This document shows, one piece after another, positions 1-64,000 of a DNA stretch of 64,000 bases (positions are counted from its first letter, which is position 1; every line of letters begins with the position of its first letter). The stretch spans positions 434,001-498,000 of the forward strand of contig NC_060200.1 of assembly GCF_020623625.1 (NCBI RefSeq). Reading direction: 5' to 3'. This stretch comes from Saccharomycodes ludwigii. Its lineage: Eukaryota; Ascomycota; Saccharomycetes; Saccharomycodales; Saccharomycodaceae. Position numbers and translations under genes: made by a program. The notes under the pieces were generated by a model. The model saw only the letters and a list, made by a program, of their open reading frames with translations. It was not told the origin of the DNA and did not search any database.

Positions 1-213
1 GTTAGCAATACTATTAAAAAAACTGAACATGTTGCTGGAATCAAAAAACATTCAAAGTACATGATAGATTTCGTTTTTAAATTTAATTTTATATACTGTA
101 ACCTAAACTATATATATATATATATGTGTGTGTTCCAAAATAAACTTTTTAACAATGATAATGATTATTTTTCAATTGCTAGTAAAGTAGCCGCATTTGC
201 TCGATTATACTGA
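1..213 (+). other. Possible 3' end of a gene entering from the left
   Basis: One forward frame is open from the first base to a TGA at 211-213 (about 70 codons). Its first 25 or so codons have a mixed, coding-like composition, with a segment reading HVAGIKKHSKYMI. It then passes into AT-rich, Ile/Tyr/Asn-rich sequence that could be open by chance. It would meet AAR2 tail to tail with a few bases of overlap. I recognise no family, and it may simply be an AT-rich chance frame at the window edge. Confidence 0.15.
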
Positions 214-1521
214 TTGATGATACACTCCCGATACTACAGTAGGTTTGTATTCATCATCTGAATCATCACTATCTACATTCCAAATTTGAATCACATCATA
301 TTCCTCATTATTATTATTATTATTACATATTAATTTTTCAGTGGTATCGCTATATTCGTCAGTTTCTTCCTCTTGTAATATGTCTGATATATAATTTCTT
401 AGAAAGTTAATTAGAGATTCAAATCTTGCTATTTTATTGCTCCCAGTAGTATTACCGATAATAGTTTCATTAATATATTCGTTTTCTATAAAACATTTCT
501 TTAAGCACTGAATGTTAATTAAATTCTCTTTATATTCTTGCGGTAAACTCTTTAGTTGCACCATAAATATTTCTAAAAACATGGTAATATAGTTTAGATT
601 ACCATCGAACACATCTTTAGATTTCATTATTAGTTCTATTATATTATGCCACTGTAAACTACTAGCATAATTTCCTAGCATAATTACGTGTATGAAGCAA
701 ATTTGAAATTCACCCAGCAAATTATTGTTATTATCCACATTCATAAGCTTTTTTAGATAATAAGATTTATCTAAATAATCACACATTTCCATTTTATTTC
801 GTATCGCATCTTTTGACTTAAAGTTAATCAAAGTGTAATCAACGGTACCAGGATATACTTTGTTGTTAACATCATTTTTTAAACCTTTGGTTGCTTTATT
901 GTGTGCTGAAGTTTGACGTAAGTCAATTTTCGATTCTAGCCTCTTGTATTCTTCAATAGAGCACATATATGAATCACAATATAGCCATTTAGGTACACAT
1001 GTAAATGTACTAATATTTTGATACTTTTTTAATATGAAACATAAATTCTTCCAAGTGATATGATTAAGTAAATAAGTGTCTTTTCCCCATGCGCTACTGT
1101 TTTCACTATTATTATTGCCCACATAGTTAACCATATAATCTAAATATCCATAATATTTTTTTACATAATAATATTCGTCATGCATACCGTCCTCTTTTGA
1201 TGTATTCTCTATAATTTCATATGGTTCAAATTTTTCTGTATTTTTGTTATACCTAAACCCGTAATCAGTAGGAGTGGCAGAATCACAAGTATTTAACCAG
1301 TATCCATAACACACTTCACTATGTGAATGTATGAACTGTATAAAGTGTAATTTTATTGAATTATTTATATTTTTAATTCCATAAAATTGTCTTTGCGCTT
1401 TATTGCTATTATCTATAGTGAAAATAGTATTATTGTTTAAGTTTATAGTAAATGAACTACCAGTATTTCTGGTATTACAATCGAAATAATCATCTATATT
1501 ATTAAATAATATGCATCTCAT
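205..1521 (-). CDS. AAR2: AAR2-like U5 snRNP assembly factor
   Basis: A 438-residue protein resembling yeast Aar2, the chaperone that binds Prp8 and holds the U5 snRNP in an immature cytoplasmic form until Brr2 replaces it. Family marks visible in the sequence: an N-terminal beta-rich half with the FYGIKNI and GYWLNT segments; a central block (YTLINFKSKDAI, then DYLDKSYYL); the helical core motif GNYASSLQWHNIIELI; and an acidic C-terminus ending in a PTVVSGVYHQ-type tail, which matches the tail I recall for S. cerevisiae Aar2. It is longer than the roughly 355-residue S. cerevisiae protein, mostly through Asn-rich insertions. The ATG at 1521 is used because the conserved N-terminus begins at once. 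In S. cerevisiae AAR2 sits beside RPS8A; here the adhesin island lies between them. Confidence 0.93.
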   Translation of the reverse strand: MRCILFNNIDDYFDCNTRNTGSSFTINLNNNTIFTIDNSNKAQRQFYGIKNINNSIKLHFIQFIHSHSEVCYGYWLNTCDSATPTDYGFRYNKNTEKFEPYEIIENTSKEDGMHDEYYYVKKYYGYLDYMVNYVGNNNSENSSAWGKDTYLLNHITWKNLCFILKKYQNISTFTCVPKWLYCDSYMCSIEEYKRLESKIDLRQTSAHNKATKGLKNDVNNKVYPGTVDYTLINFKSKDAIRNKMEMCDYLDKSYYLKKLMNVDNNNNLLGEFQICFIHVIMLGNYASSLQWHNIIELIMKSKDVFDGNLNYITMFLEIFMVQLKSLPQEYKENLINIQCLKKCFIENEYINETIIGNTTGSNKIARFESLINFLRNYISDILQEEETDEYSDTTEKLICNNNNNNEEYDVIQIWNVDSDDSDDEYKPTVVSGVYHQSV

Positions 1522-2752
1522 TTATATAACAAGCCTTTTATTAATAACTGTCTTTGAAGTTCTAAAGTCTTTGGATTTGTCAAAAGTGTTGTTAGGTATT
1601 TGCTTGTTGTAAGAGACTAATTTTTTCTAATTTAACAAGACCTTGCGGAGGCAACAATGAACATCACTAAATATTATAATACGTATTATATAAACCTTTT
1701 TGAACTTATTGAATTTATTTCCATAAATCCGTTTGAAATCATAAAACTTTATTCAGGATGAATGTATATATATATATATAAGAAGCGGAAGTCAGTATAG
1801 GTGGCAAAGTGCAAACGGTTCAAACAATTAGGATAACCATACAACTTTTTTTTTTTTCTTTTCTTTTTTTTTGTTTTGGTTACAGCAATATCCTTCGTGG
1901 AACGTGATGTGATATACTTTGCTTTATGTTACCCGGGTTTAAAGTGATTTTTTTTTTTTGATAAGATTTTATATTGTTGATGGGAACCACTGTTTATATT
2001 TGTTATGAATGATTATTTACCAAATATTTTATTCTTGATTGATACATCTCTTATTTATGGCTTTCTTCCGCGTTATTCACTTTGCTTAACATATTCAAAA
2101 ACTGGTTGATATAACTTTATGGAGAGAACAATATCTTTTCAATAAAAGGTTGAGAAATAACCTTGTATATACCTTTCCATTCTTCAAATAAACAACTTTA
2201 ATATTTTGTTATTATCGAACCGTTTTATTACTGTTGAGAAGTAATAAAGTCAATTTTTTTAATATTTGCTATTGAAAATTCTCGTTGATTTTTTACACTT
2301 ACTTAAGATTGATATTTGTATTATTATTATAAGATGGGTGTATGTTTGAATAATTACACCCATTAAAATCAATAAACTCTATGGCAGTTTAAGTCGTAAC
2401 TCGGCAAACTTTTGACATTAATACAGTTTATTATTTTTAGCTTTATGAAAAAAATTGTTTTTCTATGCTATATATGATTTTATGTTCCAATCTGTAATGC
2501 TATCAGTCAAAGAGAATTCTCACAAGTTTTCATATTATTGTAAGAATAAAAAGTGTACGTATCAAAAATGAGTTTTAAAATGATTGGCTACTTAAAAATT
2601 GTATACTATTATAGAGGGGGAAAAAATTTTAAAAAAAATAGCTAGCTTCTGTTGTTATTATTTTATAACAAACGAAAAATAAAAAGTATTATCCAAGACG
2701 AACTGAAAAAAAAAAATATTGGATTAAAATTAGGAAAATAAAGGTAGCTCTT
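1522..2752. other. Intergenic: AAR2 promoter side and 3' flank of adhesin A
   Basis: About 1.2 kb with no gene I can support. It is AT-rich with T-tracts around 1849-1872 and 1948-1960, and with a Reb1-type element on the AAR2 side. The part near 2600-2750 should hold the 3' UTR of the leftward adhesin gene. Confidence 0.6.
1929..1935. promoter_or_regulatory. Reb1-type site (TTACCCG)
   Basis: TTACCCG is immediately followed by GG, so the site sits in a partial palindrome (TTACCCGGG). It lies about 410 bases upstream of the AAR2 start and beside a T-rich tract, an arrangement typical of nucleosome-free yeast promoters. The assignment rests only on the consensus. Confidence 0.35.
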
Positions 2753-5700
2753 TTAAACGAACATTAAGAAAACAGAAATTAAAATAGAGAAAATGGAAAT
2801 TGTCACTTTGACAGCAGCAGCTTCTTGAATTTGGACAGAAAAGGAAGTTGCTTGAGAAGCAATGGTAGTAGAACCTAGTTGTTGTTGACTAATAGGTAAT
2901 AATTCTGTGTTACTTACACTGTCTGTAATAGCTGAAGTTTTAATAACTGTAGACAACCCCGTTTGACCCCAGGTCTTTGTATGTACGACTGATGATTCAA
3001 TACTAGTAATTTCAGAACCCGCTGAAATGACAATAGTAGAGACAATGGGAGATGATGTGACTTGCTGAGTGGTTTCACAAATTTCAATGGTACCGTCTAA
3101 CTTGGTACCACATTTGGTAATAGTTGTAGAAAAAAAAGAGTAAGATTGACTGGTAACAGTGACTTCCTGTTGAGCAATAGTTATTAAAGTACTATAAAAA
3201 ATACTATAATCAGTTGACTCTTTGGCAACTGTGGATGTACTTAGGAGCACATTGGTTGTAGTGATTGGAACATTAGTCTCTGTAGTGATTGTATAGGTAA
3301 ATGGAGACCCAGATGGGACAATTTGAGTAATGGTAGATATTGGGATAGACTGAGTAATAGTCACTGGACCACACACAGTAGAAGCCATGCCGTTAGATCC
3401 GGTAACTTGGTGATTAACTGAACAAGAAGTAACGGTTTCGATAGCAGTGGTGAATATACTTTGGGTAATTGTAACGTCTTCGGTGTATTCAGTTGTAGAT
3501 ACTAAACAAGTAGTAGTTAGACTGGTGTAAACAGAAGTGACAAAGGTGGTATAGACACTAGCGGAACTAGCTTCTTCCTTATTAATAGAAGCAGTAGCAT
3601 TAGGTGTAGTTACAATTACATTCGTAGTGGTTACTGGGACATTAGTCTCTGTGGTGATTGTATAAGTAACCGGAGACCCAGCTGGGACGACTTGAGTAGT
3701 GGTAGATACTGGGATAGACTGAGCAACAGTCTTTGGACCGCACACAGTAGAAGCCTCGCCGTTAGATCCGGTAACTTGGTGATTAACTGAACAAGAAGTA
3801 ACGGTTTCGATAGCAGTGGTGAATATACTTTGGGTAATTGTAATGTCTTCGGTGTATTCAGTTGTAGATACTAAACAAGTAGTAGTTAGACTGGTGTAAA
3901 CAGAAGTAACAGTGGTTAACTTTGCAGAAACGTAAGAAAATGGGGTACCTGGTCCACTAGAGTATGGAATAGAGGAGGATGCAGTACTTGGTTCACTAGA
4001 GTATGGAGTAGAAGAGGATGCACTACCTGGTCCACTAGAGTATGGAATGGAAGAAGATGCACTACCTGGTCCACTAGAGTATGGAATAGAGGAGGATGCA
4101 CTACCTGGTCCACTAGAATATGGAATAGAAGAAGATGCACTACCTGGTCCGCTAGAATATGGAATAGAGGAGGATGCACTACCTGGTCCACTAGAATATG
4201 GAATAGAAGAAGATGCAGTACCTGGTCCACTAGAGTATGGAATAGAGGAGGATGTAGTACCTGGTCCACTAGAATATGGAATAGAAGAAGATGCACTACC
4301 TGGTCCACTAGAGTATGGAGTAGAAGAGGATGCACTACCTGGTCCACTAGAGTATGGAATGGAAGAAGATGCACTACCTGGTCCACTAGAGTATGGAATA
4401 GAGGAGGATGCACTACCTGGTCCACTAGAGTATGGAATAGAAGAAGATGCAGTACCTGGTCCACTAGAGTATGGAATAGAGGAGGATGTAGTACCTGGTC
4501 CACTAGAGTATGGAGTAGAGGAGGATGTAGTACCTGGTCCACTAGAGTATGGAATGGAAGAAGATGCACTACCTGGTCCACTAGAGTATGGAATAGAAGA
4601 AGATGCAGTACCTGGTCCACTAGAGTATGGAATAGAGGAGGATGTAGTACCTGGTCCACTAGAGTATGGAGTAGAAGAGGATGTAGTACCTGGTCCACTA
4701 GAATGTGGAATGGAAGAAGTAGTGGATTTGCTTGATGATGAAAAACAGAAATTGTTACATTTCTTACTCCATTCGTATCCTGGAAAATCTGTTTGTGAAT
4801 TCCCATTATTATCAGCATTACATCCGGTCTGTAAATCAAAACTGCCGGGACCTTCAGGATTCGTACTGTAATCATACTGAATTTGGAAATCTGGCATTAC
4901 AGAAGTACAGTCGCTGTCTTTTGTATAGATTCTAAAACTAGCAGTCCAATCGGTAGGATCAGTAATTAGATAAATGTTCTCATTGTTGCTATATACCACA
5001 TATGTGGAACTATCTGGTGAATCCAAACCAATGATTTTTAACTCCCATAGATCGGCTATTGGAATCGACGTTTTGGCATAAACGTGGATAGTTATTTCAT
5101 AGATATTATCTTGTTCCCAAACCACATCTAGGATATCCATGTAATATCTTTCATAGCCAACTTGTTCACTATGCCAGTTAAAGTTGTAGTCTGGACAAAT
5201 AGGCGTGGCTGAACAACTTGGACCGGTAATTGTAGATGAGTAAGAGGATGAAGATGGTGTGCCTGATCCACTAGAGTATGGAATAGAAGAAGATGCACTA
5301 CCTGGTCCACTAGAATATGGAATAGAGGAGGATGCAGTACCTGGTCCACTAGAGTATGGAATAGAAGAGGATGCACTACCTGGTCCACTAGAATATGGAA
5401 TAGAGGAGGATGCAGTACCTGGTCCACTAGAGTATGGAATGGAAGAAGATGCACTACCTGGTCCACTAGAGTATGGAATAGAGGAGGATGCACTACCTGG
5501 TCCACTAGAATATGGAATAGAGGAGGATGCACTACCTGGTCCACTAGAGTATGGAGTAGAAGAGGATGCACTACCTGGTCCACTAGAATGTGGAATGGAA
5601 GAAGTAGTGGATTTGCTTGATGATGAAAAACAGAAATTGTTACATTCCTTACTCCATTCGTATCCTGGAAAATCTGTTTGTGAATTCCCATTATTATCAG

Positions 5701-8700
5701 CATTACATCCGGTCTGTAAATCAAAACTGCCGGGACCTTCAGGATTCGTACTGTAATCATACTGAATTTGGAAATCTGGCATTACAGAAGTACAGTCGCT
5801 GTCTTTTGTATAGATTCTAAAACTAGCAGTCCAATCGGTAGGATCAGTAATTAGATAAATGTTCTCATTGTTGCTATATACCACATATGTGGAACTATCT
5901 GGTGAATCCAAACCAATGATTTTTAACTCCCATAGATCGGCTATTGGAATCGACGTTTTGGCATAAACGTGGATAGTTATTTCATAGATATTATCTTGTT
6001 CCCAAACCACATCTAGGATATCCATGTAATATCTTTCATAGCCAACTTGTTCACTATGCCAGTTAAAGTTGTAGTCTGGACAAATAGGCGTGGCTGAACA
6101 ACTTGGACCGGTAATTGTAGATGAGTAAGAGGATGAAGATGGTGTGCCTGATCCACTAGAGTATGGAATAGAGGAGGATGCAGTACCTGGTCTACTAGAG
6201 TATGGAGTAGAGGAGGATGTAGTACCTGGTCCACTAGAGTATGGAATAGAAGAAGATGCACTACCTGGTCCACTAGAGTATGGAATAGAAGAAGATGCAC
6301 TACCTGGTCCACTAGAGTATGGAATAGAGGAGGATGCAGTACCTGGTCCACTAGAGTATGGAATAGAAGAAGATGCAGTACCTGGTCCACTAGAGTATGG
6401 AATAGAAGAGGATGCACTACCTGGTCCACTAGAATATGGAATAGAGGAGGATGCAGTACCTGGTCCACTAGAGTATGGAATAGAAGAAGATGCAGTACCT
6501 GGTCCACTAGAATATGGAATAGAAGAAGATGCACTACCTGGTCCACTAGAGTATGGAATAGAAGAAGATGCAGTATCTGGTCCACTAGAATATGGAATAG
6601 AGGAGGATGCACTACCTGGTCCACTAGAATATGGAGTAGAAGAGGATGCACTACCTGGTCCACTAGAATGTGGAATGGAAGAAGTAGTGGATTTGCTTGA
6701 TGATGAAAAACAGAAATTGTTACATTCCTTACTCCATTCGTATCCTGGAAAATCTGTTTGTGAATTCCCATTATTATCAGCATTACATCCGGTCTGTAAG
6801 TCAAAACTGCCGGGACCTTCAGGATTCGTACTGTAATCATACTGAATTTGGAAATCTGGCATTACAGAAGTACAGTCGCTGTCTTTTGTATAAATTCTAA
6901 AACTAGCAGTCCAATCGGTAGGATCAGTAATTAGATAAATGTTCTCATTGTTGCTATATACCACATATGTGGAACTATCTGGTGAATCCAAACCAATGAT
7001 TTTTAACTCCCATAGATCGGCTATTGGAATCGACGTTTTGGCATAAACGTGGATAGTTATTTCATAGATATTATCTTGTTCCCAAACCACATCTAGGATA
7101 TCCATGTAATATCTTTCATAGCCAACTTGTTCACTATGCCAGTTAAAGTTGTAGTCTGGACAAATAGGCGTGGCTGAACAACTTGGACCGGTAATTGTAG
7201 ATGAGTAAGAGGATGAAGATGGTGTGCCTGATCCACTAGAGTATGGAATAGAGGAGGATGCAGTACCTGGTCTACTAGAGTATGGAGTAGAGGAGGATGT
7301 AGTACCTGGTCCACTAGAGTATGGAATAGAAGAAGATGCACTACCTGGTCCACTAGAGTATGGAATAGAAGAAGATGCACTACCTGGTCCACTAGAGTAT
7401 GGAATAGAGGAGGATGCAGTACCTGGTCCACTAGAGTATGGAATAGAAGAAGATGCACTACCTGGTCCACTAGAGTATGGAATAGAAGAAGATGCACTAC
7501 CTGGTCCACTAGAGTATGGAATAGAGGAGGATGCAGTACCTGGTCCACTAGAGTATGGAATAGAAGAGGATGCAGTACCTGGTCCACTAGAGTATGGAAT
7601 AGAAGAAGATGCAGTACCTGGTCCACTAGAATATGGAATAGAAGAAGATGCAGTACCTGGTTCACTAGAGTATTGAATAGAGGAGGATGCAGTACCTGGT
7701 CCACTAGAGTATGGAATAGAAGAGGATGCAGTACCTGGTCCACTAGAGTATGGAATAGAGGAGGATGCACTACCTGGTCCACTAGAATATGGAATAGAGG
7801 AGGATGCACTACCTGGTCCACTAGAGTATGGAGTAGAAGAGGATGCACTACCTGGTCCACTAGAATGTGGAATGGAAGAAGTAGTGGATTTGCTTGATGA
7901 TGAAAAACAGAAATTGTTACATTCCTTACTCCATTCGTATCCTGGAAAATCTGTTTGTGAATTCCCATTATTATCAGCATTACATCCGGTCTGTAAATCA
8001 AAACTGCCGGGACCTTCAGGATTCGTACTGTAATCATACTGAATTTGGAAATCTGGCATTACAGAAGTACAGTCGCTGTCTTTTGTATAGATTCTAAAAC
8101 TAGCAGTCCAATCGGTAGGATCAGTAATTAGATAAATGTTCTCATTGTTGCTATATACCACATATGTGGAACTATCTGGTGAATCCAAACCAATGATTTT
8201 TAACTCCCATAGATCGGCTATTGGAATCGACGTTTTGGCATAAACGTGGATAGTTATTTCATAGATATTATCTTGTTCCCAAACCACATCTAGGATATCC
8301 ATGTAATATCTTTCATAGCCAACTTGTTCACTATGCCAGTTAAAGTTGTAGTCTGGACAAATAGGCGTGGCTGAACAACTTGGACCGGTAATTGTAGATG
8401 AGTAAGAGGATGAAGATGGTGTGCCTGATCCACTAGAGTATGGAATAGAGGAGGATGCACTACCTGGTCCACTAGAGTATGGAGTAGAAGAGGATGCACT
8501 ACCTGGTTCACTAGAGTATGGAATAGAGGAGGATGCACTACCTGGTCCACTAGAGTATGGAATAGAAGAAGATGCAGTACCTGGTCCACTAGAGTATGGA
8601 ATAGAAGAGGATGCACTACCTGGTCCACTAGAGTATGGAATAGAAGAGGATGCACTACCTGGTCCACTAGAATATGGAATAGAGGAGGATGCAGTACCTG

Positions 8701-9478
8701 GTCCACTAGAGTATGGAATGGAAGAAGATGCACTACCTGGTCCACTAGAGTATGGAATAGAGGAGGATGCAGTACCTGGTCCACTAGAATATGGAATAGA
8801 AGAAGATGCAGTACCTGGTCCACTAGAAATAGAAGGAGCATTTGATGAAGTAGATGCACTTACTTGTGAGGATACGCAGCTTTTACTACAGTCAACATTC
8901 CAAGATAAAACTGGAAAGTCACCTTGTGCATTATTTTGATTATCAGCATTACAGCTAACTTGTAAATCAAAACTAGTATCTCCATATGGCCATTTTTTAC
9001 ATAGTGCAGTGTCACTACAAACATCTTTACAATAATCCCATTGAATTTGAAAAGAACCGGAAGTAGCAGTAGAACCATCTACATCAGCATAAATTCTAAA
9101 AGTAGCTTCAAAGTCGGTTGGGCTATCAATATTAGCAACTTTCAAATTTCTATCATATAATTGAAAAGTAGAACCATCTGGGGAATTAACACCAATTATT
9201 TTAACAGAAAATAAATCATCTATGGAAATTTGTGTATCGGAATAAACTCTAATAGTTATCCAATAAATATTATCAGTTTCCCATTGGACATTTTGCAATT
9301 GCATATTGTATTTTGGGATACCAAGTTGGTTTCGGTGAAAATCAAAATTTAAGTCCGGACAAACTTGTGAACCCGAGCATGTGGCTTGAGTGCTGTGCCC
9401 AGATGGAACACAATTGTAAGCGTTAGTGACAACGGCCTGCGCCAACACAAAAGCTTTGGTCAAAGTCGAAATTTTCAT
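2753..9478 (-). CDS. FLO11: Giant FLO11-type cell-wall adhesin with five Flo11 domains (adhesin A)
   Basis: About 2241 residues from the ATG at 9478. A TTG 12 bases further upstream is in frame, but the ATG gives a clean signal peptide beginning MKISTLTKAFVLAQAV. An N-terminal Flo11 domain occupies residues ~20-208 (CPDLNFDFH, WITIRVY, SFDLQVSCNADN, DFPVLSWNVDC). Four more near-identical Flo11 domains lie at ~349-537, 749-936, 1109-1296 and 1404-1591 (CPDYNFNWH, YEITIHVY, DPTDWTASFRIY, DFPGYEWSK), separated by Ser/Gly/Pro-rich linkers made of a 13-residue unit. From ~1846 a Thr/Ser-rich region carries a duplicated segment (VTSVYTSLTTTCLVSTTEYT and TYTITTETNVP). The last ~18 residues are hydrophobic, as in a GPI signal. 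S. cerevisiae Flo11, a wall protein for cell-cell adhesion, biofilm and invasive growth, has a single such domain. No stop interrupts the frame. Confidence 0.92.
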   Translation of the reverse strand: MKISTLTKAFVLAQAVVTNAYNCVPSGHSTQATCSGSQVCPDLNFDFHRNQLGIPKYNMQLQNVQWETDNIYWITIRVYSDTQISIDDLFSVKIIGVNSPDGSTFQLYDRNLKVANIDSPTDFEATFRIYADVDGSTATSGSFQIQWDYCKDVCSDTALCKKWPYGDTSFDLQVSCNADNQNNAQGDFPVLSWNVDCSKSCVSSQVSASTSSNAPSISSGPGTASSSIPYSSGPGTASSSIPYSSGPGSASSSIPYSSGPGTASSSIPYSSGPGSASSSIPYSSGPGSASSSIPYSSGPGTASSSIPYSSGPGSASSSIPYSSEPGSASSSTPYSSGPGSASSSIPYSSGSGTPSSSSYSSTITGPSCSATPICPDYNFNWHSEQVGYERYYMDILDVVWEQDNIYEITIHVYAKTSIPIADLWELKIIGLDSPDSSTYVVYSNNENIYLITDPTDWTASFRIYTKDSDCTSVMPDFQIQYDYSTNPEGPGSFDLQTGCNADNNGNSQTDFPGYEWSKECNNFCFSSSSKSTTSSIPHSSGPGSASSSTPYSSGPGSASSSIPYSSGPGSASSSIPYSSGPGTASSSIPYSSGPGTASSSIQYSSEPGTASSSIPYSSGPGTASSSIPYSSGPGTASSSIPYSSGPGTASSSIPYSSGPGSASSSIPYSSGPGSASSSIPYSSGPGTASSSIPYSSGPGSASSSIPYSSGPGSASSSIPYSSGPGTTSSSTPYSSRPGTASSSIPYSSGSGTPSSSSYSSTITGPSCSATPICPDYNFNWHSEQVGYERYYMDILDVVWEQDNIYEITIHVYAKTSIPIADLWELKIIGLDSPDSSTYVVYSNNENIYLITDPTDWTASFRIYTKDSDCTSVMPDFQIQYDYSTNPEGPGSFDLQTGCNADNNGNSQTDFPGYEWSKECNNFCFSSSSKSTTSSIPHSSGPGSASSSTPYSSGPGSASSSIPYSSGPDTASSSIPYSSGPGSASSSIPYSSGPGTASSSIPYSSGPGTASSSIPYSSGPGSASSSIPYSSGPGTASSSIPYSSGPGTASSSIPYSSGPGSASSSIPYSSGPGSASSSIPYSSGPGTTSSSTPYSSRPGTASSSIPYSSGSGTPSSSSYSSTITGPSCSATPICPDYNFNWHSEQVGYERYYMDILDVVWEQDNIYEITIHVYAKTSIPIADLWELKIIGLDSPDSSTYVVYSNNENIYLITDPTDWTASFRIYTKDSDCTSVMPDFQIQYDYSTNPEGPGSFDLQTGCNADNNGNSQTDFPGYEWSKECNNFCFSSSSKSTTSSIPHSSGPGSASSSTPYSSGPGSASSSIPYSSGPGSASSSIPYSSGPGSASSSIPYSSGPGTASSSIPYSSGPGSASSSIPYSSGPGTASSSIPYSSGPGSASSSIPYSSGSGTPSSSSYSSTITGPSCSATPICPDYNFNWHSEQVGYERYYMDILDVVWEQDNIYEITIHVYAKTSIPIADLWELKIIGLDSPDSSTYVVYSNNENIYLITDPTDWTASFRIYTKDSDCTSVMPDFQIQYDYSTNPEGPGSFDLQTGCNADNNGNSQTDFPGYEWSKKCNNFCFSSSSKSTTSSIPHSSGPGTTSSSTPYSSGPGTTSSSIPYSSGPGTASSSIPYSSGPGSASSSIPYSSGPGTTSSSTPYSSGPGTTSSSIPYSSGPGTASSSIPYSSGPGSASSSIPYSSGPGSASSSIPYSSGPGSASSSTPYSSGPGSASSSIPYSSGPGTTSSSIPYSSGPGTASSSIPYSSGPGSASSSIPYSSGPGSASSSIPYSSGPGSASSSIPYSSGPGSASSSIPYSSGPGSASSSTPYSSEPSTASSSIPYSSGPGTPFSYVSAKLTTVTSVYTSLTTTCLVSTTEYTEDITITQSIFTTAIETVTSCSVNHQVTGSNGEASTVCGPKTVAQSIPVSTTTQVVPAGSPVTYTITTETNVPVTTTNVIVTTPNATASINKEEASSASVYTTFVTSVYTSLTTTCLVSTTEYTEDVTITQSIFTTAIETVTSCSVNHQVTGSNGMASTVCGPVTITQSIPISTITQIVPSGSPFTYTITTETNVPITTTNVLLSTSTVAKESTDYSIFYSTLITIAQQEVTVTSQSYSFFSTTITKCGTKLDGTIEICETTQQVTSSPIVSTIVISAGSEITSIESSVVHTKTWGQTGLSTVIKTSAITDSVSNTELLPISQQQLGSTTIASQATSFSVQIQEAAAVKVTISIFSILISVFLMFV
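4706..5270 (-). repeat. Flo11 module, C-terminal-most copy
   Basis: A 565-bp unit containing a full Flo11 domain. By eye it differs from the 5591 copy at one base near 4762, which changes Glu to Lys before the CNNFC segment. Confidence 0.93.
5591..6155 (-). repeat. Flo11 module, second copy from the C-terminus
   Basis: A 565-bp unit that I could not distinguish from the copy at 7868 on reading. It serves here as the reference for the other copies. Confidence 0.93.
6671..7235 (-). repeat. Flo11 module, third copy from the C-terminus
   Basis: A 565-bp unit with two differences from the 5591 copy that I can see, near 6800 (taag for taaa) and 6893 (ataa for atag). Both are silent in the adhesin frame. 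Confidence 0.93.
7868..8432 (-). repeat. Flo11 module, fourth copy (next to the N-terminal domain)
   Basis: A 565-bp unit read as identical to the 5591 copy. It follows the diverged N-terminal Flo11 domain (about 8855-9420), which is clearly a different and older domain type. Confidence 0.93.
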
Positions 9479-12400
9479 AATTAATCTCAAAAAAAAAGTT
9501 TTTTTTTTTTTCCCCTTTAAGATTTAGAAATAACGAGTGGTGGTAATTTGTTTTTATATTATTTTTATCTTTCTTTATATATTTATATTTAAGTATATTA
9601 ATAGGGTATGAAAATAATAGACAAAAATAAATAATAAAATATCTAACGAACTTACTCTTTATATATATATATATATATATTTATTTAAACCGAATAAGAC
9701 ACATCTGAGTGTCAATATAAATATTTTTATGTCTCCATCATGTTTACTTATTTTAATGGTAAATACTTTATTAAATCTGTTTCTTTAACAAAAGTACTTT
9801 TTGCATTCATTAAAAGATATTTTCTTAGTTTAAAAAAGTAATATTTTGATTTATTAAAGTAAAAAACAAAGATATAGTACTTTCTCTTGTAATCCTCTGT
9901 TCGATTTAGATTATTAAATTTTCTTTAGCCATGTTCAACTAAAAATAATTTATTACATTGTTTGGCAATACTTTATTTTTTTTAACATATAATTGTTTAA
10001 AAAAAAAAGAAAAATACATACACCTCTCATGATATTTATAAGAGTTCTACTAAAATAGATACAATGATTTTTATATTGTTAGATGATCATATAAGTTAAT
10101 TTTTTGAGGTCTAAACCTTAAAAAAAAAAAAAAAAAAATGGGGAAGAGAAATAGAAAAAGGGGAAAAAAAAAAAATAATAATAATAGAATATATTATCAG
10201 ATAATGACATATTTTGTAAATCTTCCCATATGTTTAATTGATATATTTTCACTATGTCATATGTTACAAAAATATGGTTACTTATTGTCATTTATAAAAC
10301 ATTACGATCCAACACAATCATAGTGTGACATGCGTTTATGAGTGATACATCAATCATTAAAAAATCATATTTTATTTTTTATTTTAATTTTACGTATTCA
10401 GTTTATTTATTTTTGGGGGAAATGAAATAGCAAATATAATACACAACAAAAAAAAAAAAACTAAATAAAGCTCAAAAGATAAATCTAAATAAAGCTCAAA
10501 AGATAAATCTAAAGAAAAAAAACAATATAGTTTATTCATTAAATACAATAGAATTTGTTTTATTTTTTATTTTCGTTCTCTAATCCTGTTGTTCTTCTTA
10601 AGAACGAGAAACAAAGATAAATATTTTGTTTCTCTGCCTTGGGTACTTCATTTTTCGTTTTGATATTTTTCATACTAAAAATAAAAAATTTTCTCTTGTT
10701 TCATATTATTTTCTCCAAGGAAAAATTGTGGGTTAATGATGAAACAGCCAAAACAAGAGATAAGAATAACAATAAGAAAAATATCGTATTAGGAATATTA
10801 ATTAATTTCACAAATAGCATACCTTTTTTTAAACTGTTTATACTTTTTTTAACAGCAAAAAAAAGATGGATAAGTCAAAGAGTAGACCCTTCTCTTGTTT
10901 CTTTTCAATAACATCGTAACAAGTACATGAGTATCTCTTGTGTTAGTTGATATCTGTAGTTGATGTATAAATTGTATTGTTTTACTTGATAACTATAATT
11001 AATATATAATTTGTATTGTTTTATTATTTTTTTATTTTGGTTTTTTTTTTATTTTGGTTTATTTTTTTTATTTTAGTTTATTTTTAACTTTATTATTTCA
11101 CTCTTGTCTTTTTTTTTTTTTTTTTTTTTTTTTATTGTCTACTAAACTTTTTATATGAGGCGGCTAATAAAAGGAACCCCACATCATACACATATTTCTA
11201 TGTTATCTAATTAGTAAATCAAATTATTAGTTACTATATTCTAGAACACTTGTCAAAATTCAAAAAAAATATACGAATTTCAGGTAAATTAAATATTTTA
11301 AATTCAATAGGTAAAACATATTTTCTAACTTTTACATCAGCCTTATCTTGAAGTTCCTCGAGGCATAGATGAATGCAACGTATACATTATTTTCGATTAC
11401 AATATCTAGTAAGCATTGCGTTGATATAAATATCTTTCCGATCAAGAAACATGTGAAAATAAACAAGTGATACCTATTGTTCATAACTACTATATAAAAT
11501 TACCTACATTGTAGGACCATTGACGAAGTGTTGTAGTTTAAAAAATTAAGAATAAAAATTATTTTTAGAATGTGATGTCAATTTTTTGAGCTAGTATTCA
11601 ATTGAACAAGCTTTGTTGATAATTAATTTGAGAGCAATTTAAGCTCAATCATATTATACAAACTTGGGAGCTCATTGTTCGTTAGTAGTATTATTTGCAT
11701 ATTTTAAAGAATTTGATTTACTATTATTATAGACGTAAATATTATAGTACCTGCAAAACAAAATCTTAATAACTTTATTATTAATTTAAATAAATACGAA
11801 AAATGCCACAGATGTTGGATCTAAGAAGGGGTGGGAGAGCCAGGCAATCACACTTTACGCGAATATATTTTAAAGATATAAAAAAAAAAAAAAAAAAAAA
11901 AAAAAGGGGAGAAGGAGAAAAAGGGGAGAAGGAAAAAAATCGGAAAAGGCGAATTATTCAGTCATCTCGCCTTGCCATCCCATCCGTTTGCTATATATTT
12001 TTGGTTGAGGACTACTCGAACTACATTACGAATATTATCTATTCTATTGTTTTCAGATTATTTTATTAATCATTCTCCAAAAAAATAAACGGAAAGTAAA
12101 AAATTATTAAAGTGATAGCAAAAACAAAAGAGATATTTAATTTGTGGTGGTGTGTTTTAAACAAAATAGCAAATCACTTAAAACAATAAAAATTTTTAAA
12201 AACAATAGAAACTTTTAAACAAAAGATATTGAGGATACATGAAATAAGATAAAAATTTAATGAAATAAAAGTGGTCTAGATTTTGTTAATAACCAAAGAA
12301 AAATATTATTATCAGTTACTAATAAAATACTTGTGGAAATAAAAAAAATAAAAAAAAAAAAAGAGTTGTTCATAGAATACACTGAAAATATATAAATAAC

Positions 12401-12611
12401 ATTAAAAATTGAAAAATCTTCATTGTTATTAGTACTAGTGGTAGAAGTAATAGTATATATAAATAAAAGAAAATATACATTATTAGGTACTCTTCATTAA
12501 AAACATGTGTTTTTATGAACTTTAAAAAAAAAAAAAAAAAAAGAAAAAAATACTTTATCAATAGTTCTAGGAAACAAAATAAAAATAATAACAATACTAA
12601 TAATAATAGCA
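9479..12611. other. 3.1-kb divergent intergenic region between adhesin A and the first unknown gene
   Basis: No gene is supported here. It holds many A/T homopolymers (for example T-tract 11110-11133 and A-tract 11880-11904), TA dinucleotide runs (9661-9680) and a small tandem duplication at 10461. A less AT-biased stretch at 11335-11560 contains a short coding-like frame (reading LEVPRGIDECNVY) that soon hits stops. It is unassigned. The length is unusual beside the 0.3-0.8-kb spacers elsewhere. It recalls the 3-kb regulatory region of S. cerevisiae FLO11, but I see no specific operator. Confidence 0.5.
10461..10508. repeat. Tandem duplication of a 24-bp unit
   Basis: Two perfect adjacent copies of the unit starting CTAAATAAAGCTC, followed by the start of a third that diverges after CTAAA. 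It is non-coding and lies in the long spacer upstream of adhesin A. Confidence 0.9.
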
Positions 12612-14120
12612 ATGACAATGACACACAACGAGAGCTTAATAGTAAAGTTAATTATAAAGATTACAACCATATTAAATGAATCTATTTACTTTGAACCTCA
12701 TTTAATACACAAGAATAATGATGACACTGATAGCAATATTACAAGTGTCAAGTATATTTTTCCTATCATGATTTCTGATCAACTTAAAATAAATGGAGGC
12801 TGTTTACCATTAGAAGTTTATAAAATATATGAAAAAACATGCCACGTAAGTACTAATACTACTGTTGATAAAATGGTGTATGTAAATAGAGAAATAAGTA
12901 TCTTTGAGTTTAAAAGATTGGTTTATGTGTTATCATTTTGTTACCAAATAGTTTACGACTGTATGTTGTACTATGATATTCCTACGAAAAAACACCAAAT
13001 ATTTCAAAAAAAATTTTATCATCAATATTTATCATTGAGTGAAAATAGGTTTTCCATCATCTTTAAAAATTTTGTTGGCATAACCTTTAAAGAATATAAT
13101 TTCTACGTTTTTAAATTCATAAAGAAAAATTATGAGATTCTAAAACCTTTTATTTCTGCCATGCAAAATAATGATTATGATGCCTCTATTGATCTAAATA
13201 GCAATTTTGTCATGATCGAGTATATAAAATGGAAAGGTTTAGCTCGTGAGTTATTAGTAGAATGGTCTAATAGTAACAAAATTAGCTCTAGTTCTAACAT
13301 TTCTACTACCTACAATACAACAAATAAAATTATTATGTTACCCTTTACTTATACTCTAACCAATTCTACAAATTTATATCACAATAATTGTAAACAAAAT
13401 ACACCAATTAGAAAAAAGATATTGATTAATAGAATACCTGATTTAAAACAAATTAGTGATAATACAACATATATCAATAAATTGTTGGTTCACTTTGAAA
13501 AATGCAATATTAACGAGGATATGGGTTTGGCATATAATTTTTTTAAAGCAGAAATAGGTCAATTTGATGTCACTACAAATCTAACGGCGTCGTGTTATAC
13601 AAATACCACTTATAATGATTATTTTGGCATTAATAATGCCCTGATTTCAAAAGATAAGGAGGAAAAAGATCATAATACTGTTAACTACGCTGATGGTGAA
13701 CATATTTTAACCAATTTTCAATTGGGTTATAGAGACTTTTGTAATTTCAACGGGGCTCCCCGCCTGCTGAAACACACGTATTTGGCTAATGACCATTTTA
13801 TGCATAATTATTGCCGTGAAAATATGAATGACACCTGTGCTCTATCTAATATTCCTGGTATCGTTATTATTGATAGACTTAATATTGATTCTAATACTGA
13901 CACAAACACAATCGGGGGAAAAACTACGTTAATTAATAAAGTCAAAAAAAAAGGAAATGCCGGCATTCCACGTATAACATCCTCTTCGATACGTAAATTA
14001 CCTGATCTTATATACAAAAACACTATTGAAGGTACTTTAAAATTAGACGATGATAAAAAAAGAGAGGGGGGGGGGGAAATGCACACAATAGTCAAGATTT
14101 TGATGAACACTACAGTTTAA
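12612..14120 (+). CDS. Unknown protein, paralogue 1 (possible diverged Pho80/Pcl-like cyclin)
   Basis: 502 residues in the longest frame; a second ATG follows two codons later. I do not recognise the family with confidence. It is clearly paralogous to the gene at 17573: both share FEPHL near residue 27, GCLPLEVY near 63, LSFCYQI near 107, LSENRFS near 142, FVGITF-EY-FY near 153-165, NSTNLYHNNCKQNT, and NFQL-YRDFCNFN. The order ISIFEF (95-100), VGITFKEYN (154-162), FIKKNYEIL (169-177) is faintly like the PNISIFNYF, VGGVRCHELN and FLKRVNYRI segments of the Pho80 cyclin box, but about 15 residues between them are missing, so this is a weak inference. The C-terminal part is Asn/Asp-rich. The frame leaves coding-like sequence at a run of eleven G (14066-14076), and its last ~15 codons look spurious. 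Confidence 0.6.
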   Translation: MTMTHNESLIVKLIIKITTILNESIYFEPHLIHKNNDDTDSNITSVKYIFPIMISDQLKINGGCLPLEVYKIYEKTCHVSTNTTVDKMVYVNREISIFEFKRLVYVLSFCYQIVYDCMLYYDIPTKKHQIFQKKFYHQYLSLSENRFSIIFKNFVGITFKEYNFYVFKFIKKNYEILKPFISAMQNNDYDASIDLNSNFVMIEYIKWKGLARELLVEWSNSNKISSSSNISTTYNTTNKIIMLPFTYTLTNSTNLYHNNCKQNTPIRKKILINRIPDLKQISDNTTYINKLLVHFEKCNINEDMGLAYNFFKAEIGQFDVTTNLTASCYTNTTYNDYFGINNALISKDKEEKDHNTVNYADGEHILTNFQLGYRDFCNFNGAPRLLKHTYLANDHFMHNYCRENMNDTCALSNIPGIVIIDRLNIDSNTDTNTIGGKTTLINKVKKKGNAGIPRITSSSIRKLPDLIYKNTIEGTLKLDDDKKREGGGEMHTIVKILMNTTV

Positions 14121-14681
14121 ATGGCAATGCCTTATACGGACCTGCTAATAAATTCAATACTGATGAATACGATACTTCTGTTACCTTCCTTTCCAGCAAG
14201 AATGATGAAAAAGAAGCTGGAAGGAGCAATGATGATAGTCATTATGTCTATTCAAGTGTCAAAAATGATAATAGCAGCATTAATAACAAAAATACTGATA
14301 AATCCTGTTATTATCATGATAATGATAGTTTTACAAGTTCTGAAAGTTCATTTCGTATCATCCGATGATTTCATGGTGATTTGGATCATTTTTATCAGCA
14401 GCCTAAACATTGAATATAATGACCAGAAACTTCTAAATAGTGAGTGTAACAGCATTGCTGTAATCTCTACAGCTACATATATTCATATTCTCCCTAACTT
14501 AAAGGGGGGAGAAAGCCGACAACTTGCCATATCCCGGCTGAAATTATATGTAACCCCTAAGAATAAACCGCAGGTCTCCTTTGAACAAAAAAATTCGGGT
14601 GTATGCTTTAAATTTGCTGCTAAGGGCAAATTGAATACATTTATGGGAAACATAAAGAAAAAGCCAAGTAAAAAGATGTAA
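14066..14681 (+). pseudogene. Coding-like 3' continuation of paralogue 1, out of frame
   Basis: Just after the G11 run, the frame one base back reads as a hydrophilic Asn/Ser/Asp-rich chain (for example DEHYSLNGNALYGPANKF) to a TGA at 14366-14368, then stays coding-like to a second TGA at 14411-14413. After that, the original frame again looks coding, with a basic end (SGVCFKFAAKGKLNTF, then KKPSKKM) to a stop at 14679-14681. This suggests a gene once about 690 codons long whose 3' third now has at least two breaks. An alternative for the first break is an error in the G-run length. The frame starting with the ATG at 14121 is, in its first ~80 codons, the wrong frame of this tail. Confidence 0.45.
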
Positions 14682-14884
14682 TTCCACTCGAAATACATAC
14701 ATATATATACAACAACAATAATAAAAAGCCTACTAATAAGAAAATTCATATCATAAAATCAGAAGTAAAATAAGCAATTCGTATTCTCTAACATAATAGT
14801 TATTTCAGTACAGGTCTGTGTAAAATAAATTGGTTCTTCATCATCTTAAATATGAGTACTTTATTTGCCTTTGTTGCTAGTGTT

Positions 14885-14921
<37 letters not shown>

Positions 14922-15301
14922 CCAATTCACCTGAATTGGTAAATTTTATTCAAAAAAACTCATAAACGAGCAAGCGATAATACCCAAGCAATGAAGGCAA
15001 ATAAAAAAAGGAAAAAAGAAAAAATAAAACCTGAGAACAAAAAAGCGTCAATATTTGTTAAAATAGAAACGAGGTCTGTATCTCTGTTACAGATATTAAT
15101 TACTTTGAGGAAACCTCGGTTATTCACTTAAGTTCTTGTTCTCTTTTTTTCTTGGATTCATTTTATATATTTGCAAATAATAGGTGTGGAGGATTGAGAG
15201 GACAAGCTTTATTTAATATTCATTTTGAAAAGGAAGAAAGATGTATATGATTGTAAAGTACGAAAAAAAACCTTTCTTTATATACTTATATATTATATGT
15301 A

Positions 15302-15335
<34 letters not shown>

Positions 15336-15457
15336 TTTTGGTCTTGGTCTCATTAAATTTTAATGAAAACCTGTGCGTGGGTTTCTGTTGTCAAAAAATA
15401 AAATGTAAATAAATTAAAAAAGCTTGAAATTTATATATACATATATATTTTTTCATT

Positions 15458-15480
15458 AAAGCCTTAGGGCTTTTTTTTTT
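15458..15480 (+). other. Small hairpin followed by T10
   Basis: AAAGCC, loop TTAG, GGCTTT, then a T-run: a six-base-pair stem reading into T's. In a bacterium this would be a terminator. In yeast a T-run could stop RNA polymerase III, but no A and B boxes were found upstream, so its meaning is unknown. Confidence 0.3.
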
Positions 15481-17156
15481 AATTTCACGGCCATAAGCGG
15501 TGTTATCATTTCTGTTATTGGAAAATAAAAAAATCATTTTATAAAAGTAGAAGCTTTAAGCAACAATCTGATGTTGATCCAAAATTAAAAGGTGGTACTT
15601 AGTTTAAATTGAACCATCTAATAATTAAATTAAGAAGATTTTAGGCAAAAATAGATTATACACACAAGATATAATTCACACTTCACATGACTGTTTATAT
15701 TATAACATGGGAGAAAGATGCAACTTCCAAATATATACAATCTACGCATCTATAATACATAGAATTAATTGACAACCATCTAATATTGGAAATAAATGGT
15801 AATTAATGTATGACATTTTTGAATAAATGAGTGGTTCTTGTTTACTAATTGATAATTGTATAAAGAAATGAATTGCCCTTGATTTTTTTTTTTTTTGTAT
15901 TCAATATAAGTGTATATAAAATACAAAAAGGGTTTGGTCTTATTTTTAAAATATCTTTAGCAAGAAATGAGTTGAAAGTCCTTAAAAGGTTTGCCTAATA
16001 CTAGAGACAAAAAAAAACCCTAATTGTTTAGATAAAATTAGGTACAAAAACGCCTTTATTAATATTTTTTGGTGGGGATTGATAACATTGAACTACTGCT
16101 GAAATCGAGGAAAATGATTAATAGCAGCAATATCTACTTCCTTAGAGTTTTTTATCTCTTATTCTTAGAAGCTAAAGTTCATATAGTTTGAATCAGATAG
16201 ATATTCACTTGAGAGTGTTGGAAATTCCCAAGTAATTGTAAAGCAAGGCTATTAATTTTGCTAGAAAAACATACCTGCTTCAAGACAACAAGTTGAATAC
16301 CAATTTTTTTTTTTTTGTTTTTTTGTTGAGAAAAAGGAAGAGGAGGGGTTAGCGGATTTAAAAAAATAACAGTAATAACCAATCTAAATTCAATCTTTTT
16401 GATCCAATTTAATGTTTGTGATTTTGCATTACAGCTTAATTTTCACTCATATGAAATTATAGTGTTTCCATATAATTTTTTCTTTTACATTCTGTATTAT
16501 TTTAAAATAAATGTTTTTTAAATGTTTATTTTTATTTTTATTTTTGGGTGTCTTTTTTTTTTTTTTTTTTTTTTTTTTTCCTGTAAAAAGAAATAAAGAC
16601 ATTTAAGGATTGATTTTACCGCGAGATTTCTATAGAACAATTTGTTAATTGGTCCTTAATAAACATGGCCGAATGGGGCTCAAAAACAACTTAAATTTAT
16701 ATAAATATCCCAATAAGCAAATTAAAAAAAAAAAAAAAAAAAAAAAAGTGGTGTGGCGGATAGTAAAGAAATGAGAACAATAGAAAAAAAAGAATGAAAT
16801 GGAATGAATCGTCGCAGCAAAATTTAAAAATAAAAATTGTTTTTGTTTTGTAATTTTATTTGTATTTTTTATTTTGCAAAAAATCTTAACAGTTGCTTTT
16901 ATTTTTAGAAAATAAACGAGGTATTCTAAAGTAGTAGTCTTCATCCTAAAAATATTACGTAATATTATTTACCTAGAATATAACGTTATGCTATCATAGC
17001 AATAAAAGAAAAAAAAAGATAGAAAATAGTGATCAAACTGGGTGTTTAATATTTTATGAATAAATACCATAACACAAAATACGCACAATTTAAGTTACTA
17101 ATATACGTTCTACGTTATATTTCAACCTTTAAAAAATATATGACGTGGATGCTATC

Positions 17157-17159
<3 letters not shown>

Positions 17160-17190
<31 letters not shown>
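17160..17190. repeat. Poly(A) tract, 31 bases
   Basis: An uninterrupted A-run about 380 bases upstream of the 17573 start. It is likely nucleosome-excluding promoter DNA and prone to length error in sequencing. Confidence 0.9.
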
Positions 17191-17192
<2 letters not shown>

Positions 17193-17572
17193 GAACGTGT
17201 AATAAATATATAGTAACAATTTATCTAAATAAATCGAACAAAATCCGTACATTTTATTAAATTAAAAATATATAAAAAAAAAAAAAAATTGCACAATAAG
17301 AACAAATGTATGGTCTTAAATACGTAAAAAGGGCAAATACCTGTATAAACGTACGTTCCAATGTTGCTGACATCCTATTATTGTTATTTTAATTATATTC
17401 AAAGGAAAAAAAAAAATATATATATATATATATATAGCAGTAATTTAAAAGTGTTAAAAATTATATATTATAAACCTAAAAATACAAACAAAAAAACAAA
17501 AAAAATTTTTCCTTAAAAAAGAATATATATAACAAGATATAAAATACAGAATAGATCAACACGTCTGTTGAG

Positions 17573-18724
17573 ATGACCGAGGAAAATAACGTTACAAATC
17601 TTATAATAGAATTAACTTATCTATTAAATCATTCTATTCATTTTGAACCACATTTATTATACAAAAATACTAAAAATGATTATAAGGATTATGATAGTAA
17701 TAGTGGGTATATTTTACCTGTCATGGTCTCTGATAAAATAAAAATATATAGTGGTTGTTTGCCACTAGAAGTTTATAATACTTATGAAAAAATTATACAT
17801 AATGTGGATGATAGCACAGTTGATAAAAGGAACATATACATGAATAGAGAATTAAGCAATTATGAGTATAAAAAATTGGTGCGTGTCTTATCGTTTTGTT
17901 ATCAAATACTATACGAATGTATATTATCATTTAATAATAATAACAACAATAAGAAAAGAATATTTGAGAAAAATTTTTTTCACAATCATATGTTATTAAG
18001 TGAAAATCGGTTTTCTTTGGTCTTCAAAACTTTTGTCGGCATAACTTTTAGGGAATACGATTTCTATTGCTTAGAGTTTATTAAAAAGAATTATGGTTTT
18101 CTTAAAGTTGCCATTTCGTTTATTCAACGAGACAGTCTTACTGGATATATAAAAGATTATACAGTGTGGAATGAAATAGCTACTAATTTGTTACGAAATT
18201 GGTCTAAAGTCAAATTGGATACTTATGCTGCCAAAAATGCTTCAACATTTTTCACTTATACATTGGCCAATTCAACTAACTTATATCACAACAATTGCAA
18301 ACAAAATACAACAATGAGAAGGAAAATATTGATTGATAGGATACCTAATTTGGCTCGAGGAGATGATAGAAATAATAACTCTTCTTATTTTAAAATCCTA
18401 GAAATGTCGGATGGATTTTCAGATAATAAAAGTTTTCCAACATCTAACCCATCAGAAATATGTGGATACATTAGTTCACGTGATTCTTTTCAAACTGTTA
18501 CCAATATTAATAATCAATCTTCTAAGAATTTCAATATTCCAGATTTTAATGAAAATACTGAGGCTAATACTATTTCTAATAGCAATAATATATTCAAACA
18601 ACGAGCAAATGATAAAAGAGGTTTTCTAAATAATTTTCAATTAGCTTATAGGGATTTTTGTAATTTTAACGATAGAGAAGACGATGTTGATTATGATTAT
18701 TCACCAATATTTTTTTCCACATAA
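17573..18724 (+). CDS. Unknown protein, paralogue 2 (possible diverged Pho80/Pcl-like cyclin)
   Basis: 383 residues, aligning almost without gaps over its first ~180 residues with the 12612 gene, then again at YTLANSTNLYHNNC and at NFQLAYRDFCNFN. The shared N-terminal half is hydrophobic-patterned and probably a helical fold; the remainder is Asn/Asp/Ser-rich and variable. Selection seems to have kept the same blocks in both copies, so at least one was functional recently. The same weak cyclin-box resemblance applies (VGITFREYD at 154-162, FIKKNYGFL at 169-177). The protein stops soon after the last shared block, at a run of seven T (18710-18716). Sequence beyond the stop looks coding in another frame, so the true end is uncertain. 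It lies 4 kb upstream of adhesin B on the same strand. Confidence 0.6.
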   Translation: MTEENNVTNLIIELTYLLNHSIHFEPHLLYKNTKNDYKDYDSNSGYILPVMVSDKIKIYSGCLPLEVYNTYEKIIHNVDDSTVDKRNIYMNRELSNYEYKKLVRVLSFCYQILYECILSFNNNNNNKKRIFEKNFFHNHMLLSENRFSLVFKTFVGITFREYDFYCLEFIKKNYGFLKVAISFIQRDSLTGYIKDYTVWNEIATNLLRNWSKVKLDTYAAKNASTFFTYTLANSTNLYHNNCKQNTTMRRKILIDRIPNLARGDDRNNNSSYFKILEMSDGFSDNKSFPTSNPSEICGYISSRDSFQTVTNINNQSSKNFNIPDFNENTEANTISNSNNIFKQRANDKRGFLNNFQLAYRDFCNFNDREDDVDYDYSPIFFST

Positions 18725-18941
18725 TTATTTTCCAACTGCTAATAATGATTGATATTAATCCAATGTACAAAATAATAATAGTGTACTAACAAGGGGAAAA
18801 ACTATTAATAATAATATCACCAGCAAATATATTTTGGCAAAAGAATTAATCTTGAAACTTGTATTATTAATAATAACAATAACACTAACAGTAATTTTAC
18901 TAGAAATAGTTATCAAACTATCTCAATGCATTAGATTGTAA
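18710..18941 (+). pseudogene. Coding-like remnant downstream of paralogue 2
   Basis: From the T7 run, a shifted frame reads PHNYFPTANND, meets stops near 18750 and 18756, and then is open for about 60 codons (beginning NNNSVLTRGKTINNNITS) to a TAA at 18939-18941. The GKT-x-x-N piece recalls GGKTTLINK at the same relative place in paralogue 1. The match is short, so the call is tentative: eroded 3' coding sequence, or chance in Asn-rich DNA. Confidence 0.3.
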
Positions 18942-20045
18942 GTGGATAAAACAAGGGAATATGTCTATTATAATTGTAGTTACCGGATTTATCTAGGTTA
19001 AAATTGGCTTTTATGCTTCTTTTTTATTTTTATTTTCCTCATAAAATTCCGATTTATTTTTATTTTTGGGATCATTTATCTCAATTTGCATTTTACATAA
19101 CTTGCTATTCAATTAGAATCATTCCCATTTTTATTTCCATATTTTTTGTTCTTTTCTTGTTTTGTTTTGTTTGTTTGTTTTTTACCCTTTTTTCTTCTTC
19201 ATTTCTGGGCGTAGTACATATGAAACATTGAAACGGAGGGGAAGCCATTAAAAATCAAAATATTAATATTAAAATTATTAGCATAACCATTACATTTATC
19301 CTCACAGAAATACACGCGGAAATCGCAGTGCTCACCATGATTCGTTGCATTCTTTATTAGGCATAAAAACAGTACACGATGTTGCCGTGAGTAATTCCCT
19401 AGTTTTGTTAGAATAAATGGGTAATTAGGTTAACGTAAAATGCGCAGTTATATATTTAATCAAATTGTTATTTTTCTAAATTTCACTGTATCGAAACTAA
19501 CTATATAATCAATTGTTTTTACACTTAAACGGTTTCTTAATCTTTGCTCTACGTGTCTCGTTAAATAATATTAATTTAGTTACATATAACTCCTTTATAA
19601 AGGAAGTCAAAATAAAAAATGAAAAAAAATCGTATATTATTACCCCGTTTATTAGAAACTCCTAGAATTTTCACCCACGTTTTTCTTCTGTTCATATTTA
19701 TGCTCGTTTAATAATAATTTTTTTTGTTTATTTTTACTTCAAACATTTTAATTATTCAATAATAAGAAAAACTGTTTCTTGATATTATTTTATAAAATAA
19801 AATGTAAACATAAAATACCAAGAATAAAAAGTTTGCTGAGAAACTGAACAAAATTATTCATCATACATAATAACTCATAAAGAATGTATAAGTAAAATTA
19901 TTAGTACATTAAACCTATCCAACAAAAGTGCTATCACACAAACCTATATTTTTAAAATTTCATAAAATTTTTTTTGGAAAAATCTTTTAATATTAGTGTA
20001 GCCAATAGCTCAACTTAAAAGGTAGCCCCAACTACCTCTAAAAAT

Positions 20046-20052
<7 letters not shown>

Positions 20053-20088
<36 letters not shown>
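20053..20088. repeat. Poly(A) tract, 36 bases
   Basis: Uninterrupted A-run in the adhesin B upstream region. Confidence 0.9.
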
Positions 20089-20090
<2 letters not shown>

Positions 20091-21229
20091 TTAGCATGTG
20101 AAATTTTTGAAAACTTTTTTTTTTTTAATTTATGAAATACTGATACCAATTCTCCGCAAATAAACTAAAAATTATTTTGTGTATTAATTAACATTTTTTC
20201 CTCTCTCACTCCACTCTAACAAAGAAACAGTTATTAATCTTTAGAGACAAATGTGTACTTACTTGTTCAACCTCCAGCTAATAGTCATAAACAATCCACA
20301 ATATATAGAAAAAAACATTTGACAAGTGATGTATTAAATGCCAAGGCTATTGAATAGCTATTTGCGGATAAATAAAGGATATATAAATGATATTAGGAGA
20401 AATTCGAACATATCCAAAAAAAAATTTAATCATAATAAAAAACTATTTACCAATAGAATTTGGTTCGTAATAATTTTAATACAATTAAGGCAGTACCATT
20501 AGTGGTAACATATATATTTCTCTATATGTACATAAGCACAAAATTTTTTTAAAAAAAAAATCGTCAATTTAATATAACAAAATATACAAGGTAATTAGCC
20601 AAGTCTTTTTTATTTATTTATAGTTTAGTCACAACAGGATAGATTATATTTTAATTATATATCTAGTACACTTTCAATTTTATTTTTATTTACGACTTCC
20701 AACTTAAAAATCAAGGACAACTAAAATACAAAATTCACATGGTAATATGCATTTTATTGCTAAAACATTCGTTTAAATAATAATAAAATAGATATTATTC
20801 ATATTATATTATAAAGAAAAGTGCATATAATTTTTTTTTTCGTATGTAGTTTTAATAATTAAGAAAAAGACTGAGAGCGATATAAATGATTTAATAAAAT
20901 TTACCCATGTATTTATTGGTGTTACCCATCTCTATGTGATTATTAATGGCTTAGCAATATATAATTTTTTTAATATATTATATCTTTGGTATAGTTGGTC
21001 CACCGCAATAATAAACGTTTCAAAAGAGAAAAGAAAAAAAAGAAGAAAAAGAAGAGGAACAAGAAAAAGAAAAAGCGGGAAGAAAGAAACAAAAAAAAGA
21101 AAAAGCGGAAAGAAGGAAAAAAAATGGATGATTCTTATAAAGGAAAAAAAAAGGGATGTGAGGTGTGGGGAATATGGCAAAGGGGAATAAGAGGCTCTTT
21201 AGCGAAACGAGATATAGCTTACGTCTCAT

Positions 21230-21269
<40 letters not shown>

Positions 21270-21389
21270 ACATTTCCGAGTTTATTTATAAATAATACAT
21301 TCTTTAACTGTTACTATGTATTTTTTGAAGCTTCTTTATGGTAGTGGATCATATAAAAACAATTAATAAAAATAGTATAAGAAAAAGTA

Positions 21390-21395
21390 CACGTG
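21390..21395. promoter_or_regulatory. CACGTG E-box, 1.35 kb upstream of adhesin B
   Basis: Perfect CACGTG core, the target of Cbf1/Pho4/Tye7-type bHLH factors. It is a single occurrence far from the start, so functional relevance is uncertain. It would gain interest if the neighbouring Pho80-like genes are real cyclins. Confidence 0.25.
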
Positions 21396-21719
21396 AATTG
21401 TTTTTTTTAAGCCCATAAAAGATTTGCACCATAACGCAAGTAAAATTTTTCATGTATAGAATAACATATAATACACATACGTTTTTTTATAAGAAGCGTG
21501 ATTGAAGGGAACGAATATAGATCTAATAGTATTACATTATTTTCTCCATGCATATACTAGAATGAAAAAATAGTACAAATCAGTAATTTTAATTACTGTA
21601 GATTCAAAAAAAAAGAATTTAAAAATCAATATTTATAATACATAGAAAATTCAGGAAGCTTATAATTATTAAAAAAAAAAAAAATGAAACCAAAAAGTTT
21701 TTGGTACGATTTCCACCCT

Positions 21720-21750
<31 letters not shown>

Positions 21751-22744
21751 TTATGTTTATAAGATAAATAGTGGGTGAGTTTATTTTTTTTAAAATCTAT
21801 TTATGGCTGTTTTGAGTTTCTCGTTATTAATTTTTTAAATACCACAAACCAAACAGTTATGCGTACTTTTCATTCATTTTTCAAGATTTTTATTGACTAT
21901 ATTTTAAAAAAAAATACAAATGTTGTATTTTTTTAATGATTTCTTTTGATAAAATTATATATAATATAATACAAAAAATAAGAATTTCATTTTTTCTTTT
22001 TTTTTTTTTTTTTTTTTCTTTTGCTATGTTATCTAACGAAGACTACTTTATTTACATTATTTTGGTATTTTTTTGATGATCGCTATAATATTTTTGCCGA
22101 CTCTTTAACTTTTTTTTCTTCCTATTATTCTCGTATTGGTGAACCTCAAATTTTTCACATAACTCTTGAAAACGATAAAAAACATTCTCATAGAAAAGTT
22201 TATTTCCCCCCCCCCCCCCTCAAATAATAAAAAAAAAAAGAAAAGACTGAAAATAAAATAAAAAAGTTAATTCCGTAAAAATATACAATAGTACTTAGGA
22301 AGAGAAGGTGATAAAAAATAATAAAATATAATTAAAAATAATTAAAGAAAAAAATGATAGTTAATGATTAAGCTACATTTATGCAGATTGCAACAATAGA
22401 AATAAGATATCCGAAATGCCCTTTTAGATCCAATTTATTTGAACAAATGCACAATTTTATTCATATATAAAGAATCATGCTTTTACTCCTTCAAATTTCT
22501 TCATTCGGTTTTATTATTATCCTTTCTTATTTTTATTTTTTCCTTTCATTATTTTAATTTTTTCCTTTTATTATTTTTATTTTTTTTTTTTTTTTTTAAC
22601 CAAGAATCATCCAAATAACATTAAGAATTAAGAAAAAAAAAAGATAATACCAATTGCACTAAATATAGGGATTCAATTTATAGGTATATAATAATAATTA
22701 ACTTTTGAGCCATACTACTTATTATAGATCTCATTACTATATCA

Positions 22745-25700
22745 ATGAGAACACAGTTGTATTTCATAATCTTTTTAACCTTTTTTACTGTTGTCATTGG
22801 CGCTTATAGTTATGTTCCGTCCGGACACACCGCACAGTCGTCATGCTCGGGTTCACAAGTTTGTCCGGACTTAAATTTTGATTTTCACCGAAACCAACTT
22901 GGGATACCGAAATATAATATGCAACTGCAAAATGTCCAATGGGAAACTGATAATATTTATTGGATAACTATTAGAGTTTATTCCGATACACAAATTTCCA
23001 TAGACAATTTATTTTCCGCTTCGATAATTGGTGTTAATTCCCCAGATGGGTCTACCTTTGAATTATATGATAGAAATTTGAAAGTTGCTAATATTGATAA
23101 CCCAACCGACTTTGAAGCTACTTTTAGAATTTATGCTGATGTAGATGGTTGTACTGCTACTTCCGGTTCTTTTCAAATCCACTGGGGCTACTGTCAAGGT
23201 GTTTGCAGTGACACTGCACTATGCAAAAGTTGGCCATACGGTAATACTAACTTTGAGTTGCAAGTTAGCTGTAATGCTGATAATCAAAATAATGCACAAG
23301 GCGACTTTCCAGTTTTATCTTGGAATGTTGACTGTGCTGGAAGTTATACGTCTTCCAAAACAACTTCTACTCTTACACCTACTTCCACCACTTCAAGTAC
23401 TTCCACCACTTCAAGTACTTCCACCACTTCAAGTACTTCCACCACTTCAAGTACTTCCACCACTTCAAGTACTTCCACCACTTCAAGTACTTCTACCACT
23501 TCAAGTACTTCTACCACTTCCACTACTTCCACTACTTCCACCACTTCTCAAACTACCGAAGCTACTGCTAATATTGCAAGTTGTTTGGCCACGCCCATTT
23601 GTCCAGACTACAACTTTAACTGGCATAGTGAACAAGTTGGTTATGAAAGATATTACATGGATATCCTAGATGTGGTTTGGGAACAAGATAATATCTATGA
23701 AATAACTATCCATGTTTATGCTGAAACGTCGATTCCAATAGCCGATCTATGGGAGTTAAAGGTTACTGGATTGGATTCACCAGATGGTTCCACATATGTG
23801 GTATATAGCCACAATGAGAACATTTATCTAATTACTGATCCTACCGATTGGACTGCTAGTTTTAGAATTTATACAGAAGATAGTGACTCTACTTCTGTAA
23901 TGCCAAATTTCCAAATTCAATATGACTACAGTACGGATCCTGAAGGTCCCGGCAGTTTTGACTTACAGACCGGATGTAATGCTGATAATAATGGGAATTC
24001 ACAAACAGATTTTCCAGGATACGAATGGAGTAAAGAATGTAGTGAGAATGAAGCTAGTTCCTCTAGTTCCTCTGGTTCCTCTGGTTCCTCTGGTTCTTCT
24101 AGCTCCTCTAGTTCCTCCACTTTCTCCAAATCTTTTGTTAGTACATTTACTTCTGCAATATCCTCAGCTCCTTCCAATAGCATACCAAGCTCCTCGTACA
24201 CTGTATTAGCTTATACTAGCACATCAAACACATCTGAATCGTTTGTTTACCCAAGCAGTTCTTCTGCATCGAGTGATATTATAATGAGCAGCACATATAG
24301 TTCTATTGTCGATCCATTAACCTCATCTGGATCAAGTTATTTGAATCCATCAGCAACAACTGATCAAGGTAGTGCATTTACAACTATATCTATTTCCAGT
24401 ATGGTATCTAGTCAAACCTACACTTCTGATACACCAATCACATCTGAATCGTTTGTTTACCCAAGCAGTTCTTCTGCATCGAGTGATGTTATAATGAGCA
24501 GCACATATAGTTCTATTGTCGATCCATTAACCTCATCTGGATCAAGTTATTTGAATCCATCAGCAACAACTGATCAAGGTAGTGCATTTACAACTATATC
24601 TATTTCCAGTATGGTATCTAGTCAAACCTACACTTCTGATACACCAATCACATCTGAATCGTTTGTTTACCCAAGCAGTTCTTCTGCATCGAGTGATGTT
24701 ATAATGAGTAGCACATATAGTTCTATTGTTGATCCACCAACATCATCTGTGTTGAGTTACTCTAGTACACCAATCAGTTCTTCTGCATCGAGTGATGTTA
24801 TAATGAGCAGCACATATAGTTCTATCGTCGATCCATTAACCTCATCTGGATCAAGTTACTTGAATCCATCAGCAACAACTGATCAAGGTAGTGCATTTAC
24901 AACTATATCTATTTCCAGTACTGTATCTAGTCAATCCTACACTTTTAGTACACGAATCAAATCTGAATCGTTTGTTTACCCAAGCAGTTCTTCTGTATCT
25001 AGTGATGTTATAATGAGTAGCACATATAGTTCTATTGTTGATTTACCAACATCGTCTGTGTTGAGTTACTCTAATACACCAATCACATCTGAATCGTTTG
25101 TTTACCCAAGCAGTTCTTCTGCATCGAGTGATGTTATAATGAGCAGCACATATAGTTCTATTGTCGATCCATTAACCTCATCTGGATCAAATTACTTGAA
25201 TCCATCAGCAACAACTGATCAAGGTAGTGCATTTACAACTATATCTATTTCCAGTACTGTATCTAGTCAAACCTACACTTCTGATACACCAATCACATCT
25301 GAATCGTTTGTTTACCCAAGCAGTTCTTCTGCATCGAGTGATGTTATAATGAGCAGCACATATAGTTCTATTGTCGATCCATTAACCTCATCTGGATCAA
25401 GTTATTTGAATCCATCAGCAACAACTGATCAAGGTAGTGCATTTACAACTATATCTATTTCCAGTATGGTATCTAGTCAAACCTACACTTCTGATACACC
25501 AATCACATCTGAATCGTTTGTTTACCCAAGCAGTTCTTCTGCATCGAGTGATGTTATAATAAGTAGCACATATAGTTCTATTGTTGATCCACCAACATCG
25601 TCTGTGTTGAGTTACTCTAGTACACCAATCAGTTCTTCTGTATCGAGTGATGTTATAATGAGCAGCACATATAGTTCTATTGTCGATCCATTAACCTCAT

Positions 25701-28700
25701 CTGGATCAAGTTATTTGAATCCATCAGCAACAACTGATCAAGGTAGTGCATTTACAACTATATCTATTTCCAGTATGGTATCTAGTCAAACCTACACTTC
25801 TGATACACCAATCACATCTGAATCGTTTGTTTACCCAAGCAGTTCTTCTGCATCGAGTGATATTATAATGAGTAGCACATATGGTTCTGTTGTCGATCCA
25901 TTAACCTCATCTGGATCAGGTTACTTGAATCCATCAGCAACAACTGATCAAGGTAGTGCATTTACAACTATATCTATTTCCAGTACTGTATCTAGTCAAA
26001 CCTACACTTCTGATACACCAATCACATCTGAATCGTTTGTTTACCCAAGCAGTTCTTCTGCATCGAGTGATGTTATAATAAGTAGCACATATAGTTCTAT
26101 TGTTGATCCACCAACATCGTCTGTGTTGAGTTACTCTAGTACACCAATCAGTTCTTCTGTATCGAGTGATGTTATAATGAGCAGCACATATAGTTCTATT
26201 GTCGATCCATTAACCTCATCTGGATCAAGTTATTTGAATCCATCAGCAACAACTGATCAAGGTAGTGCATTTACAACTATATCTATTTCCAGTATGGTAT
26301 CTAGTCAAACCTACACTTCTGATACACCAATCACATCTGAATCGTTTGTTTACCCAAGCAGTTCTTCTGCATCGAGTGATGTTATAATGAGCAGCACATA
26401 TAGTTCTATTGTCGATCCATTAACCTCATCTGGATCAAGTTATTTGAATCCATCAGCAACAACTGATCAAGGTAGTGCATTTACAACTATATCTATTTCC
26501 AGTATGGTATCTAGTCAAACCTACACTTCTGATACACCAATCACATCTGAATCGTTTGTTTACCCAAGCAGTTCTTCTGCATCGAGTGATGTTATAATGA
26601 GCAGCACATATAGTTCTATTGTCGATCCATTAACCTCATCTGGATCAAGTTATTTGAATCCATCAGCAACAACTGATCAAGGTAGTGCATTTACAACTAT
26701 ATCTATTTCCAGTACTGTATCTAGTCAATCCTACACTTTTAGTACACGAATCAAATCTGAATCGTTTGTTTACCCAAGCAGTTCTTCTGTATCTAGTGAT
26801 ATTATAATGAGTAGCACATATAGTTCTATTGTTGATCCACCAACATCATCTGTGTTGAGTTACTCTAGTACACCAATCAGTTCTTCTGCATCGAGTGATG
26901 TTATAATGAGCAGCACATATAGTTCTGTTGTCGATCCATTAACCTCATCTGGATCAAGTTACTTGAATCCATCAGCAACAACTGATCAAGGTAGTGCATT
27001 TACAACTATATCTATTTCCAGTATGGTATCTAGTCAAACCTACACTTCTGATACACCAATCACATCTGAATCATTTGTTTACCCAAGCAGTTCTTCTGCA
27101 TCGAGTGATGTTATAATGAGTAGCACATATAGTTCTGTTGTCGATCCATTAACCTCATCTGGATCAAGTTACTTGAATCCATCAGCAACAACTGATCAAG
27201 GTAGTGCATTTACAACTATATCTATTTCCAGTACTGTATCTAGTCAAACCTACACTTCTGATACACCAATCACATCTGAATCGTTTGTTTACCCAAGCAG
27301 TTCTTCTGCATCGAGTGATGTTATAATAAGTAGCACATATAGTTCTATTGTTGATCCACCAACATCATCTGTGTTGAGTTACTCTAGTACACCAATCAGT
27401 TCTTCTGCATCGAGTGATGTTATAATGAGCAGCACATATAGTTCTATTGTCGATCCATTAACCTCATCTGTGTTGAGTTACTCTAATACACCAAGCACAT
27501 CTGAATCATTTGTTTACCCAAGCAGTTCTTCTGCATCGAGTGATGTTATAATGAGTAGCACATATAGTTCTATTGTTGATCCACCAACATCATCTGTGTT
27601 GAGTTACTCTAGTACACCAATCAGTTCTTCTGCATCGAGTGATGTTATAATGAGCAGCACATATAGTTCTATTGTCGATCCATTAACCTCATCTGTGTTG
27701 AGTTACTCTAATACACCAAGCACATCTGAATCATTTGTTTACCCAAGCAGTTCTTCTGCATCGAGTGATGTTATAATGAGTAGCACATATAGTTCTATTG
27801 TTGATCCACCAACATCATCTGTGTTGAGTTACTCTAGTACACCAATCAGTTCTTCTGCATCGAGTGATGTTATAATGAGCAGCACATATAGTTCTATTGT
27901 CGATCCATTAACCTCATCTGGATCAAATTACTTGAATCCATCAGCAACAACTGATCAAGGTAGTGCATTTACAACTATATCTATTTCCAGTATGGTATCT
28001 AGTCAATCCTACACTTTTAGTACACGAATCAAATCTGAATCATTTGTTTATTGGAGTAATTCTTCTGTATCTAGTGATGTTATAATGAGCAGCACATATA
28101 GTTCTATTGTCGATCCATTAACCTCATCTGGATCAAGTTATTTGAATCCATCAGCAACAACTGATCAAGGTAGTGCATTTACAACTATATCTATTTCCAG
28201 TATGGTATCTAGTCAAACCTACACTTCTGATACACCAATCACATCTGAATCGTTTGTTTACCCAAGCAGTTCTTCTGTATCTAGTGATATTATAATGAGT
28301 AGCACATATAGTTCTATTGTTGATCCACCAACATCGTCTGTGTTGAGTTACTCTAGTACACCAATCAGTTCTTCTGTATCGAGTGATGTTATAATGAGCA
28401 GCACATATAGTTCTATTGTCGATCCATTAACCTCATCTGGATCAAGTTATTTGAATCCATCAGCAACAACTGATCAAGGTAGTGCATTTACAACTATATC
28501 TATTTCCAGTATGGTATCTAGTCAAACCTACACTTCTGATACACCAATCACATCTGAATCGTTTGTTTACCCAAGCAGTTCTCCTGCATCGAGTGATGTT
28601 ATAATGAGCAGCACATATAGTTCTGTTGTCGATCCATTAACCTCATCTGTGTTGAGTTACTCTAATACACCAAGCACATCTGAATCATTTGTTTACCCAA

Positions 28701-30040
28701 GCAGTTCTTCTGCATCGAGTGATGTTATAATGAGTAGCACATATAGTTCTATTGTTGATTTACCAACATCGTCTGTGTTGAGTTACTCTAGTACACCAAT
28801 CAGTTCTTCTGTATCTAGTGATGTTATAATGAGCAGCACATATAGTTCTATTGTCGATCCATTAACCTCATCTGGATCAAGTTATTTGAATCCATCAGCA
28901 ACAACTGATCAAGGTAGTGCATTTACAACTATATCTATTTCCAGTATGGTATCTAGTCAAACCTACACTTCTGATACACCAATCACATCTGAATCGTTTG
29001 TTTACCCAAGCAGTTCTTCTGCATCGAGTGATGTTATAATGAGCAGCACATATAGTTCTGTTGTCGATCCATTAACCTCATCTGTGTTGAGTTACTCTAA
29101 TACACCAATCAGTTCTTCTGCATCGAGTGATATTATAATGAGCAGCACATATAGTTCTGTTGTCGATCCATTAACCTCATCTGGATCAAGTTACTTGAAT
29201 CCATCAGCAACAACTGATCAAGGTAGTGCATTTACAACTATATCTATTTCCAGTACATTACCTAATCAATCCTATTTTACCAGTATGGAAACAGCTTCTA
29301 CTTTTGTTCATGTATCATATTCGGAATCAATATATTTTGATAGACATTCATCATCTATTTATTTGAAACCCTCATCTTCTTTGGACAAGATTTCCACTGT
29401 AACTTCTATTATTGTTTCTAAACCATCCAATGTTGATACTTCTGTTATTAATTCAAGTGCTTCTGTTACATCGGATAGAATTTCTTTTGTCTCTGCTTCT
29501 AATATTGAGAATATCAAGACTAATTCTAGATCTAGCTCGGATGCTACTGTTTCAGCTGTTGCTTATCTTTCTTCTATTGTTACAACTCCTGTCATCCATC
29601 AATCTCTAGCTACTGCTACTGAAAATGAAATACCGGTTACTAAATATTTTTATTCTTCTTTTAGTGCCAGTTTTACTACATGCAATGTTATTGAAGGTAC
29701 CTTTACAATGTGCGAGGTTTCACAACACGCTACATCCATCCCAACCGCAACGAGTGTAGTGGTGCTTCCATTCACTGATAGTAACATTGCTACAAAATCC
29801 ACAATTGTTAGCGGTAACAACGCAAATGCTCAACAAAACACCACTCTAGTTACGAAGAGATCAACAAGTTCTACTATTGTAATTACTCCCACTACTTCTG
29901 TTTCTAGTTTTACTGGGAGCGCGTATTCCAAGACAGCTACTGCCACAAACGTTTCAGTTCAGATTCAAGAAGCTTCTGCTAATAAGAAAAACGCCTCAAT
30001 TTTATCTGTGTTGTTATCTGCTATTATATTATTTATTTAA
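22745..30040 (+). CDS. FLO11: Giant FLO11-type cell-wall adhesin with two Flo11 domains and long repeats (adhesin B)
   Basis: 2431 residues, uninterrupted. A signal peptide (MRTQLYFIIFLTFFTVV, cleavage around residue 20) precedes a Flo11 domain at ~21-199 (CPDLNFDFH, WITIRVY, SCNADN, DFPVLSWNVDC). Then come a Ser/Thr linker of short repeats (~200-275), a second Flo11 domain at ~277-432 (CPDYNFNWH, YEITIHVY, DPTDWTASFRIY, DFPGYEWSK), a Ser-rich patch, and a ~1680-residue stalk of 70-residue repeats (~496-2173). The final 250 residues end in a basic dipeptide region and a hydrophobic tail (SILSVLLSAIILFI) typical of a GPI signal, with a small-residue stretch before it. The second Flo11 domain is about 94% identical in DNA to the modules of adhesin A, and the N-terminal domains also pair. 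The two genes are therefore relatives in inverted orientation whose stalks have been replaced by unrelated repeats. Expected role: homotypic adhesion at the cell wall. Confidence 0.92.
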   Translation: MRTQLYFIIFLTFFTVVIGAYSYVPSGHTAQSSCSGSQVCPDLNFDFHRNQLGIPKYNMQLQNVQWETDNIYWITIRVYSDTQISIDNLFSASIIGVNSPDGSTFELYDRNLKVANIDNPTDFEATFRIYADVDGCTATSGSFQIHWGYCQGVCSDTALCKSWPYGNTNFELQVSCNADNQNNAQGDFPVLSWNVDCAGSYTSSKTTSTLTPTSTTSSTSTTSSTSTTSSTSTTSSTSTTSSTSTTSSTSTTSSTSTTSTTSTTSTTSQTTEATANIASCLATPICPDYNFNWHSEQVGYERYYMDILDVVWEQDNIYEITIHVYAETSIPIADLWELKVTGLDSPDGSTYVVYSHNENIYLITDPTDWTASFRIYTEDSDSTSVMPNFQIQYDYSTDPEGPGSFDLQTGCNADNNGNSQTDFPGYEWSKECSENEASSSSSSGSSGSSGSSSSSSSSTFSKSFVSTFTSAISSAPSNSIPSSSYTVLAYTSTSNTSESFVYPSSSSASSDIIMSSTYSSIVDPLTSSGSSYLNPSATTDQGSAFTTISISSMVSSQTYTSDTPITSESFVYPSSSSASSDVIMSSTYSSIVDPLTSSGSSYLNPSATTDQGSAFTTISISSMVSSQTYTSDTPITSESFVYPSSSSASSDVIMSSTYSSIVDPPTSSVLSYSSTPISSSASSDVIMSSTYSSIVDPLTSSGSSYLNPSATTDQGSAFTTISISSTVSSQSYTFSTRIKSESFVYPSSSSVSSDVIMSSTYSSIVDLPTSSVLSYSNTPITSESFVYPSSSSASSDVIMSSTYSSIVDPLTSSGSNYLNPSATTDQGSAFTTISISSTVSSQTYTSDTPITSESFVYPSSSSASSDVIMSSTYSSIVDPLTSSGSSYLNPSATTDQGSAFTTISISSMVSSQTYTSDTPITSESFVYPSSSSASSDVIISSTYSSIVDPPTSSVLSYSSTPISSSVSSDVIMSSTYSSIVDPLTSSGSSYLNPSATTDQGSAFTTISISSMVSSQTYTSDTPITSESFVYPSSSSASSDIIMSSTYGSVVDPLTSSGSGYLNPSATTDQGSAFTTISISSTVSSQTYTSDTPITSESFVYPSSSSASSDVIISSTYSSIVDPPTSSVLSYSSTPISSSVSSDVIMSSTYSSIVDPLTSSGSSYLNPSATTDQGSAFTTISISSMVSSQTYTSDTPITSESFVYPSSSSASSDVIMSSTYSSIVDPLTSSGSSYLNPSATTDQGSAFTTISISSMVSSQTYTSDTPITSESFVYPSSSSASSDVIMSSTYSSIVDPLTSSGSSYLNPSATTDQGSAFTTISISSTVSSQSYTFSTRIKSESFVYPSSSSVSSDIIMSSTYSSIVDPPTSSVLSYSSTPISSSASSDVIMSSTYSSVVDPLTSSGSSYLNPSATTDQGSAFTTISISSMVSSQTYTSDTPITSESFVYPSSSSASSDVIMSSTYSSVVDPLTSSGSSYLNPSATTDQGSAFTTISISSTVSSQTYTSDTPITSESFVYPSSSSASSDVIISSTYSSIVDPPTSSVLSYSSTPISSSASSDVIMSSTYSSIVDPLTSSVLSYSNTPSTSESFVYPSSSSASSDVIMSSTYSSIVDPPTSSVLSYSSTPISSSASSDVIMSSTYSSIVDPLTSSVLSYSNTPSTSESFVYPSSSSASSDVIMSSTYSSIVDPPTSSVLSYSSTPISSSASSDVIMSSTYSSIVDPLTSSGSNYLNPSATTDQGSAFTTISISSMVSSQSYTFSTRIKSESFVYWSNSSVSSDVIMSSTYSSIVDPLTSSGSSYLNPSATTDQGSAFTTISISSMVSSQTYTSDTPITSESFVYPSSSSVSSDIIMSSTYSSIVDPPTSSVLSYSSTPISSSVSSDVIMSSTYSSIVDPLTSSGSSYLNPSATTDQGSAFTTISISSMVSSQTYTSDTPITSESFVYPSSSPASSDVIMSSTYSSVVDPLTSSVLSYSNTPSTSESFVYPSSSSASSDVIMSSTYSSIVDLPTSSVLSYSSTPISSSVSSDVIMSSTYSSIVDPLTSSGSSYLNPSATTDQGSAFTTISISSMVSSQTYTSDTPITSESFVYPSSSSASSDVIMSSTYSSVVDPLTSSVLSYSNTPISSSASSDIIMSSTYSSVVDPLTSSGSSYLNPSATTDQGSAFTTISISSTLPNQSYFTSMETASTFVHVSYSESIYFDRHSSSIYLKPSSSLDKISTVTSIIVSKPSNVDTSVINSSASVTSDRISFVSASNIENIKTNSRSSSDATVSAVAYLSSIVTTPVIHQSLATATENEIPVTKYFYSSFSASFTTCNVIEGTFTMCEVSQHATSIPTATSVVVLPFTDSNIATKSTIVSGNNANAQQNTTLVTKRSTSSTIVITPTTSVSSFTGSAYSKTATATNVSVQIQEASANKKNASILSVLLSAIILFI
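23384..23545 (+). repeat. 18-bp Ser/Thr minisatellite in adhesin B
   Basis: About eight copies of an 18-bp unit (ACTTCCACCACTTCAAGT type), encoding TSTTSS, followed by degenerate ACTTCCACT copies. It forms the spacer between the two Flo11 domains. In adhesin A that place is taken by the unrelated 39-bp repeat. Confidence 0.9.
24232..29262 (+). repeat. 210-bp repeat array (adhesin B stalk)
   Basis: Full units are 210 bp (70 residues), for example with TCTGAATC ending at 24240, 24450 and 24660. Each contains ESFVYPSSSSASSDVIMSS, SIVDPLTSSGSSYLNPS and TTDQGSAFTTISISS. Shorter variants replace the second part with PPTSSVLSYSSTPI. Long and short units alternate in higher-order blocks (near-identical runs at about 27440-27600 and 27620-27800). 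Copies differ by only a few bases, indicating recent unequal exchange. Confidence 0.95.
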
Positions 30041-30419
30041 TAAAAAATTTCGGAAAAAATTTTTAAGACATATAACAATTCTTTCATTTATTAATATTTT
30101 TCATTTATTAGGTATATTGTTTAATTTTTTTTTCAGTTTTGTTATTTTATTTTATTTTATTTTATTTTATTTTTCATAATTACTATTGCACAAGCATGTA
30201 TATTTTACACATTAATAATAAATTTATTACAATCATAGGGTTTTCTTTATCTTCAATCCTCGCTCTTATGTTGTAAAATTAAAAATCAAGAGCAGTAACT
30301 TTATCTTTAAAGATATTAGAATTCGCGGCAATTCTAATAGACAATAATAAGAGAAAATGTTGTAAAATTATAAAAACAAATAGATTATATAATATAAAAA
30401 AATATTATTATAAAGTTGT
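30041..30419. other. Convergent spacer between adhesin B and RPS8
   Basis: 379 bases holding both 3' UTRs. It has a TTTTA pentanucleotide run (about 30143-30173), a repeated 14-mer ATGTTGTAAAATTA (near 30270 and 30358), and two adjacent palindromes annotated separately. This is one junction between the adhesin island and the conserved block. Confidence 0.6.
30303..30338. repeat. Two adjacent inverted repeats
   Basis: ATCTTTAAAGAT (30303-30314) is a perfect 12-bp palindrome. It is directly followed by ATTAGAATT, loop CGCGGC, AATTCTAAT (30315-30338), a perfect 9-bp stem with a GC-rich six-base loop. They lie between converging transcripts and may shape 3' ends; no family is recognised. Confidence 0.8.
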
Positions 30420-31025
30420 TTATTTCTTTGTGGTCAATCTTCTCAAGTAGAAGGCTAATTCTTCACCTTCCAAGATATAACCATCACATCTACCAGATTG
30501 ACCTGGTCTAGAAGAAATACAAGCATATAATCTACCAGAGTTAAATTGAGCTTCAACGGCAGCTTCAGTCTTGGCATCTTTGGCTCTAGCAGCTAATTTC
30601 TTTTCAACCTTTTTAGATCTAGAAACAGCTTCTTCTTCTTCAACGTTCTTCTTCTTCTTACCCAAGGTCTGACCATAGTGAGCTTCATACCATTGTTTGA
30701 ATGGAGTGGCATCAACTTGGACAATAGCGGCCTTAGTTAAAGTGTTAGTTCTAACCAATTCGTTATTGGATGGATGATAAACGACACCAGCAATTCTGGT
30801 TTTCTTGGAAATCCCTTCAGAGGCCCAAGAGAAGTTACCAGTTTCAATTCTTAAAGCTCTGAATTTTTGGTTACCACCTCTAGTTCTAACAGCATGGATT
30901 CTCTTAGGACCAATCTTGGTGTTAGCAGGTTGACGACCTAATTCGAACTTTCTCTTCTTTCTGAATTGAGCACGCTTAGCACCGGTAGCAGATCTTTTGT
31001 GACGAGAATCACGAGAAATACCCAT
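30420..31025 (-). CDS. RPS8: 40S ribosomal protein S8 (eS8)
   Basis: 201 residues, the usual length for yeast eS8. It matches the family from the first residue ([58 protein letters not shown]) to the C-terminal end ([28 protein letters not shown]). eS8 belongs to the small-subunit body and is needed for early pre-rRNA processing. There is no intron in the coding region. Codon choice is strongly biased towards preferred codons (GGT, AGA, GAA, TTG), unlike the neighbouring genes and consistent with very high expression. It is divergent from DPH3, as for RPS8A and KTI11 in S. cerevisiae. Confidence 0.98.
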
Positions 31026-31900
31026 TTTGTTATATATCTGTTACAAAAAGTTTCGTCATCATTTTAATTTAGTTATTAGTATAAAATAATAATGAAAAAC
31101 TATGTTAGTAAAATGTATGGAATTTATTTCTACCATTTTCCCGGGATAAAGAGGTGAAAAGATAAGGAAGGCAAAAAGAAAACACTTTTATTTAAAAAAA
31201 AAACACAAAGTAATCTGGTGAAAAAAATCCGATTAACCACAAGCATTTTTGCAAAGCAAAACGCTTGAAAATATTAAAGTTATTTTTAATAATGATCACC
31301 TTCCTTTGTTTGAATTCTAAATATCGATAAGCCAAACCAAACTCAACAATTCTGAATAACAACTTCCGGATATCAAAAGAATATTTAATATTTTTTCTGG
31401 ATTTTCAGAATAAAGGTGTGATTTATAAACAAAGTAGACAATCCTTCTGTAACTGTTCGCCGATATAAAATCTTTTAAAATCAGCCTTAACACCATAAAC
31501 ATCTAACAAATATAACAGAAATGATATTAATTATAATTTAATGAGATAATCCTAAACGCTTTTCTTGCAAAAACATATTTTTTTTTTCTAATTTTAATTT
31601 TCTTTGTTCCTCATCTTTCATGATTAAAATTGTGTAATATATCTTTTCTCTTTTTCTCCCATCATAGTATAGAATATATAATCAAATTATAACATACTTA
31701 TTTCCTGGTGGTTTTTTTCTTGTTTTATTATTTTTTACTTAAAAATATCAAATGATCAATAGTTGGAAAATAAAAAGAAAGAAAAGAATTGCACTACACA
31801 CTGCTATAAAATATTGGTAGTAAAATGGAAAACCAAATGTACAATTGGAATGCCATCATAAAAAATTTGTTTATACAAAGAAAAAAAAAAAAAATTAATT

Positions 31901-31933
<33 letters not shown>

Positions 31934-32491
31934 TATATTTATGTATGTGTGAGATTTCAAAGGAAAACAAAAATGGTTAATATGTAATTATTTTTGTTTG
32001 AAGAGAGAGAAAAAAAAAAAAAAGAAAAGGCAAGAAAGAAAGAGAGCCAGAAAAGAAAAAAAACCTTTCCTGTAGAACTTTCATTTCGAAAGGAAAAAAA
32101 AAAACAATTTGTGTTGGGAAAAGGATGTAGAAAAAAAATATACATGACCTTGAAAATAACCCATCTATAAAAAAAAAATTAAAAAAAAAAATAAAAAAAA
32201 TAAAAAAAATAAATAATTACAAAGATTGTACAAGGTACGGGTGATAAAAAGGGTCACAAAATAATTAAAAAAAAAAAAAAAGAAAAAAAAAAACTGATAT
32301 GTGGCAATTTGTAATAAACCAAAATTGTTTTTTTTTTTTTTTTTTCGTTTCTTTTTTTTAATTTAATTTAATTTAATTTAATTTGATTTAAGCTTACTAT
32401 TAAGTTCTGTTTTTTTGTTGAGGTATTTAAATCATGTCATCCAACACGCTACTCCTAGAAATAAAATTAGAAAATACAATAGAAAAAAAAA
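31026..32491. other. Divergent spacer between RPS8 and DPH3
   Basis: 1.47 kb, long for a divergent pair. It holds A-tracts (31880-31894, 31901-31917, 32265-32293), a TA run (31918-31938), a T-rich run at 32326-32345 and ATTTA-type repeats near 32360-32384. A 61-codon minus frame at 31317-31502 has no recognisable features. Rap1, Tbf1 or other ribosomal-protein promoter motifs were looked for by eye and not found with confidence. Confidence 0.5.
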
Positions 32492-32740
32492 ATGTCGTAT
32501 TATGATCAAATTGAAATTGAAGATATGACCTTTGATGTTGATACCCAACTTTTTACATACCCATGCCCATGCGGTGACCGCTTTCAAGTATATATTGATG
32601 ATTTATTTAATGGAGAAGAAGTAGCCGTTTGTCCAAGTTGTTCACTCATGATACAAGTTATATTTGAGAAAGAGGATTTACAACAATACTATGATGATGC
32701 AGACCTACAACCACCTATTGAAATATCGGCTGCTGCTTGA
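32492..32740 (+). CDS. DPH3: Dph3/Kti11, CSL-zinc protein of diphthamide and tRNA wobble modification
   Basis: 82 residues, the normal size. Cys25, Cys27, Cys47 and Cys50 form the CxC...CxxC zinc/iron site of the CSL (DPH-type) domain, within CPCGDRF and CPSCSLMIQV. Dph3 is the electron donor to Dph1-Dph2 in diphthamide synthesis on elongation factor 2. With Kti13 it also supports Elongator-dependent tRNA uridine modification. The acidic N-terminus (YYDQIEIEDM) is also typical. In S. cerevisiae this small gene (KTI11) likewise lies between RPS8A and AST1. Confidence 0.97.
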   Translation: MSYYDQIEIEDMTFDVDTQLFTYPCPCGDRFQVYIDDLFNGEEVAVCPSCSLMIQVIFEKEDLQQYYDDADLQPPIEISAAA

Positions 32741-33506
32741 GTTTGTGGTACATAACGATGCTCGACTTTATAAGCTATGATTTCCTTTCAATGAGAATAA
32801 AATAGGACAGGGTAATACAACTAGAACACCATTAGAATCTGTTGGTATATCTTTGTGTTTACCATTAAAGGATTAGGTTTGTGATTGAATACTTTCTAAC
32901 TATGATCTGTTGCTAATTAAAATAGGAAAAGATATATGATATTGATTAGTTATAAATACTTTGAAATAATTTATGGATGAATAACTTTGCTGAAAGAGAA
33001 TTGTATGGGAAATGGTAAGAATGTTAGAAAATACGTAAAAGAATAAGTAGTAGTTTGTTTGACGGAGATATGCGGGTTAATTTACCCGGATATTAAAATT
33101 AAATAGGAGAGATGGAATTAATTAATTTTTTCTTTTTTCTTTTTTTTCTTTTCTTTTCTTCAGAAAGTAAACCAAAATAATAATAATAATAAGTAAAAAT
33201 ACGTTATAAAAACTGTAATAATCGGACACACAAAGAAAAGGGGGCAATGGAAAGGTTTTTCTTTTATTTTCTTATTCTTTTTACTCATATTTCATTTCCT
33301 TTCACGTTTAATCTACTAAAATAAATACCATCTATATAAATAAACAACACCAGTTAAAAAGATTAATCTATTTAAAAAATTTATTCAATATAAAAGTTCA
33401 CAAACTACTATAAACACTTACCAAGACGTAAAAAAAAACAAAAACAAAAAAAGAAAAAATAAAAAATAAAATTTAATACCAAATACAATCCATTCCTACT
33501 AATTCG
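32741..33506. other. Spacer between DPH3 and AST1
   Basis: 766 bases with no gene. It includes a Reb1-type element about 420 bases before the AST1 start, T-rich stretches near 33128-33160 and A-rich leader sequence just before the ATG. Confidence 0.6.
33082..33088. promoter_or_regulatory. Reb1-type site (TTACCCG) in inverted arrangement
   Basis: TTACCCG is preceded, nine bases earlier, by CGGGTTAA, giving a near-palindrome (CGGGTTAATTTACCCG). It is a candidate Reb1 site for AST1 promoter opening or DPH3 termination; Reb1 does both in S. cerevisiae. Confidence 0.4.
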
Positions 33507-34859
33507 ATGTCTGAAAAAATATTAGATGATCACACCAATGGTGGCAATAGTAGTAACAGCAGTATAAATCTTAATAATACTAGAAATTCAGACTCTTTAA
33601 ATAGTGAAAACTTCAAGATTACTGGCAAAAATAATGATGATTTTATTCCTCCAAAAGCAATAGATACATTACCTGATATACACCGTGTAAGTCGCCCATT
33701 AAGACATGTCAAATATATTCCTACAAAAGCATTGGTTTTTTATTCTATCCATCATCCACCCCAATTCACCTACGATATTAAACTCAAACCACCAGGTTCC
33801 AATAATATAATAGTCCAGGTCTTGAGAGTTGGTTTAAATCCTGTTGATTTAAAAATTTATAATTCTTATACTACAAATATGAATTCATATACTGGTCTAG
33901 GTCGTGAATACTACGGTACTATTAGTGCTATTGGTTCTAAAGTTGATTCCCAGATTTGGTCTGTTGGCGATGAAGTTTTTGGTACTTTTTTTCACCCAAA
34001 TTTAGGTACTGGTACATTACAAAGCAGTATCACTATTGATTTAAATAAGGATGTTATTTTGAAAAAACCAACTAATCTTAACAAAAATGAGGCTGCCGGT
34101 GCTCTATATTGTTTAGGTACAGCATATTCCATATTACATGGTTTGGAAGAAAATCAAAAAATCAAACCAGATTCCAATATCCTTATTAATGGTGGGTTAT
34201 CTTCGGTAGCTATTTTTGCCCTACAACTTTTAAAAAATTACTATAAAGTTACCTCAAAAATTGTTTTAATTTGTTCTGGTTCTGCCGAATTGGCAATTAA
34301 GAAAAAATTCCCCGAATATGTGAATGATTTGATATTTATTAATTATCAACGTAATTTGAAAATTTATAAGCCGTTGCAAAGCATGATAAACGATGGTGAA
34401 TTCATAGATTATGATGCTACTGGTAAACCAATTTCAATCAAATTTCAGCAGGGGAAATTTAACATCATTTTAGATTTTGTAGGGGGTTATTCTATAATTG
34501 AACATTCCAATTCATTAATCGCTAAGGGGGCGGATTATATCACCACGGTTGGTGATTATAAAGCTAATTATAAGAGTGATATATATAATGCTCCAGATAA
34601 TCCAAGTGCAAATGTTCGTAAGGTTTTCAGCAAAGCCTTGTGGAATTTCAGTTATTCTCACTTCCATTTTGATCCTAATGCTAAATATGTCAAGTATTAT
34701 GGTAATTGGCCCGAAAACTGTTGCGAATTATTGAGAAAGGGTGTAGTTAAAACAGTAATAGACAGAACCTATGACTGGAAAGATTATGCTGAAGCTTTTA
34801 AATATTTACGTTCTAGACACGCTCACGGTAAGCTTATCTTAAAATTAGAGAAATTTTAA
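33507..34859 (+). CDS. AST1: Ast1/Ast2-like MDR-family membrane-trafficking protein
   Basis: 450 residues: a variable Asn/Ser-rich N-terminus of ~50 residues, then a quinone-oxidoreductase/zeta-crystallin type medium-chain dehydrogenase fold. The GroES-like part carries VLRVGLNPVDLKIY and GREYYGTISAIGS. The Rossmann part has SILINGGLSSVAIFALQLL, a degenerate version of the usual glycine-rich motif. The end reads SRHAHGKLILKL. Ast1 in S. cerevisiae is a lipid-raft-associated factor for delivery of the plasma-membrane ATPase Pma1; enzymatic activity is not established. Since AST1 and AST2 are duplicates there, this single gene should represent the ancestor of both. Confidence 0.9.
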   Translation: MSEKILDDHTNGGNSSNSSINLNNTRNSDSLNSENFKITGKNNDDFIPPKAIDTLPDIHRVSRPLRHVKYIPTKALVFYSIHHPPQFTYDIKLKPPGSNNIIVQVLRVGLNPVDLKIYNSYTTNMNSYTGLGREYYGTISAIGSKVDSQIWSVGDEVFGTFFHPNLGTGTLQSSITIDLNKDVILKKPTNLNKNEAAGALYCLGTAYSILHGLEENQKIKPDSNILINGGLSSVAIFALQLLKNYYKVTSKIVLICSGSAELAIKKKFPEYVNDLIFINYQRNLKIYKPLQSMINDGEFIDYDATGKPISIKFQQGKFNIILDFVGGYSIIEHSNSLIAKGADYITTVGDYKANYKSDIYNAPDNPSANVRKVFSKALWNFSYSHFHFDPNAKYVKYYGNWPENCCELLRKGVVKTVIDRTYDWKDYAEAFKYLRSRHAHGKLILKLEKF

Positions 34860-35137
34860 AGGTCGGTTTATTTATGGTTTCCATGAAGGTAGAATAAGCA
34901 GACGCTTCTTACTTAGTAATTGATTTATTTTTAACAATGTTTTTATATTATGTAATTATAATTTTATTTTCCAATGATATATATTATATATATAATACGA
35001 TATATCTTTATACTTGGACAACTATGATGTAGATGAAAAACAAAGAGGAAAAAAAAAAATTTTTTTTTATTTTTTTATTTTTTTATTTTTTTATTTTTTA
35101 TTTTTTTATTTTTTATTTTTTTATTTTTATTTTTATT

Positions 35138-36038
35138 TCATTTCAAGTATTTGAGTAAGAATGCTATCCCTACAGTAATTATCAAAAAGGAAAAAAATCT
35201 ATTAAAAAATCCTTTAAGTGAATCCTTATCGTTGTCTTTGTCATAAGTGTTTATTTCCCTTTTACTACTATCTTTTTCATTAACTGAATTACTCATTTTT
35301 GCTTCATTGTTACGGTTTTTATTCCTTTCTTTTTCTAGTTTTTCTTCAGCCCTTATCCTATCTTCAGGATCTGCAATTTCATCTAAATTAATGACTTTTT
35401 CATTAGCTGCCTTTTCTAATTGTTTTTTGGCACCTTCTTTTAAATCATCTTCGATGCTAGTGGTAGAATTATATGAGAGTTTGGCTAAACTCGCATTTTC
35501 TTTCTTTTTGTCTGTAGCTTGTTGTTTTAGTCTTTCCTCCTCCTCTGCAATTTCTTTCAAGTTTTGCTCCACCAATTCGGGAAAAATAATTTGAAATCTT
35601 CTATTTTGTTTAGCATTCCATAACTTGCTTTTGGCAACTAGTTTTTTTTTGTATTCATCACTAGTGGTAATACTACCAGTAGTTACATCATTTCCAGTCA
35701 TGAAACTCAACAACCCAGTTAATATAGTAGCAACACCCCAACTAGGTTGCCAAGAATCTGGATGATAATCACTCATACTTAAACATAATCTAGTATTCTC
35801 CTCAAATCTACCGTTAGGGGTAATCATCCTAATAGCTGGTGGCTTAAATGGATACTCAGGTGGGAATACTACAGTACCATGATACTGACCGCCATAGTAT
35901 GGTGTATCTGGCGGACCCTCAATAACATAATGCCATTCTAAAATATTGTCTTCATTTGGTTTAGCTATGATAAATTGTGGAGGGTTTTCTACAATTGCTT
36001 TGTATTCTTTGGTTAATCTTTTACGAGCAGCAACGGAT

Positions 36039-36043
<5 letters not shown>
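35138..36043 (-). CDS. UBC6: Ubc6, tail-anchored ER ubiquitin-conjugating enzyme
   Basis: 301 residues. The N-terminal E2 fold has the Ubc6 signature: KRLTKEYKAI start, HYVIEGPPDTPYYGGQYHG, the catalytic Cys87 in NTRLCLSMSDYHPDSW, and TGSITTSDEYKKKLA. A Lys/Glu/Asn-rich linker follows (about residues 165-277), then a hydrophobic tail anchor (FFSFLIITVGIAFLLKYLK) at the very C-terminus. Ubc6 works with the Doa10 ligase in ER-associated degradation and is itself short-lived. It is longer than the 250-residue S. cerevisiae enzyme, entirely in the linker. It converges with AST1. Confidence 0.97.
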
Positions 36044-36069
<26 letters not shown>

Positions 36070-36618
36070 CTTTTGTTTTGTTTTGATCTTTTATATTTGC
36101 TATCTAAAATATATATAAGAAAAACTTTATCATTTCGACTGCAAGTTTGTTATATAGCGAGAGAAGGAATCGAAATGCGCTGTTAGATAAATTAACGATT
36201 ACAACATAATTATGTAACAAGAGGCCAAGTTTTTTTTTTTTTTTTTTTTCTTTTTTTTAAAACGGTATGTGTACACATCCTTAGAAACTACGTAGTCAAA
36301 TCCAAAATTCAATATTTTTTCCTTTTCAAATTCTATTCGGGTATCAAATATTTCCGAATTTGTCCGATTGGAGCTAAGTCTTAACAGTGTAATACAAGAA
36401 AAGTGTCCGCTGCGCAAGTTTCCGGTATATAAACATGTTGTAAAAATAAATTAAAATTAAAATTAAAATTAATTTTTTTTTTTCCTTTTCCATTTTTTTA
36501 ATTGAATTGTTTTGCTCACCTCTTGCTTTAATGTATGGCATCCGAAAACTACAGAACCCATAATAGTAGGAATAATTACAATACCACATAATAAGAAATT
36601 AAACAAGCAGATACCACT
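36044..36618. other. Divergent promoter region of UBC6 and PRS4
   Basis: 575 bases with T-tracts at 36042-36069 and 36231-36249. A minus-strand frame at about 36240-36440 is open for ~65 codons with mixed composition (for example TNSEIFDTRIEFEKE), but it has no start codon context and no recognised similarity, so it is not called a gene. Confidence 0.5.
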
Positions 36619-37575
36619 ATGTCTTCAAATAGTATAAAGCTATTAGCTGGTAACTCTCATCCAGATTTGGCAGAGAAAATCGCCAATAGATTGGGTTTAA
36701 ATTTGGCTAAAATCGGTGTCTACCAATATTCCAACAGAGAAACTTCTGTAACTATTGGCGAAAGCATAAGAGATGAAGATGTTTACATAATTCAAACAGG
36801 TACCGGGCAAGATGAGATAAATGACTTTTTGATGGAATTATTAATCATGATTCATGCATGTAAAACTGCCAGTGCAAGAAGGATTACCGCTGTTATTCCA
36901 AATTTCCCCTATGCAAGACAAGATAAGAAAGATAAATCAAGAGCCCCAATAACTGCCAAGTTGATTGCTAATTTATTGCAAACTGCAGGCTGTGATCATG
37001 TAATTACAATGGATTTGCATGCTTCTCAGATACAAGGGTTTTTTCATATACCTGTTGACAATTTATACGCAGAACCATGTGTTTTGAATTATATCCAAAA
37101 TCACACTGACTTTCAAAATGTATTATTAGTTTCTCCAGATGCCGGTGGTGCTAAAAGAGTAGCTTCTTTGGCCGATAAACTAGATTTAAACTTTGCCTTG
37201 ATTCATAAGGAAAGACAGCGTGCCAATGAAATTAGTCGTATGGTTTTAGTTGGTGATGTAGCGGGAAAATCGTGTCTGTTAATAGACGATATGGCAGATA
37301 CTTGTGGTACTCTATGTAAAGCTGCTGAAGTTTTATTAGACAAAGGTGCCAAGGAAGTTATTGCCATTGTTACTCACGGGATTTTTAGTGGGAATGCTTT
37401 TGAAAGGTTGCAGAATAGTAGATTAAGTAAAATAGTTTGTACCAACACTGTTCCTGTTTCTCAATCTATTGATAGATTGGATCAAATAGATATAAGTCCT
37501 ATCTTAGCTGAAGCTATTAGGAGATTACATAATGGAGAAAGTGTTTCATATTTGTTTACACACGCTCCGGTGTGA
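36619..37575 (+). CDS. PRS4: Ribose-phosphate pyrophosphokinase (PRPP synthetase)
   Basis: 318 residues, the compact form typical of Prs2/Prs3/Prs4 and without the large insert of Prs1 and Prs5. It makes 5-phosphoribosyl-1-pyrophosphate from ribose-5-phosphate and ATP for nucleotide, His and Trp synthesis. Visible family motifs: [20 protein letters not shown] (ATP/regulatory region), [27 protein letters not shown], and the PRPP-binding loop [14 protein letters not shown] near residues 217-230. The end SYLFTHAPV is the expected C-terminus. Position and strand match PRS4, with PRS2 as its duplicate in S. cerevisiae. Confidence 0.97.
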
Positions 37576-37686
37576 TTTAAATCATACTTAAAACTATGCT
37601 TTTTTTATTTTATTTGTTCCCTCATCGTTTGTATTTATACATACTATCCGAATTTATTATAATTATTACTATTATTGTTTGTTACT

Positions 37687-37722
<36 letters not shown>

Positions 37723-37762
37723 TATTAATTAATTAAAATATTCTCTTTGTATAGAATGAATG

Positions 37763-40700
37763 TCAAAATGCCTTAGAACTTCTTCTAAACCATCTAGTTG
37801 ATGACCTTCTTTTAAGTTTAGTCTTGCTTTCTTGATTCTGTGCCGAAGATGAGTTGGATTTCGTGCCGGCTTTTGCGGTGGTAGTTGACGATAGCCCTTG
37901 ATAATTTATATTATTGTTATTATCAAGCTTATAATCTCCCTCGAATGTACCATTATTATTTATATCCTTAATACCACTGACATTGCCAGTAATACAATTG
38001 TTCTTATGAACTGCCAAATCTACCCCGCCTGAACTATTATTAGCGGAATCAATATTATTATTAAAACTAATATTGCTGGTACTTCTGGAGTTAAATCCAC
38101 TATTGGTGTTATTCATATATGAAACATTAGGATTTAAAGTTGTACTATTATTGTTATTACTGCCACTACCATTGTTATTTATAGTGGTGGCATCAGAGGT
38201 ATCAAAAAACCCTTTTTTCTTTGAAAAGTTTATAGTACTCTTGGTGAAGTTTCTCATGATTTCATCGCATTTAATTAAAGCGTTTATGTTGTTTTTGCAA
38301 TTATTTCCGGCAAGGACATCAGACAATTCATTATTTGTACTGTCGTAGGCTTTATCAACTACTTTATAAAACAAAACGTAGGCAGTAGATAAATCACCTG
38401 GACCACCATAAAATTTTAACACATCCTCTTCATTAACACTTTGAACGGTTTCGTCATCATATAATAACCAACCAAATTTAGAATTTTTAACAATGGCTAT
38501 ATAATGGCCATGGGATGGACCACCGCCTAAATGAACAACGATCCCATTTAATTCGTAATTTCTACACAGGGCTCCCTCATTGTTCTTTTCAGAAGATGAG
38601 CATATTCTCAAATTTAATGGATATTCTACTTTATCAAACAACTTAATATTACATTTTTCCTTTTCACTATATTTAAATCTTTTTAAATGCATCAATAAAA
38701 CATTTGGTAATTTTTTTAAAGTCACAACTCTTTCAGCTTCTTGCAATCCGTTACATTTATCACAATAAAATTTATTTTCACCGCACAACATCTCCCTTTG
38801 ACGATAATTTAGAAAATAATTTTCGATATTGTTATCTGTTAAACTAGAAATATCTAGCGGGAAATCCAAAAAGAGCTCATCTCTATATGTAGTATTATCA
38901 CAAGTTAAACATCTTGTCCTATTCGTACAAATACCTTGAAATAAATCAGTAATAAAGTTGTTATGGTTAAAAGTTGCGGATGATGATTTTATTAAAGTTG
39001 CCAAATAGTCACTCATGTCATTTAAAAGGAAATTCAAAAATTCATGAGCATCTTGGTGCATAGAAGAACTAAACATTATATTAGATATTTTTAAAATATT
39101 GATAAATTCAACTGGTGAAACAATCCCTATTAAAAACTTGTTTTCAGTAATATATTCAAAAACATCCTTCAAACAAGTATACATGGAGCATGATACGTCA
39201 TTTGAAGATGCCGATATCTTATTGGTATTTCTGTTCTTGCCGTTAATAACAGTACCAAGAAAACTATTACTAGCATTGTTATCACTATTGCTACTATCAA
39301 TACTGCTGCCACTATTATTAGTATTATTATTAGAACCATCAATATCATCACCACCGTCATTACTGGTTCCAGATACATAATTGGAATTTTGATCAAAATT
39401 ATTTACTGATGCTAAATTAGCATTGTTAAATCTGGAACATTCTGATAGATGATCTATATTTAAAATGGGCCCGTTAATTAGTGCTGAATTCTTTCTTTTT
39501 TCACATGAATGATAGATATTATCGTTGGTTCTACCGACTATCACACCGTCATGATGCAAATCCAATTTCTTTAGTATCTCATCTGTAGTTAAATATTTAA
39601 CTCCAGTACTATTAGTTGTCGTATTGCTGTTGGGAGTGGTAGTACCATGAGTAGAGTTAGCTGTAGTAACAGCGCTAGTATTAGATAAAACACGTCCGTT
39701 ATTTATTAAACTAGCCTGTAATTTCGCAAAATTTCTTGGTTTATTGCCTTCACAAACTAATTTTCTATTATTAATTCCAGTTTTAAAAGGTGTTTTCAAC
39801 ACATTTAAGCGAAACTCATCTAGGTTATACAGACATTGTAAAACACTATTACAATAGCAAGTATTTCCAAAATTTTCAAAACCAAATATCTTATTAGAAC
39901 CATCGCCAAACGATAGGTTATGGTCCATTGGCAAAAGTTCCGGGAATTCATCTAAATGGTATTGCCAATCATCTTGTAACTGATTTAAGTAAGCTTCCTT
40001 AGCAGTTAACGAACTAGCAATATTATTACTATTTTTTTTGTTGTTACTGTTATCTGCGGATGAGGTAGACGAAAACGGATTACCAAAATGAAATCTTAAA
40101 GAAGGTGTTGAGGATAATGAATTATTTTCCTTTTCCTTTTCCTTTTCCTTTTCCCTTTCCCTGGGTTGCTGCTGTACTAGCGTTTTGTATGGAGGTAGCT
40201 GCTGCACCAGTAATTGTTCTGATAGAACTGTTGTGTCCATATTGTTAGTGTTAACATTGTTCTTAGGATTATTATGTGATATCGGAATCGTCGTATTTAC
40301 GGCTGGAGGGGAGATCAAATCAATTGGATTGAAATCCAAGTTACTATGGCTTCTACTGTTTCTTCTGCTATTATCCCTAGAATCATAATTTGTAACTTTA
40401 ATTGTGGTGTTTGACAAAACATTACTAGCAGCAGTTAAGGCAGAATTTTGTTCAAAAGAGACATCCAAATAGCCACTATTTACTCCATCGCTGGCAATAC
40501 CGGTGGTGTTTTCTATCATGCTTGTTTCGGAATCCGTAAAAAAGACACTATTATCTTCCATAAAAAATTTATTGTTATTAGTATTTGAAATTCCATGCCC
40601 ACTAACCGTTTTATTCAAAATTGCCACCGTAGGAGGAGGATTAGCAGTCATGGAAAAACTGTTGTTTCTTGTACTTGAAGCAGTTGTAGTTGTATTGAAA

Positions 40701-40973
40701 CTAGTAAAGTTATTATAGTTACTGTTACTCCTACTCCTACTCCTACTTCTTGTTGTACTTCTACTAATACTGTTAATACTATTGCTATTGCTATTGCTGC
40801 TACCTGTATGATGCATATTTGGCATGACAAGCTCAGTGCTCGAAACTGAAGTAGGGCCTAGAAATACCTTATCTGCGATATAATTATTGTTAATATTATT
40901 GTTTTTATATGGTAGGCTATTGCTACTCTTACCTTTAGTACTATTAGTGGTAACGTTAGTCAATGGTTTATTA

Positions 40974-41012
<39 letters not shown>

Positions 41013-41284
41013 GAGTTATAAGGACTATGAGTTAGACTGCTAGATGTACTGCTACTACTCCTGCTGTTACTTTGATCGCGGTAAGAGGAGTTAGTCTCAT
41101 GACTATTATTCGTAGCAACCTTAGCACCAGACTTATTATTATTAGGAACATAATGGGAATAATGATGTTGATATTGAGTAGAACTACGGATATTTTTATC
41201 GCCAGGTGCTTTAATCAGAGGGTCTGTCAAAGGTTCTGATTTATTTCTTTTCGTTGACCCGCTAATCCATCTTTTTAAACCCAT
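37763..41284 (-). CDS. UBP9: Ubiquitin carboxyl-terminal hydrolase, Ubp9/Ubp13 type
   Basis: 1173 residues, against ~750 in S. cerevisiae Ubp9 and Ubp13; the excess is Asn/Ser-rich. The start MGLKRWIS resembles the KRWLS start of the family. The USP Cys box (NFGNTCYCNSVLQCLYN, catalytic Cys about residue 476) and His box (GGGPSHGHYIAIVK, His about 927; then GWLLYDDETV) are intact. Paired CxxC zinc-finger cysteines lie between them (TRCLTCDN and FYCDKCNG). An insertion of ~180 low-complexity residues interrupts the catalytic domain after the Cys box. A run of EK repeats lies near residue 380. Ubp9/13 cleave ubiquitin from substrates linked to mitochondrial respiration and Cdc42-dependent growth. 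The gene converges with PRS4. Confidence 0.93.
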
Positions 41285-41834
41285 AGTTTTTTTTCTTTTT
41301 TTTTGCTTTAGAGATAGTGTTTCTCTTTTTATTTTCTTTTGTTCTTACTACAAAAATAAGATACAATGATTTGTATGACTTGCTTTTATTATTGTTATTA
41401 TGAAAAGCAATATTTTTTTTATGGTACTAAGAATTGTAAACTTGAAAAGAAAAAAAAAAAAAAAATTAAAAAATTAAAAAATTAAAAAATTAAATAAATT
41501 GAAAAGTGCCACCTTTTTTTTCAATTTTATATCACAGTATGTATATTATGTATAGATATATATTCTTGTTGATTTTATGGGTGTATCAACGGTTGCATAT
41601 AAATGATTCCCTATATATATATTTTTATGTAACGTGACTTCACCCTTTCGTATATTTCTGCATGATATTCTATGCATATTTAATGTGTGATGGTCCATTT
41701 TAATTTATTTTACATATATAATTACATTACATATAACGTAATCGAGCAACGTGAAAATAAAAATAAAATATAAGGTTATTCTCATAACATTTGTCACTAT
41801 TATATAAAAATTATAATACTATTATCTCCAAATC
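41285..41834. other. Spacer between UBP9 (5') and GRE3 (3')
   Basis: 550 bases, no gene. An A-tract at 41449-41464 is followed by ATTAAAAA-type repeats; TA-rich stretches lie near 41560-41720. Confidence 0.6.
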
Positions 41835-42830
41835 TTAAGCAAATGTTGGTATTTTGGAATTTAACCAATCCCATGGATCATTGAATCTAATATTTTTATT
41901 CAATTCGGAAATTTCCTGCAACTCTAAATCGGTCAACGTTAACCTTTTTTCAACTGTTAGATTCACTAGCAATCTATCAGGTTTGGAAGATTTGGGGATA
42001 ATGCATACATTCCTTTGGGTAGCCCATCTTAATAAAACTTGAGGTTCACTAACATTATGTTTAGCAGCAATTTTCTTAATAACAGGGTGATCAAACAACT
42101 TGGGTGTTTTGATTGCCAAATCGCTATTCAACTCAATAAAAGATTGTGGTCCAAATGAAGAATATGCTACAACTTGAATATTTTCTGACTGGCAATACTC
42201 AATTAAATGTTCCTGTGTTAAATAAGGATGATGCTCAATCTGTAAAGCAACAGGCTTGACCTTACAATCGCTGTTCAATAACTCTTGAATTAAGCAACCC
42301 CGGAAATTAGAAATACCAATACCCTTAATTAAACCTTTTTCGTGACATTTCTCCAAGCTCTTCCAAGTATCTAGAATAGTCACATTTTTTTCCAATGTAA
42401 TTTTTCCCTGTTCAAAATCTGTTTCACTAGTGTAAAACCCAGGTGGATACTTTTCCTCAATCGGAACAAACTTAAATGCAATAGGAAAGTGAATATAAAA
42501 TAAATCTAAATAATCCAATTGCAAATCTTCCAAAGTTTTATTAAGAGCTAGGCCCACATGTTCAGGTTTGTGATATGAATTCCACAATTTGGAGACAATA
42601 AATAGATCTTCTCTTTTAACAATACCTTCCTTAATTGCCCTTTTAATACCTTTACCAACCTCTTTTTCATTACCATAATCTTGCGCACCATCAAATAATC
42701 TATAACCTATTTTAATGGCTTCATAGACTTGTTGTTCACAAACAGCGTTAGGGATTTTCCAGCACCCCAAACCAACAACAGGCATTTTTAAAGCATTATT
42801 TAAAACTACAGTTCTAGCTAAATAAGACAT
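41835..42830 (-). CDS. GRE3: NADPH-dependent aldose (xylose) reductase, AKR family
   Basis: 331 residues, close to the 327 of S. cerevisiae Gre3. The aldo-keto reductase tetrad is visible: Asp47 and Tyr52 ([11 protein letters not shown]), Lys81 (VSKLW) and His114 (LFYIHFP). The cofactor segment [11 protein letters not shown] matches Gre3-type, NADPH-preferring enzymes more than the IPKSN form of dual-cofactor xylose reductases (family knowledge). Other strong marks are [45 protein letters not shown] and the [11 protein letters not shown] end. It should reduce xylose to xylitol and detoxify methylglyoxal and other aldehydes. GRE3 is not at this place in S. cerevisiae as I recall the map. Confidence 0.95.
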
Positions 42831-43351
42831 CTTACTTTTCTGAAGGATAAAAATATTTATATATCTGGGGAATATTAGAATTTTAGTTTATACGTAGTTT
42901 TTGTTAATATATATATGTATTTTTTTTTTTTTTATATCCTACCTTTCCAATTTTTTGCTTTAACCTCTTCTATGTATATATATATATATATATATATTTA
43001 TTATTTATGATTAGCAATAATCCTTAAAAAAATATTTGCCCCCTTTTATAACAAATTTACACACAAAAAAGAAAGAAAAAAGACAAAAAGCGAAAAAATT
43101 ATAAATGTCATACATTTTTTTCCCTTTAAAACAAGTTAATTGCGCATAACATTTGTTGTATATAGAACAACAATTTTTATGACATGTTTTTACGTCATAC
43201 ATGATTGATCAATTTATTATCTTAAAATATCATGATTACAGCAGATTCACATTTTTTTCTTTTTTTTCTTTTTTTTCTTTTTTTTTTTTTTTTTTTCCAC
43301 TTTTTTTTCCAGTATTAGCAAAGACGACATTAATTATGTCCGTCTCATTGG
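42831..43351. other. Spacer between GRE3 (5') and DXO1 (3')
   Basis: 521 bases without a gene. TA run at 42975-42997, T-tract at 42919-42933, and a TTTTTTC-repeat block at 43253-43297 close to the DXO1 3' end. No stress-response element (CCCCT) was seen near GRE3. Confidence 0.55.
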
Positions 43352-44740
43352 CTACAATATCATATCGACCCACGATGGTACCGAATCCAATAGATCTAAA
43401 GATAAAGTCCCAGTGAAATCCCTTTTTGTAGTTAAATTTAATTTCAACGATATTAAATAATCAGTGTTTAAATTTTTCTCTTTAATAAAATCTAAAATAC
43501 TATTATTGATATGTTCAGTTATATATTCCAACCAATCACAAGTGATCTTTGGATTTAAAACTTTCGATACATTATAATATTTTTTCAATAGACGTTGGAT
43601 TTCTAATCTAGAATATAGCCGCAAACCACTTAGATTGTTAGTAGATGTTCTGAAACCAATTAAAATATCAGAATTATCGACAAAGCCAGTTTGTACCCAC
43701 ATTTTCAATAACTTTTGACCATGGAAAAAACTAGATGATTTTAATGGTACACTTGACTTGATCTCGATAAAATTATTGCGCTTTTTATGACTATTATTGT
43801 CCGCTGTAGATGACATGGCATCTATTTCTGATTGGAATACCACATCTGTACCGTTTAACAAATTGGCTTTAGAAACTAAAAAAAATAGATCTTTGATATC
43901 CGGCGTTGCATCCTTCTCGCTTTTAGTCAACACTCTTTCCAACTCAAATCCTGTATAACAAGCCCTTTTTATAGAGTCATTTTTTGAGTATATCCCATCT
44001 AAACTATAGTCAGTTTCATGCAAGTACAGTTTGTTTTTGTAAAATACTATGGCAGTTTCAAAGGATTCGTTTGTAATCAATTTAAGGGCCAGTTTTGCAA
44101 GTTGATGTCTCCTACAAACCCATGTTAGCTTGGTTTCTTCTTTACAAATCTCCACCTTATTTTCTGTTTCCCACAATTTAATAAAAGAAACTAAACTTTC
44201 CAAACATGTAAATTCTGACGGCGGGGTAGGGACATAGCTATGTATACCATTTAAAAGATTTAAACCCAAATATTTTTTCATGACTGAAATCCCTAAGGTT
44301 CTATTGATATGGCAATCTATTTGTCTTACATAATATTCTTTTGTTAAATCATCTTTTAAATGGGCTACTCCATTAAAATTATCTTTAGTTAACCTACACT
44401 CATAGTTACACTTTTTGTATGCGGGGGCATTATTACTGCTTTTGTTTACACTTGTCTCCCTATGATCAAAATGAGAAGTTATAACACCCTGCAATTCAAT
44501 ATTAGTAAAAAGACTTGGGACATTTGAAGGATAACAATCTATATTCTTTTGCAAAAAACCGAATGCCAATTTATAATTTGCTTTTTTATCTCGAAAGCAA
44601 GAACTATCAGATTTTGAATTGGAAATTTGATTATATACGCTTCTTTTTTTATTTTTTTTGTTTTCACTTATAATTAAGCGGGAGGTATCCTCAACACTGG
44701 TAGATATTTTGAGATCATTAAGTTTGTCAACTAAACACAT
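43352..44740 (-). CDS. DXO1: Dxo1, DXO/Rai1-family decapping and 5'-3' exoribonuclease
   Basis: 462 residues, like S. cerevisiae Dxo1 (442). The DXO/Rai1 active-site motifs are present in order: GFELE (264-268), SEIDAM (304-309), NFIEIK (323-328) and KLLKMWVQTG (343-352), followed by DILIGFR. The acidic and lysine residues that bind the metal ions (Glu in GFELE, Glu/Asp in EIDA, the ExK pair) are kept. The EIK segment is a fuller form than the ELK I recall for S. cerevisiae Dxo1. Matching local signatures, DGIYSKND before the first motif and YSRLEI after the last, favour Dxo1 over Rai1. The enzyme removes incomplete caps and degrades the RNA in the cytoplasm. Confidence 0.9.
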   Translation of the reverse strand: MCLVDKLNDLKISTSVEDTSRLIISENKKNKKRSVYNQISNSKSDSSCFRDKKANYKLAFGFLQKNIDCYPSNVPSLFTNIELQGVITSHFDHRETSVNKSSNNAPAYKKCNYECRLTKDNFNGVAHLKDDLTKEYYVRQIDCHINRTLGISVMKKYLGLNLLNGIHSYVPTPPSEFTCLESLVSFIKLWETENKVEICKEETKLTWVCRRHQLAKLALKLITNESFETAIVFYKNKLYLHETDYSLDGIYSKNDSIKRACYTGFELERVLTKSEKDATPDIKDLFFLVSKANLLNGTDVVFQSEIDAMSSTADNNSHKKRNNFIEIKSSVPLKSSSFFHGQKLLKMWVQTGFVDNSDILIGFRTSTNNLSGLRLYSRLEIQRLLKKYYNVSKVLNPKITCDWLEYITEHINNSILDFIKEKNLNTDYLISLKLNLTTKRDFTGTLSLDLLDSVPSWVDMIL

Positions 44741-45541
44741 ATCTCCATATTATCCTGTTGTACTTGTCAAATATATATCATTTTTTTTCGTTTTCTATTT
44801 GAATATAGAAGAATTTGAAGAATTAATAAACTGACGGTATTAATTTTGGCAATATTTTTTTTTTTTTTTTTTTTAGAAGGGAAAAATAAGAAATAATTAA
44901 AACCCGAAGTAATTAAAATCCGAATGTACTTTTAAACATTTTTTAATTTTTAAAATAATTCATTCTAATAGCATATAACCGAACCCATCATCATTACCCA
45001 CTTGTATTCGAAAGGTTTCTCTTCCACCGTAGCTGGTCATCCATTGCGTAGTTATTTTAAGAATTTGTTCCTCATTCTTTTGAGTAATCCGTCCTCTAAG
45101 CCTATATTACTTCGTTCCTTTGGCACATTAAGAACCACTCTATTTTTAATCTAATTGTACGCTAGCGACTTCGCATAAGTATCCTTTTATTTTTACTATT
45201 ACTATTATTATTATATTTAATAATAAAATGAAGGCTAAATGTTAGAAAAATAATACTTGTGGATATGCCCTTCCTACAAATGCACATAAAACAAGGATAT
45301 CATACTTAGAGTGAGTATATAATTTTATTTCTGATTTATTTATCAATGGCATGACCTCTATATCATTTTTTTTTTTTTTTTTTAAGCATTCTAAAAAAGT
45401 TCTAAGGATATACTTTCCCCCCCCCATATTTATTATACTTATCATTATTTCTTATCAGTTACAATTCATGCATTTTGCTAATAAAAGATAAAAAAGATAA
45501 AAAAAAGTTCACTATTTCTCTCTTTTTTTTTTTTTTTTTTT
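44741..45541. other. Spacer between DXO1 (5') and SEF1 (3')
   Basis: 801 bases. The middle (about 44960-45190) is clearly less AT-rich than its surroundings and carries the gene relic annotated separately. The rest has a C9 run at 45418-45426, T-tracts (44858-44874, 45366-45383, 45523-45542) and nothing else recognised. Confidence 0.6.
44960..45186 (-). pseudogene. Relic of an unidentified protein-coding gene (C-terminal end)
   Basis: Three successive minus-strand pieces of coding-like sequence follow each other in different frames: a first piece reading GYLCEVASVQLD (about 45186-45149), a second reading RVVLNVPKERSNIGLEDG then LLKRM (about 45140-45080), and a third reading EEQILKITTQWMTSYGG then RETFRIQVGNDDGFGYMLL, ending at a TGA (44960-44962). 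Composition and GC content are unlike the surrounding spacer. I do not recognise the protein. At least two frame changes separate the pieces, and nothing coding-like precedes the first, so it appears to be a dead gene remnant upstream of DXO1 rather than an active small gene. Confidence 0.5.
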
Positions 45542-48500
45542 TCAAAATTCTGGCGCCATATTCATATCAAACCAACCCAAAAAGTCATCATTATTGCTAT
45601 TTCCTTCAATCCATCCGGCAGTCTGCTGTTGTAAAAATGCATCTAGATCATTTAATAATTGTTGTTGCTGCTGCTGTGGTGGTGGTTGCTGTTCAGAGCT
45701 GTTATTAATATTAACAATAGAATTGGCATTATTAATAGTAACCCCATTATTTGAAGTATTAGAGGGAATAGTGGTCGATTTGCCGAAAATATTTAAAGAT
45801 GGATTAAAGTGAGCAGAGGAACCGCTATTTTCTGCAGTAGCCGAGTTTTGCATAGTAATAGTTTTATCAGTGTTTTTAGCAGCGGTGGCGAGAGAAGAAG
45901 TGACGGTATTATTAGAAGAATTAGTATCCGAAATAGGGTTATTATTGACAGCATTTTTATCTAAACTTGACGGTAGCGGTTGTGGGTGGGAATATGACCT
46001 ATTCAAAGTAAGATTGGAGCTTAATGAATTATTCATTTGGAACAACGAATTATCTGAAGAATTAGTAGACGTCTTGGTGGGACGGTTATCAATATCAGTC
46101 TTATTTTGTGCAGGTAGAGAATTAGAAACAACAGCAGTTGAGGCAGTAGACAATGACTTGTATGTTCTTGAGGGCTGTAATTCAGACCGTAAAACATCAC
46201 CAGTAGTATTGGCGGGTAATAATTCAGGTGTGTTAATTGACGAAACAGGTGTATACGAGCGGCTAATTGAGTTTGGCGGTGCCAATATAGAGGCGCTGAG
46301 TGAGCGATTTAGTGGTACATTGGTTATATTTCCAAGGTGGCCAGCATTGATGTTATCGTTAGCTTTTACTTCTGCATTATAAGTGTTGCCACCTATTTTT
46401 GCATCAACTCCCACGGGATTTTCCAAAAGCGAATCTAATCTCATGCTGCCCGTTTCATCCAACATCGTAATAGGTATTCCATTAATTGCCATTACTTGCT
46501 TATTGACACCGTTACCTCCATTGGTATTGTTGACTGGTACGCTTTGTGCATTTTTAATGGCGGTCTTGGTTGGTACCAAAGTGGTTACAGTTGTACCACC
46601 TGGTGTTGTTTTCGTAATTGCTTCAAAATATTCCTTGGAAATTTGATTATAAAAGGGCAATGGGTAGAGTTTTCTTTGTTCTCCCATGCTAGCGCTCCTG
46701 TTATTATAATGTTTATAATTGGGATCTAGTTCCCTGCGTCTAGCTTCATGAACACACCAAACCAAGTCATAGAATAATGTGCCCGTTAGATGCGATCTCA
46801 TTCGTGTAATGATACCTTCTTCTTCATTAAAAACCTCTGGGTGAGTAATTAAAACAAAATTTAATTTCTCTAGAACACTAGCTGTCCTACTAATGTCATT
46901 CTCTACACTTGTTGCCCAAGCAGTTAACTGGTTTCTGTACAACCTATGAACCGTAACAATCGATTGTCTAGCGCTATCAACATATTTATCCAACAATAGG
47001 GGTGTTAAGTATAATTTAAACAATATCAAGGCAGAATAAGTACAACTCTGTCTAACATAGATAGGCAATTCTAGTAGCTGCTGAGTCTCTAAAAGTTTGG
47101 TAACCAAGGTTATTACTCTCGTGGCACTTAAATATGCTTCGGTAACATACCTAGATTGGTCTTCTGATGGTGTATCTGGCAAAAACACATAGCAACAAAT
47201 CATCAATTTAACATATAGATAATATATTTCCACACTAATATTTCCCCCAAAGTCCAATTTTAAAGCTAATCTACCCAACTCCCTTTCTAAAATAGCTAGA
47301 GAACCTGCTCTGTCCCGAGCATCCAGTAATCCATCAGGAGATGCCACACTGGAACCCATAACACTGTATAGTTTGGCTTGGAAACTTGCCAAACAGAGCA
47401 ATTTTTTAAAATTACTGGGCAAATCAAATGCATTTGTTCTTGTGCCTTGTTCGATGAGATAATCTGTTTGTGATGTTGGTGGCAACCCTAATATACTAGC
47501 CCAACACTGTTCGGCGAAAAAAATACCTAACCAAGTTCTTGTTCTCCATTTTTCAGCTTGTGGCATCGAGGTTTGTGTTCTTGAAAACTCAGTCATAAAT
47601 TTACCCCTATGCAAACCTAACTGAAACGATAATGACTTGGCTAACCCAACAAATCTATAAGAACAATCATCTAGCACTTTTTGGTTAGGTAATGGCCACA
47701 AACATAAAATTAATAAAGCTTGAGATATATGCGTTGATCTTGGAGTTCTAATCCAACAGGTTTCAATAGCCAATTGCTTAATTAAAGATGCCAATTTATT
47801 ATATAAAGTGGGTTCGGGATCAGAGAGACATGCAGTTAACATAACAGTCCAGAACAATAGTTGCGATTGAGAATAAAGCTCGGTGGCCGAAGTACTGGTT
47901 ATTATAGGAAAGTAAGGTAGATATTTAGTAACAAATCTATGATGCAATTCTGTAGCTTTCGAAATTGGAATATGGACATCCCCTAAAACAAACTCATCAA
48001 TTGTAGCATGTGGAGAAGGTAACAAGGGCATTGCAGTAGTAACCATACTGTTACCACATGTACCGTTATTATGATTGGAAATAGAAAATGAATTATTTTT
48101 AATATTTGTTGCGGATATTAATGGGGAACTACCATTGCTACTTGAAATAATCGAAGAAGTGTTGGTATTATTATTGTTATTATTATTACTATCGTTGTTA
48201 GCAATGTTAGAATTAGTCAACTTGTTCAATGCTCTTTTTAAAACTGGGGGAATATTATTATTGCTGCTATTATTAAATAAATTATTTCGTGGTTTATTTA
48301 ATCCGGAAGGTGGTGTTTTGATTGTTGTCATTGTTGGCGGTGTATGTGTACTATTATTGTATTCCATCAAAAAATTATCATTATTCGGCGAGTTGGCAGC
48401 CTTAAGAGACGAATTATTACTGCTACAATCAGTATTGATATGATGTTTATTTATAAGTTGACCTTGCTGTGGACCTGCTACCCTATAAGAAAAACTTATT

Positions 48501-49276
48501 TTGTTTATCTCATTAATTAATTTTTCACCCTGACTAGTTTTCTTTAAGGCTTTGGCTATTAATCCTTCATTTCTGGTTAAGTATTCTATTTTCAATTTCA
48601 ATTCATCGACGTCATTTCTTAAACATTGTAGTTGCGATCCTTTTTTTGGTCTAAACTGAGGATCAATTTCGCAATGCAAACCCATTTTCTGGCACCTACT
48701 GCATGGGGAGGGAAAATTATCACTCGCATTACATTTAATTTTATGCTGTCTACAATGTGTACATGAGGTAACAGGCCTATGTCCTGTGTGTTGTTGTTGT
48801 TGTTGTTGTTGCTTTTTTATGGATGTCAACGCAAGATTTGCTCTTTTATTATCATTACAAATATTGGCTTGTATATCACCATTATTTTTGATATTGGTAT
48901 GGATGGTGACATCTTCTAATGTTCCATGATCTCCTTGTATAATATTTTCCTCTGTTTTTATTATTTTGGATTTATTGTTAATGAGTTCATTTGAGACTGG
49001 TCTTTTCCTCGATGATGTAAGAGAAGTGTTTCTAGATTTATTGGTATTGTGAATCTTATTTGCTGATGGTTTTCTACCTCTTCTGGACGTAGCCACAATG
49101 TCGGCATCATTACTTTTATTATGATATTTATTTGGTGTATTATCATATAAAATGGGTTGCTCTTCTACTGTTTTAGTGTCCTCAGCAGTAGTTCTTGAAA
49201 TCATCCCGTTGTTAATTATAGACGTGGTATCAGGAGTAGACATCTTATCTTCCGAAATTCTTTCAGAAGGAATCAT
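45542..49276 (-). CDS. SEF1: Sef1-like Zn(II)2Cys6 transcription factor
   Basis: 1244 residues from the ATG at 49276; an upstream in-frame TTG at 49330 is not needed. The zinc cluster follows CX2CX6CX9CX2CX6C (Cys172, 175, 182, 192, 195, 202; CTHCRQHKIKC and CSRCQKMGLHC). It is preceded by a Gln run and followed by a linker and a short coiled coil (LRNDVDELKLKIEYL). After an Asn-rich spacer comes the fungal transcription factor middle domain (about residues 440-860, with LLFWTVMLTACL, TWLGIFFAEQCWASILGLPP). The tail is Asn/Ser/Gln-rich and ends in an acidic-aromatic segment (DDFLGWFDMNMAPEF), a possible activation motif. Sef1 in Candida species controls iron-uptake genes; in S. cerevisiae the role is obscure. 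Position next to PRX1 fits SEF1. Confidence 0.88.
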   Translation of the reverse strand: MIPSERISEDKMSTPDTTSIINNGMISRTTAEDTKTVEEQPILYDNTPNKYHNKSNDADIVATSRRGRKPSANKIHNTNKSRNTSLTSSRKRPVSNELINNKSKIIKTEENIIQGDHGTLEDVTIHTNIKNNGDIQANICNDNKRANLALTSIKKQQQQQQQHTGHRPVTSCTHCRQHKIKCNASDNFPSPCSRCQKMGLHCEIDPQFRPKKGSQLQCLRNDVDELKLKIEYLTRNEGLIAKALKKTSQGEKLINEINKISFSYRVAGPQQGQLINKHHINTDCSSNNSSLKAANSPNNDNFLMEYNNSTHTPPTMTTIKTPPSGLNKPRNNLFNNSSNNNIPPVLKRALNKLTNSNIANNDSNNNNNNNTNTSSIISSSNGSSPLISATNIKNNSFSISNHNNGTCGNSMVTTAMPLLPSPHATIDEFVLGDVHIPISKATELHHRFVTKYLPYFPIITSTSATELYSQSQLLFWTVMLTACLSDPEPTLYNKLASLIKQLAIETCWIRTPRSTHISQALLILCLWPLPNQKVLDDCSYRFVGLAKSLSFQLGLHRGKFMTEFSRTQTSMPQAEKWRTRTWLGIFFAEQCWASILGLPPTSQTDYLIEQGTRTNAFDLPSNFKKLLCLASFQAKLYSVMGSSVASPDGLLDARDRAGSLAILERELGRLALKLDFGGNISVEIYYLYVKLMICCYVFLPDTPSEDQSRYVTEAYLSATRVITLVTKLLETQQLLELPIYVRQSCTYSALILFKLYLTPLLLDKYVDSARQSIVTVHRLYRNQLTAWATSVENDISRTASVLEKLNFVLITHPEVFNEEEGIITRMRSHLTGTLFYDLVWCVHEARRRELDPNYKHYNNRSASMGEQRKLYPLPFYNQISKEYFEAITKTTPGGTTVTTLVPTKTAIKNAQSVPVNNTNGGNGVNKQVMAINGIPITMLDETGSMRLDSLLENPVGVDAKIGGNTYNAEVKANDNINAGHLGNITNVPLNRSLSASILAPPNSISRSYTPVSSINTPELLPANTTGDVLRSELQPSRTYKSLSTASTAVVSNSLPAQNKTDIDNRPTKTSTNSSDNSLFQMNNSLSSNLTLNRSYSHPQPLPSSLDKNAVNNNPISDTNSSNNTVTSSLATAAKNTDKTITMQNSATAENSGSSAHFNPSLNIFGKSTTIPSNTSNNGVTINNANSIVNINNSSEQQPPPQQQQQQLLNDLDAFLQQQTAGWIEGNSNNDDFLGWFDMNMAPEF

Positions 49277-49437
49277 ATTTATAATCTTATATATTAATTT
49301 TTTTTTTCGTTTTTGTTTCCGCAAGATCAATTTCTTTTAATTTAGATGTATAATGTAGTAACGATAGTATTAGATAAAAAAAAAAAAAAAAAAAATTGTC
49401 TATGATACTATATTAGCTGGGAAATTAATTTCTTTTT

Positions 49438-49476
<39 letters not shown>

Positions 49477-50130
49477 TCTTTCTTTATTTCCTTTACTTCC
49501 CTGACCCGAATTTAAATTAAAGTTCTAAAGTGGTTAAATCTTAGTGTGGTTAACTGGTGATTCTTTCTTGCACGTAGGAAAAAAAAAAGGTATTTATCAA
49601 ATAGAAAAAAAATATATAAACAATGCCTCTATTGCAAAATATTAATAATAATAGAAAAATAAAAAACAAAAAGGGATAACGTTTAGAAGGAATGGTATTA
49701 CTAATATTGTTATTAGTATAGTAGTAATGAAGAATGTTTATTATTGTTATTCGTTCTAGTACACAAATATGAAGATACAAAGGGATTCAAGAATTTGGAA
49801 TGTTTAAAGGAGAAATAATATTTAGTTAGAAAGATAATTTTTGTTCCCAAAATACCAAGATATCATAATAATTATTAGGGAATTCAATATTAATACAAGG
49901 CATTAAAAATTTGATTTAAAAAAAAAAAAGAAAAAGAAAATTTTTTTTATCGAGACAGAAAACACAGAAAATGTCAGTTAATTAAAACTTTTTTTACTGC
50001 ATCAAAGCATATGCATATCTGGTTGTCACCTAATTATTTTGGTAGCAAAATATGAATTTAACGGTAGTAGAACCAATGACAAAATGTTTCTTATTACGAG
50101 CAGTATATTAGAGGAAAAAAAATTCATTAC

Positions 50131-50196
50131 AAAAAATTACCAAAAAATTACCAAAAAATTACCAAAAAATTACCAAAAAATTACCGAAAAATTACC
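50131..50196. repeat. 11-bp tandem repeat, six copies
   Basis: Unit AAAAAATTACC, five exact copies and one with a single A-to-G change, flanked by partial copies. Non-coding minisatellite downstream of PRX1. Its period is close to one helical turn, so the A-tracts are in phase and would bend the DNA (inference). Confidence 0.92.
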
Positions 50197-50345
50197 AAAA
50201 AAATTTTTTTATTTTTTTTTTTTAAATAATTTTATAACGTGCAAATAGACAAAATTATGCTGGCTCATTCCCTACGATTCTATGATTTTGGCGTGATTTT
50301 ATTTTATATAAATGTATTATATTATTTTCTTTTTCAATTCGATAG

Positions 50346-50386
<41 letters not shown>
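50346..50386. repeat. Poly(A) tract, 41 bases
   Basis: The longest homopolymer seen in the window, in the SEF1-PRX1 spacer. Confidence 0.9.
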
Positions 50387-50388
<2 letters not shown>

Positions 50389-50678
50389 ATATCACTGTGG
50401 CTGCTCTACGTGACTCAATACCTCATAACCAAATACACTAGTAATAATAACAGTGGGAAAACTATAAATAATCTCCTATTCTAAGCGGTAGACAGCACGC
50501 ATCTGAGAATTCTTTCATGTAGCCTAAAACTACTTGCAATAAAATAAGTATTAATCAAGTTATTGGACAAAAAGAATATAATAAAAATATCACTAAGTAC
50601 ATAAACTATATATATGTTAATAAAATAATAAGAAAATGTTTTTTTTTTCTTATTGTTAAAAATAATTCAGTCAAACAT

Positions 50679-51428
50679 TTAAGCCTTGGTAAAACGCAAA
50701 TATGGCTTGACAGTCTTAAAATCACCAAACTTCTTGGCAGCATCAGCATCAGAAACAGTTGGTGGGATAATAACATCCTGGCCTTCAATCCAATTAATTG
50801 GGGTGACAACACCCTTGGAATCAGCTTTTTGTAAAGCATCAATGACCCTTAAAACTTCGGCAGTGTTTCTACCACATGAGGCTGGATAAGTAAAAGTTAA
50901 TCTGATTTTCTTGGAAGGATCGATAACAAAAACAGATCTAATAGTGGCAACTGGTTGGCCTTTTTGTAATTTCTGAAAGCCTTCTTCATCAACCATATCA
51001 TATAATAAAGCAACTTCCTTCTTAACATCACCAATTATTGGAAATGGAAAAGGTTTAGATGGATTTAAACCAGCAGTAACATCTTTAATGTCTTGGATCC
51101 ATTTTTTATGACTATCAATAGACTCAGCAGACAAACCAATCAATTTAACATTACGTTTATCGAATTCAGGCTTTAATTTGGCAAAAGCTCCTAATTCAGT
51201 GGTACAAACAGGAGTGAAATCTGCTGGATGAGAAAACAAAACAGCCCAGTTATTACCTATGAAGTTATGGAAATCAATTGGCCCCTCGGTTGTTTCAGCT
51301 TTAAAGTTTGGGGCAACTGCATTAATTCTTAAAGAAGGCTTTAAAATAGCACTGGTGCAACTAAACGCTCTTTTAGTGGTGAAATGTTTAATCAACAAAG
51401 AGGAAGTAATAGTATTACGATATGACAT
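50679..51428 (-). CDS. PRX1: Mitochondrial 1-Cys peroxiredoxin
   Basis: 249 residues. A basic, Ser/Thr-rich, acid-free N-terminus (MSYRNTITSSLLIKHF) fits a mitochondrial presequence. The peroxidatic Cys75 lies in the conserved SHPADFTPVCTTELGAF. Further 1-Cys (Prx6-type) marks are FDKRNVKLIGLSAESIDSH, FPIIGDVKKEVALLYDM, RSVFVIDPSKKIRLTFTYP and GRNTAEVLRVIDALQ, with the extended C-terminal domain. The enzyme reduces hydroperoxides in the matrix, using glutathione and thioredoxin systems for recycling. Its codon use is moderately biased, suggesting good expression. It is divergent from the kinesin gene, as for PRX1 and KIP1 in S. cerevisiae. Confidence 0.96.
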   Translation of the reverse strand: MSYRNTITSSLLIKHFTTKRAFSCTSAILKPSLRINAVAPNFKAETTEGPIDFHNFIGNNWAVLFSHPADFTPVCTTELGAFAKLKPEFDKRNVKLIGLSAESIDSHKKWIQDIKDVTAGLNPSKPFPFPIIGDVKKEVALLYDMVDEEGFQKLQKGQPVATIRSVFVIDPSKKIRLTFTYPASCGRNTAEVLRVIDALQKADSKGVVTPINWIEGQDVIIPPTVSDADAAKKFGDFKTVKPYLRFTKA

Positions 51429-52217
51429 TTTTAATGGAGCTGGGGGATGTGATTTTTTGAATTTAAAAAAACAATTACTTGTCCAAAAGTTGGGGGGAAA
51501 ATATGTATCAGAAACCTTTTTTATTTGATTTCGTTTTCTAGAAAAAAAAAAAAAAAAAAGAAGAAAGAAAATAATTTTTTTGTATAAATTTTAAATACTG
51601 TGGAACTGTTGCATTTGTATTTATATATATAATTTTTTTTTTTTTTTTTTGATAAAAAAAATGAGACTATTTTGGGAATTAATATTGTTACCCTTAAAAA
51701 CACAACGATACCACCACATTTTTTTTTTCCTGCACTTAATCAAAGGAAAATTTTTTTTAATTCAACAAAATTTGCATTTTTTTTTTTTTTTTTTTTTTTT
51801 ATATATGAGCACATTTTAAAGATCGATGTTATTTAATTCCATTGTCCTTAAAAAAAATATATATATATAATTACTAGCATATTCATTGGCTATAAAATAA
51901 TTATTTGTAAAATTCTGAAACTTTCCAAATAAAAAGTCAGAGCAATATCACGTGATACAAATATTTTTTGTAAAAACTATTTTTAAAGGAAAGGGGGGCA
52001 AAAAAGCTGCTTTAAAATTTTAACGGACAATTTAAACTTAGGACATTGATCATAAAATTCCACATAATTTACTACATCAAAGTATTTAACCTTGAAAATG
52101 TTTTTTTTTTTTTTTTTTTTTTTTTTAACCGCCCAACTTTTTTTTTCTTTTTCTTTTTTTGATTATTTTTATCTACGTTTTTCATAATGATACTGAAAAC
52201 ATCAAGAAACAATTGTA
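51429..52217. other. Divergent promoter region of PRX1 and the kinesin-5 gene
   Basis: 789 bases with several T-tracts (51634-51650, 51779-51800, 52101-52126) and a palindromic CACGTG element. No gene. Confidence 0.6.
51948..51957. promoter_or_regulatory. Palindromic E-box ATCACGTGAT
   Basis: A perfect 10-bp palindrome with the RTCACRTG consensus bound by Cbf1, about 260 bases before the kinesin start and 520 before PRX1. RTCACRTG is also centromere element I, but no CCGAA-type element III follows after an AT-rich spacer of centromeric length, so a promoter role is preferred. Confidence 0.45.
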
Positions 52218-55200
52218 ATGAACCTTCATAACATTGAAGAGCTTAACCAGAAGCAACAGAACCAGTATAGTAATAATAATAATAATGATAATAATAATAA
52301 TAATCTTTGCTATCCTTCTTCTACTGCAATAAAGAGTAAAAATAATAATGATATCGAGAATAATATAAAAGTTTTTGTGAGATGCAGATCTCGAAACCAA
52401 AGGGAAATAGATGAACAAAGTAATGTAGTAATTTCGACTTTTTCCTCATCTCCGGGTCCTAGCATTGGTAATAATACTATTAACACCAATAGCACTACTA
52501 GTACAGAACTAGTATTACAACAATCCAGAAACCTACAAAAAAAATTTCACTTTGACAAAGTATTTGGAGCTGAAAGTGACCAAGAAAAAGTTTATCAAGA
52601 TATTGCACAAAGTTATATAGATGAAATGTTGCAAGGCTACAACTGTACTGTTTTTGCATACGGACAAACAGGAACTGGGAAAACTTATACGATGACTGGC
52701 GACATTACAAATTATTATTTAAATAGTACCACCGACGAAATAGTTTTAAGTGAACATTCTGGCATTATTCCGAGAATATTAGTAGATCTATTTAAAAATT
52801 TAAATAAAAAATGTGACATAAATAACAACAATAAGGAGTATTCTGTTAAAATCTCTTTTTTAGAATTGTACAATGAAAAATTAAAAGATTTATTGGCGGA
52901 TGAGTATTCTGAAGACAAAGAGGTAAAAATATACGATAATATTAAAAGCAGTAATGGTACTACAACTTCTAAGTCTACTAGCAATACCCAAAATACAGGA
53001 AGTATGTTAGCGCGTCGTTCTTCTTCATTTTACAGAAATTCAAACAATTATTTGTCAAAAAGATCATTTTCAAGCTTTAATCAAGGTTTTACAAAAAATT
53101 CGGATAATAATATTGCTTGCAATAACAACTTCAGGTCTTTGTCCGCCTCTTCATCTTCATCGTCATTATCAATTTCCAGTGAAAACACTTTAAAAACAAA
53201 TAATAGCAATAATAATAGCAACGGTAATGCCAACAATGGCAATGGCAATGAGAAGCGGGAAAGTAACCGTATTTTGAGCGATAGAATATCGCATAATTTC
53301 ATGAGAGGAACACAAAGCCAACCATTGTACGAAGTAGATACAAATGTTAATAACAGAAAAAAAACTCTGTTGAATTCAACGAAAACAAAATACCAAAAGG
53401 GCCTTGTATCCTCCACTACAAGTGGTTCTAGTATTATAAATCCAACGAATTCACGTAACTCTATACTATTAAAGGGTGTTCAAGAGTTTTTTATTACCTC
53501 TGCCCTAGATGGACTAAAGTATTTAGAAGAGGGTTCTTTGAAAAGACAAGTTGCTGCCACAAAATGCAATGATTTATCATCAAGATCACATACTATCTTT
53601 ACCATAACAACACACGTAACAACAACAGACCCTTTATCGGGCGATGAATACGTAAATGTGGGTAAATTGAATTTAGTAGATCTAGCGGGAAGTGAGAATA
53701 TTAACAGATCTGGCGCAGAAAATAAAAGGGCGCAAGAGGCTGGTGTTATAAATAAATCTCTATTAACTTTAGGTAGAGTAATCAACGCCTTAGTAGACCA
53801 TTCAGCACATATACCGTATAGGGAATCTAAACTAACCAGATTACTACAGGATTCATTAGGCGGGAAAACTAAAACGTGTATCATAGCGACTGTATCACCC
53901 GCAAAGGTGTCTATGGACGAAACAATAAGCACTTTGGAATATGCTACAAGAGCAAAGTCCATCAAGAACACGCCACAAATAAATCAGTCAATGGTCAAGC
54001 AAAGTTGTATTAATGAGTATGTTAAAATAATTGAAAATTTAAGATCTGAGTTGAGGGCAGCTAGAAAAAAAGAAGGTGTATATATTCCAACTGATACGTG
54101 GGAGCAATTACAGAATCAACAAGAAAGTAATACAACTTTAATAAGCGAGCAAAAAATAAAGATAGATTTATTAGAAAACCAACTGAAAAGACTCAAGAAA
54201 AATTTTTTGGAACAATGCAATTTTGTAAAGGATAAAGAAAACAAACTAACGGAAATTACCGGTATATATCAGCAAACACATTTTGAAAAGGTTCGAATGG
54301 AAAATGAATTGGTAGAAATTAATGAGAATCTGCAAATATTTTTAGATAAAAGTTCGATAATAAATGAAGAAAACTTGCGAAAATTCAAGCAACTATTTAA
54401 TAAATATCAATCGTTAATCAATATCTATGAATCCAATCAAAAGGTAACTACTCAAACTGGCGAACAAATATTATATAGTGTGGAAGACTTGCAAAAAGTT
54501 ATAAGCCATCTGAACAATTATAATACTAGGTTTAAAAGAGTTTTGAAATCCGTTTCTAATGAATTGGCATTGAAATATAAAAGTTTGATTGAGGGAAGTG
54601 GCAAAGGCGTAATGCTTAACTCGATAAATGCATTTAAAGGCAAATTTGAAGAGATTTATAACGGATCCTTTCATAAATTAACACGCGAATTTGACGCTAT
54701 TATTCAAGCTTTTCAAAACGAATTTATGGATACAATTTCTACAACATTTCAGAAATGGTGGGATAGTGACATTGCTCAACTTTTAAAAAATAGATTGGTC
54801 AGTAATTTGGAACTCTTGGTGATGGATGCTAAAAAAGAGTTATTGAATAATTTAGATGTTATTCAGGGACAAATTTTTGAAAAAGTCAATAACTATCAGT
54901 GCCAATTACTGGATGAAATAAACATAAAAGCTTTGGATTCGAATTCTATGTTTGTTTCAACTTGTGACGATTTGCATCATGATGCAATAAGTAATTTAAG
55001 AGAGGTAAACTTTAAAAATTTAAAACTATATCAAGAAAACATTGAAGCAATGTTTACGAAAATGACCAAGTTTATTTCTCAAACGGAAAACCAAATAATT
55101 CACGAGTTAAATGTCCGAAATGAGGAAACAATGGGAACTGCAATTAAGGTTTTTGACGATTACCACTCCAAATCTATGAAAACGAATGAGCAAAAAAATC

Positions 55201-56078
55201 ATGATGTTTCTAATAGCATACAATCACTAAAACACCACACTAGTAATCCAGGCAATAATTCTCAATTGGAAGTTTCATTGAAAGAAATATGGACAGATGA
55301 TAAACTGAAAATCAACAAAATGTTTCCCTCTTCGGAATTTTTTAACGAAAATTGGACAGCTGTTAATAATTTAATCAAAAATAGTAAGAGCCAAGAATTA
55401 TTGAACAGCAGAATTGCTCCTATATTTAATAGCAATATTGTTACTTTTATGAATAATTTTCAAGAAAAATTAGGTATACTGAAACAAGAGTTTAATAATT
55501 ACATTGGTTTGGAAAATAGTACAACAAATAAAATCAAAAATGGAATTTTAGAATTTGAAAAATGTTTAACTAATATGGATCAATATATTACGAATGAATA
55601 TAATAACAATATTAGTCAAGTCCATATAACACAAGATGAAATATTAATTGAACAAACTGCTCAAGTTATGAATGTCGTGGGAAAATTAAATGGGTTGAAA
55701 CGTAGATTAAATGACATGGAGGATTGTAAAGTCCTGGAAAAAAAAGTTGATGATTTACAGAAAGATTTTGTTTTTGAACCATTGCCATCTTGGTCAGTGA
55801 AATTGCAGCAAATAAATGATTCTATCGAAAAAGAAGAAATTCCTATTGCCGAAAAGAGTAAAAATTTAACACCATCACAATCAACCTGTGAGTCTGTAGA
55901 AATTTTCAAACTAAAAAACAATGTTACACCTAATGGTGAAAATATTAGTAAAAACGATCAAATTTTTTGTCCTCTATCAGCTACTCCAATTCCAATACCT
56001 GATCAGCCTTTGCCTAAGATGAACTTTATAAACAATTCTAATGTTAAAAGAAGAAAAGTTTCAAACGATAAACAATGA
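52218..56078 (+). CDS. KIP1: Kinesin-5 (BimC) mitotic motor, Kip1/Cin8 ancestor
   Basis: 1286 residues. The motor domain spans about residues 49-585: start IKVFVRCRSRN, P-loop GQTGTGKT (149-156), switch I NDLSSRSH (451-458), switch II DLAGSE (488-493), then NKSLLTLGRVINAL, PYRESKLTRLLQDSLGG and LEYATRAKSIKN. A low-complexity insertion of about 170 residues (~242-415) sits between KDLLADEYSEDKE and the LLKGVQEFF strand, the place of loop 8. A large loop-8 insert is known for Cin8. A neck and long helical stalk follow, as expected of a bipolar homotetramer that crosslinks and slides antiparallel spindle microtubules. The C-terminus has a basic NVKRRKVSNDK segment that could act as a nuclear signal. 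Position matches KIP1. Confidence 0.95.
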   Translation: MNLHNIEELNQKQQNQYSNNNNNDNNNNNLCYPSSTAIKSKNNNDIENNIKVFVRCRSRNQREIDEQSNVVISTFSSSPGPSIGNNTINTNSTTSTELVLQQSRNLQKKFHFDKVFGAESDQEKVYQDIAQSYIDEMLQGYNCTVFAYGQTGTGKTYTMTGDITNYYLNSTTDEIVLSEHSGIIPRILVDLFKNLNKKCDINNNNKEYSVKISFLELYNEKLKDLLADEYSEDKEVKIYDNIKSSNGTTTSKSTSNTQNTGSMLARRSSSFYRNSNNYLSKRSFSSFNQGFTKNSDNNIACNNNFRSLSASSSSSSLSISSENTLKTNNSNNNSNGNANNGNGNEKRESNRILSDRISHNFMRGTQSQPLYEVDTNVNNRKKTLLNSTKTKYQKGLVSSTTSGSSIINPTNSRNSILLKGVQEFFITSALDGLKYLEEGSLKRQVAATKCNDLSSRSHTIFTITTHVTTTDPLSGDEYVNVGKLNLVDLAGSENINRSGAENKRAQEAGVINKSLLTLGRVINALVDHSAHIPYRESKLTRLLQDSLGGKTKTCIIATVSPAKVSMDETISTLEYATRAKSIKNTPQINQSMVKQSCINEYVKIIENLRSELRAARKKEGVYIPTDTWEQLQNQQESNTTLISEQKIKIDLLENQLKRLKKNFLEQCNFVKDKENKLTEITGIYQQTHFEKVRMENELVEINENLQIFLDKSSIINEENLRKFKQLFNKYQSLINIYESNQKVTTQTGEQILYSVEDLQKVISHLNNYNTRFKRVLKSVSNELALKYKSLIEGSGKGVMLNSINAFKGKFEEIYNGSFHKLTREFDAIIQAFQNEFMDTISTTFQKWWDSDIAQLLKNRLVSNLELLVMDAKKELLNNLDVIQGQIFEKVNNYQCQLLDEINIKALDSNSMFVSTCDDLHHDAISNLREVNFKNLKLYQENIEAMFTKMTKFISQTENQIIHELNVRNEETMGTAIKVFDDYHSKSMKTNEQKNHDVSNSIQSLKHHTSNPGNNSQLEVSLKEIWTDDKLKINKMFPSSEFFNENWTAVNNLIKNSKSQELLNSRIAPIFNSNIVTFMNNFQEKLGILKQEFNNYIGLENSTTNKIKNGILEFEKCLTNMDQYITNEYNNNISQVHITQDEILIEQTAQVMNVVGKLNGLKRRLNDMEDCKVLEKKVDDLQKDFVFEPLPSWSVKLQQINDSIEKEEIPIAEKSKNLTPSQSTCESVEIFKLKNNVTPNGENISKNDQIFCPLSATPIPIPDQPLPKMNFINNSNVKRRKVSNDKQ

Positions 56079-56409
56079 TTGAGTTCGATATATTATGTAT
56101 TATTAATACTTTTAATGGCTTTTTTTTTTTTTTTTTTTTTTTTTTTTGTTTGTTTAAGAAAGCTTGGAGAACGATAAAACAAAGTCTTAATATATTCAAG
56201 ACATAAAAGAAAGAAAAAAAAAAAAAAAAAAAAAAGGCTTCTCGTTCTGCATAATGTATTATGAAACAAATCTAACTTAGAATATCACATTCAAAATATC
56301 AAAAATCATTATATTTATGCTCCGTTTTCACAGTATTACATAGCAAAAAAAAAAAAAAAAAATTTTATTAGCAAAAAAAAAAAAAAAAAAAAAAAATATA
56401 AAGGCAATA
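56079..56409. other. Convergent spacer between kinesin-5 and SKT5
   Basis: 331 bases, both 3' ends. T-tract 56119-56147, A-tracts 56215-56234, 56345-56361 and 56374-56396. Nothing else seen. Confidence 0.7.
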
Positions 56410-58630
56410 TCACATGATAAGACAATCATTTTTTTCTTTTCGGGTGTTCAGTTCCTTAGTTAATTTATTATTCTTGAAATTATTTTTAAAACTTTTCATC
56501 AGTTTAAATGAAGATTTGGGTGATTTTCCTAAACTATCACTACTTGAAGAATTTGAAGGCAGTGGTGGGGTGATTGCAGTAGTATTAGTGCCCACAGTCT
56601 GGTTATTCCCACTCATTTGATCAGAACTAGAATTGCTATTAGTTTGTGCTAGGTTGACTTCCGGTAAAGGTGTATTTAGTGTTTTCTCATTTATGTAATT
56701 ATTGTTTGTGTCAACGGTATAAACAAAATTTGGTTCTGAACCTATTTTTTCGAAACTGTCTGTGTTACTAGTATTTCCAGCATCATAAATAGTGTTAGTG
56801 ATGGAATAATGAAAAGCATTCTGATTACTATCACTACTGTTTTTGTCATTTCGAGTATTGGTAATATTAACTTTTGCAAAACTGTTTGTTTGAGGGTTTA
56901 GAGAGTTTATGTTATTAACACTAGCGATAATAGTTTCATCTCTTGGTATATCATACTCATTATCATATGATAATTTTTGATCAGCAGTATTATATGAACC
57001 TGAACTAGCACTTGTGCTTGAGGATGAAGGAGGCTGATGGTTGTTAATGTGAGGATTTTTATCAGTATTATTAGTGATCCTAAGTTCTTTTTCGCTTGAT
57101 GTAAGCTCAGTGGATATTCCATCATTATTGTGTTCGTCATCGGACGTATCATTTTTGTCTATAATATCAATAACGGTTTTGTCTTGATGCTTTTCAATAG
57201 ATGTTTCACAATTATTATTCTCGCTATCCTGGTCAGTGATATAATTATACGTGTTCCCACCAACAATTTTAGAATTTCTGCTTAACAAATTACTTAATTT
57301 AATGGAAAACTTTTCAGTAGATGCAAATACTTGATTTTCAGTTTTTTTTAATTTTTTTAAAGCTCTAGGGTCTTTATTTTTAGCTGCTCTTTCATACCAT
57401 TTAAAAGCATCGGTTAGATCCTTCAAAGTACCAATCCCCTTTTCATAAAAATATCCTAGAGAATATTGCGCCTTAGGATAACCCATTTTAGCAGCTTTCA
57501 AAGCCCATGAAAACGCTTCATGCTCATCCCTTTCCAAAGCAGGTTCCGCGCCTATTAAATACCATGCACATAATGATAGTTGGGCCTCGGGATCGTCTTG
57601 AAGAGCAGCAGTAGTGTAATAGTGAACGCTTAAGATGCTGTTGGGTTCGACAACACTATTGCCATTTTCATAAATTTTGCCCAATTCTGTGCAACTTTTA
57701 GTATGACCTAAAGAGCTTGCTAAAATGTATAAATCTATTGCGTACTTTTCATCGGGTATTATTAAATCTAGAAACCCATTTTCATGGATTTTGGCTAACT
57801 CATATGGAGCAGCACAAATTAACGGATTGGCTCTGCCAACTGCTCTTGTTAACCATTTAATCCCATTTTGCTTGGTATTAATATCATTGGGTAATCCCAT
57901 TTTTCCATAAAAAGAGTATAGTCCTAATTTAAACATTGCTGATGGATGATTTCTACTTGCAGCGAATTTTAAAAATTCAATAGATTTGTGCGAATCTCTA
58001 TTTGTTCCTAAACCTTCTTCGTAACAATGTGCGGTTCTATATGCACTTTCAATATGACCGTGTTTAGCAGCTGCCTGAAACAAGGCAAACGCCTCTTTAT
58101 TATTAATTTTGCCCAAACATCCTGAAGAATATGAGTCTGCTAGTAAGTATTGTGCGTTAATATAACCCTTGAGCGATAGCTTTTTTAAATAATGAGTTGC
58201 TTCCTTTAAAAATTGTTCTTTTAAACTAAAAATATTGTCAATACCATTAGCTGTGACAGTATTACTGTGTGAATTTGTGTAATTTATAGCTATGTCTTCA
58301 AAATTAGAGAGTGAAGATGTATTAGTTGAAAGTGTCGACGATTTTTGTGATATTAAAGAAGATAGCAATAAATTTGAGTTACTTTTTGTTTTACTACTAG
58401 TATTTATATCACTAAAGTCAGATTCACTTGATGAATTACGATTCATATTGTTGATATTGCCATTACTACTACTTTTTATCATATCATCATCTTTATATTT
58501 AATCTTGAAAGAATCAACAATCCTGATATCTTGTTTTTGTGCTTCTTTTTCATTTACTTGTTCTGTATCATTTTCAGTCTCACCAAAGTCTTTATTAGTC
58601 TCATCAGAGTTATTGTTATTGTTATTATCA

Positions 58631-58682
<52 letters not shown>

Positions 58683-59640
58683 TATTATTATTACTAGTAT
58701 TACTAGTATTATTATTATTACTACTGTTATTGTTATCAGTTTTAATGCTTAAACCTGTTTGTAACATATATTGAGCATATTCAAATAATAAATTAGGATC
58801 CTTGGATTTTTTAACATTTTCCTTATACAGCATAATTGTTTTCAACCTAGGTACCAAATTACACTTATTGTCACCTAAATAATGATTTATAATTTTATGA
58901 TTTAAATCAGCGATAGATTCATTTGTGTATGTTAAATATTGATCCTTATTCTTTGATTTCATCAAATATAAATGTGATAAATCTAATACAGATTCTGTAC
59001 TCGTCTTAGTATTAATCACATCATTATTGTTAGTGGCACTAATTTTGTCAGCAACAGTTGGAATACTATCAAAGGCTGTTGTTTTATCATTTGAAGTATC
59101 AGTGTGACTGGTCTCCTGAGATATACGGTTTAAAGTTTGAAATATATTGCTAACGTCTCCAGTATTATCTTCAAAATAAGTGTCAGATTTTGCCTTAAAA
59201 GGTGCGGAAGGAAAACTATTATTGGTAGCTAATTTTTGGGATATTTTGATATCCTTTGTAGAAGAAAACAAAGGGGTATCATTTTTTTTGACCCCGGCAG
59301 TGTTATCAAAGTCTAATAGAGAATTAAATGATGAATTAGAATCAGTTAAACTAACTATGTCTATAGGATCAAGTGAAGTATTAATTGATAAAGGTTCATT
59401 AACTATCCTTTCCCCTCTAAGTGAATTAGAGGGAGATGATTTTCCGTTGTTGGTAGTATCTTTTTCACAGGTACTCGATGTATCAATATATTCAGTGTAA
59501 GAACCCTCACCATTATCAGTGTTCATATTTTCAATTAGTGAATCAGAATCCAGAATGATAACTTCTTTTTCATCATTTTTAATTTGTTCCCGATTGTCTA
59601 GTTTTTCAATAGGATTATGTGTAGGCAACGTTGATAACAT
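56410..59640 (-). CDS. SKT5: Skt5/Chs4-like activator of chitin synthase III
   Basis: 1076 residues, against ~700 in S. cerevisiae Skt5; the excess is Asn/Ser-rich, including a pure Asn run encoded by a TTA-type repeat at 58608-58690. Sel1-type (TPR-like) repeats fill about residues 480-755, with segments such as NAQYLLADSYSSGCLG, ESAYRTAHCYEEGLGT and PKAQYSLGYFYEKGIG. The C-terminus is Cys-Leu-Ile-Met, a CaaX box, as expected because Skt5 is farnesylated. Skt5 activates Chs3 and ties it to the septin ring through Bni4 for the chitin ring at the bud neck. SKT5 and its paralogue SHC1 are duplicates in S. cerevisiae; this should be their single ancestor. Confidence 0.95.
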
Positions 59641-59919
59641 AGTATTACGTATATAGATGGATAGTTATATTTTCTCTTTTTTTTTGTATGTGATGTGATA
59701 AAAAGTTCTATCTTTAGTTATAATTTTTTCTGCTATTTGTTTTAATAATATAAGAAACAATTTTTTTTAATAATTTTATTAAATAATATTAAAAGCAATA
59801 GAACATTTAACAGGGTACAAAAGTGGAAAAGAGGTACAAATGCATATAGTAAAAGTAGCAAAATGATAATTTGTTTATGTGTTTGCCGAATCTGGAAATG
59901 TAATTAGAAAGAGGAATGC

Positions 59920-59954
<35 letters not shown>

Positions 59955-60141
59955 ATTATATTATAAAACCCAACCACCCAATATAAATATTTATCTTTTT
60001 GTGTGCAACGATTACAAAAAAAAAATATACAAGTCCAACAGAAACAAAAAAAAAAAAGAAAAAAATTATTAGAGATAAACGTAGTATAATTGTCGCTGGG
60101 TATTATATTACAATTATTTTATACGATACAATATATTCTTA
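59641..60141. other. Spacer between SKT5 (5') and RAD51 (3')
   Basis: 501 bases; T-tract 59922-59950, A-rich runs near 60016-60066. No gene or clear control element. Confidence 0.6.
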
Positions 60142-61254
60142 TTAGTCTTGTTCCTCTTCACCCTCTTCTCTTGGATCACCAATTCCATCTTCATAGATAG
60201 CAAATACACATTCCGCTTCAGGCAAACAGGGGGAATCAGCAACACGACAAATTCTTTGGCATCCTTTCCCCTTTTTAAACGCTAATCTAGTTGTTGAGCT
60301 GTGTGCCATTATATTACCTCCAACCGGTTTTTTTGGGTCAGGATTGAACATACCACTCATCCCGTCAACCTGAGCAACAACCTGGTTAGTTATAACCACA
60401 GCAACACCAAATTGATCAGCTAATCTTTGTAAAGCCCTCATGAATTTGGCTAAATGCATTTGCCTAGCACTTAGTTCGCCTCTACCTGAAAAATCTGTTC
60501 TATATAAAGCCATTATGGAATCGACTATAATTAAACTAAATCTGCTCTCACTCATCATTTGGGAAGCAGCCCCTAACAATTTTAATTGATGATCTGCGTT
60601 GTAGGCTCTAGCATAAGCAACGTTATTTAAAGCATCTTCTGGATCTAGACCAAATCTGTTAGCAATAGATATCAATCTAATTGGTCTAAATGTTCCCTCT
60701 GTATCTATATATAAACACTTGCCCTCACCGCCACCCATATCAAGAGGTAATTGACAGGTTACAGCCAGGGTATGACATAATTGAGACTTACCGGTCCTAA
60801 ACTCACCATACAACTCGGTGATGCTTCCTGTTTCAACACCGCCGCCTAGCAAAGTATCAAAATTCTTGGAACCAGTAGTTAAACAAATCATTTCTGTTCT
60901 TCGCATATGGAAATCAGCAGCAGTTACAAAGCCCATGGGTACTAATTTAGAGGCTTCCATAAGTAATTTATCAGCCTTGGCTTCACTAATCCCTCTAATT
61001 TCAATTAAATCTTTTTTTGGAGCATATGCCACTGCTTCTACTGTAAATAATCCATTATCTCTTAATTTATTAAGATCAGACGAAGTGATACCGTTGACTT
61101 GTAGCTGCTCTAAGGGAACAAAGGAACCCATGCCTTCCCCATCATTTTCTTCTTCGGCAACCTGTGGATCAGTATTTTCGTTGTTAATATTCTGAGATAG
61201 CTGCTGCTGAGATGGTAAATCAGCTGAAGGTTGTGCTGCAAGTTGAGAAGACAT
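60142..61254 (-). CDS. RAD51: Rad51 recombinase
   Basis: 370 residues, against 400 in S. cerevisiae; the shorter part is the variable N-terminus. Order: acidic N-terminal segment, helix-hairpin-helix DNA-binding domain (about residues 50-105, [13 protein letters not shown]), then the RecA-type ATPase with Walker A GEFRTGKS (150-157) and Walker B LIIVD (241-245). [40 protein letters not shown] and [11 protein letters not shown] are all typical, and the acidic end is also normal. Rad51 forms filaments on single-stranded DNA and drives strand exchange in repair and meiosis. RAD51 (YER095W) belongs to the sister block of SKT5 in S. cerevisiae. Confidence 0.98.
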
Positions 61255-61484
61255 AGTTTGATATATCTTAGAAAAATCTCTTTTATTTTCTTTTTCTTTC
61301 TTTTTTCTACCTTTTTTAATATAGTTTAAAATTTTAATGAATTATCAACTAAAAAAAGAAAAAGAAAAAGAAAAAGAAAGATCACTTTTTTGTTTGTTTT
61401 TGCCATCCAAAAATAAATTATGGTTTACGTGTTATTTAGCTTATAAACACACGCAGCACTCTTGACTAGAAACGAGATCACCTC

Positions 61485-61490
61485 ACGCGT
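61485..61490. promoter_or_regulatory. MluI cell-cycle box (ACGCGT) for RAD51
   Basis: A perfect ACGCGT about 230 bases upstream of the RAD51 start. MCB elements bind MBF (Mbp1-Swi6) and give G1/S expression; S. cerevisiae RAD51 is known to be regulated this way. Confidence 0.65.
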
Positions 61491-61536
61491 TTTTAACATA
61501 ATGTAGTACGTATTATAATCTACAGTTTTGTTTTAC

Positions 61537-61542
61537 CACGTG
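61537..61542. promoter_or_regulatory. CACGTG E-box between RAD51 and YEL1
   Basis: CACGTGA within ACCACGTGACTT, 270 bases before YEL1 and 283 before RAD51. Likely a Cbf1-type site by consensus only. Confidence 0.4.
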
Positions 61543-61807
61543 ACTTGTTTTATATTTTGTTTTGAACGGTTAAAAAATAAAAAAAAAAAAATGATAATTG
61601 CAATGGGCTTTTATTTATTTATTCTTCAATATTCCATCTCTTTTGTTATTTCCAGTCACATTTTTACAAAGATCTTTCCTCATACAACCTCAACAAACTT
61701 GTTTGTATTAATAATATCCTACATATTATAAAAAGAGAAAGAAACAGAGGCAAAATAAATTAAATTAAATCAAAGTAAAGTAAATTGAATAGCCTTTACA
61801 CAATATA

Positions 61808-62881
61808 ATGGATCCTATACACGAATTGGAGAGTATTGCCACCAGATTCACTGATGATGATGTTAGTTTGTACGACGCAGCATCCACGTTACAAGATATG
61901 AATCATATTGTTCTAACAGATAGCAATGGTGTTTTAAGTAATTATGAAGTTATAGTTCCATCTAATAGTAGCAACAGCATAATTAATAAAATTAAAAACA
62001 TAAAAACCGAAAATCGGGTGGAACAAAAAGATAATGCTACTTCAAAAACAACCTCAGCTGACTCTAATAACAATACTAATGAGAGAGAAGAGGCTGATAT
62101 ATCAGAAAATGAAGATGAAAAAACCCCCACTTTCCCCCCCAGTGATCTAATTGTTAATACCCCACCATTATCATTTGGTAATACAATTAACGAGGAAAAT
62201 TGCGTAGATAACAGTGTTACTTCTGTCCCCCATGATACACCAAGTAGAAATTCAGAGGCTGAACAGACAAAAAAGGAAATTGAACTTGCCAAAAATATCG
62301 CTATAGATATCTTAAATTGTAATTTCGATAAAATTCCATATACCCAATATTCAAATTATATAGGAAATAAGAAGCATAAAGATGTTTGCTATCAGTTTCT
62401 TAATTTATTATCACCGTTACCAGTAAGTTTATTGGATACATTAATCAAACTATCCCTGAGTATATATTTTATTGCAGAGGCTACTTGCATTGATTCTATT
62501 TTGGAAGTTACCTCCCATGTTTGGGTAGCGAATCACCTACAAGATGACATTTCCTCAAAAAAATATAAAAACAACTTCAAGTTAATTCACATTATATTAT
62601 TTTCGTTGTTGATTTTGAATTCTGATCTACATAATGAAAACTCTAATAGCTGCAAATTTAAAATTTCTGAATTTGTAGAAAATACAGTACATGCTTTGTC
62701 CAAGGAGGATCCGTCAATTACAACAAAAGATTTTGAAGAAGAATTAACTGAATATTACTATATAATACAACGGAGAAAGTTACCCTTGTACAAGCCTATG
62801 AGTAACACCAGTAATATCCGTAATAACTTCAAAATTAAGCGTAATGTTACCTCCACCAGGAAAAAAAAAACAGAATGTTAA
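61808..62881 (+). CDS. YEL1: YEL1, 5' part: Sec7-domain Arf exchange factor
   Basis: 357 codons to the first stop. After an acidic, Asn-rich N-terminus, a Sec7 domain occupies about residues 154-328. YFIAEATCID contains the catalytic glutamic finger (Glu224, corresponding to the GEAQ of other Sec7 proteins), and FSLLILNSDLHN is the second diagnostic motif. Yel1 activates Arf3 at the bud plasma membrane and in S. cerevisiae has a PH-like region after Sec7. Here the frame ends at a run of ten A (62861-62870) with a few unrelated residues, while the neighbouring frame carries on without a stop to the window end. The gene next to SKT5 in S. cerevisiae is YEL1, supporting the name. Confidence 0.85.
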   Translation: MDPIHELESIATRFTDDDVSLYDAASTLQDMNHIVLTDSNGVLSNYEVIVPSNSSNSIINKIKNIKTENRVEQKDNATSKTTSADSNNNTNEREEADISENEDEKTPTFPPSDLIVNTPPLSFGNTINEENCVDNSVTSVPHDTPSRNSEAEQTKKEIELAKNIAIDILNCNFDKIPYTQYSNYIGNKKHKDVCYQFLNLLSPLPVSLLDTLIKLSLSIYFIAEATCIDSILEVTSHVWVANHLQDDISSKKYKNNFKLIHIILFSLLILNSDLHNENSNSCKFKISEFVENTVHALSKEDPSITTKDFEEELTEYYYIIQRRKLPLYKPMSNTSNIRNNFKIKRNVTSTRKKKTEC

Positions 62882-64000
62882 CTAATTCGGCACTAATTAA
62901 ATCTTTCGCCAATAACAACAACAATACGGACTTTAGCAGTAAAAAGTCTTTTTCCCCAGCCACTGTGGGTTCTCCGTTATCTAGAACTACCACTATTAAC
63001 GATTCTTTGTGCTCAAATAATACTTCGGTAACTGACCTAAATTCAACTAATAGCACTGGTAATAATATGGATAATCAAAAACTGGATACGTTTTCAAGAT
63101 TAAGTACTGAGTTTAGTAGCATTACTATCGACTCCAATAATAGTAGTTCTTTATCTCGCCCATTTACTTCAACCACTGGTCCGACTAGCACTCGTGATAT
63201 GGGTACTGCAAATAGCAAATTATATTCTGCTGAATTTTTTGATGACAAATACAAGTGGCAAAATGACACTTCATGGTTTATGGATAATTGGGTTGAGTTT
63301 TTAGAACATGATTTGAACTTAAATTCTGACTTTAGAACTAGCCGTGCTGGCGGCGCCAGTACTGATAATAACATTGATAATAATGATATAGGATCAGATT
63401 TTTCTCAACCACCGAAACCGAAAACACATCATTCTTTACATAAGGCGAGTTCCACCAGTAGTTTATCTAGGAATTTTGGTAAGTCGTTGAAACTGTCCCT
63501 ATCTAATACCTCCCTTAACAGTAACGTTAGTAATACCGGTAACACCAATGGTAATAAAGGTACACGAGTTGATCGTACTCATCGTAACACCAACAAGACG
63601 ACCAAATTAAAGAATTTTTTTTCTAGAATTAAAGTTAAGACAGAAGATATTTCGGATTCCAAATTTTTGCAGGATAATAAAGATTTAATGATCCAGGACT
63701 TACGTCACCAGAATTGGAAACTTGTTAACTTGATTGTTAGTGAAGGTAGAGTATATATATTCATATTTGATAGAATGCTAAAAAATGAAACCGGATTGAA
63801 TAGTTTGAGTTTTGCCAAGAAATTCTGTTCAACTTATGAAGTTTATAATCTTTTTGGCACTGAATCCAAGTTGGTTGAAGACAATATGGTTATTTCAAAT
63901 GATTCTTTGGATATAGATGATGATAAAAAGAAATGGGTCTTTACAATCACTTTCCCATCTTATGATTCCAATTCAACTGCTAAAACAACATTTCATTTAC
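62875..64000 (+). CDS. YEL1: YEL1, 3' part: PH-region half in another frame, cut by the window edge
   Basis: A continuous frame, shifted back by one base relative to the 5' part, runs from within the A10 tract (first ATG at 62875) to base 64000 with no stop. It begins MLTNSALIKSF, is Ser/Asn-rich with a WFMDNWVEFLEHDL segment, and then enters a beta-rich part (NWKLVNLIVSEGRVYIFIFD) that fits the PH domain following Sec7 in Yel1. Both halves join at the homopolymer, so a single gene is likely. A missing A in the assembled tract, slippage at A10 in vivo, or a real inactivating change are all possible. Confidence 0.7.
   Translation, partial: MLTNSALIKSFANNNNNTDFSSKKSFSPATVGSPLSRTTTINDSLCSNNTSVTDLNSTNSTGNNMDNQKLDTFSRLSTEFSSITIDSNNSSSLSRPFTSTTGPTSTRDMGTANSKLYSAEFFDDKYKWQNDTSWFMDNWVEFLEHDLNLNSDFRTSRAGGASTDNNIDNNDIGSDFSQPPKPKTHHSLHKASSTSSLSRNFGKSLKLSLSNTSLNSNVSNTGNTNGNKGTRVDRTHRNTNKTTKLKNFFSRIKVKTEDISDSKFLQDNKDLMIQDLRHQNWKLVNLIVSEGRVYIFIFDRMLKNETGLNSLSFAKKFCSTYEVYNLFGTESKLVEDNMVISNDSLDIDDDKKKWVFTITFPSYDSNSTAKTTFHL

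Follow-up and report, generated by a model that had tools for sequence, protein, structure and literature searches.

In Saccharomyces cerevisiae, Flo11 (4UYR; PF10182) combines a single Flo11 domain in N-terminal position with a Ser/Thr-rich stalk and a C-terminal anchor region. Homotypic adhesion has been shown for the Flo11A domains of several yeasts, bands of aromatic residues being important for it; twelve aromatics are relevant in ScFlo11A, and a combined mutant bore changes at Y111, Y113 and Y118 (band I) as well as Y133, W144 and Y196 (band II) (PMC7156268). An acid-pH dependence of Flo11 adhesion has also been described (PMC6308950). Regarding chains with more than one such domain, Table 3 of PMC8621652 gives six for Candida intermedia (A0A1L0BS11), three for Clavispora lusitaniae (C4XZ24) and two for Cyberlindnera fabianii (A0A1V2L8G6), the other examples listed there having one, and the same article expects multiple Flo11 domains to raise the strength of interaction. 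Double or triple copies are likewise mentioned for Kluyveromyces lactis and Cl. lusitaniae, among others (PMC6308950), and a tree legend in PMC7156268 distinguishes a first, a second and a third domain. By published description, these proteins resemble the gene presented below in having several Flo11 domains per chain, those of C. intermedia and Cl. lusitaniae additionally carrying flocculin type 3 repeats. A sequence-only reading of the present locus had proposed a different design of cell-cell glue, a claim that cannot be upheld, as both the architecture and the idea of multivalency are already in print and no new class is thus involved. What the locus adds is a series within one genome (A, A+B, A+4B and free B, as defined below) together with very young, near-identical beads, which suits the questions of whether Flo11 domains are additive and whether the valency of an adhesin evolves by minisatellite recombination.

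In the wine-spoilage yeast Saccharomycodes ludwigii, a member of the Saccharomycodaceae, the DNA under consideration is a stretch of 64,000 nucleotides, hereafter the window, and the gene of interest is a single reading frame, open from ATG to stop, of 2241 aa and lying exactly at 2753-9478 on the reverse strand. The genome of S. ludwigii UTAD17 was reported to encode several flocculins unique to this species among those compared (PMC7903802), the name Flo11 being absent from the main text of that article, and no description of the 2753-9478 gene was found in searches of the literature for Flo11 in Saccharomycodes or S. ludwigii. From the N-terminus, the domain order is A, then B1, B2, B3 and B4 (A+4B), and the features, all on the reverse strand, are as follows.

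9416..9478, -, putative signal peptide region, residues 1-21 (hydrophobic N-terminus by hydropathy)
8873..9415, -, Flo11 domain of type A, residues 22-202 (PF10182 147.8 bits; 4uyr, E 1.6e-37)
8378..8872, -, Ser-Gly-Pro linker L0, eleven 13-aa units
7904..8377, -, Flo11 domain B1, residues 368-525 (PF10182 158.2 bits; 4uys, E 1.6e-40; AlphaFold2 pLDDT 68.6)
7181..7903, -, linker L1, seventeen 13-aa units
6707..7180, -, Flo11 domain B2, residues 767-924 (PF10182 158.2 bits; two synonymous differences from B1)
6101..6706, -, linker L2, fourteen 13-aa units
5627..6100, -, Flo11 domain B3, residues 1127-1284 (PF10182 158.2 bits; equal to B1 over 474 bp)
5216..5626, -, linker L3, nine 13-aa units
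4742..5215, -, Flo11 domain B4, residues 1422-1579 (PF10182 158.2 bits; one base, E to K, from B1)
3929..4741, -, linker L4, nineteen 13-aa units
2753..3928, -, C-terminal part, rich in Thr and containing two long repeats, a hydrophobic GPI-type tail and the stop (blastn homology to the C-terminus of the L009 paralogue; hydropathy)

Five separate stretches of the protein match PF10182 (whole-protein E 1.4e-219), and in the search of the whole genome (12,500,424 bases in eight contigs; cut-off 25 bits) each of them covers profile positions 2-151 of 151, at 147.8 bits for the N-terminal domain A and 158.2 bits for every one of the four inner B domains; none of 14 control genomes gave a PF10182 match. 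In phmmer searches of the PDB, for which B1 was the only inner domain used as query, both A and B1 retrieved S. cerevisiae Flo11 (4uyr and 4uys, respectively). With five Flo11 domains above the curated cut-off, where one suffices for a Flo11-type adhesin as defined in PMC8621652 and two per chain for a multi-Flo11-domain adhesin, the protein belongs to both groups, and an outermost A followed by four near-identical B domains along the stalk is as good as certain. The initial proposal of a Flo11-type adhesin with five domains per chain, spaced as beads by Ser-Gly-Pro linkers, is thereby borne out, the family profile recognising the inner domains too. Its description of one diverged N-terminal domain followed by four complete ones is confirmed but needs rewording on some points: there are indeed five domains, all complete by Pfam, and the near-identity of the inner four goes unmentioned in it; by raw identity B is closer to ScFlo11A than A is (49% vs. 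44%), and the inner domains are shorter at one loop, by nine residues relative to ScFlo11A and by eleven relative to domain A. A and B are 43-48% identical at the protein level. A match to DUF3805 in the same protein was dismissed as chance (22.3 bits against a cut-off of 22, no single stretch passing, and overlap with a Flo11 domain).

Between the domains, the repeat unit is 13 aa or 39 bp long, with common forms SSGPG[ST]ASSSIPY, and linkers L0 to L4 hold 11, 17, 14, 9 and 19 units when the modified final unit that precedes each B is counted as well, or 10, 16, 13, 8 and 19 by a stricter pattern. Ser plus Thr make up 50-52% of the linkers and 38% of the C-terminal part, that is a repeated Ser/Thr-rich stalk, and hydropathy, the one basis used here, indicates a hydrophobic N-terminal leader as well as a hydrophobic C-terminal tail. 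The favoured reading is that of a putatively GPI-anchored Flo11-type cell-wall adhesin whose Ser/Thr/Pro-rich stalk is presumably O-mannosylated. A count of Val/Ile-rich hexamers, made with amyloid-prone stretches in mind, picked out residues 2049 and 2145-2148 of the C-terminal part, but the domains and the tail yielded such hexamers too, and the count was set aside as too crude.

With B copies that are 99.3-100% identical, the extra modules could in principle have been multiplied by the assembler. Such an artefact is hardly credible given that the assembly, which is that of S. ludwigii NBRC 1722, was built from about 200x PacBio reads with a mean length of 13,041 bp and polished with Illumina data (PMC8567612). 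Such reads would be expected to cross the whole gene, which is 6.7 kb long and contains no exact direct repeat of more than 728 bp; besides, each linker has its own length and order of units.

The genome holds nine Flo11 domains in four genes, namely the A+4B gene, a gene with A+B, one with A alone and one with a B-type domain alone. The three relatives are listed below.

22745..30040 of the window, +, sister adhesin, A+B, 2431 aa, with long Ser-rich repeats (PF10182 in two stretches, E 2.7e-82)
L009 4677-8924, paralogue of 1415 aa, with a single A domain and a stalk of short repeats
L010 4128-4778, secreted-looking protein of 216 aa, in which a hydrophobic leader and a short stretch rich in Ser precede a single Flo11 domain of B type

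The sister adhesin lies about 13 kb from the A+4B gene in opposite orientation, and its domains are 91.7% (A) and 94.7-95.4% (B) identical to those of the latter in DNA. The L009 paralogue shares with the A+4B gene an A domain (79% DNA identity), a related short-repeat stalk and the same C-terminal repeats, but it is without B and thus of the ordinary one-domain form. The L010 protein has one B-type domain in common with the A+4B gene (67-69% protein identity), from which it differs in being 216 aa long and devoid of a stalk or visible anchor; reading on past its stop for ~820 bp in all three forward frames revealed no recognisable stalk or anchor. A poly-T tract follows soon after this stop codon, on account of which L010 is possibly a truncated former adhesin. 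A common promoter of the four paralogues was sought by comparing the 2 kb upstream of each and abandoned, one 33-bp match only being obtained.

Within the A+4B gene, the B domains differ pairwise at 0-3 of 474 bases, which amounts to three changes in all, two synonymous in B2 and one E to K in B4. Synonymous divergence (dS) is 0-0.024 among the four B and 0.14-0.17 between these and the sister-gene B; as for A, it is 0.25 between the two window domains, from which the third A, in L009, is separated by 0.89-1.09. Going by dS, the separation of the two window genes would be older than the origin, or the latest homogenisation, of the four B copies. L1 and L2 end in six units with the same DNA sequence, and L1 and L3 open with three identical units; more generally, blocks at the edges next to B are common to several linkers, whereas the linker middles differ in length and in unit order, a pattern expected of exchange between minisatellite arrays flanking B. 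The sister gene, with its single B, gives blastn matches to the A+4B gene in the A and B domains only and not in the minisatellite. The near-identical B copies are recent or kept alike, probably through the flanking 39-bp minisatellite, and the arrangement of the repeats makes recombination of B by this minisatellite likely. In mechanistic terms, B sits between two arrays of one and the same 39-bp minisatellite, unequal exchange between these arrays would duplicate "B plus linker" as a cassette, and bead number would then be expected to vary between strains.

Such a mode of multiplication also feeds a more modest account, in which the additional B domains would be by-products of minisatellite recombination, serving at most as low-cost lengthening of the stalk while the outermost domain alone adheres. 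Linker and bead number do look freely recombining, the three changes in all leave the B copies too young to show selection among themselves, and S. cerevisiae Flo11 has a single Flo11 domain (PMC8621652, Table 3). On the other hand, the frame has stayed open through four copies with domain residues unchanged save the one E to K, a separate B-type gene persists elsewhere in the genome, and dN/dS, calculated by dividing dN by dS, is 0.15-0.18 for B of the A+4B gene against the sister-gene B and 0.22 for A in the same pair of genes, from which both domain types look constrained. By-products are a rather unlikely explanation, if the strongest of the competing ones.

The relationship between A and B leads to another alternative. 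A small tree was built from nine rows, of which three were A, four B-type and the remaining two ScFlo11A and KpFlo11A, with B1 and B4 only as the B copies of the A+4B gene. In it, A and B form separate groups with supports of 100/100 and 83/82, and ScFlo11A stands beside A (82/90) although its raw identity is higher to B; the deeper order is unsure because of two long single branches. A heads the chain in all three genes that have it, and the alignment shows A and B to differ at aromatic positions 118, 126, 166 and 168 as well as in one loop. Rather than five equal self-binders, the chain might accordingly exhibit a division of labour, A and B recognising different things (trans vs. cis partners, or a foreign surface). 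The separate tree groups, the 43-48% identity between the two types, the four aromatic positions with the loop and the leading place of A all speak for it, but divergence in sequence is in itself no proof of different ligands, and this possibility is considered unlikely, more so than that of by-products.

Regarding the self-binding potential of the beads, the aromatic comparison covers six of the twelve relevant ScFlo11A aromatics, that is the positions of the combined mutant. By alignment, B is aromatic at three of these six (Sc 111, 118 and 133), which are the very positions kept by the self-adhesive K. pastoris domain (three of six), and A at two (111 and 133); within band II, 133 is the sole aromatic position of the three in A and in B alike. 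Unlike ScFlo11A, with its one domain against five here, B is without nine loop residues including Y162, and Asn and Glu take the places of W166 and W168, so that aromatics 162, 166 and 168 are missing; no mention of Y162, W166 or W168 was found in the main text of PMC7156268. All nine Flo11 domains of the four genes have a pI of 4.05-4.21, in keeping with the described acid-pH dependence and compatible with self-binding at acid pH, of which it is no proof. AlphaFold2, run on a six-row input in both cases, gave for B a moderate, strand-rich best model out of five with a mean pLDDT of 68.6 and a pTM of 0.65 (the others at 42.4-54.2), and for A a poor model (pLDDT 45.7). Assignment of the fold expected of a Flo11-type adhesin, which is fibronectin-III-like with apical and neck subdomains, therefore rests on sequence, through the strong matches to solved Flo11 structures.

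By extension from the work on ScFlo11, each B bead would dock at acid pH on like beads through aromatic surface residues, the partners being beads of a neighbouring cell (trans) or of a neighbouring stalk (cis), and four beads per chain would confer a higher avidity for identical partners. Multivalent self-binding of the beads is, by this analogy, plausible, the three aromatic positions kept by B speaking for it and the two kept by A, the single aromatic position in band II and the residues missing from B against it; whether it would also be their main role is an even call. The explanation as a whole, namely an A+4B adhesin whose B domain was duplicated as a cassette and whose self-docking beads raise avidity, is moderately favoured. 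A bolder extension would see the B array as a dial of self-recognition, in which strains of a species reported to be without meiotic crossing over (PMC8567612) would carry different bead numbers and sort by avidity, and the secreted single B would cap or bridge beads. Copy number would change readily in such a system, each bead being a minisatellite-flanked cassette; this extension is nevertheless quite improbable, below the division of labour between A and B.

The wider adhesin repertoire bears on how far the Flo11-type genes contribute to cell-cell adhesion. Profile searches of the genome gave at least 24 matches above cut-off to GLEYA, the lectin-type flocculin domain, whereas one of the 14 control genomes had a match, below cut-off. 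A contig end is no more than 70 kb away for 18 of the 20 GLEYA matches on contigs of known length, as against none of the four Flo11 genes. Three of the GLEYA matches contain an in-frame TAA. A title from 1992 in the reference list of PMC7903802 reports lectin-mediated flocculation in S. ludwigii and, together with the GLEYA matches, suggests that the principal cell-cell glue may lie elsewhere than in the Flo11-type genes, whose part may be less in flocculation than in adhesion to surfaces or in biofilms.

Two reading frames between the adhesin genes of the window belong to an unnamed family found at eight places in the genome, in 12 matched pieces.

Window 12612-14120, +, family member
Window 17573-18724, +, family member
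L020 3874-5001, +, family member
L021 6661-8538, -, family member
L022 2929-4806, +, family member
L023 2822-4633, +, family member
L027 493-2265, +, family member
L025 3317-5371, -, family member

At seven of the eight places, a Flo11 or GLEYA domain is no more than 12 kb away, such stretches representing about 4.9% of the genome; a naive binomial gives 5e-9 for this proximity, a value not to be trusted as several of the places are clustered near chromosome ends, two are neighbours in the window, and L021 and L022 resemble copies of each other. Four places are over 100 kb away from any contig end: three of these, including the two in the window, have an adhesin nearby, and the other, C5:1276603, lies 116 kb from the nearest one. 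On the same strand and 2.7-4.0 kb upstream of an adhesin ORF stand the family genes at window 17573 (upstream of the sister adhesin), L020, L021 and L022, and at L023/L026 the distance is about 8.7 kb, again on the same strand; at C2:78028, the nearest GLEYA match is 9.3 kb off, on the opposite side and strand. Profiles of AraC-type helix-turn-helix domains match weakly, below Pfam cut-offs, in three of the five members scanned (best E 0.0036), the other two giving unrelated weak Pfam matches; with E values of up to 5 admitted, the two window members match no Pfam family, and a search of the PDB with a profile built from seven members gave nothing. That the family comprises DNA-binding regulators linked to adhesin genes is a guess. 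A further ORF of 186 aa at 14121-14681 (+) starts directly after the stop of the 12612 gene and in the same frame; it could be a remnant or have arisen by chance.
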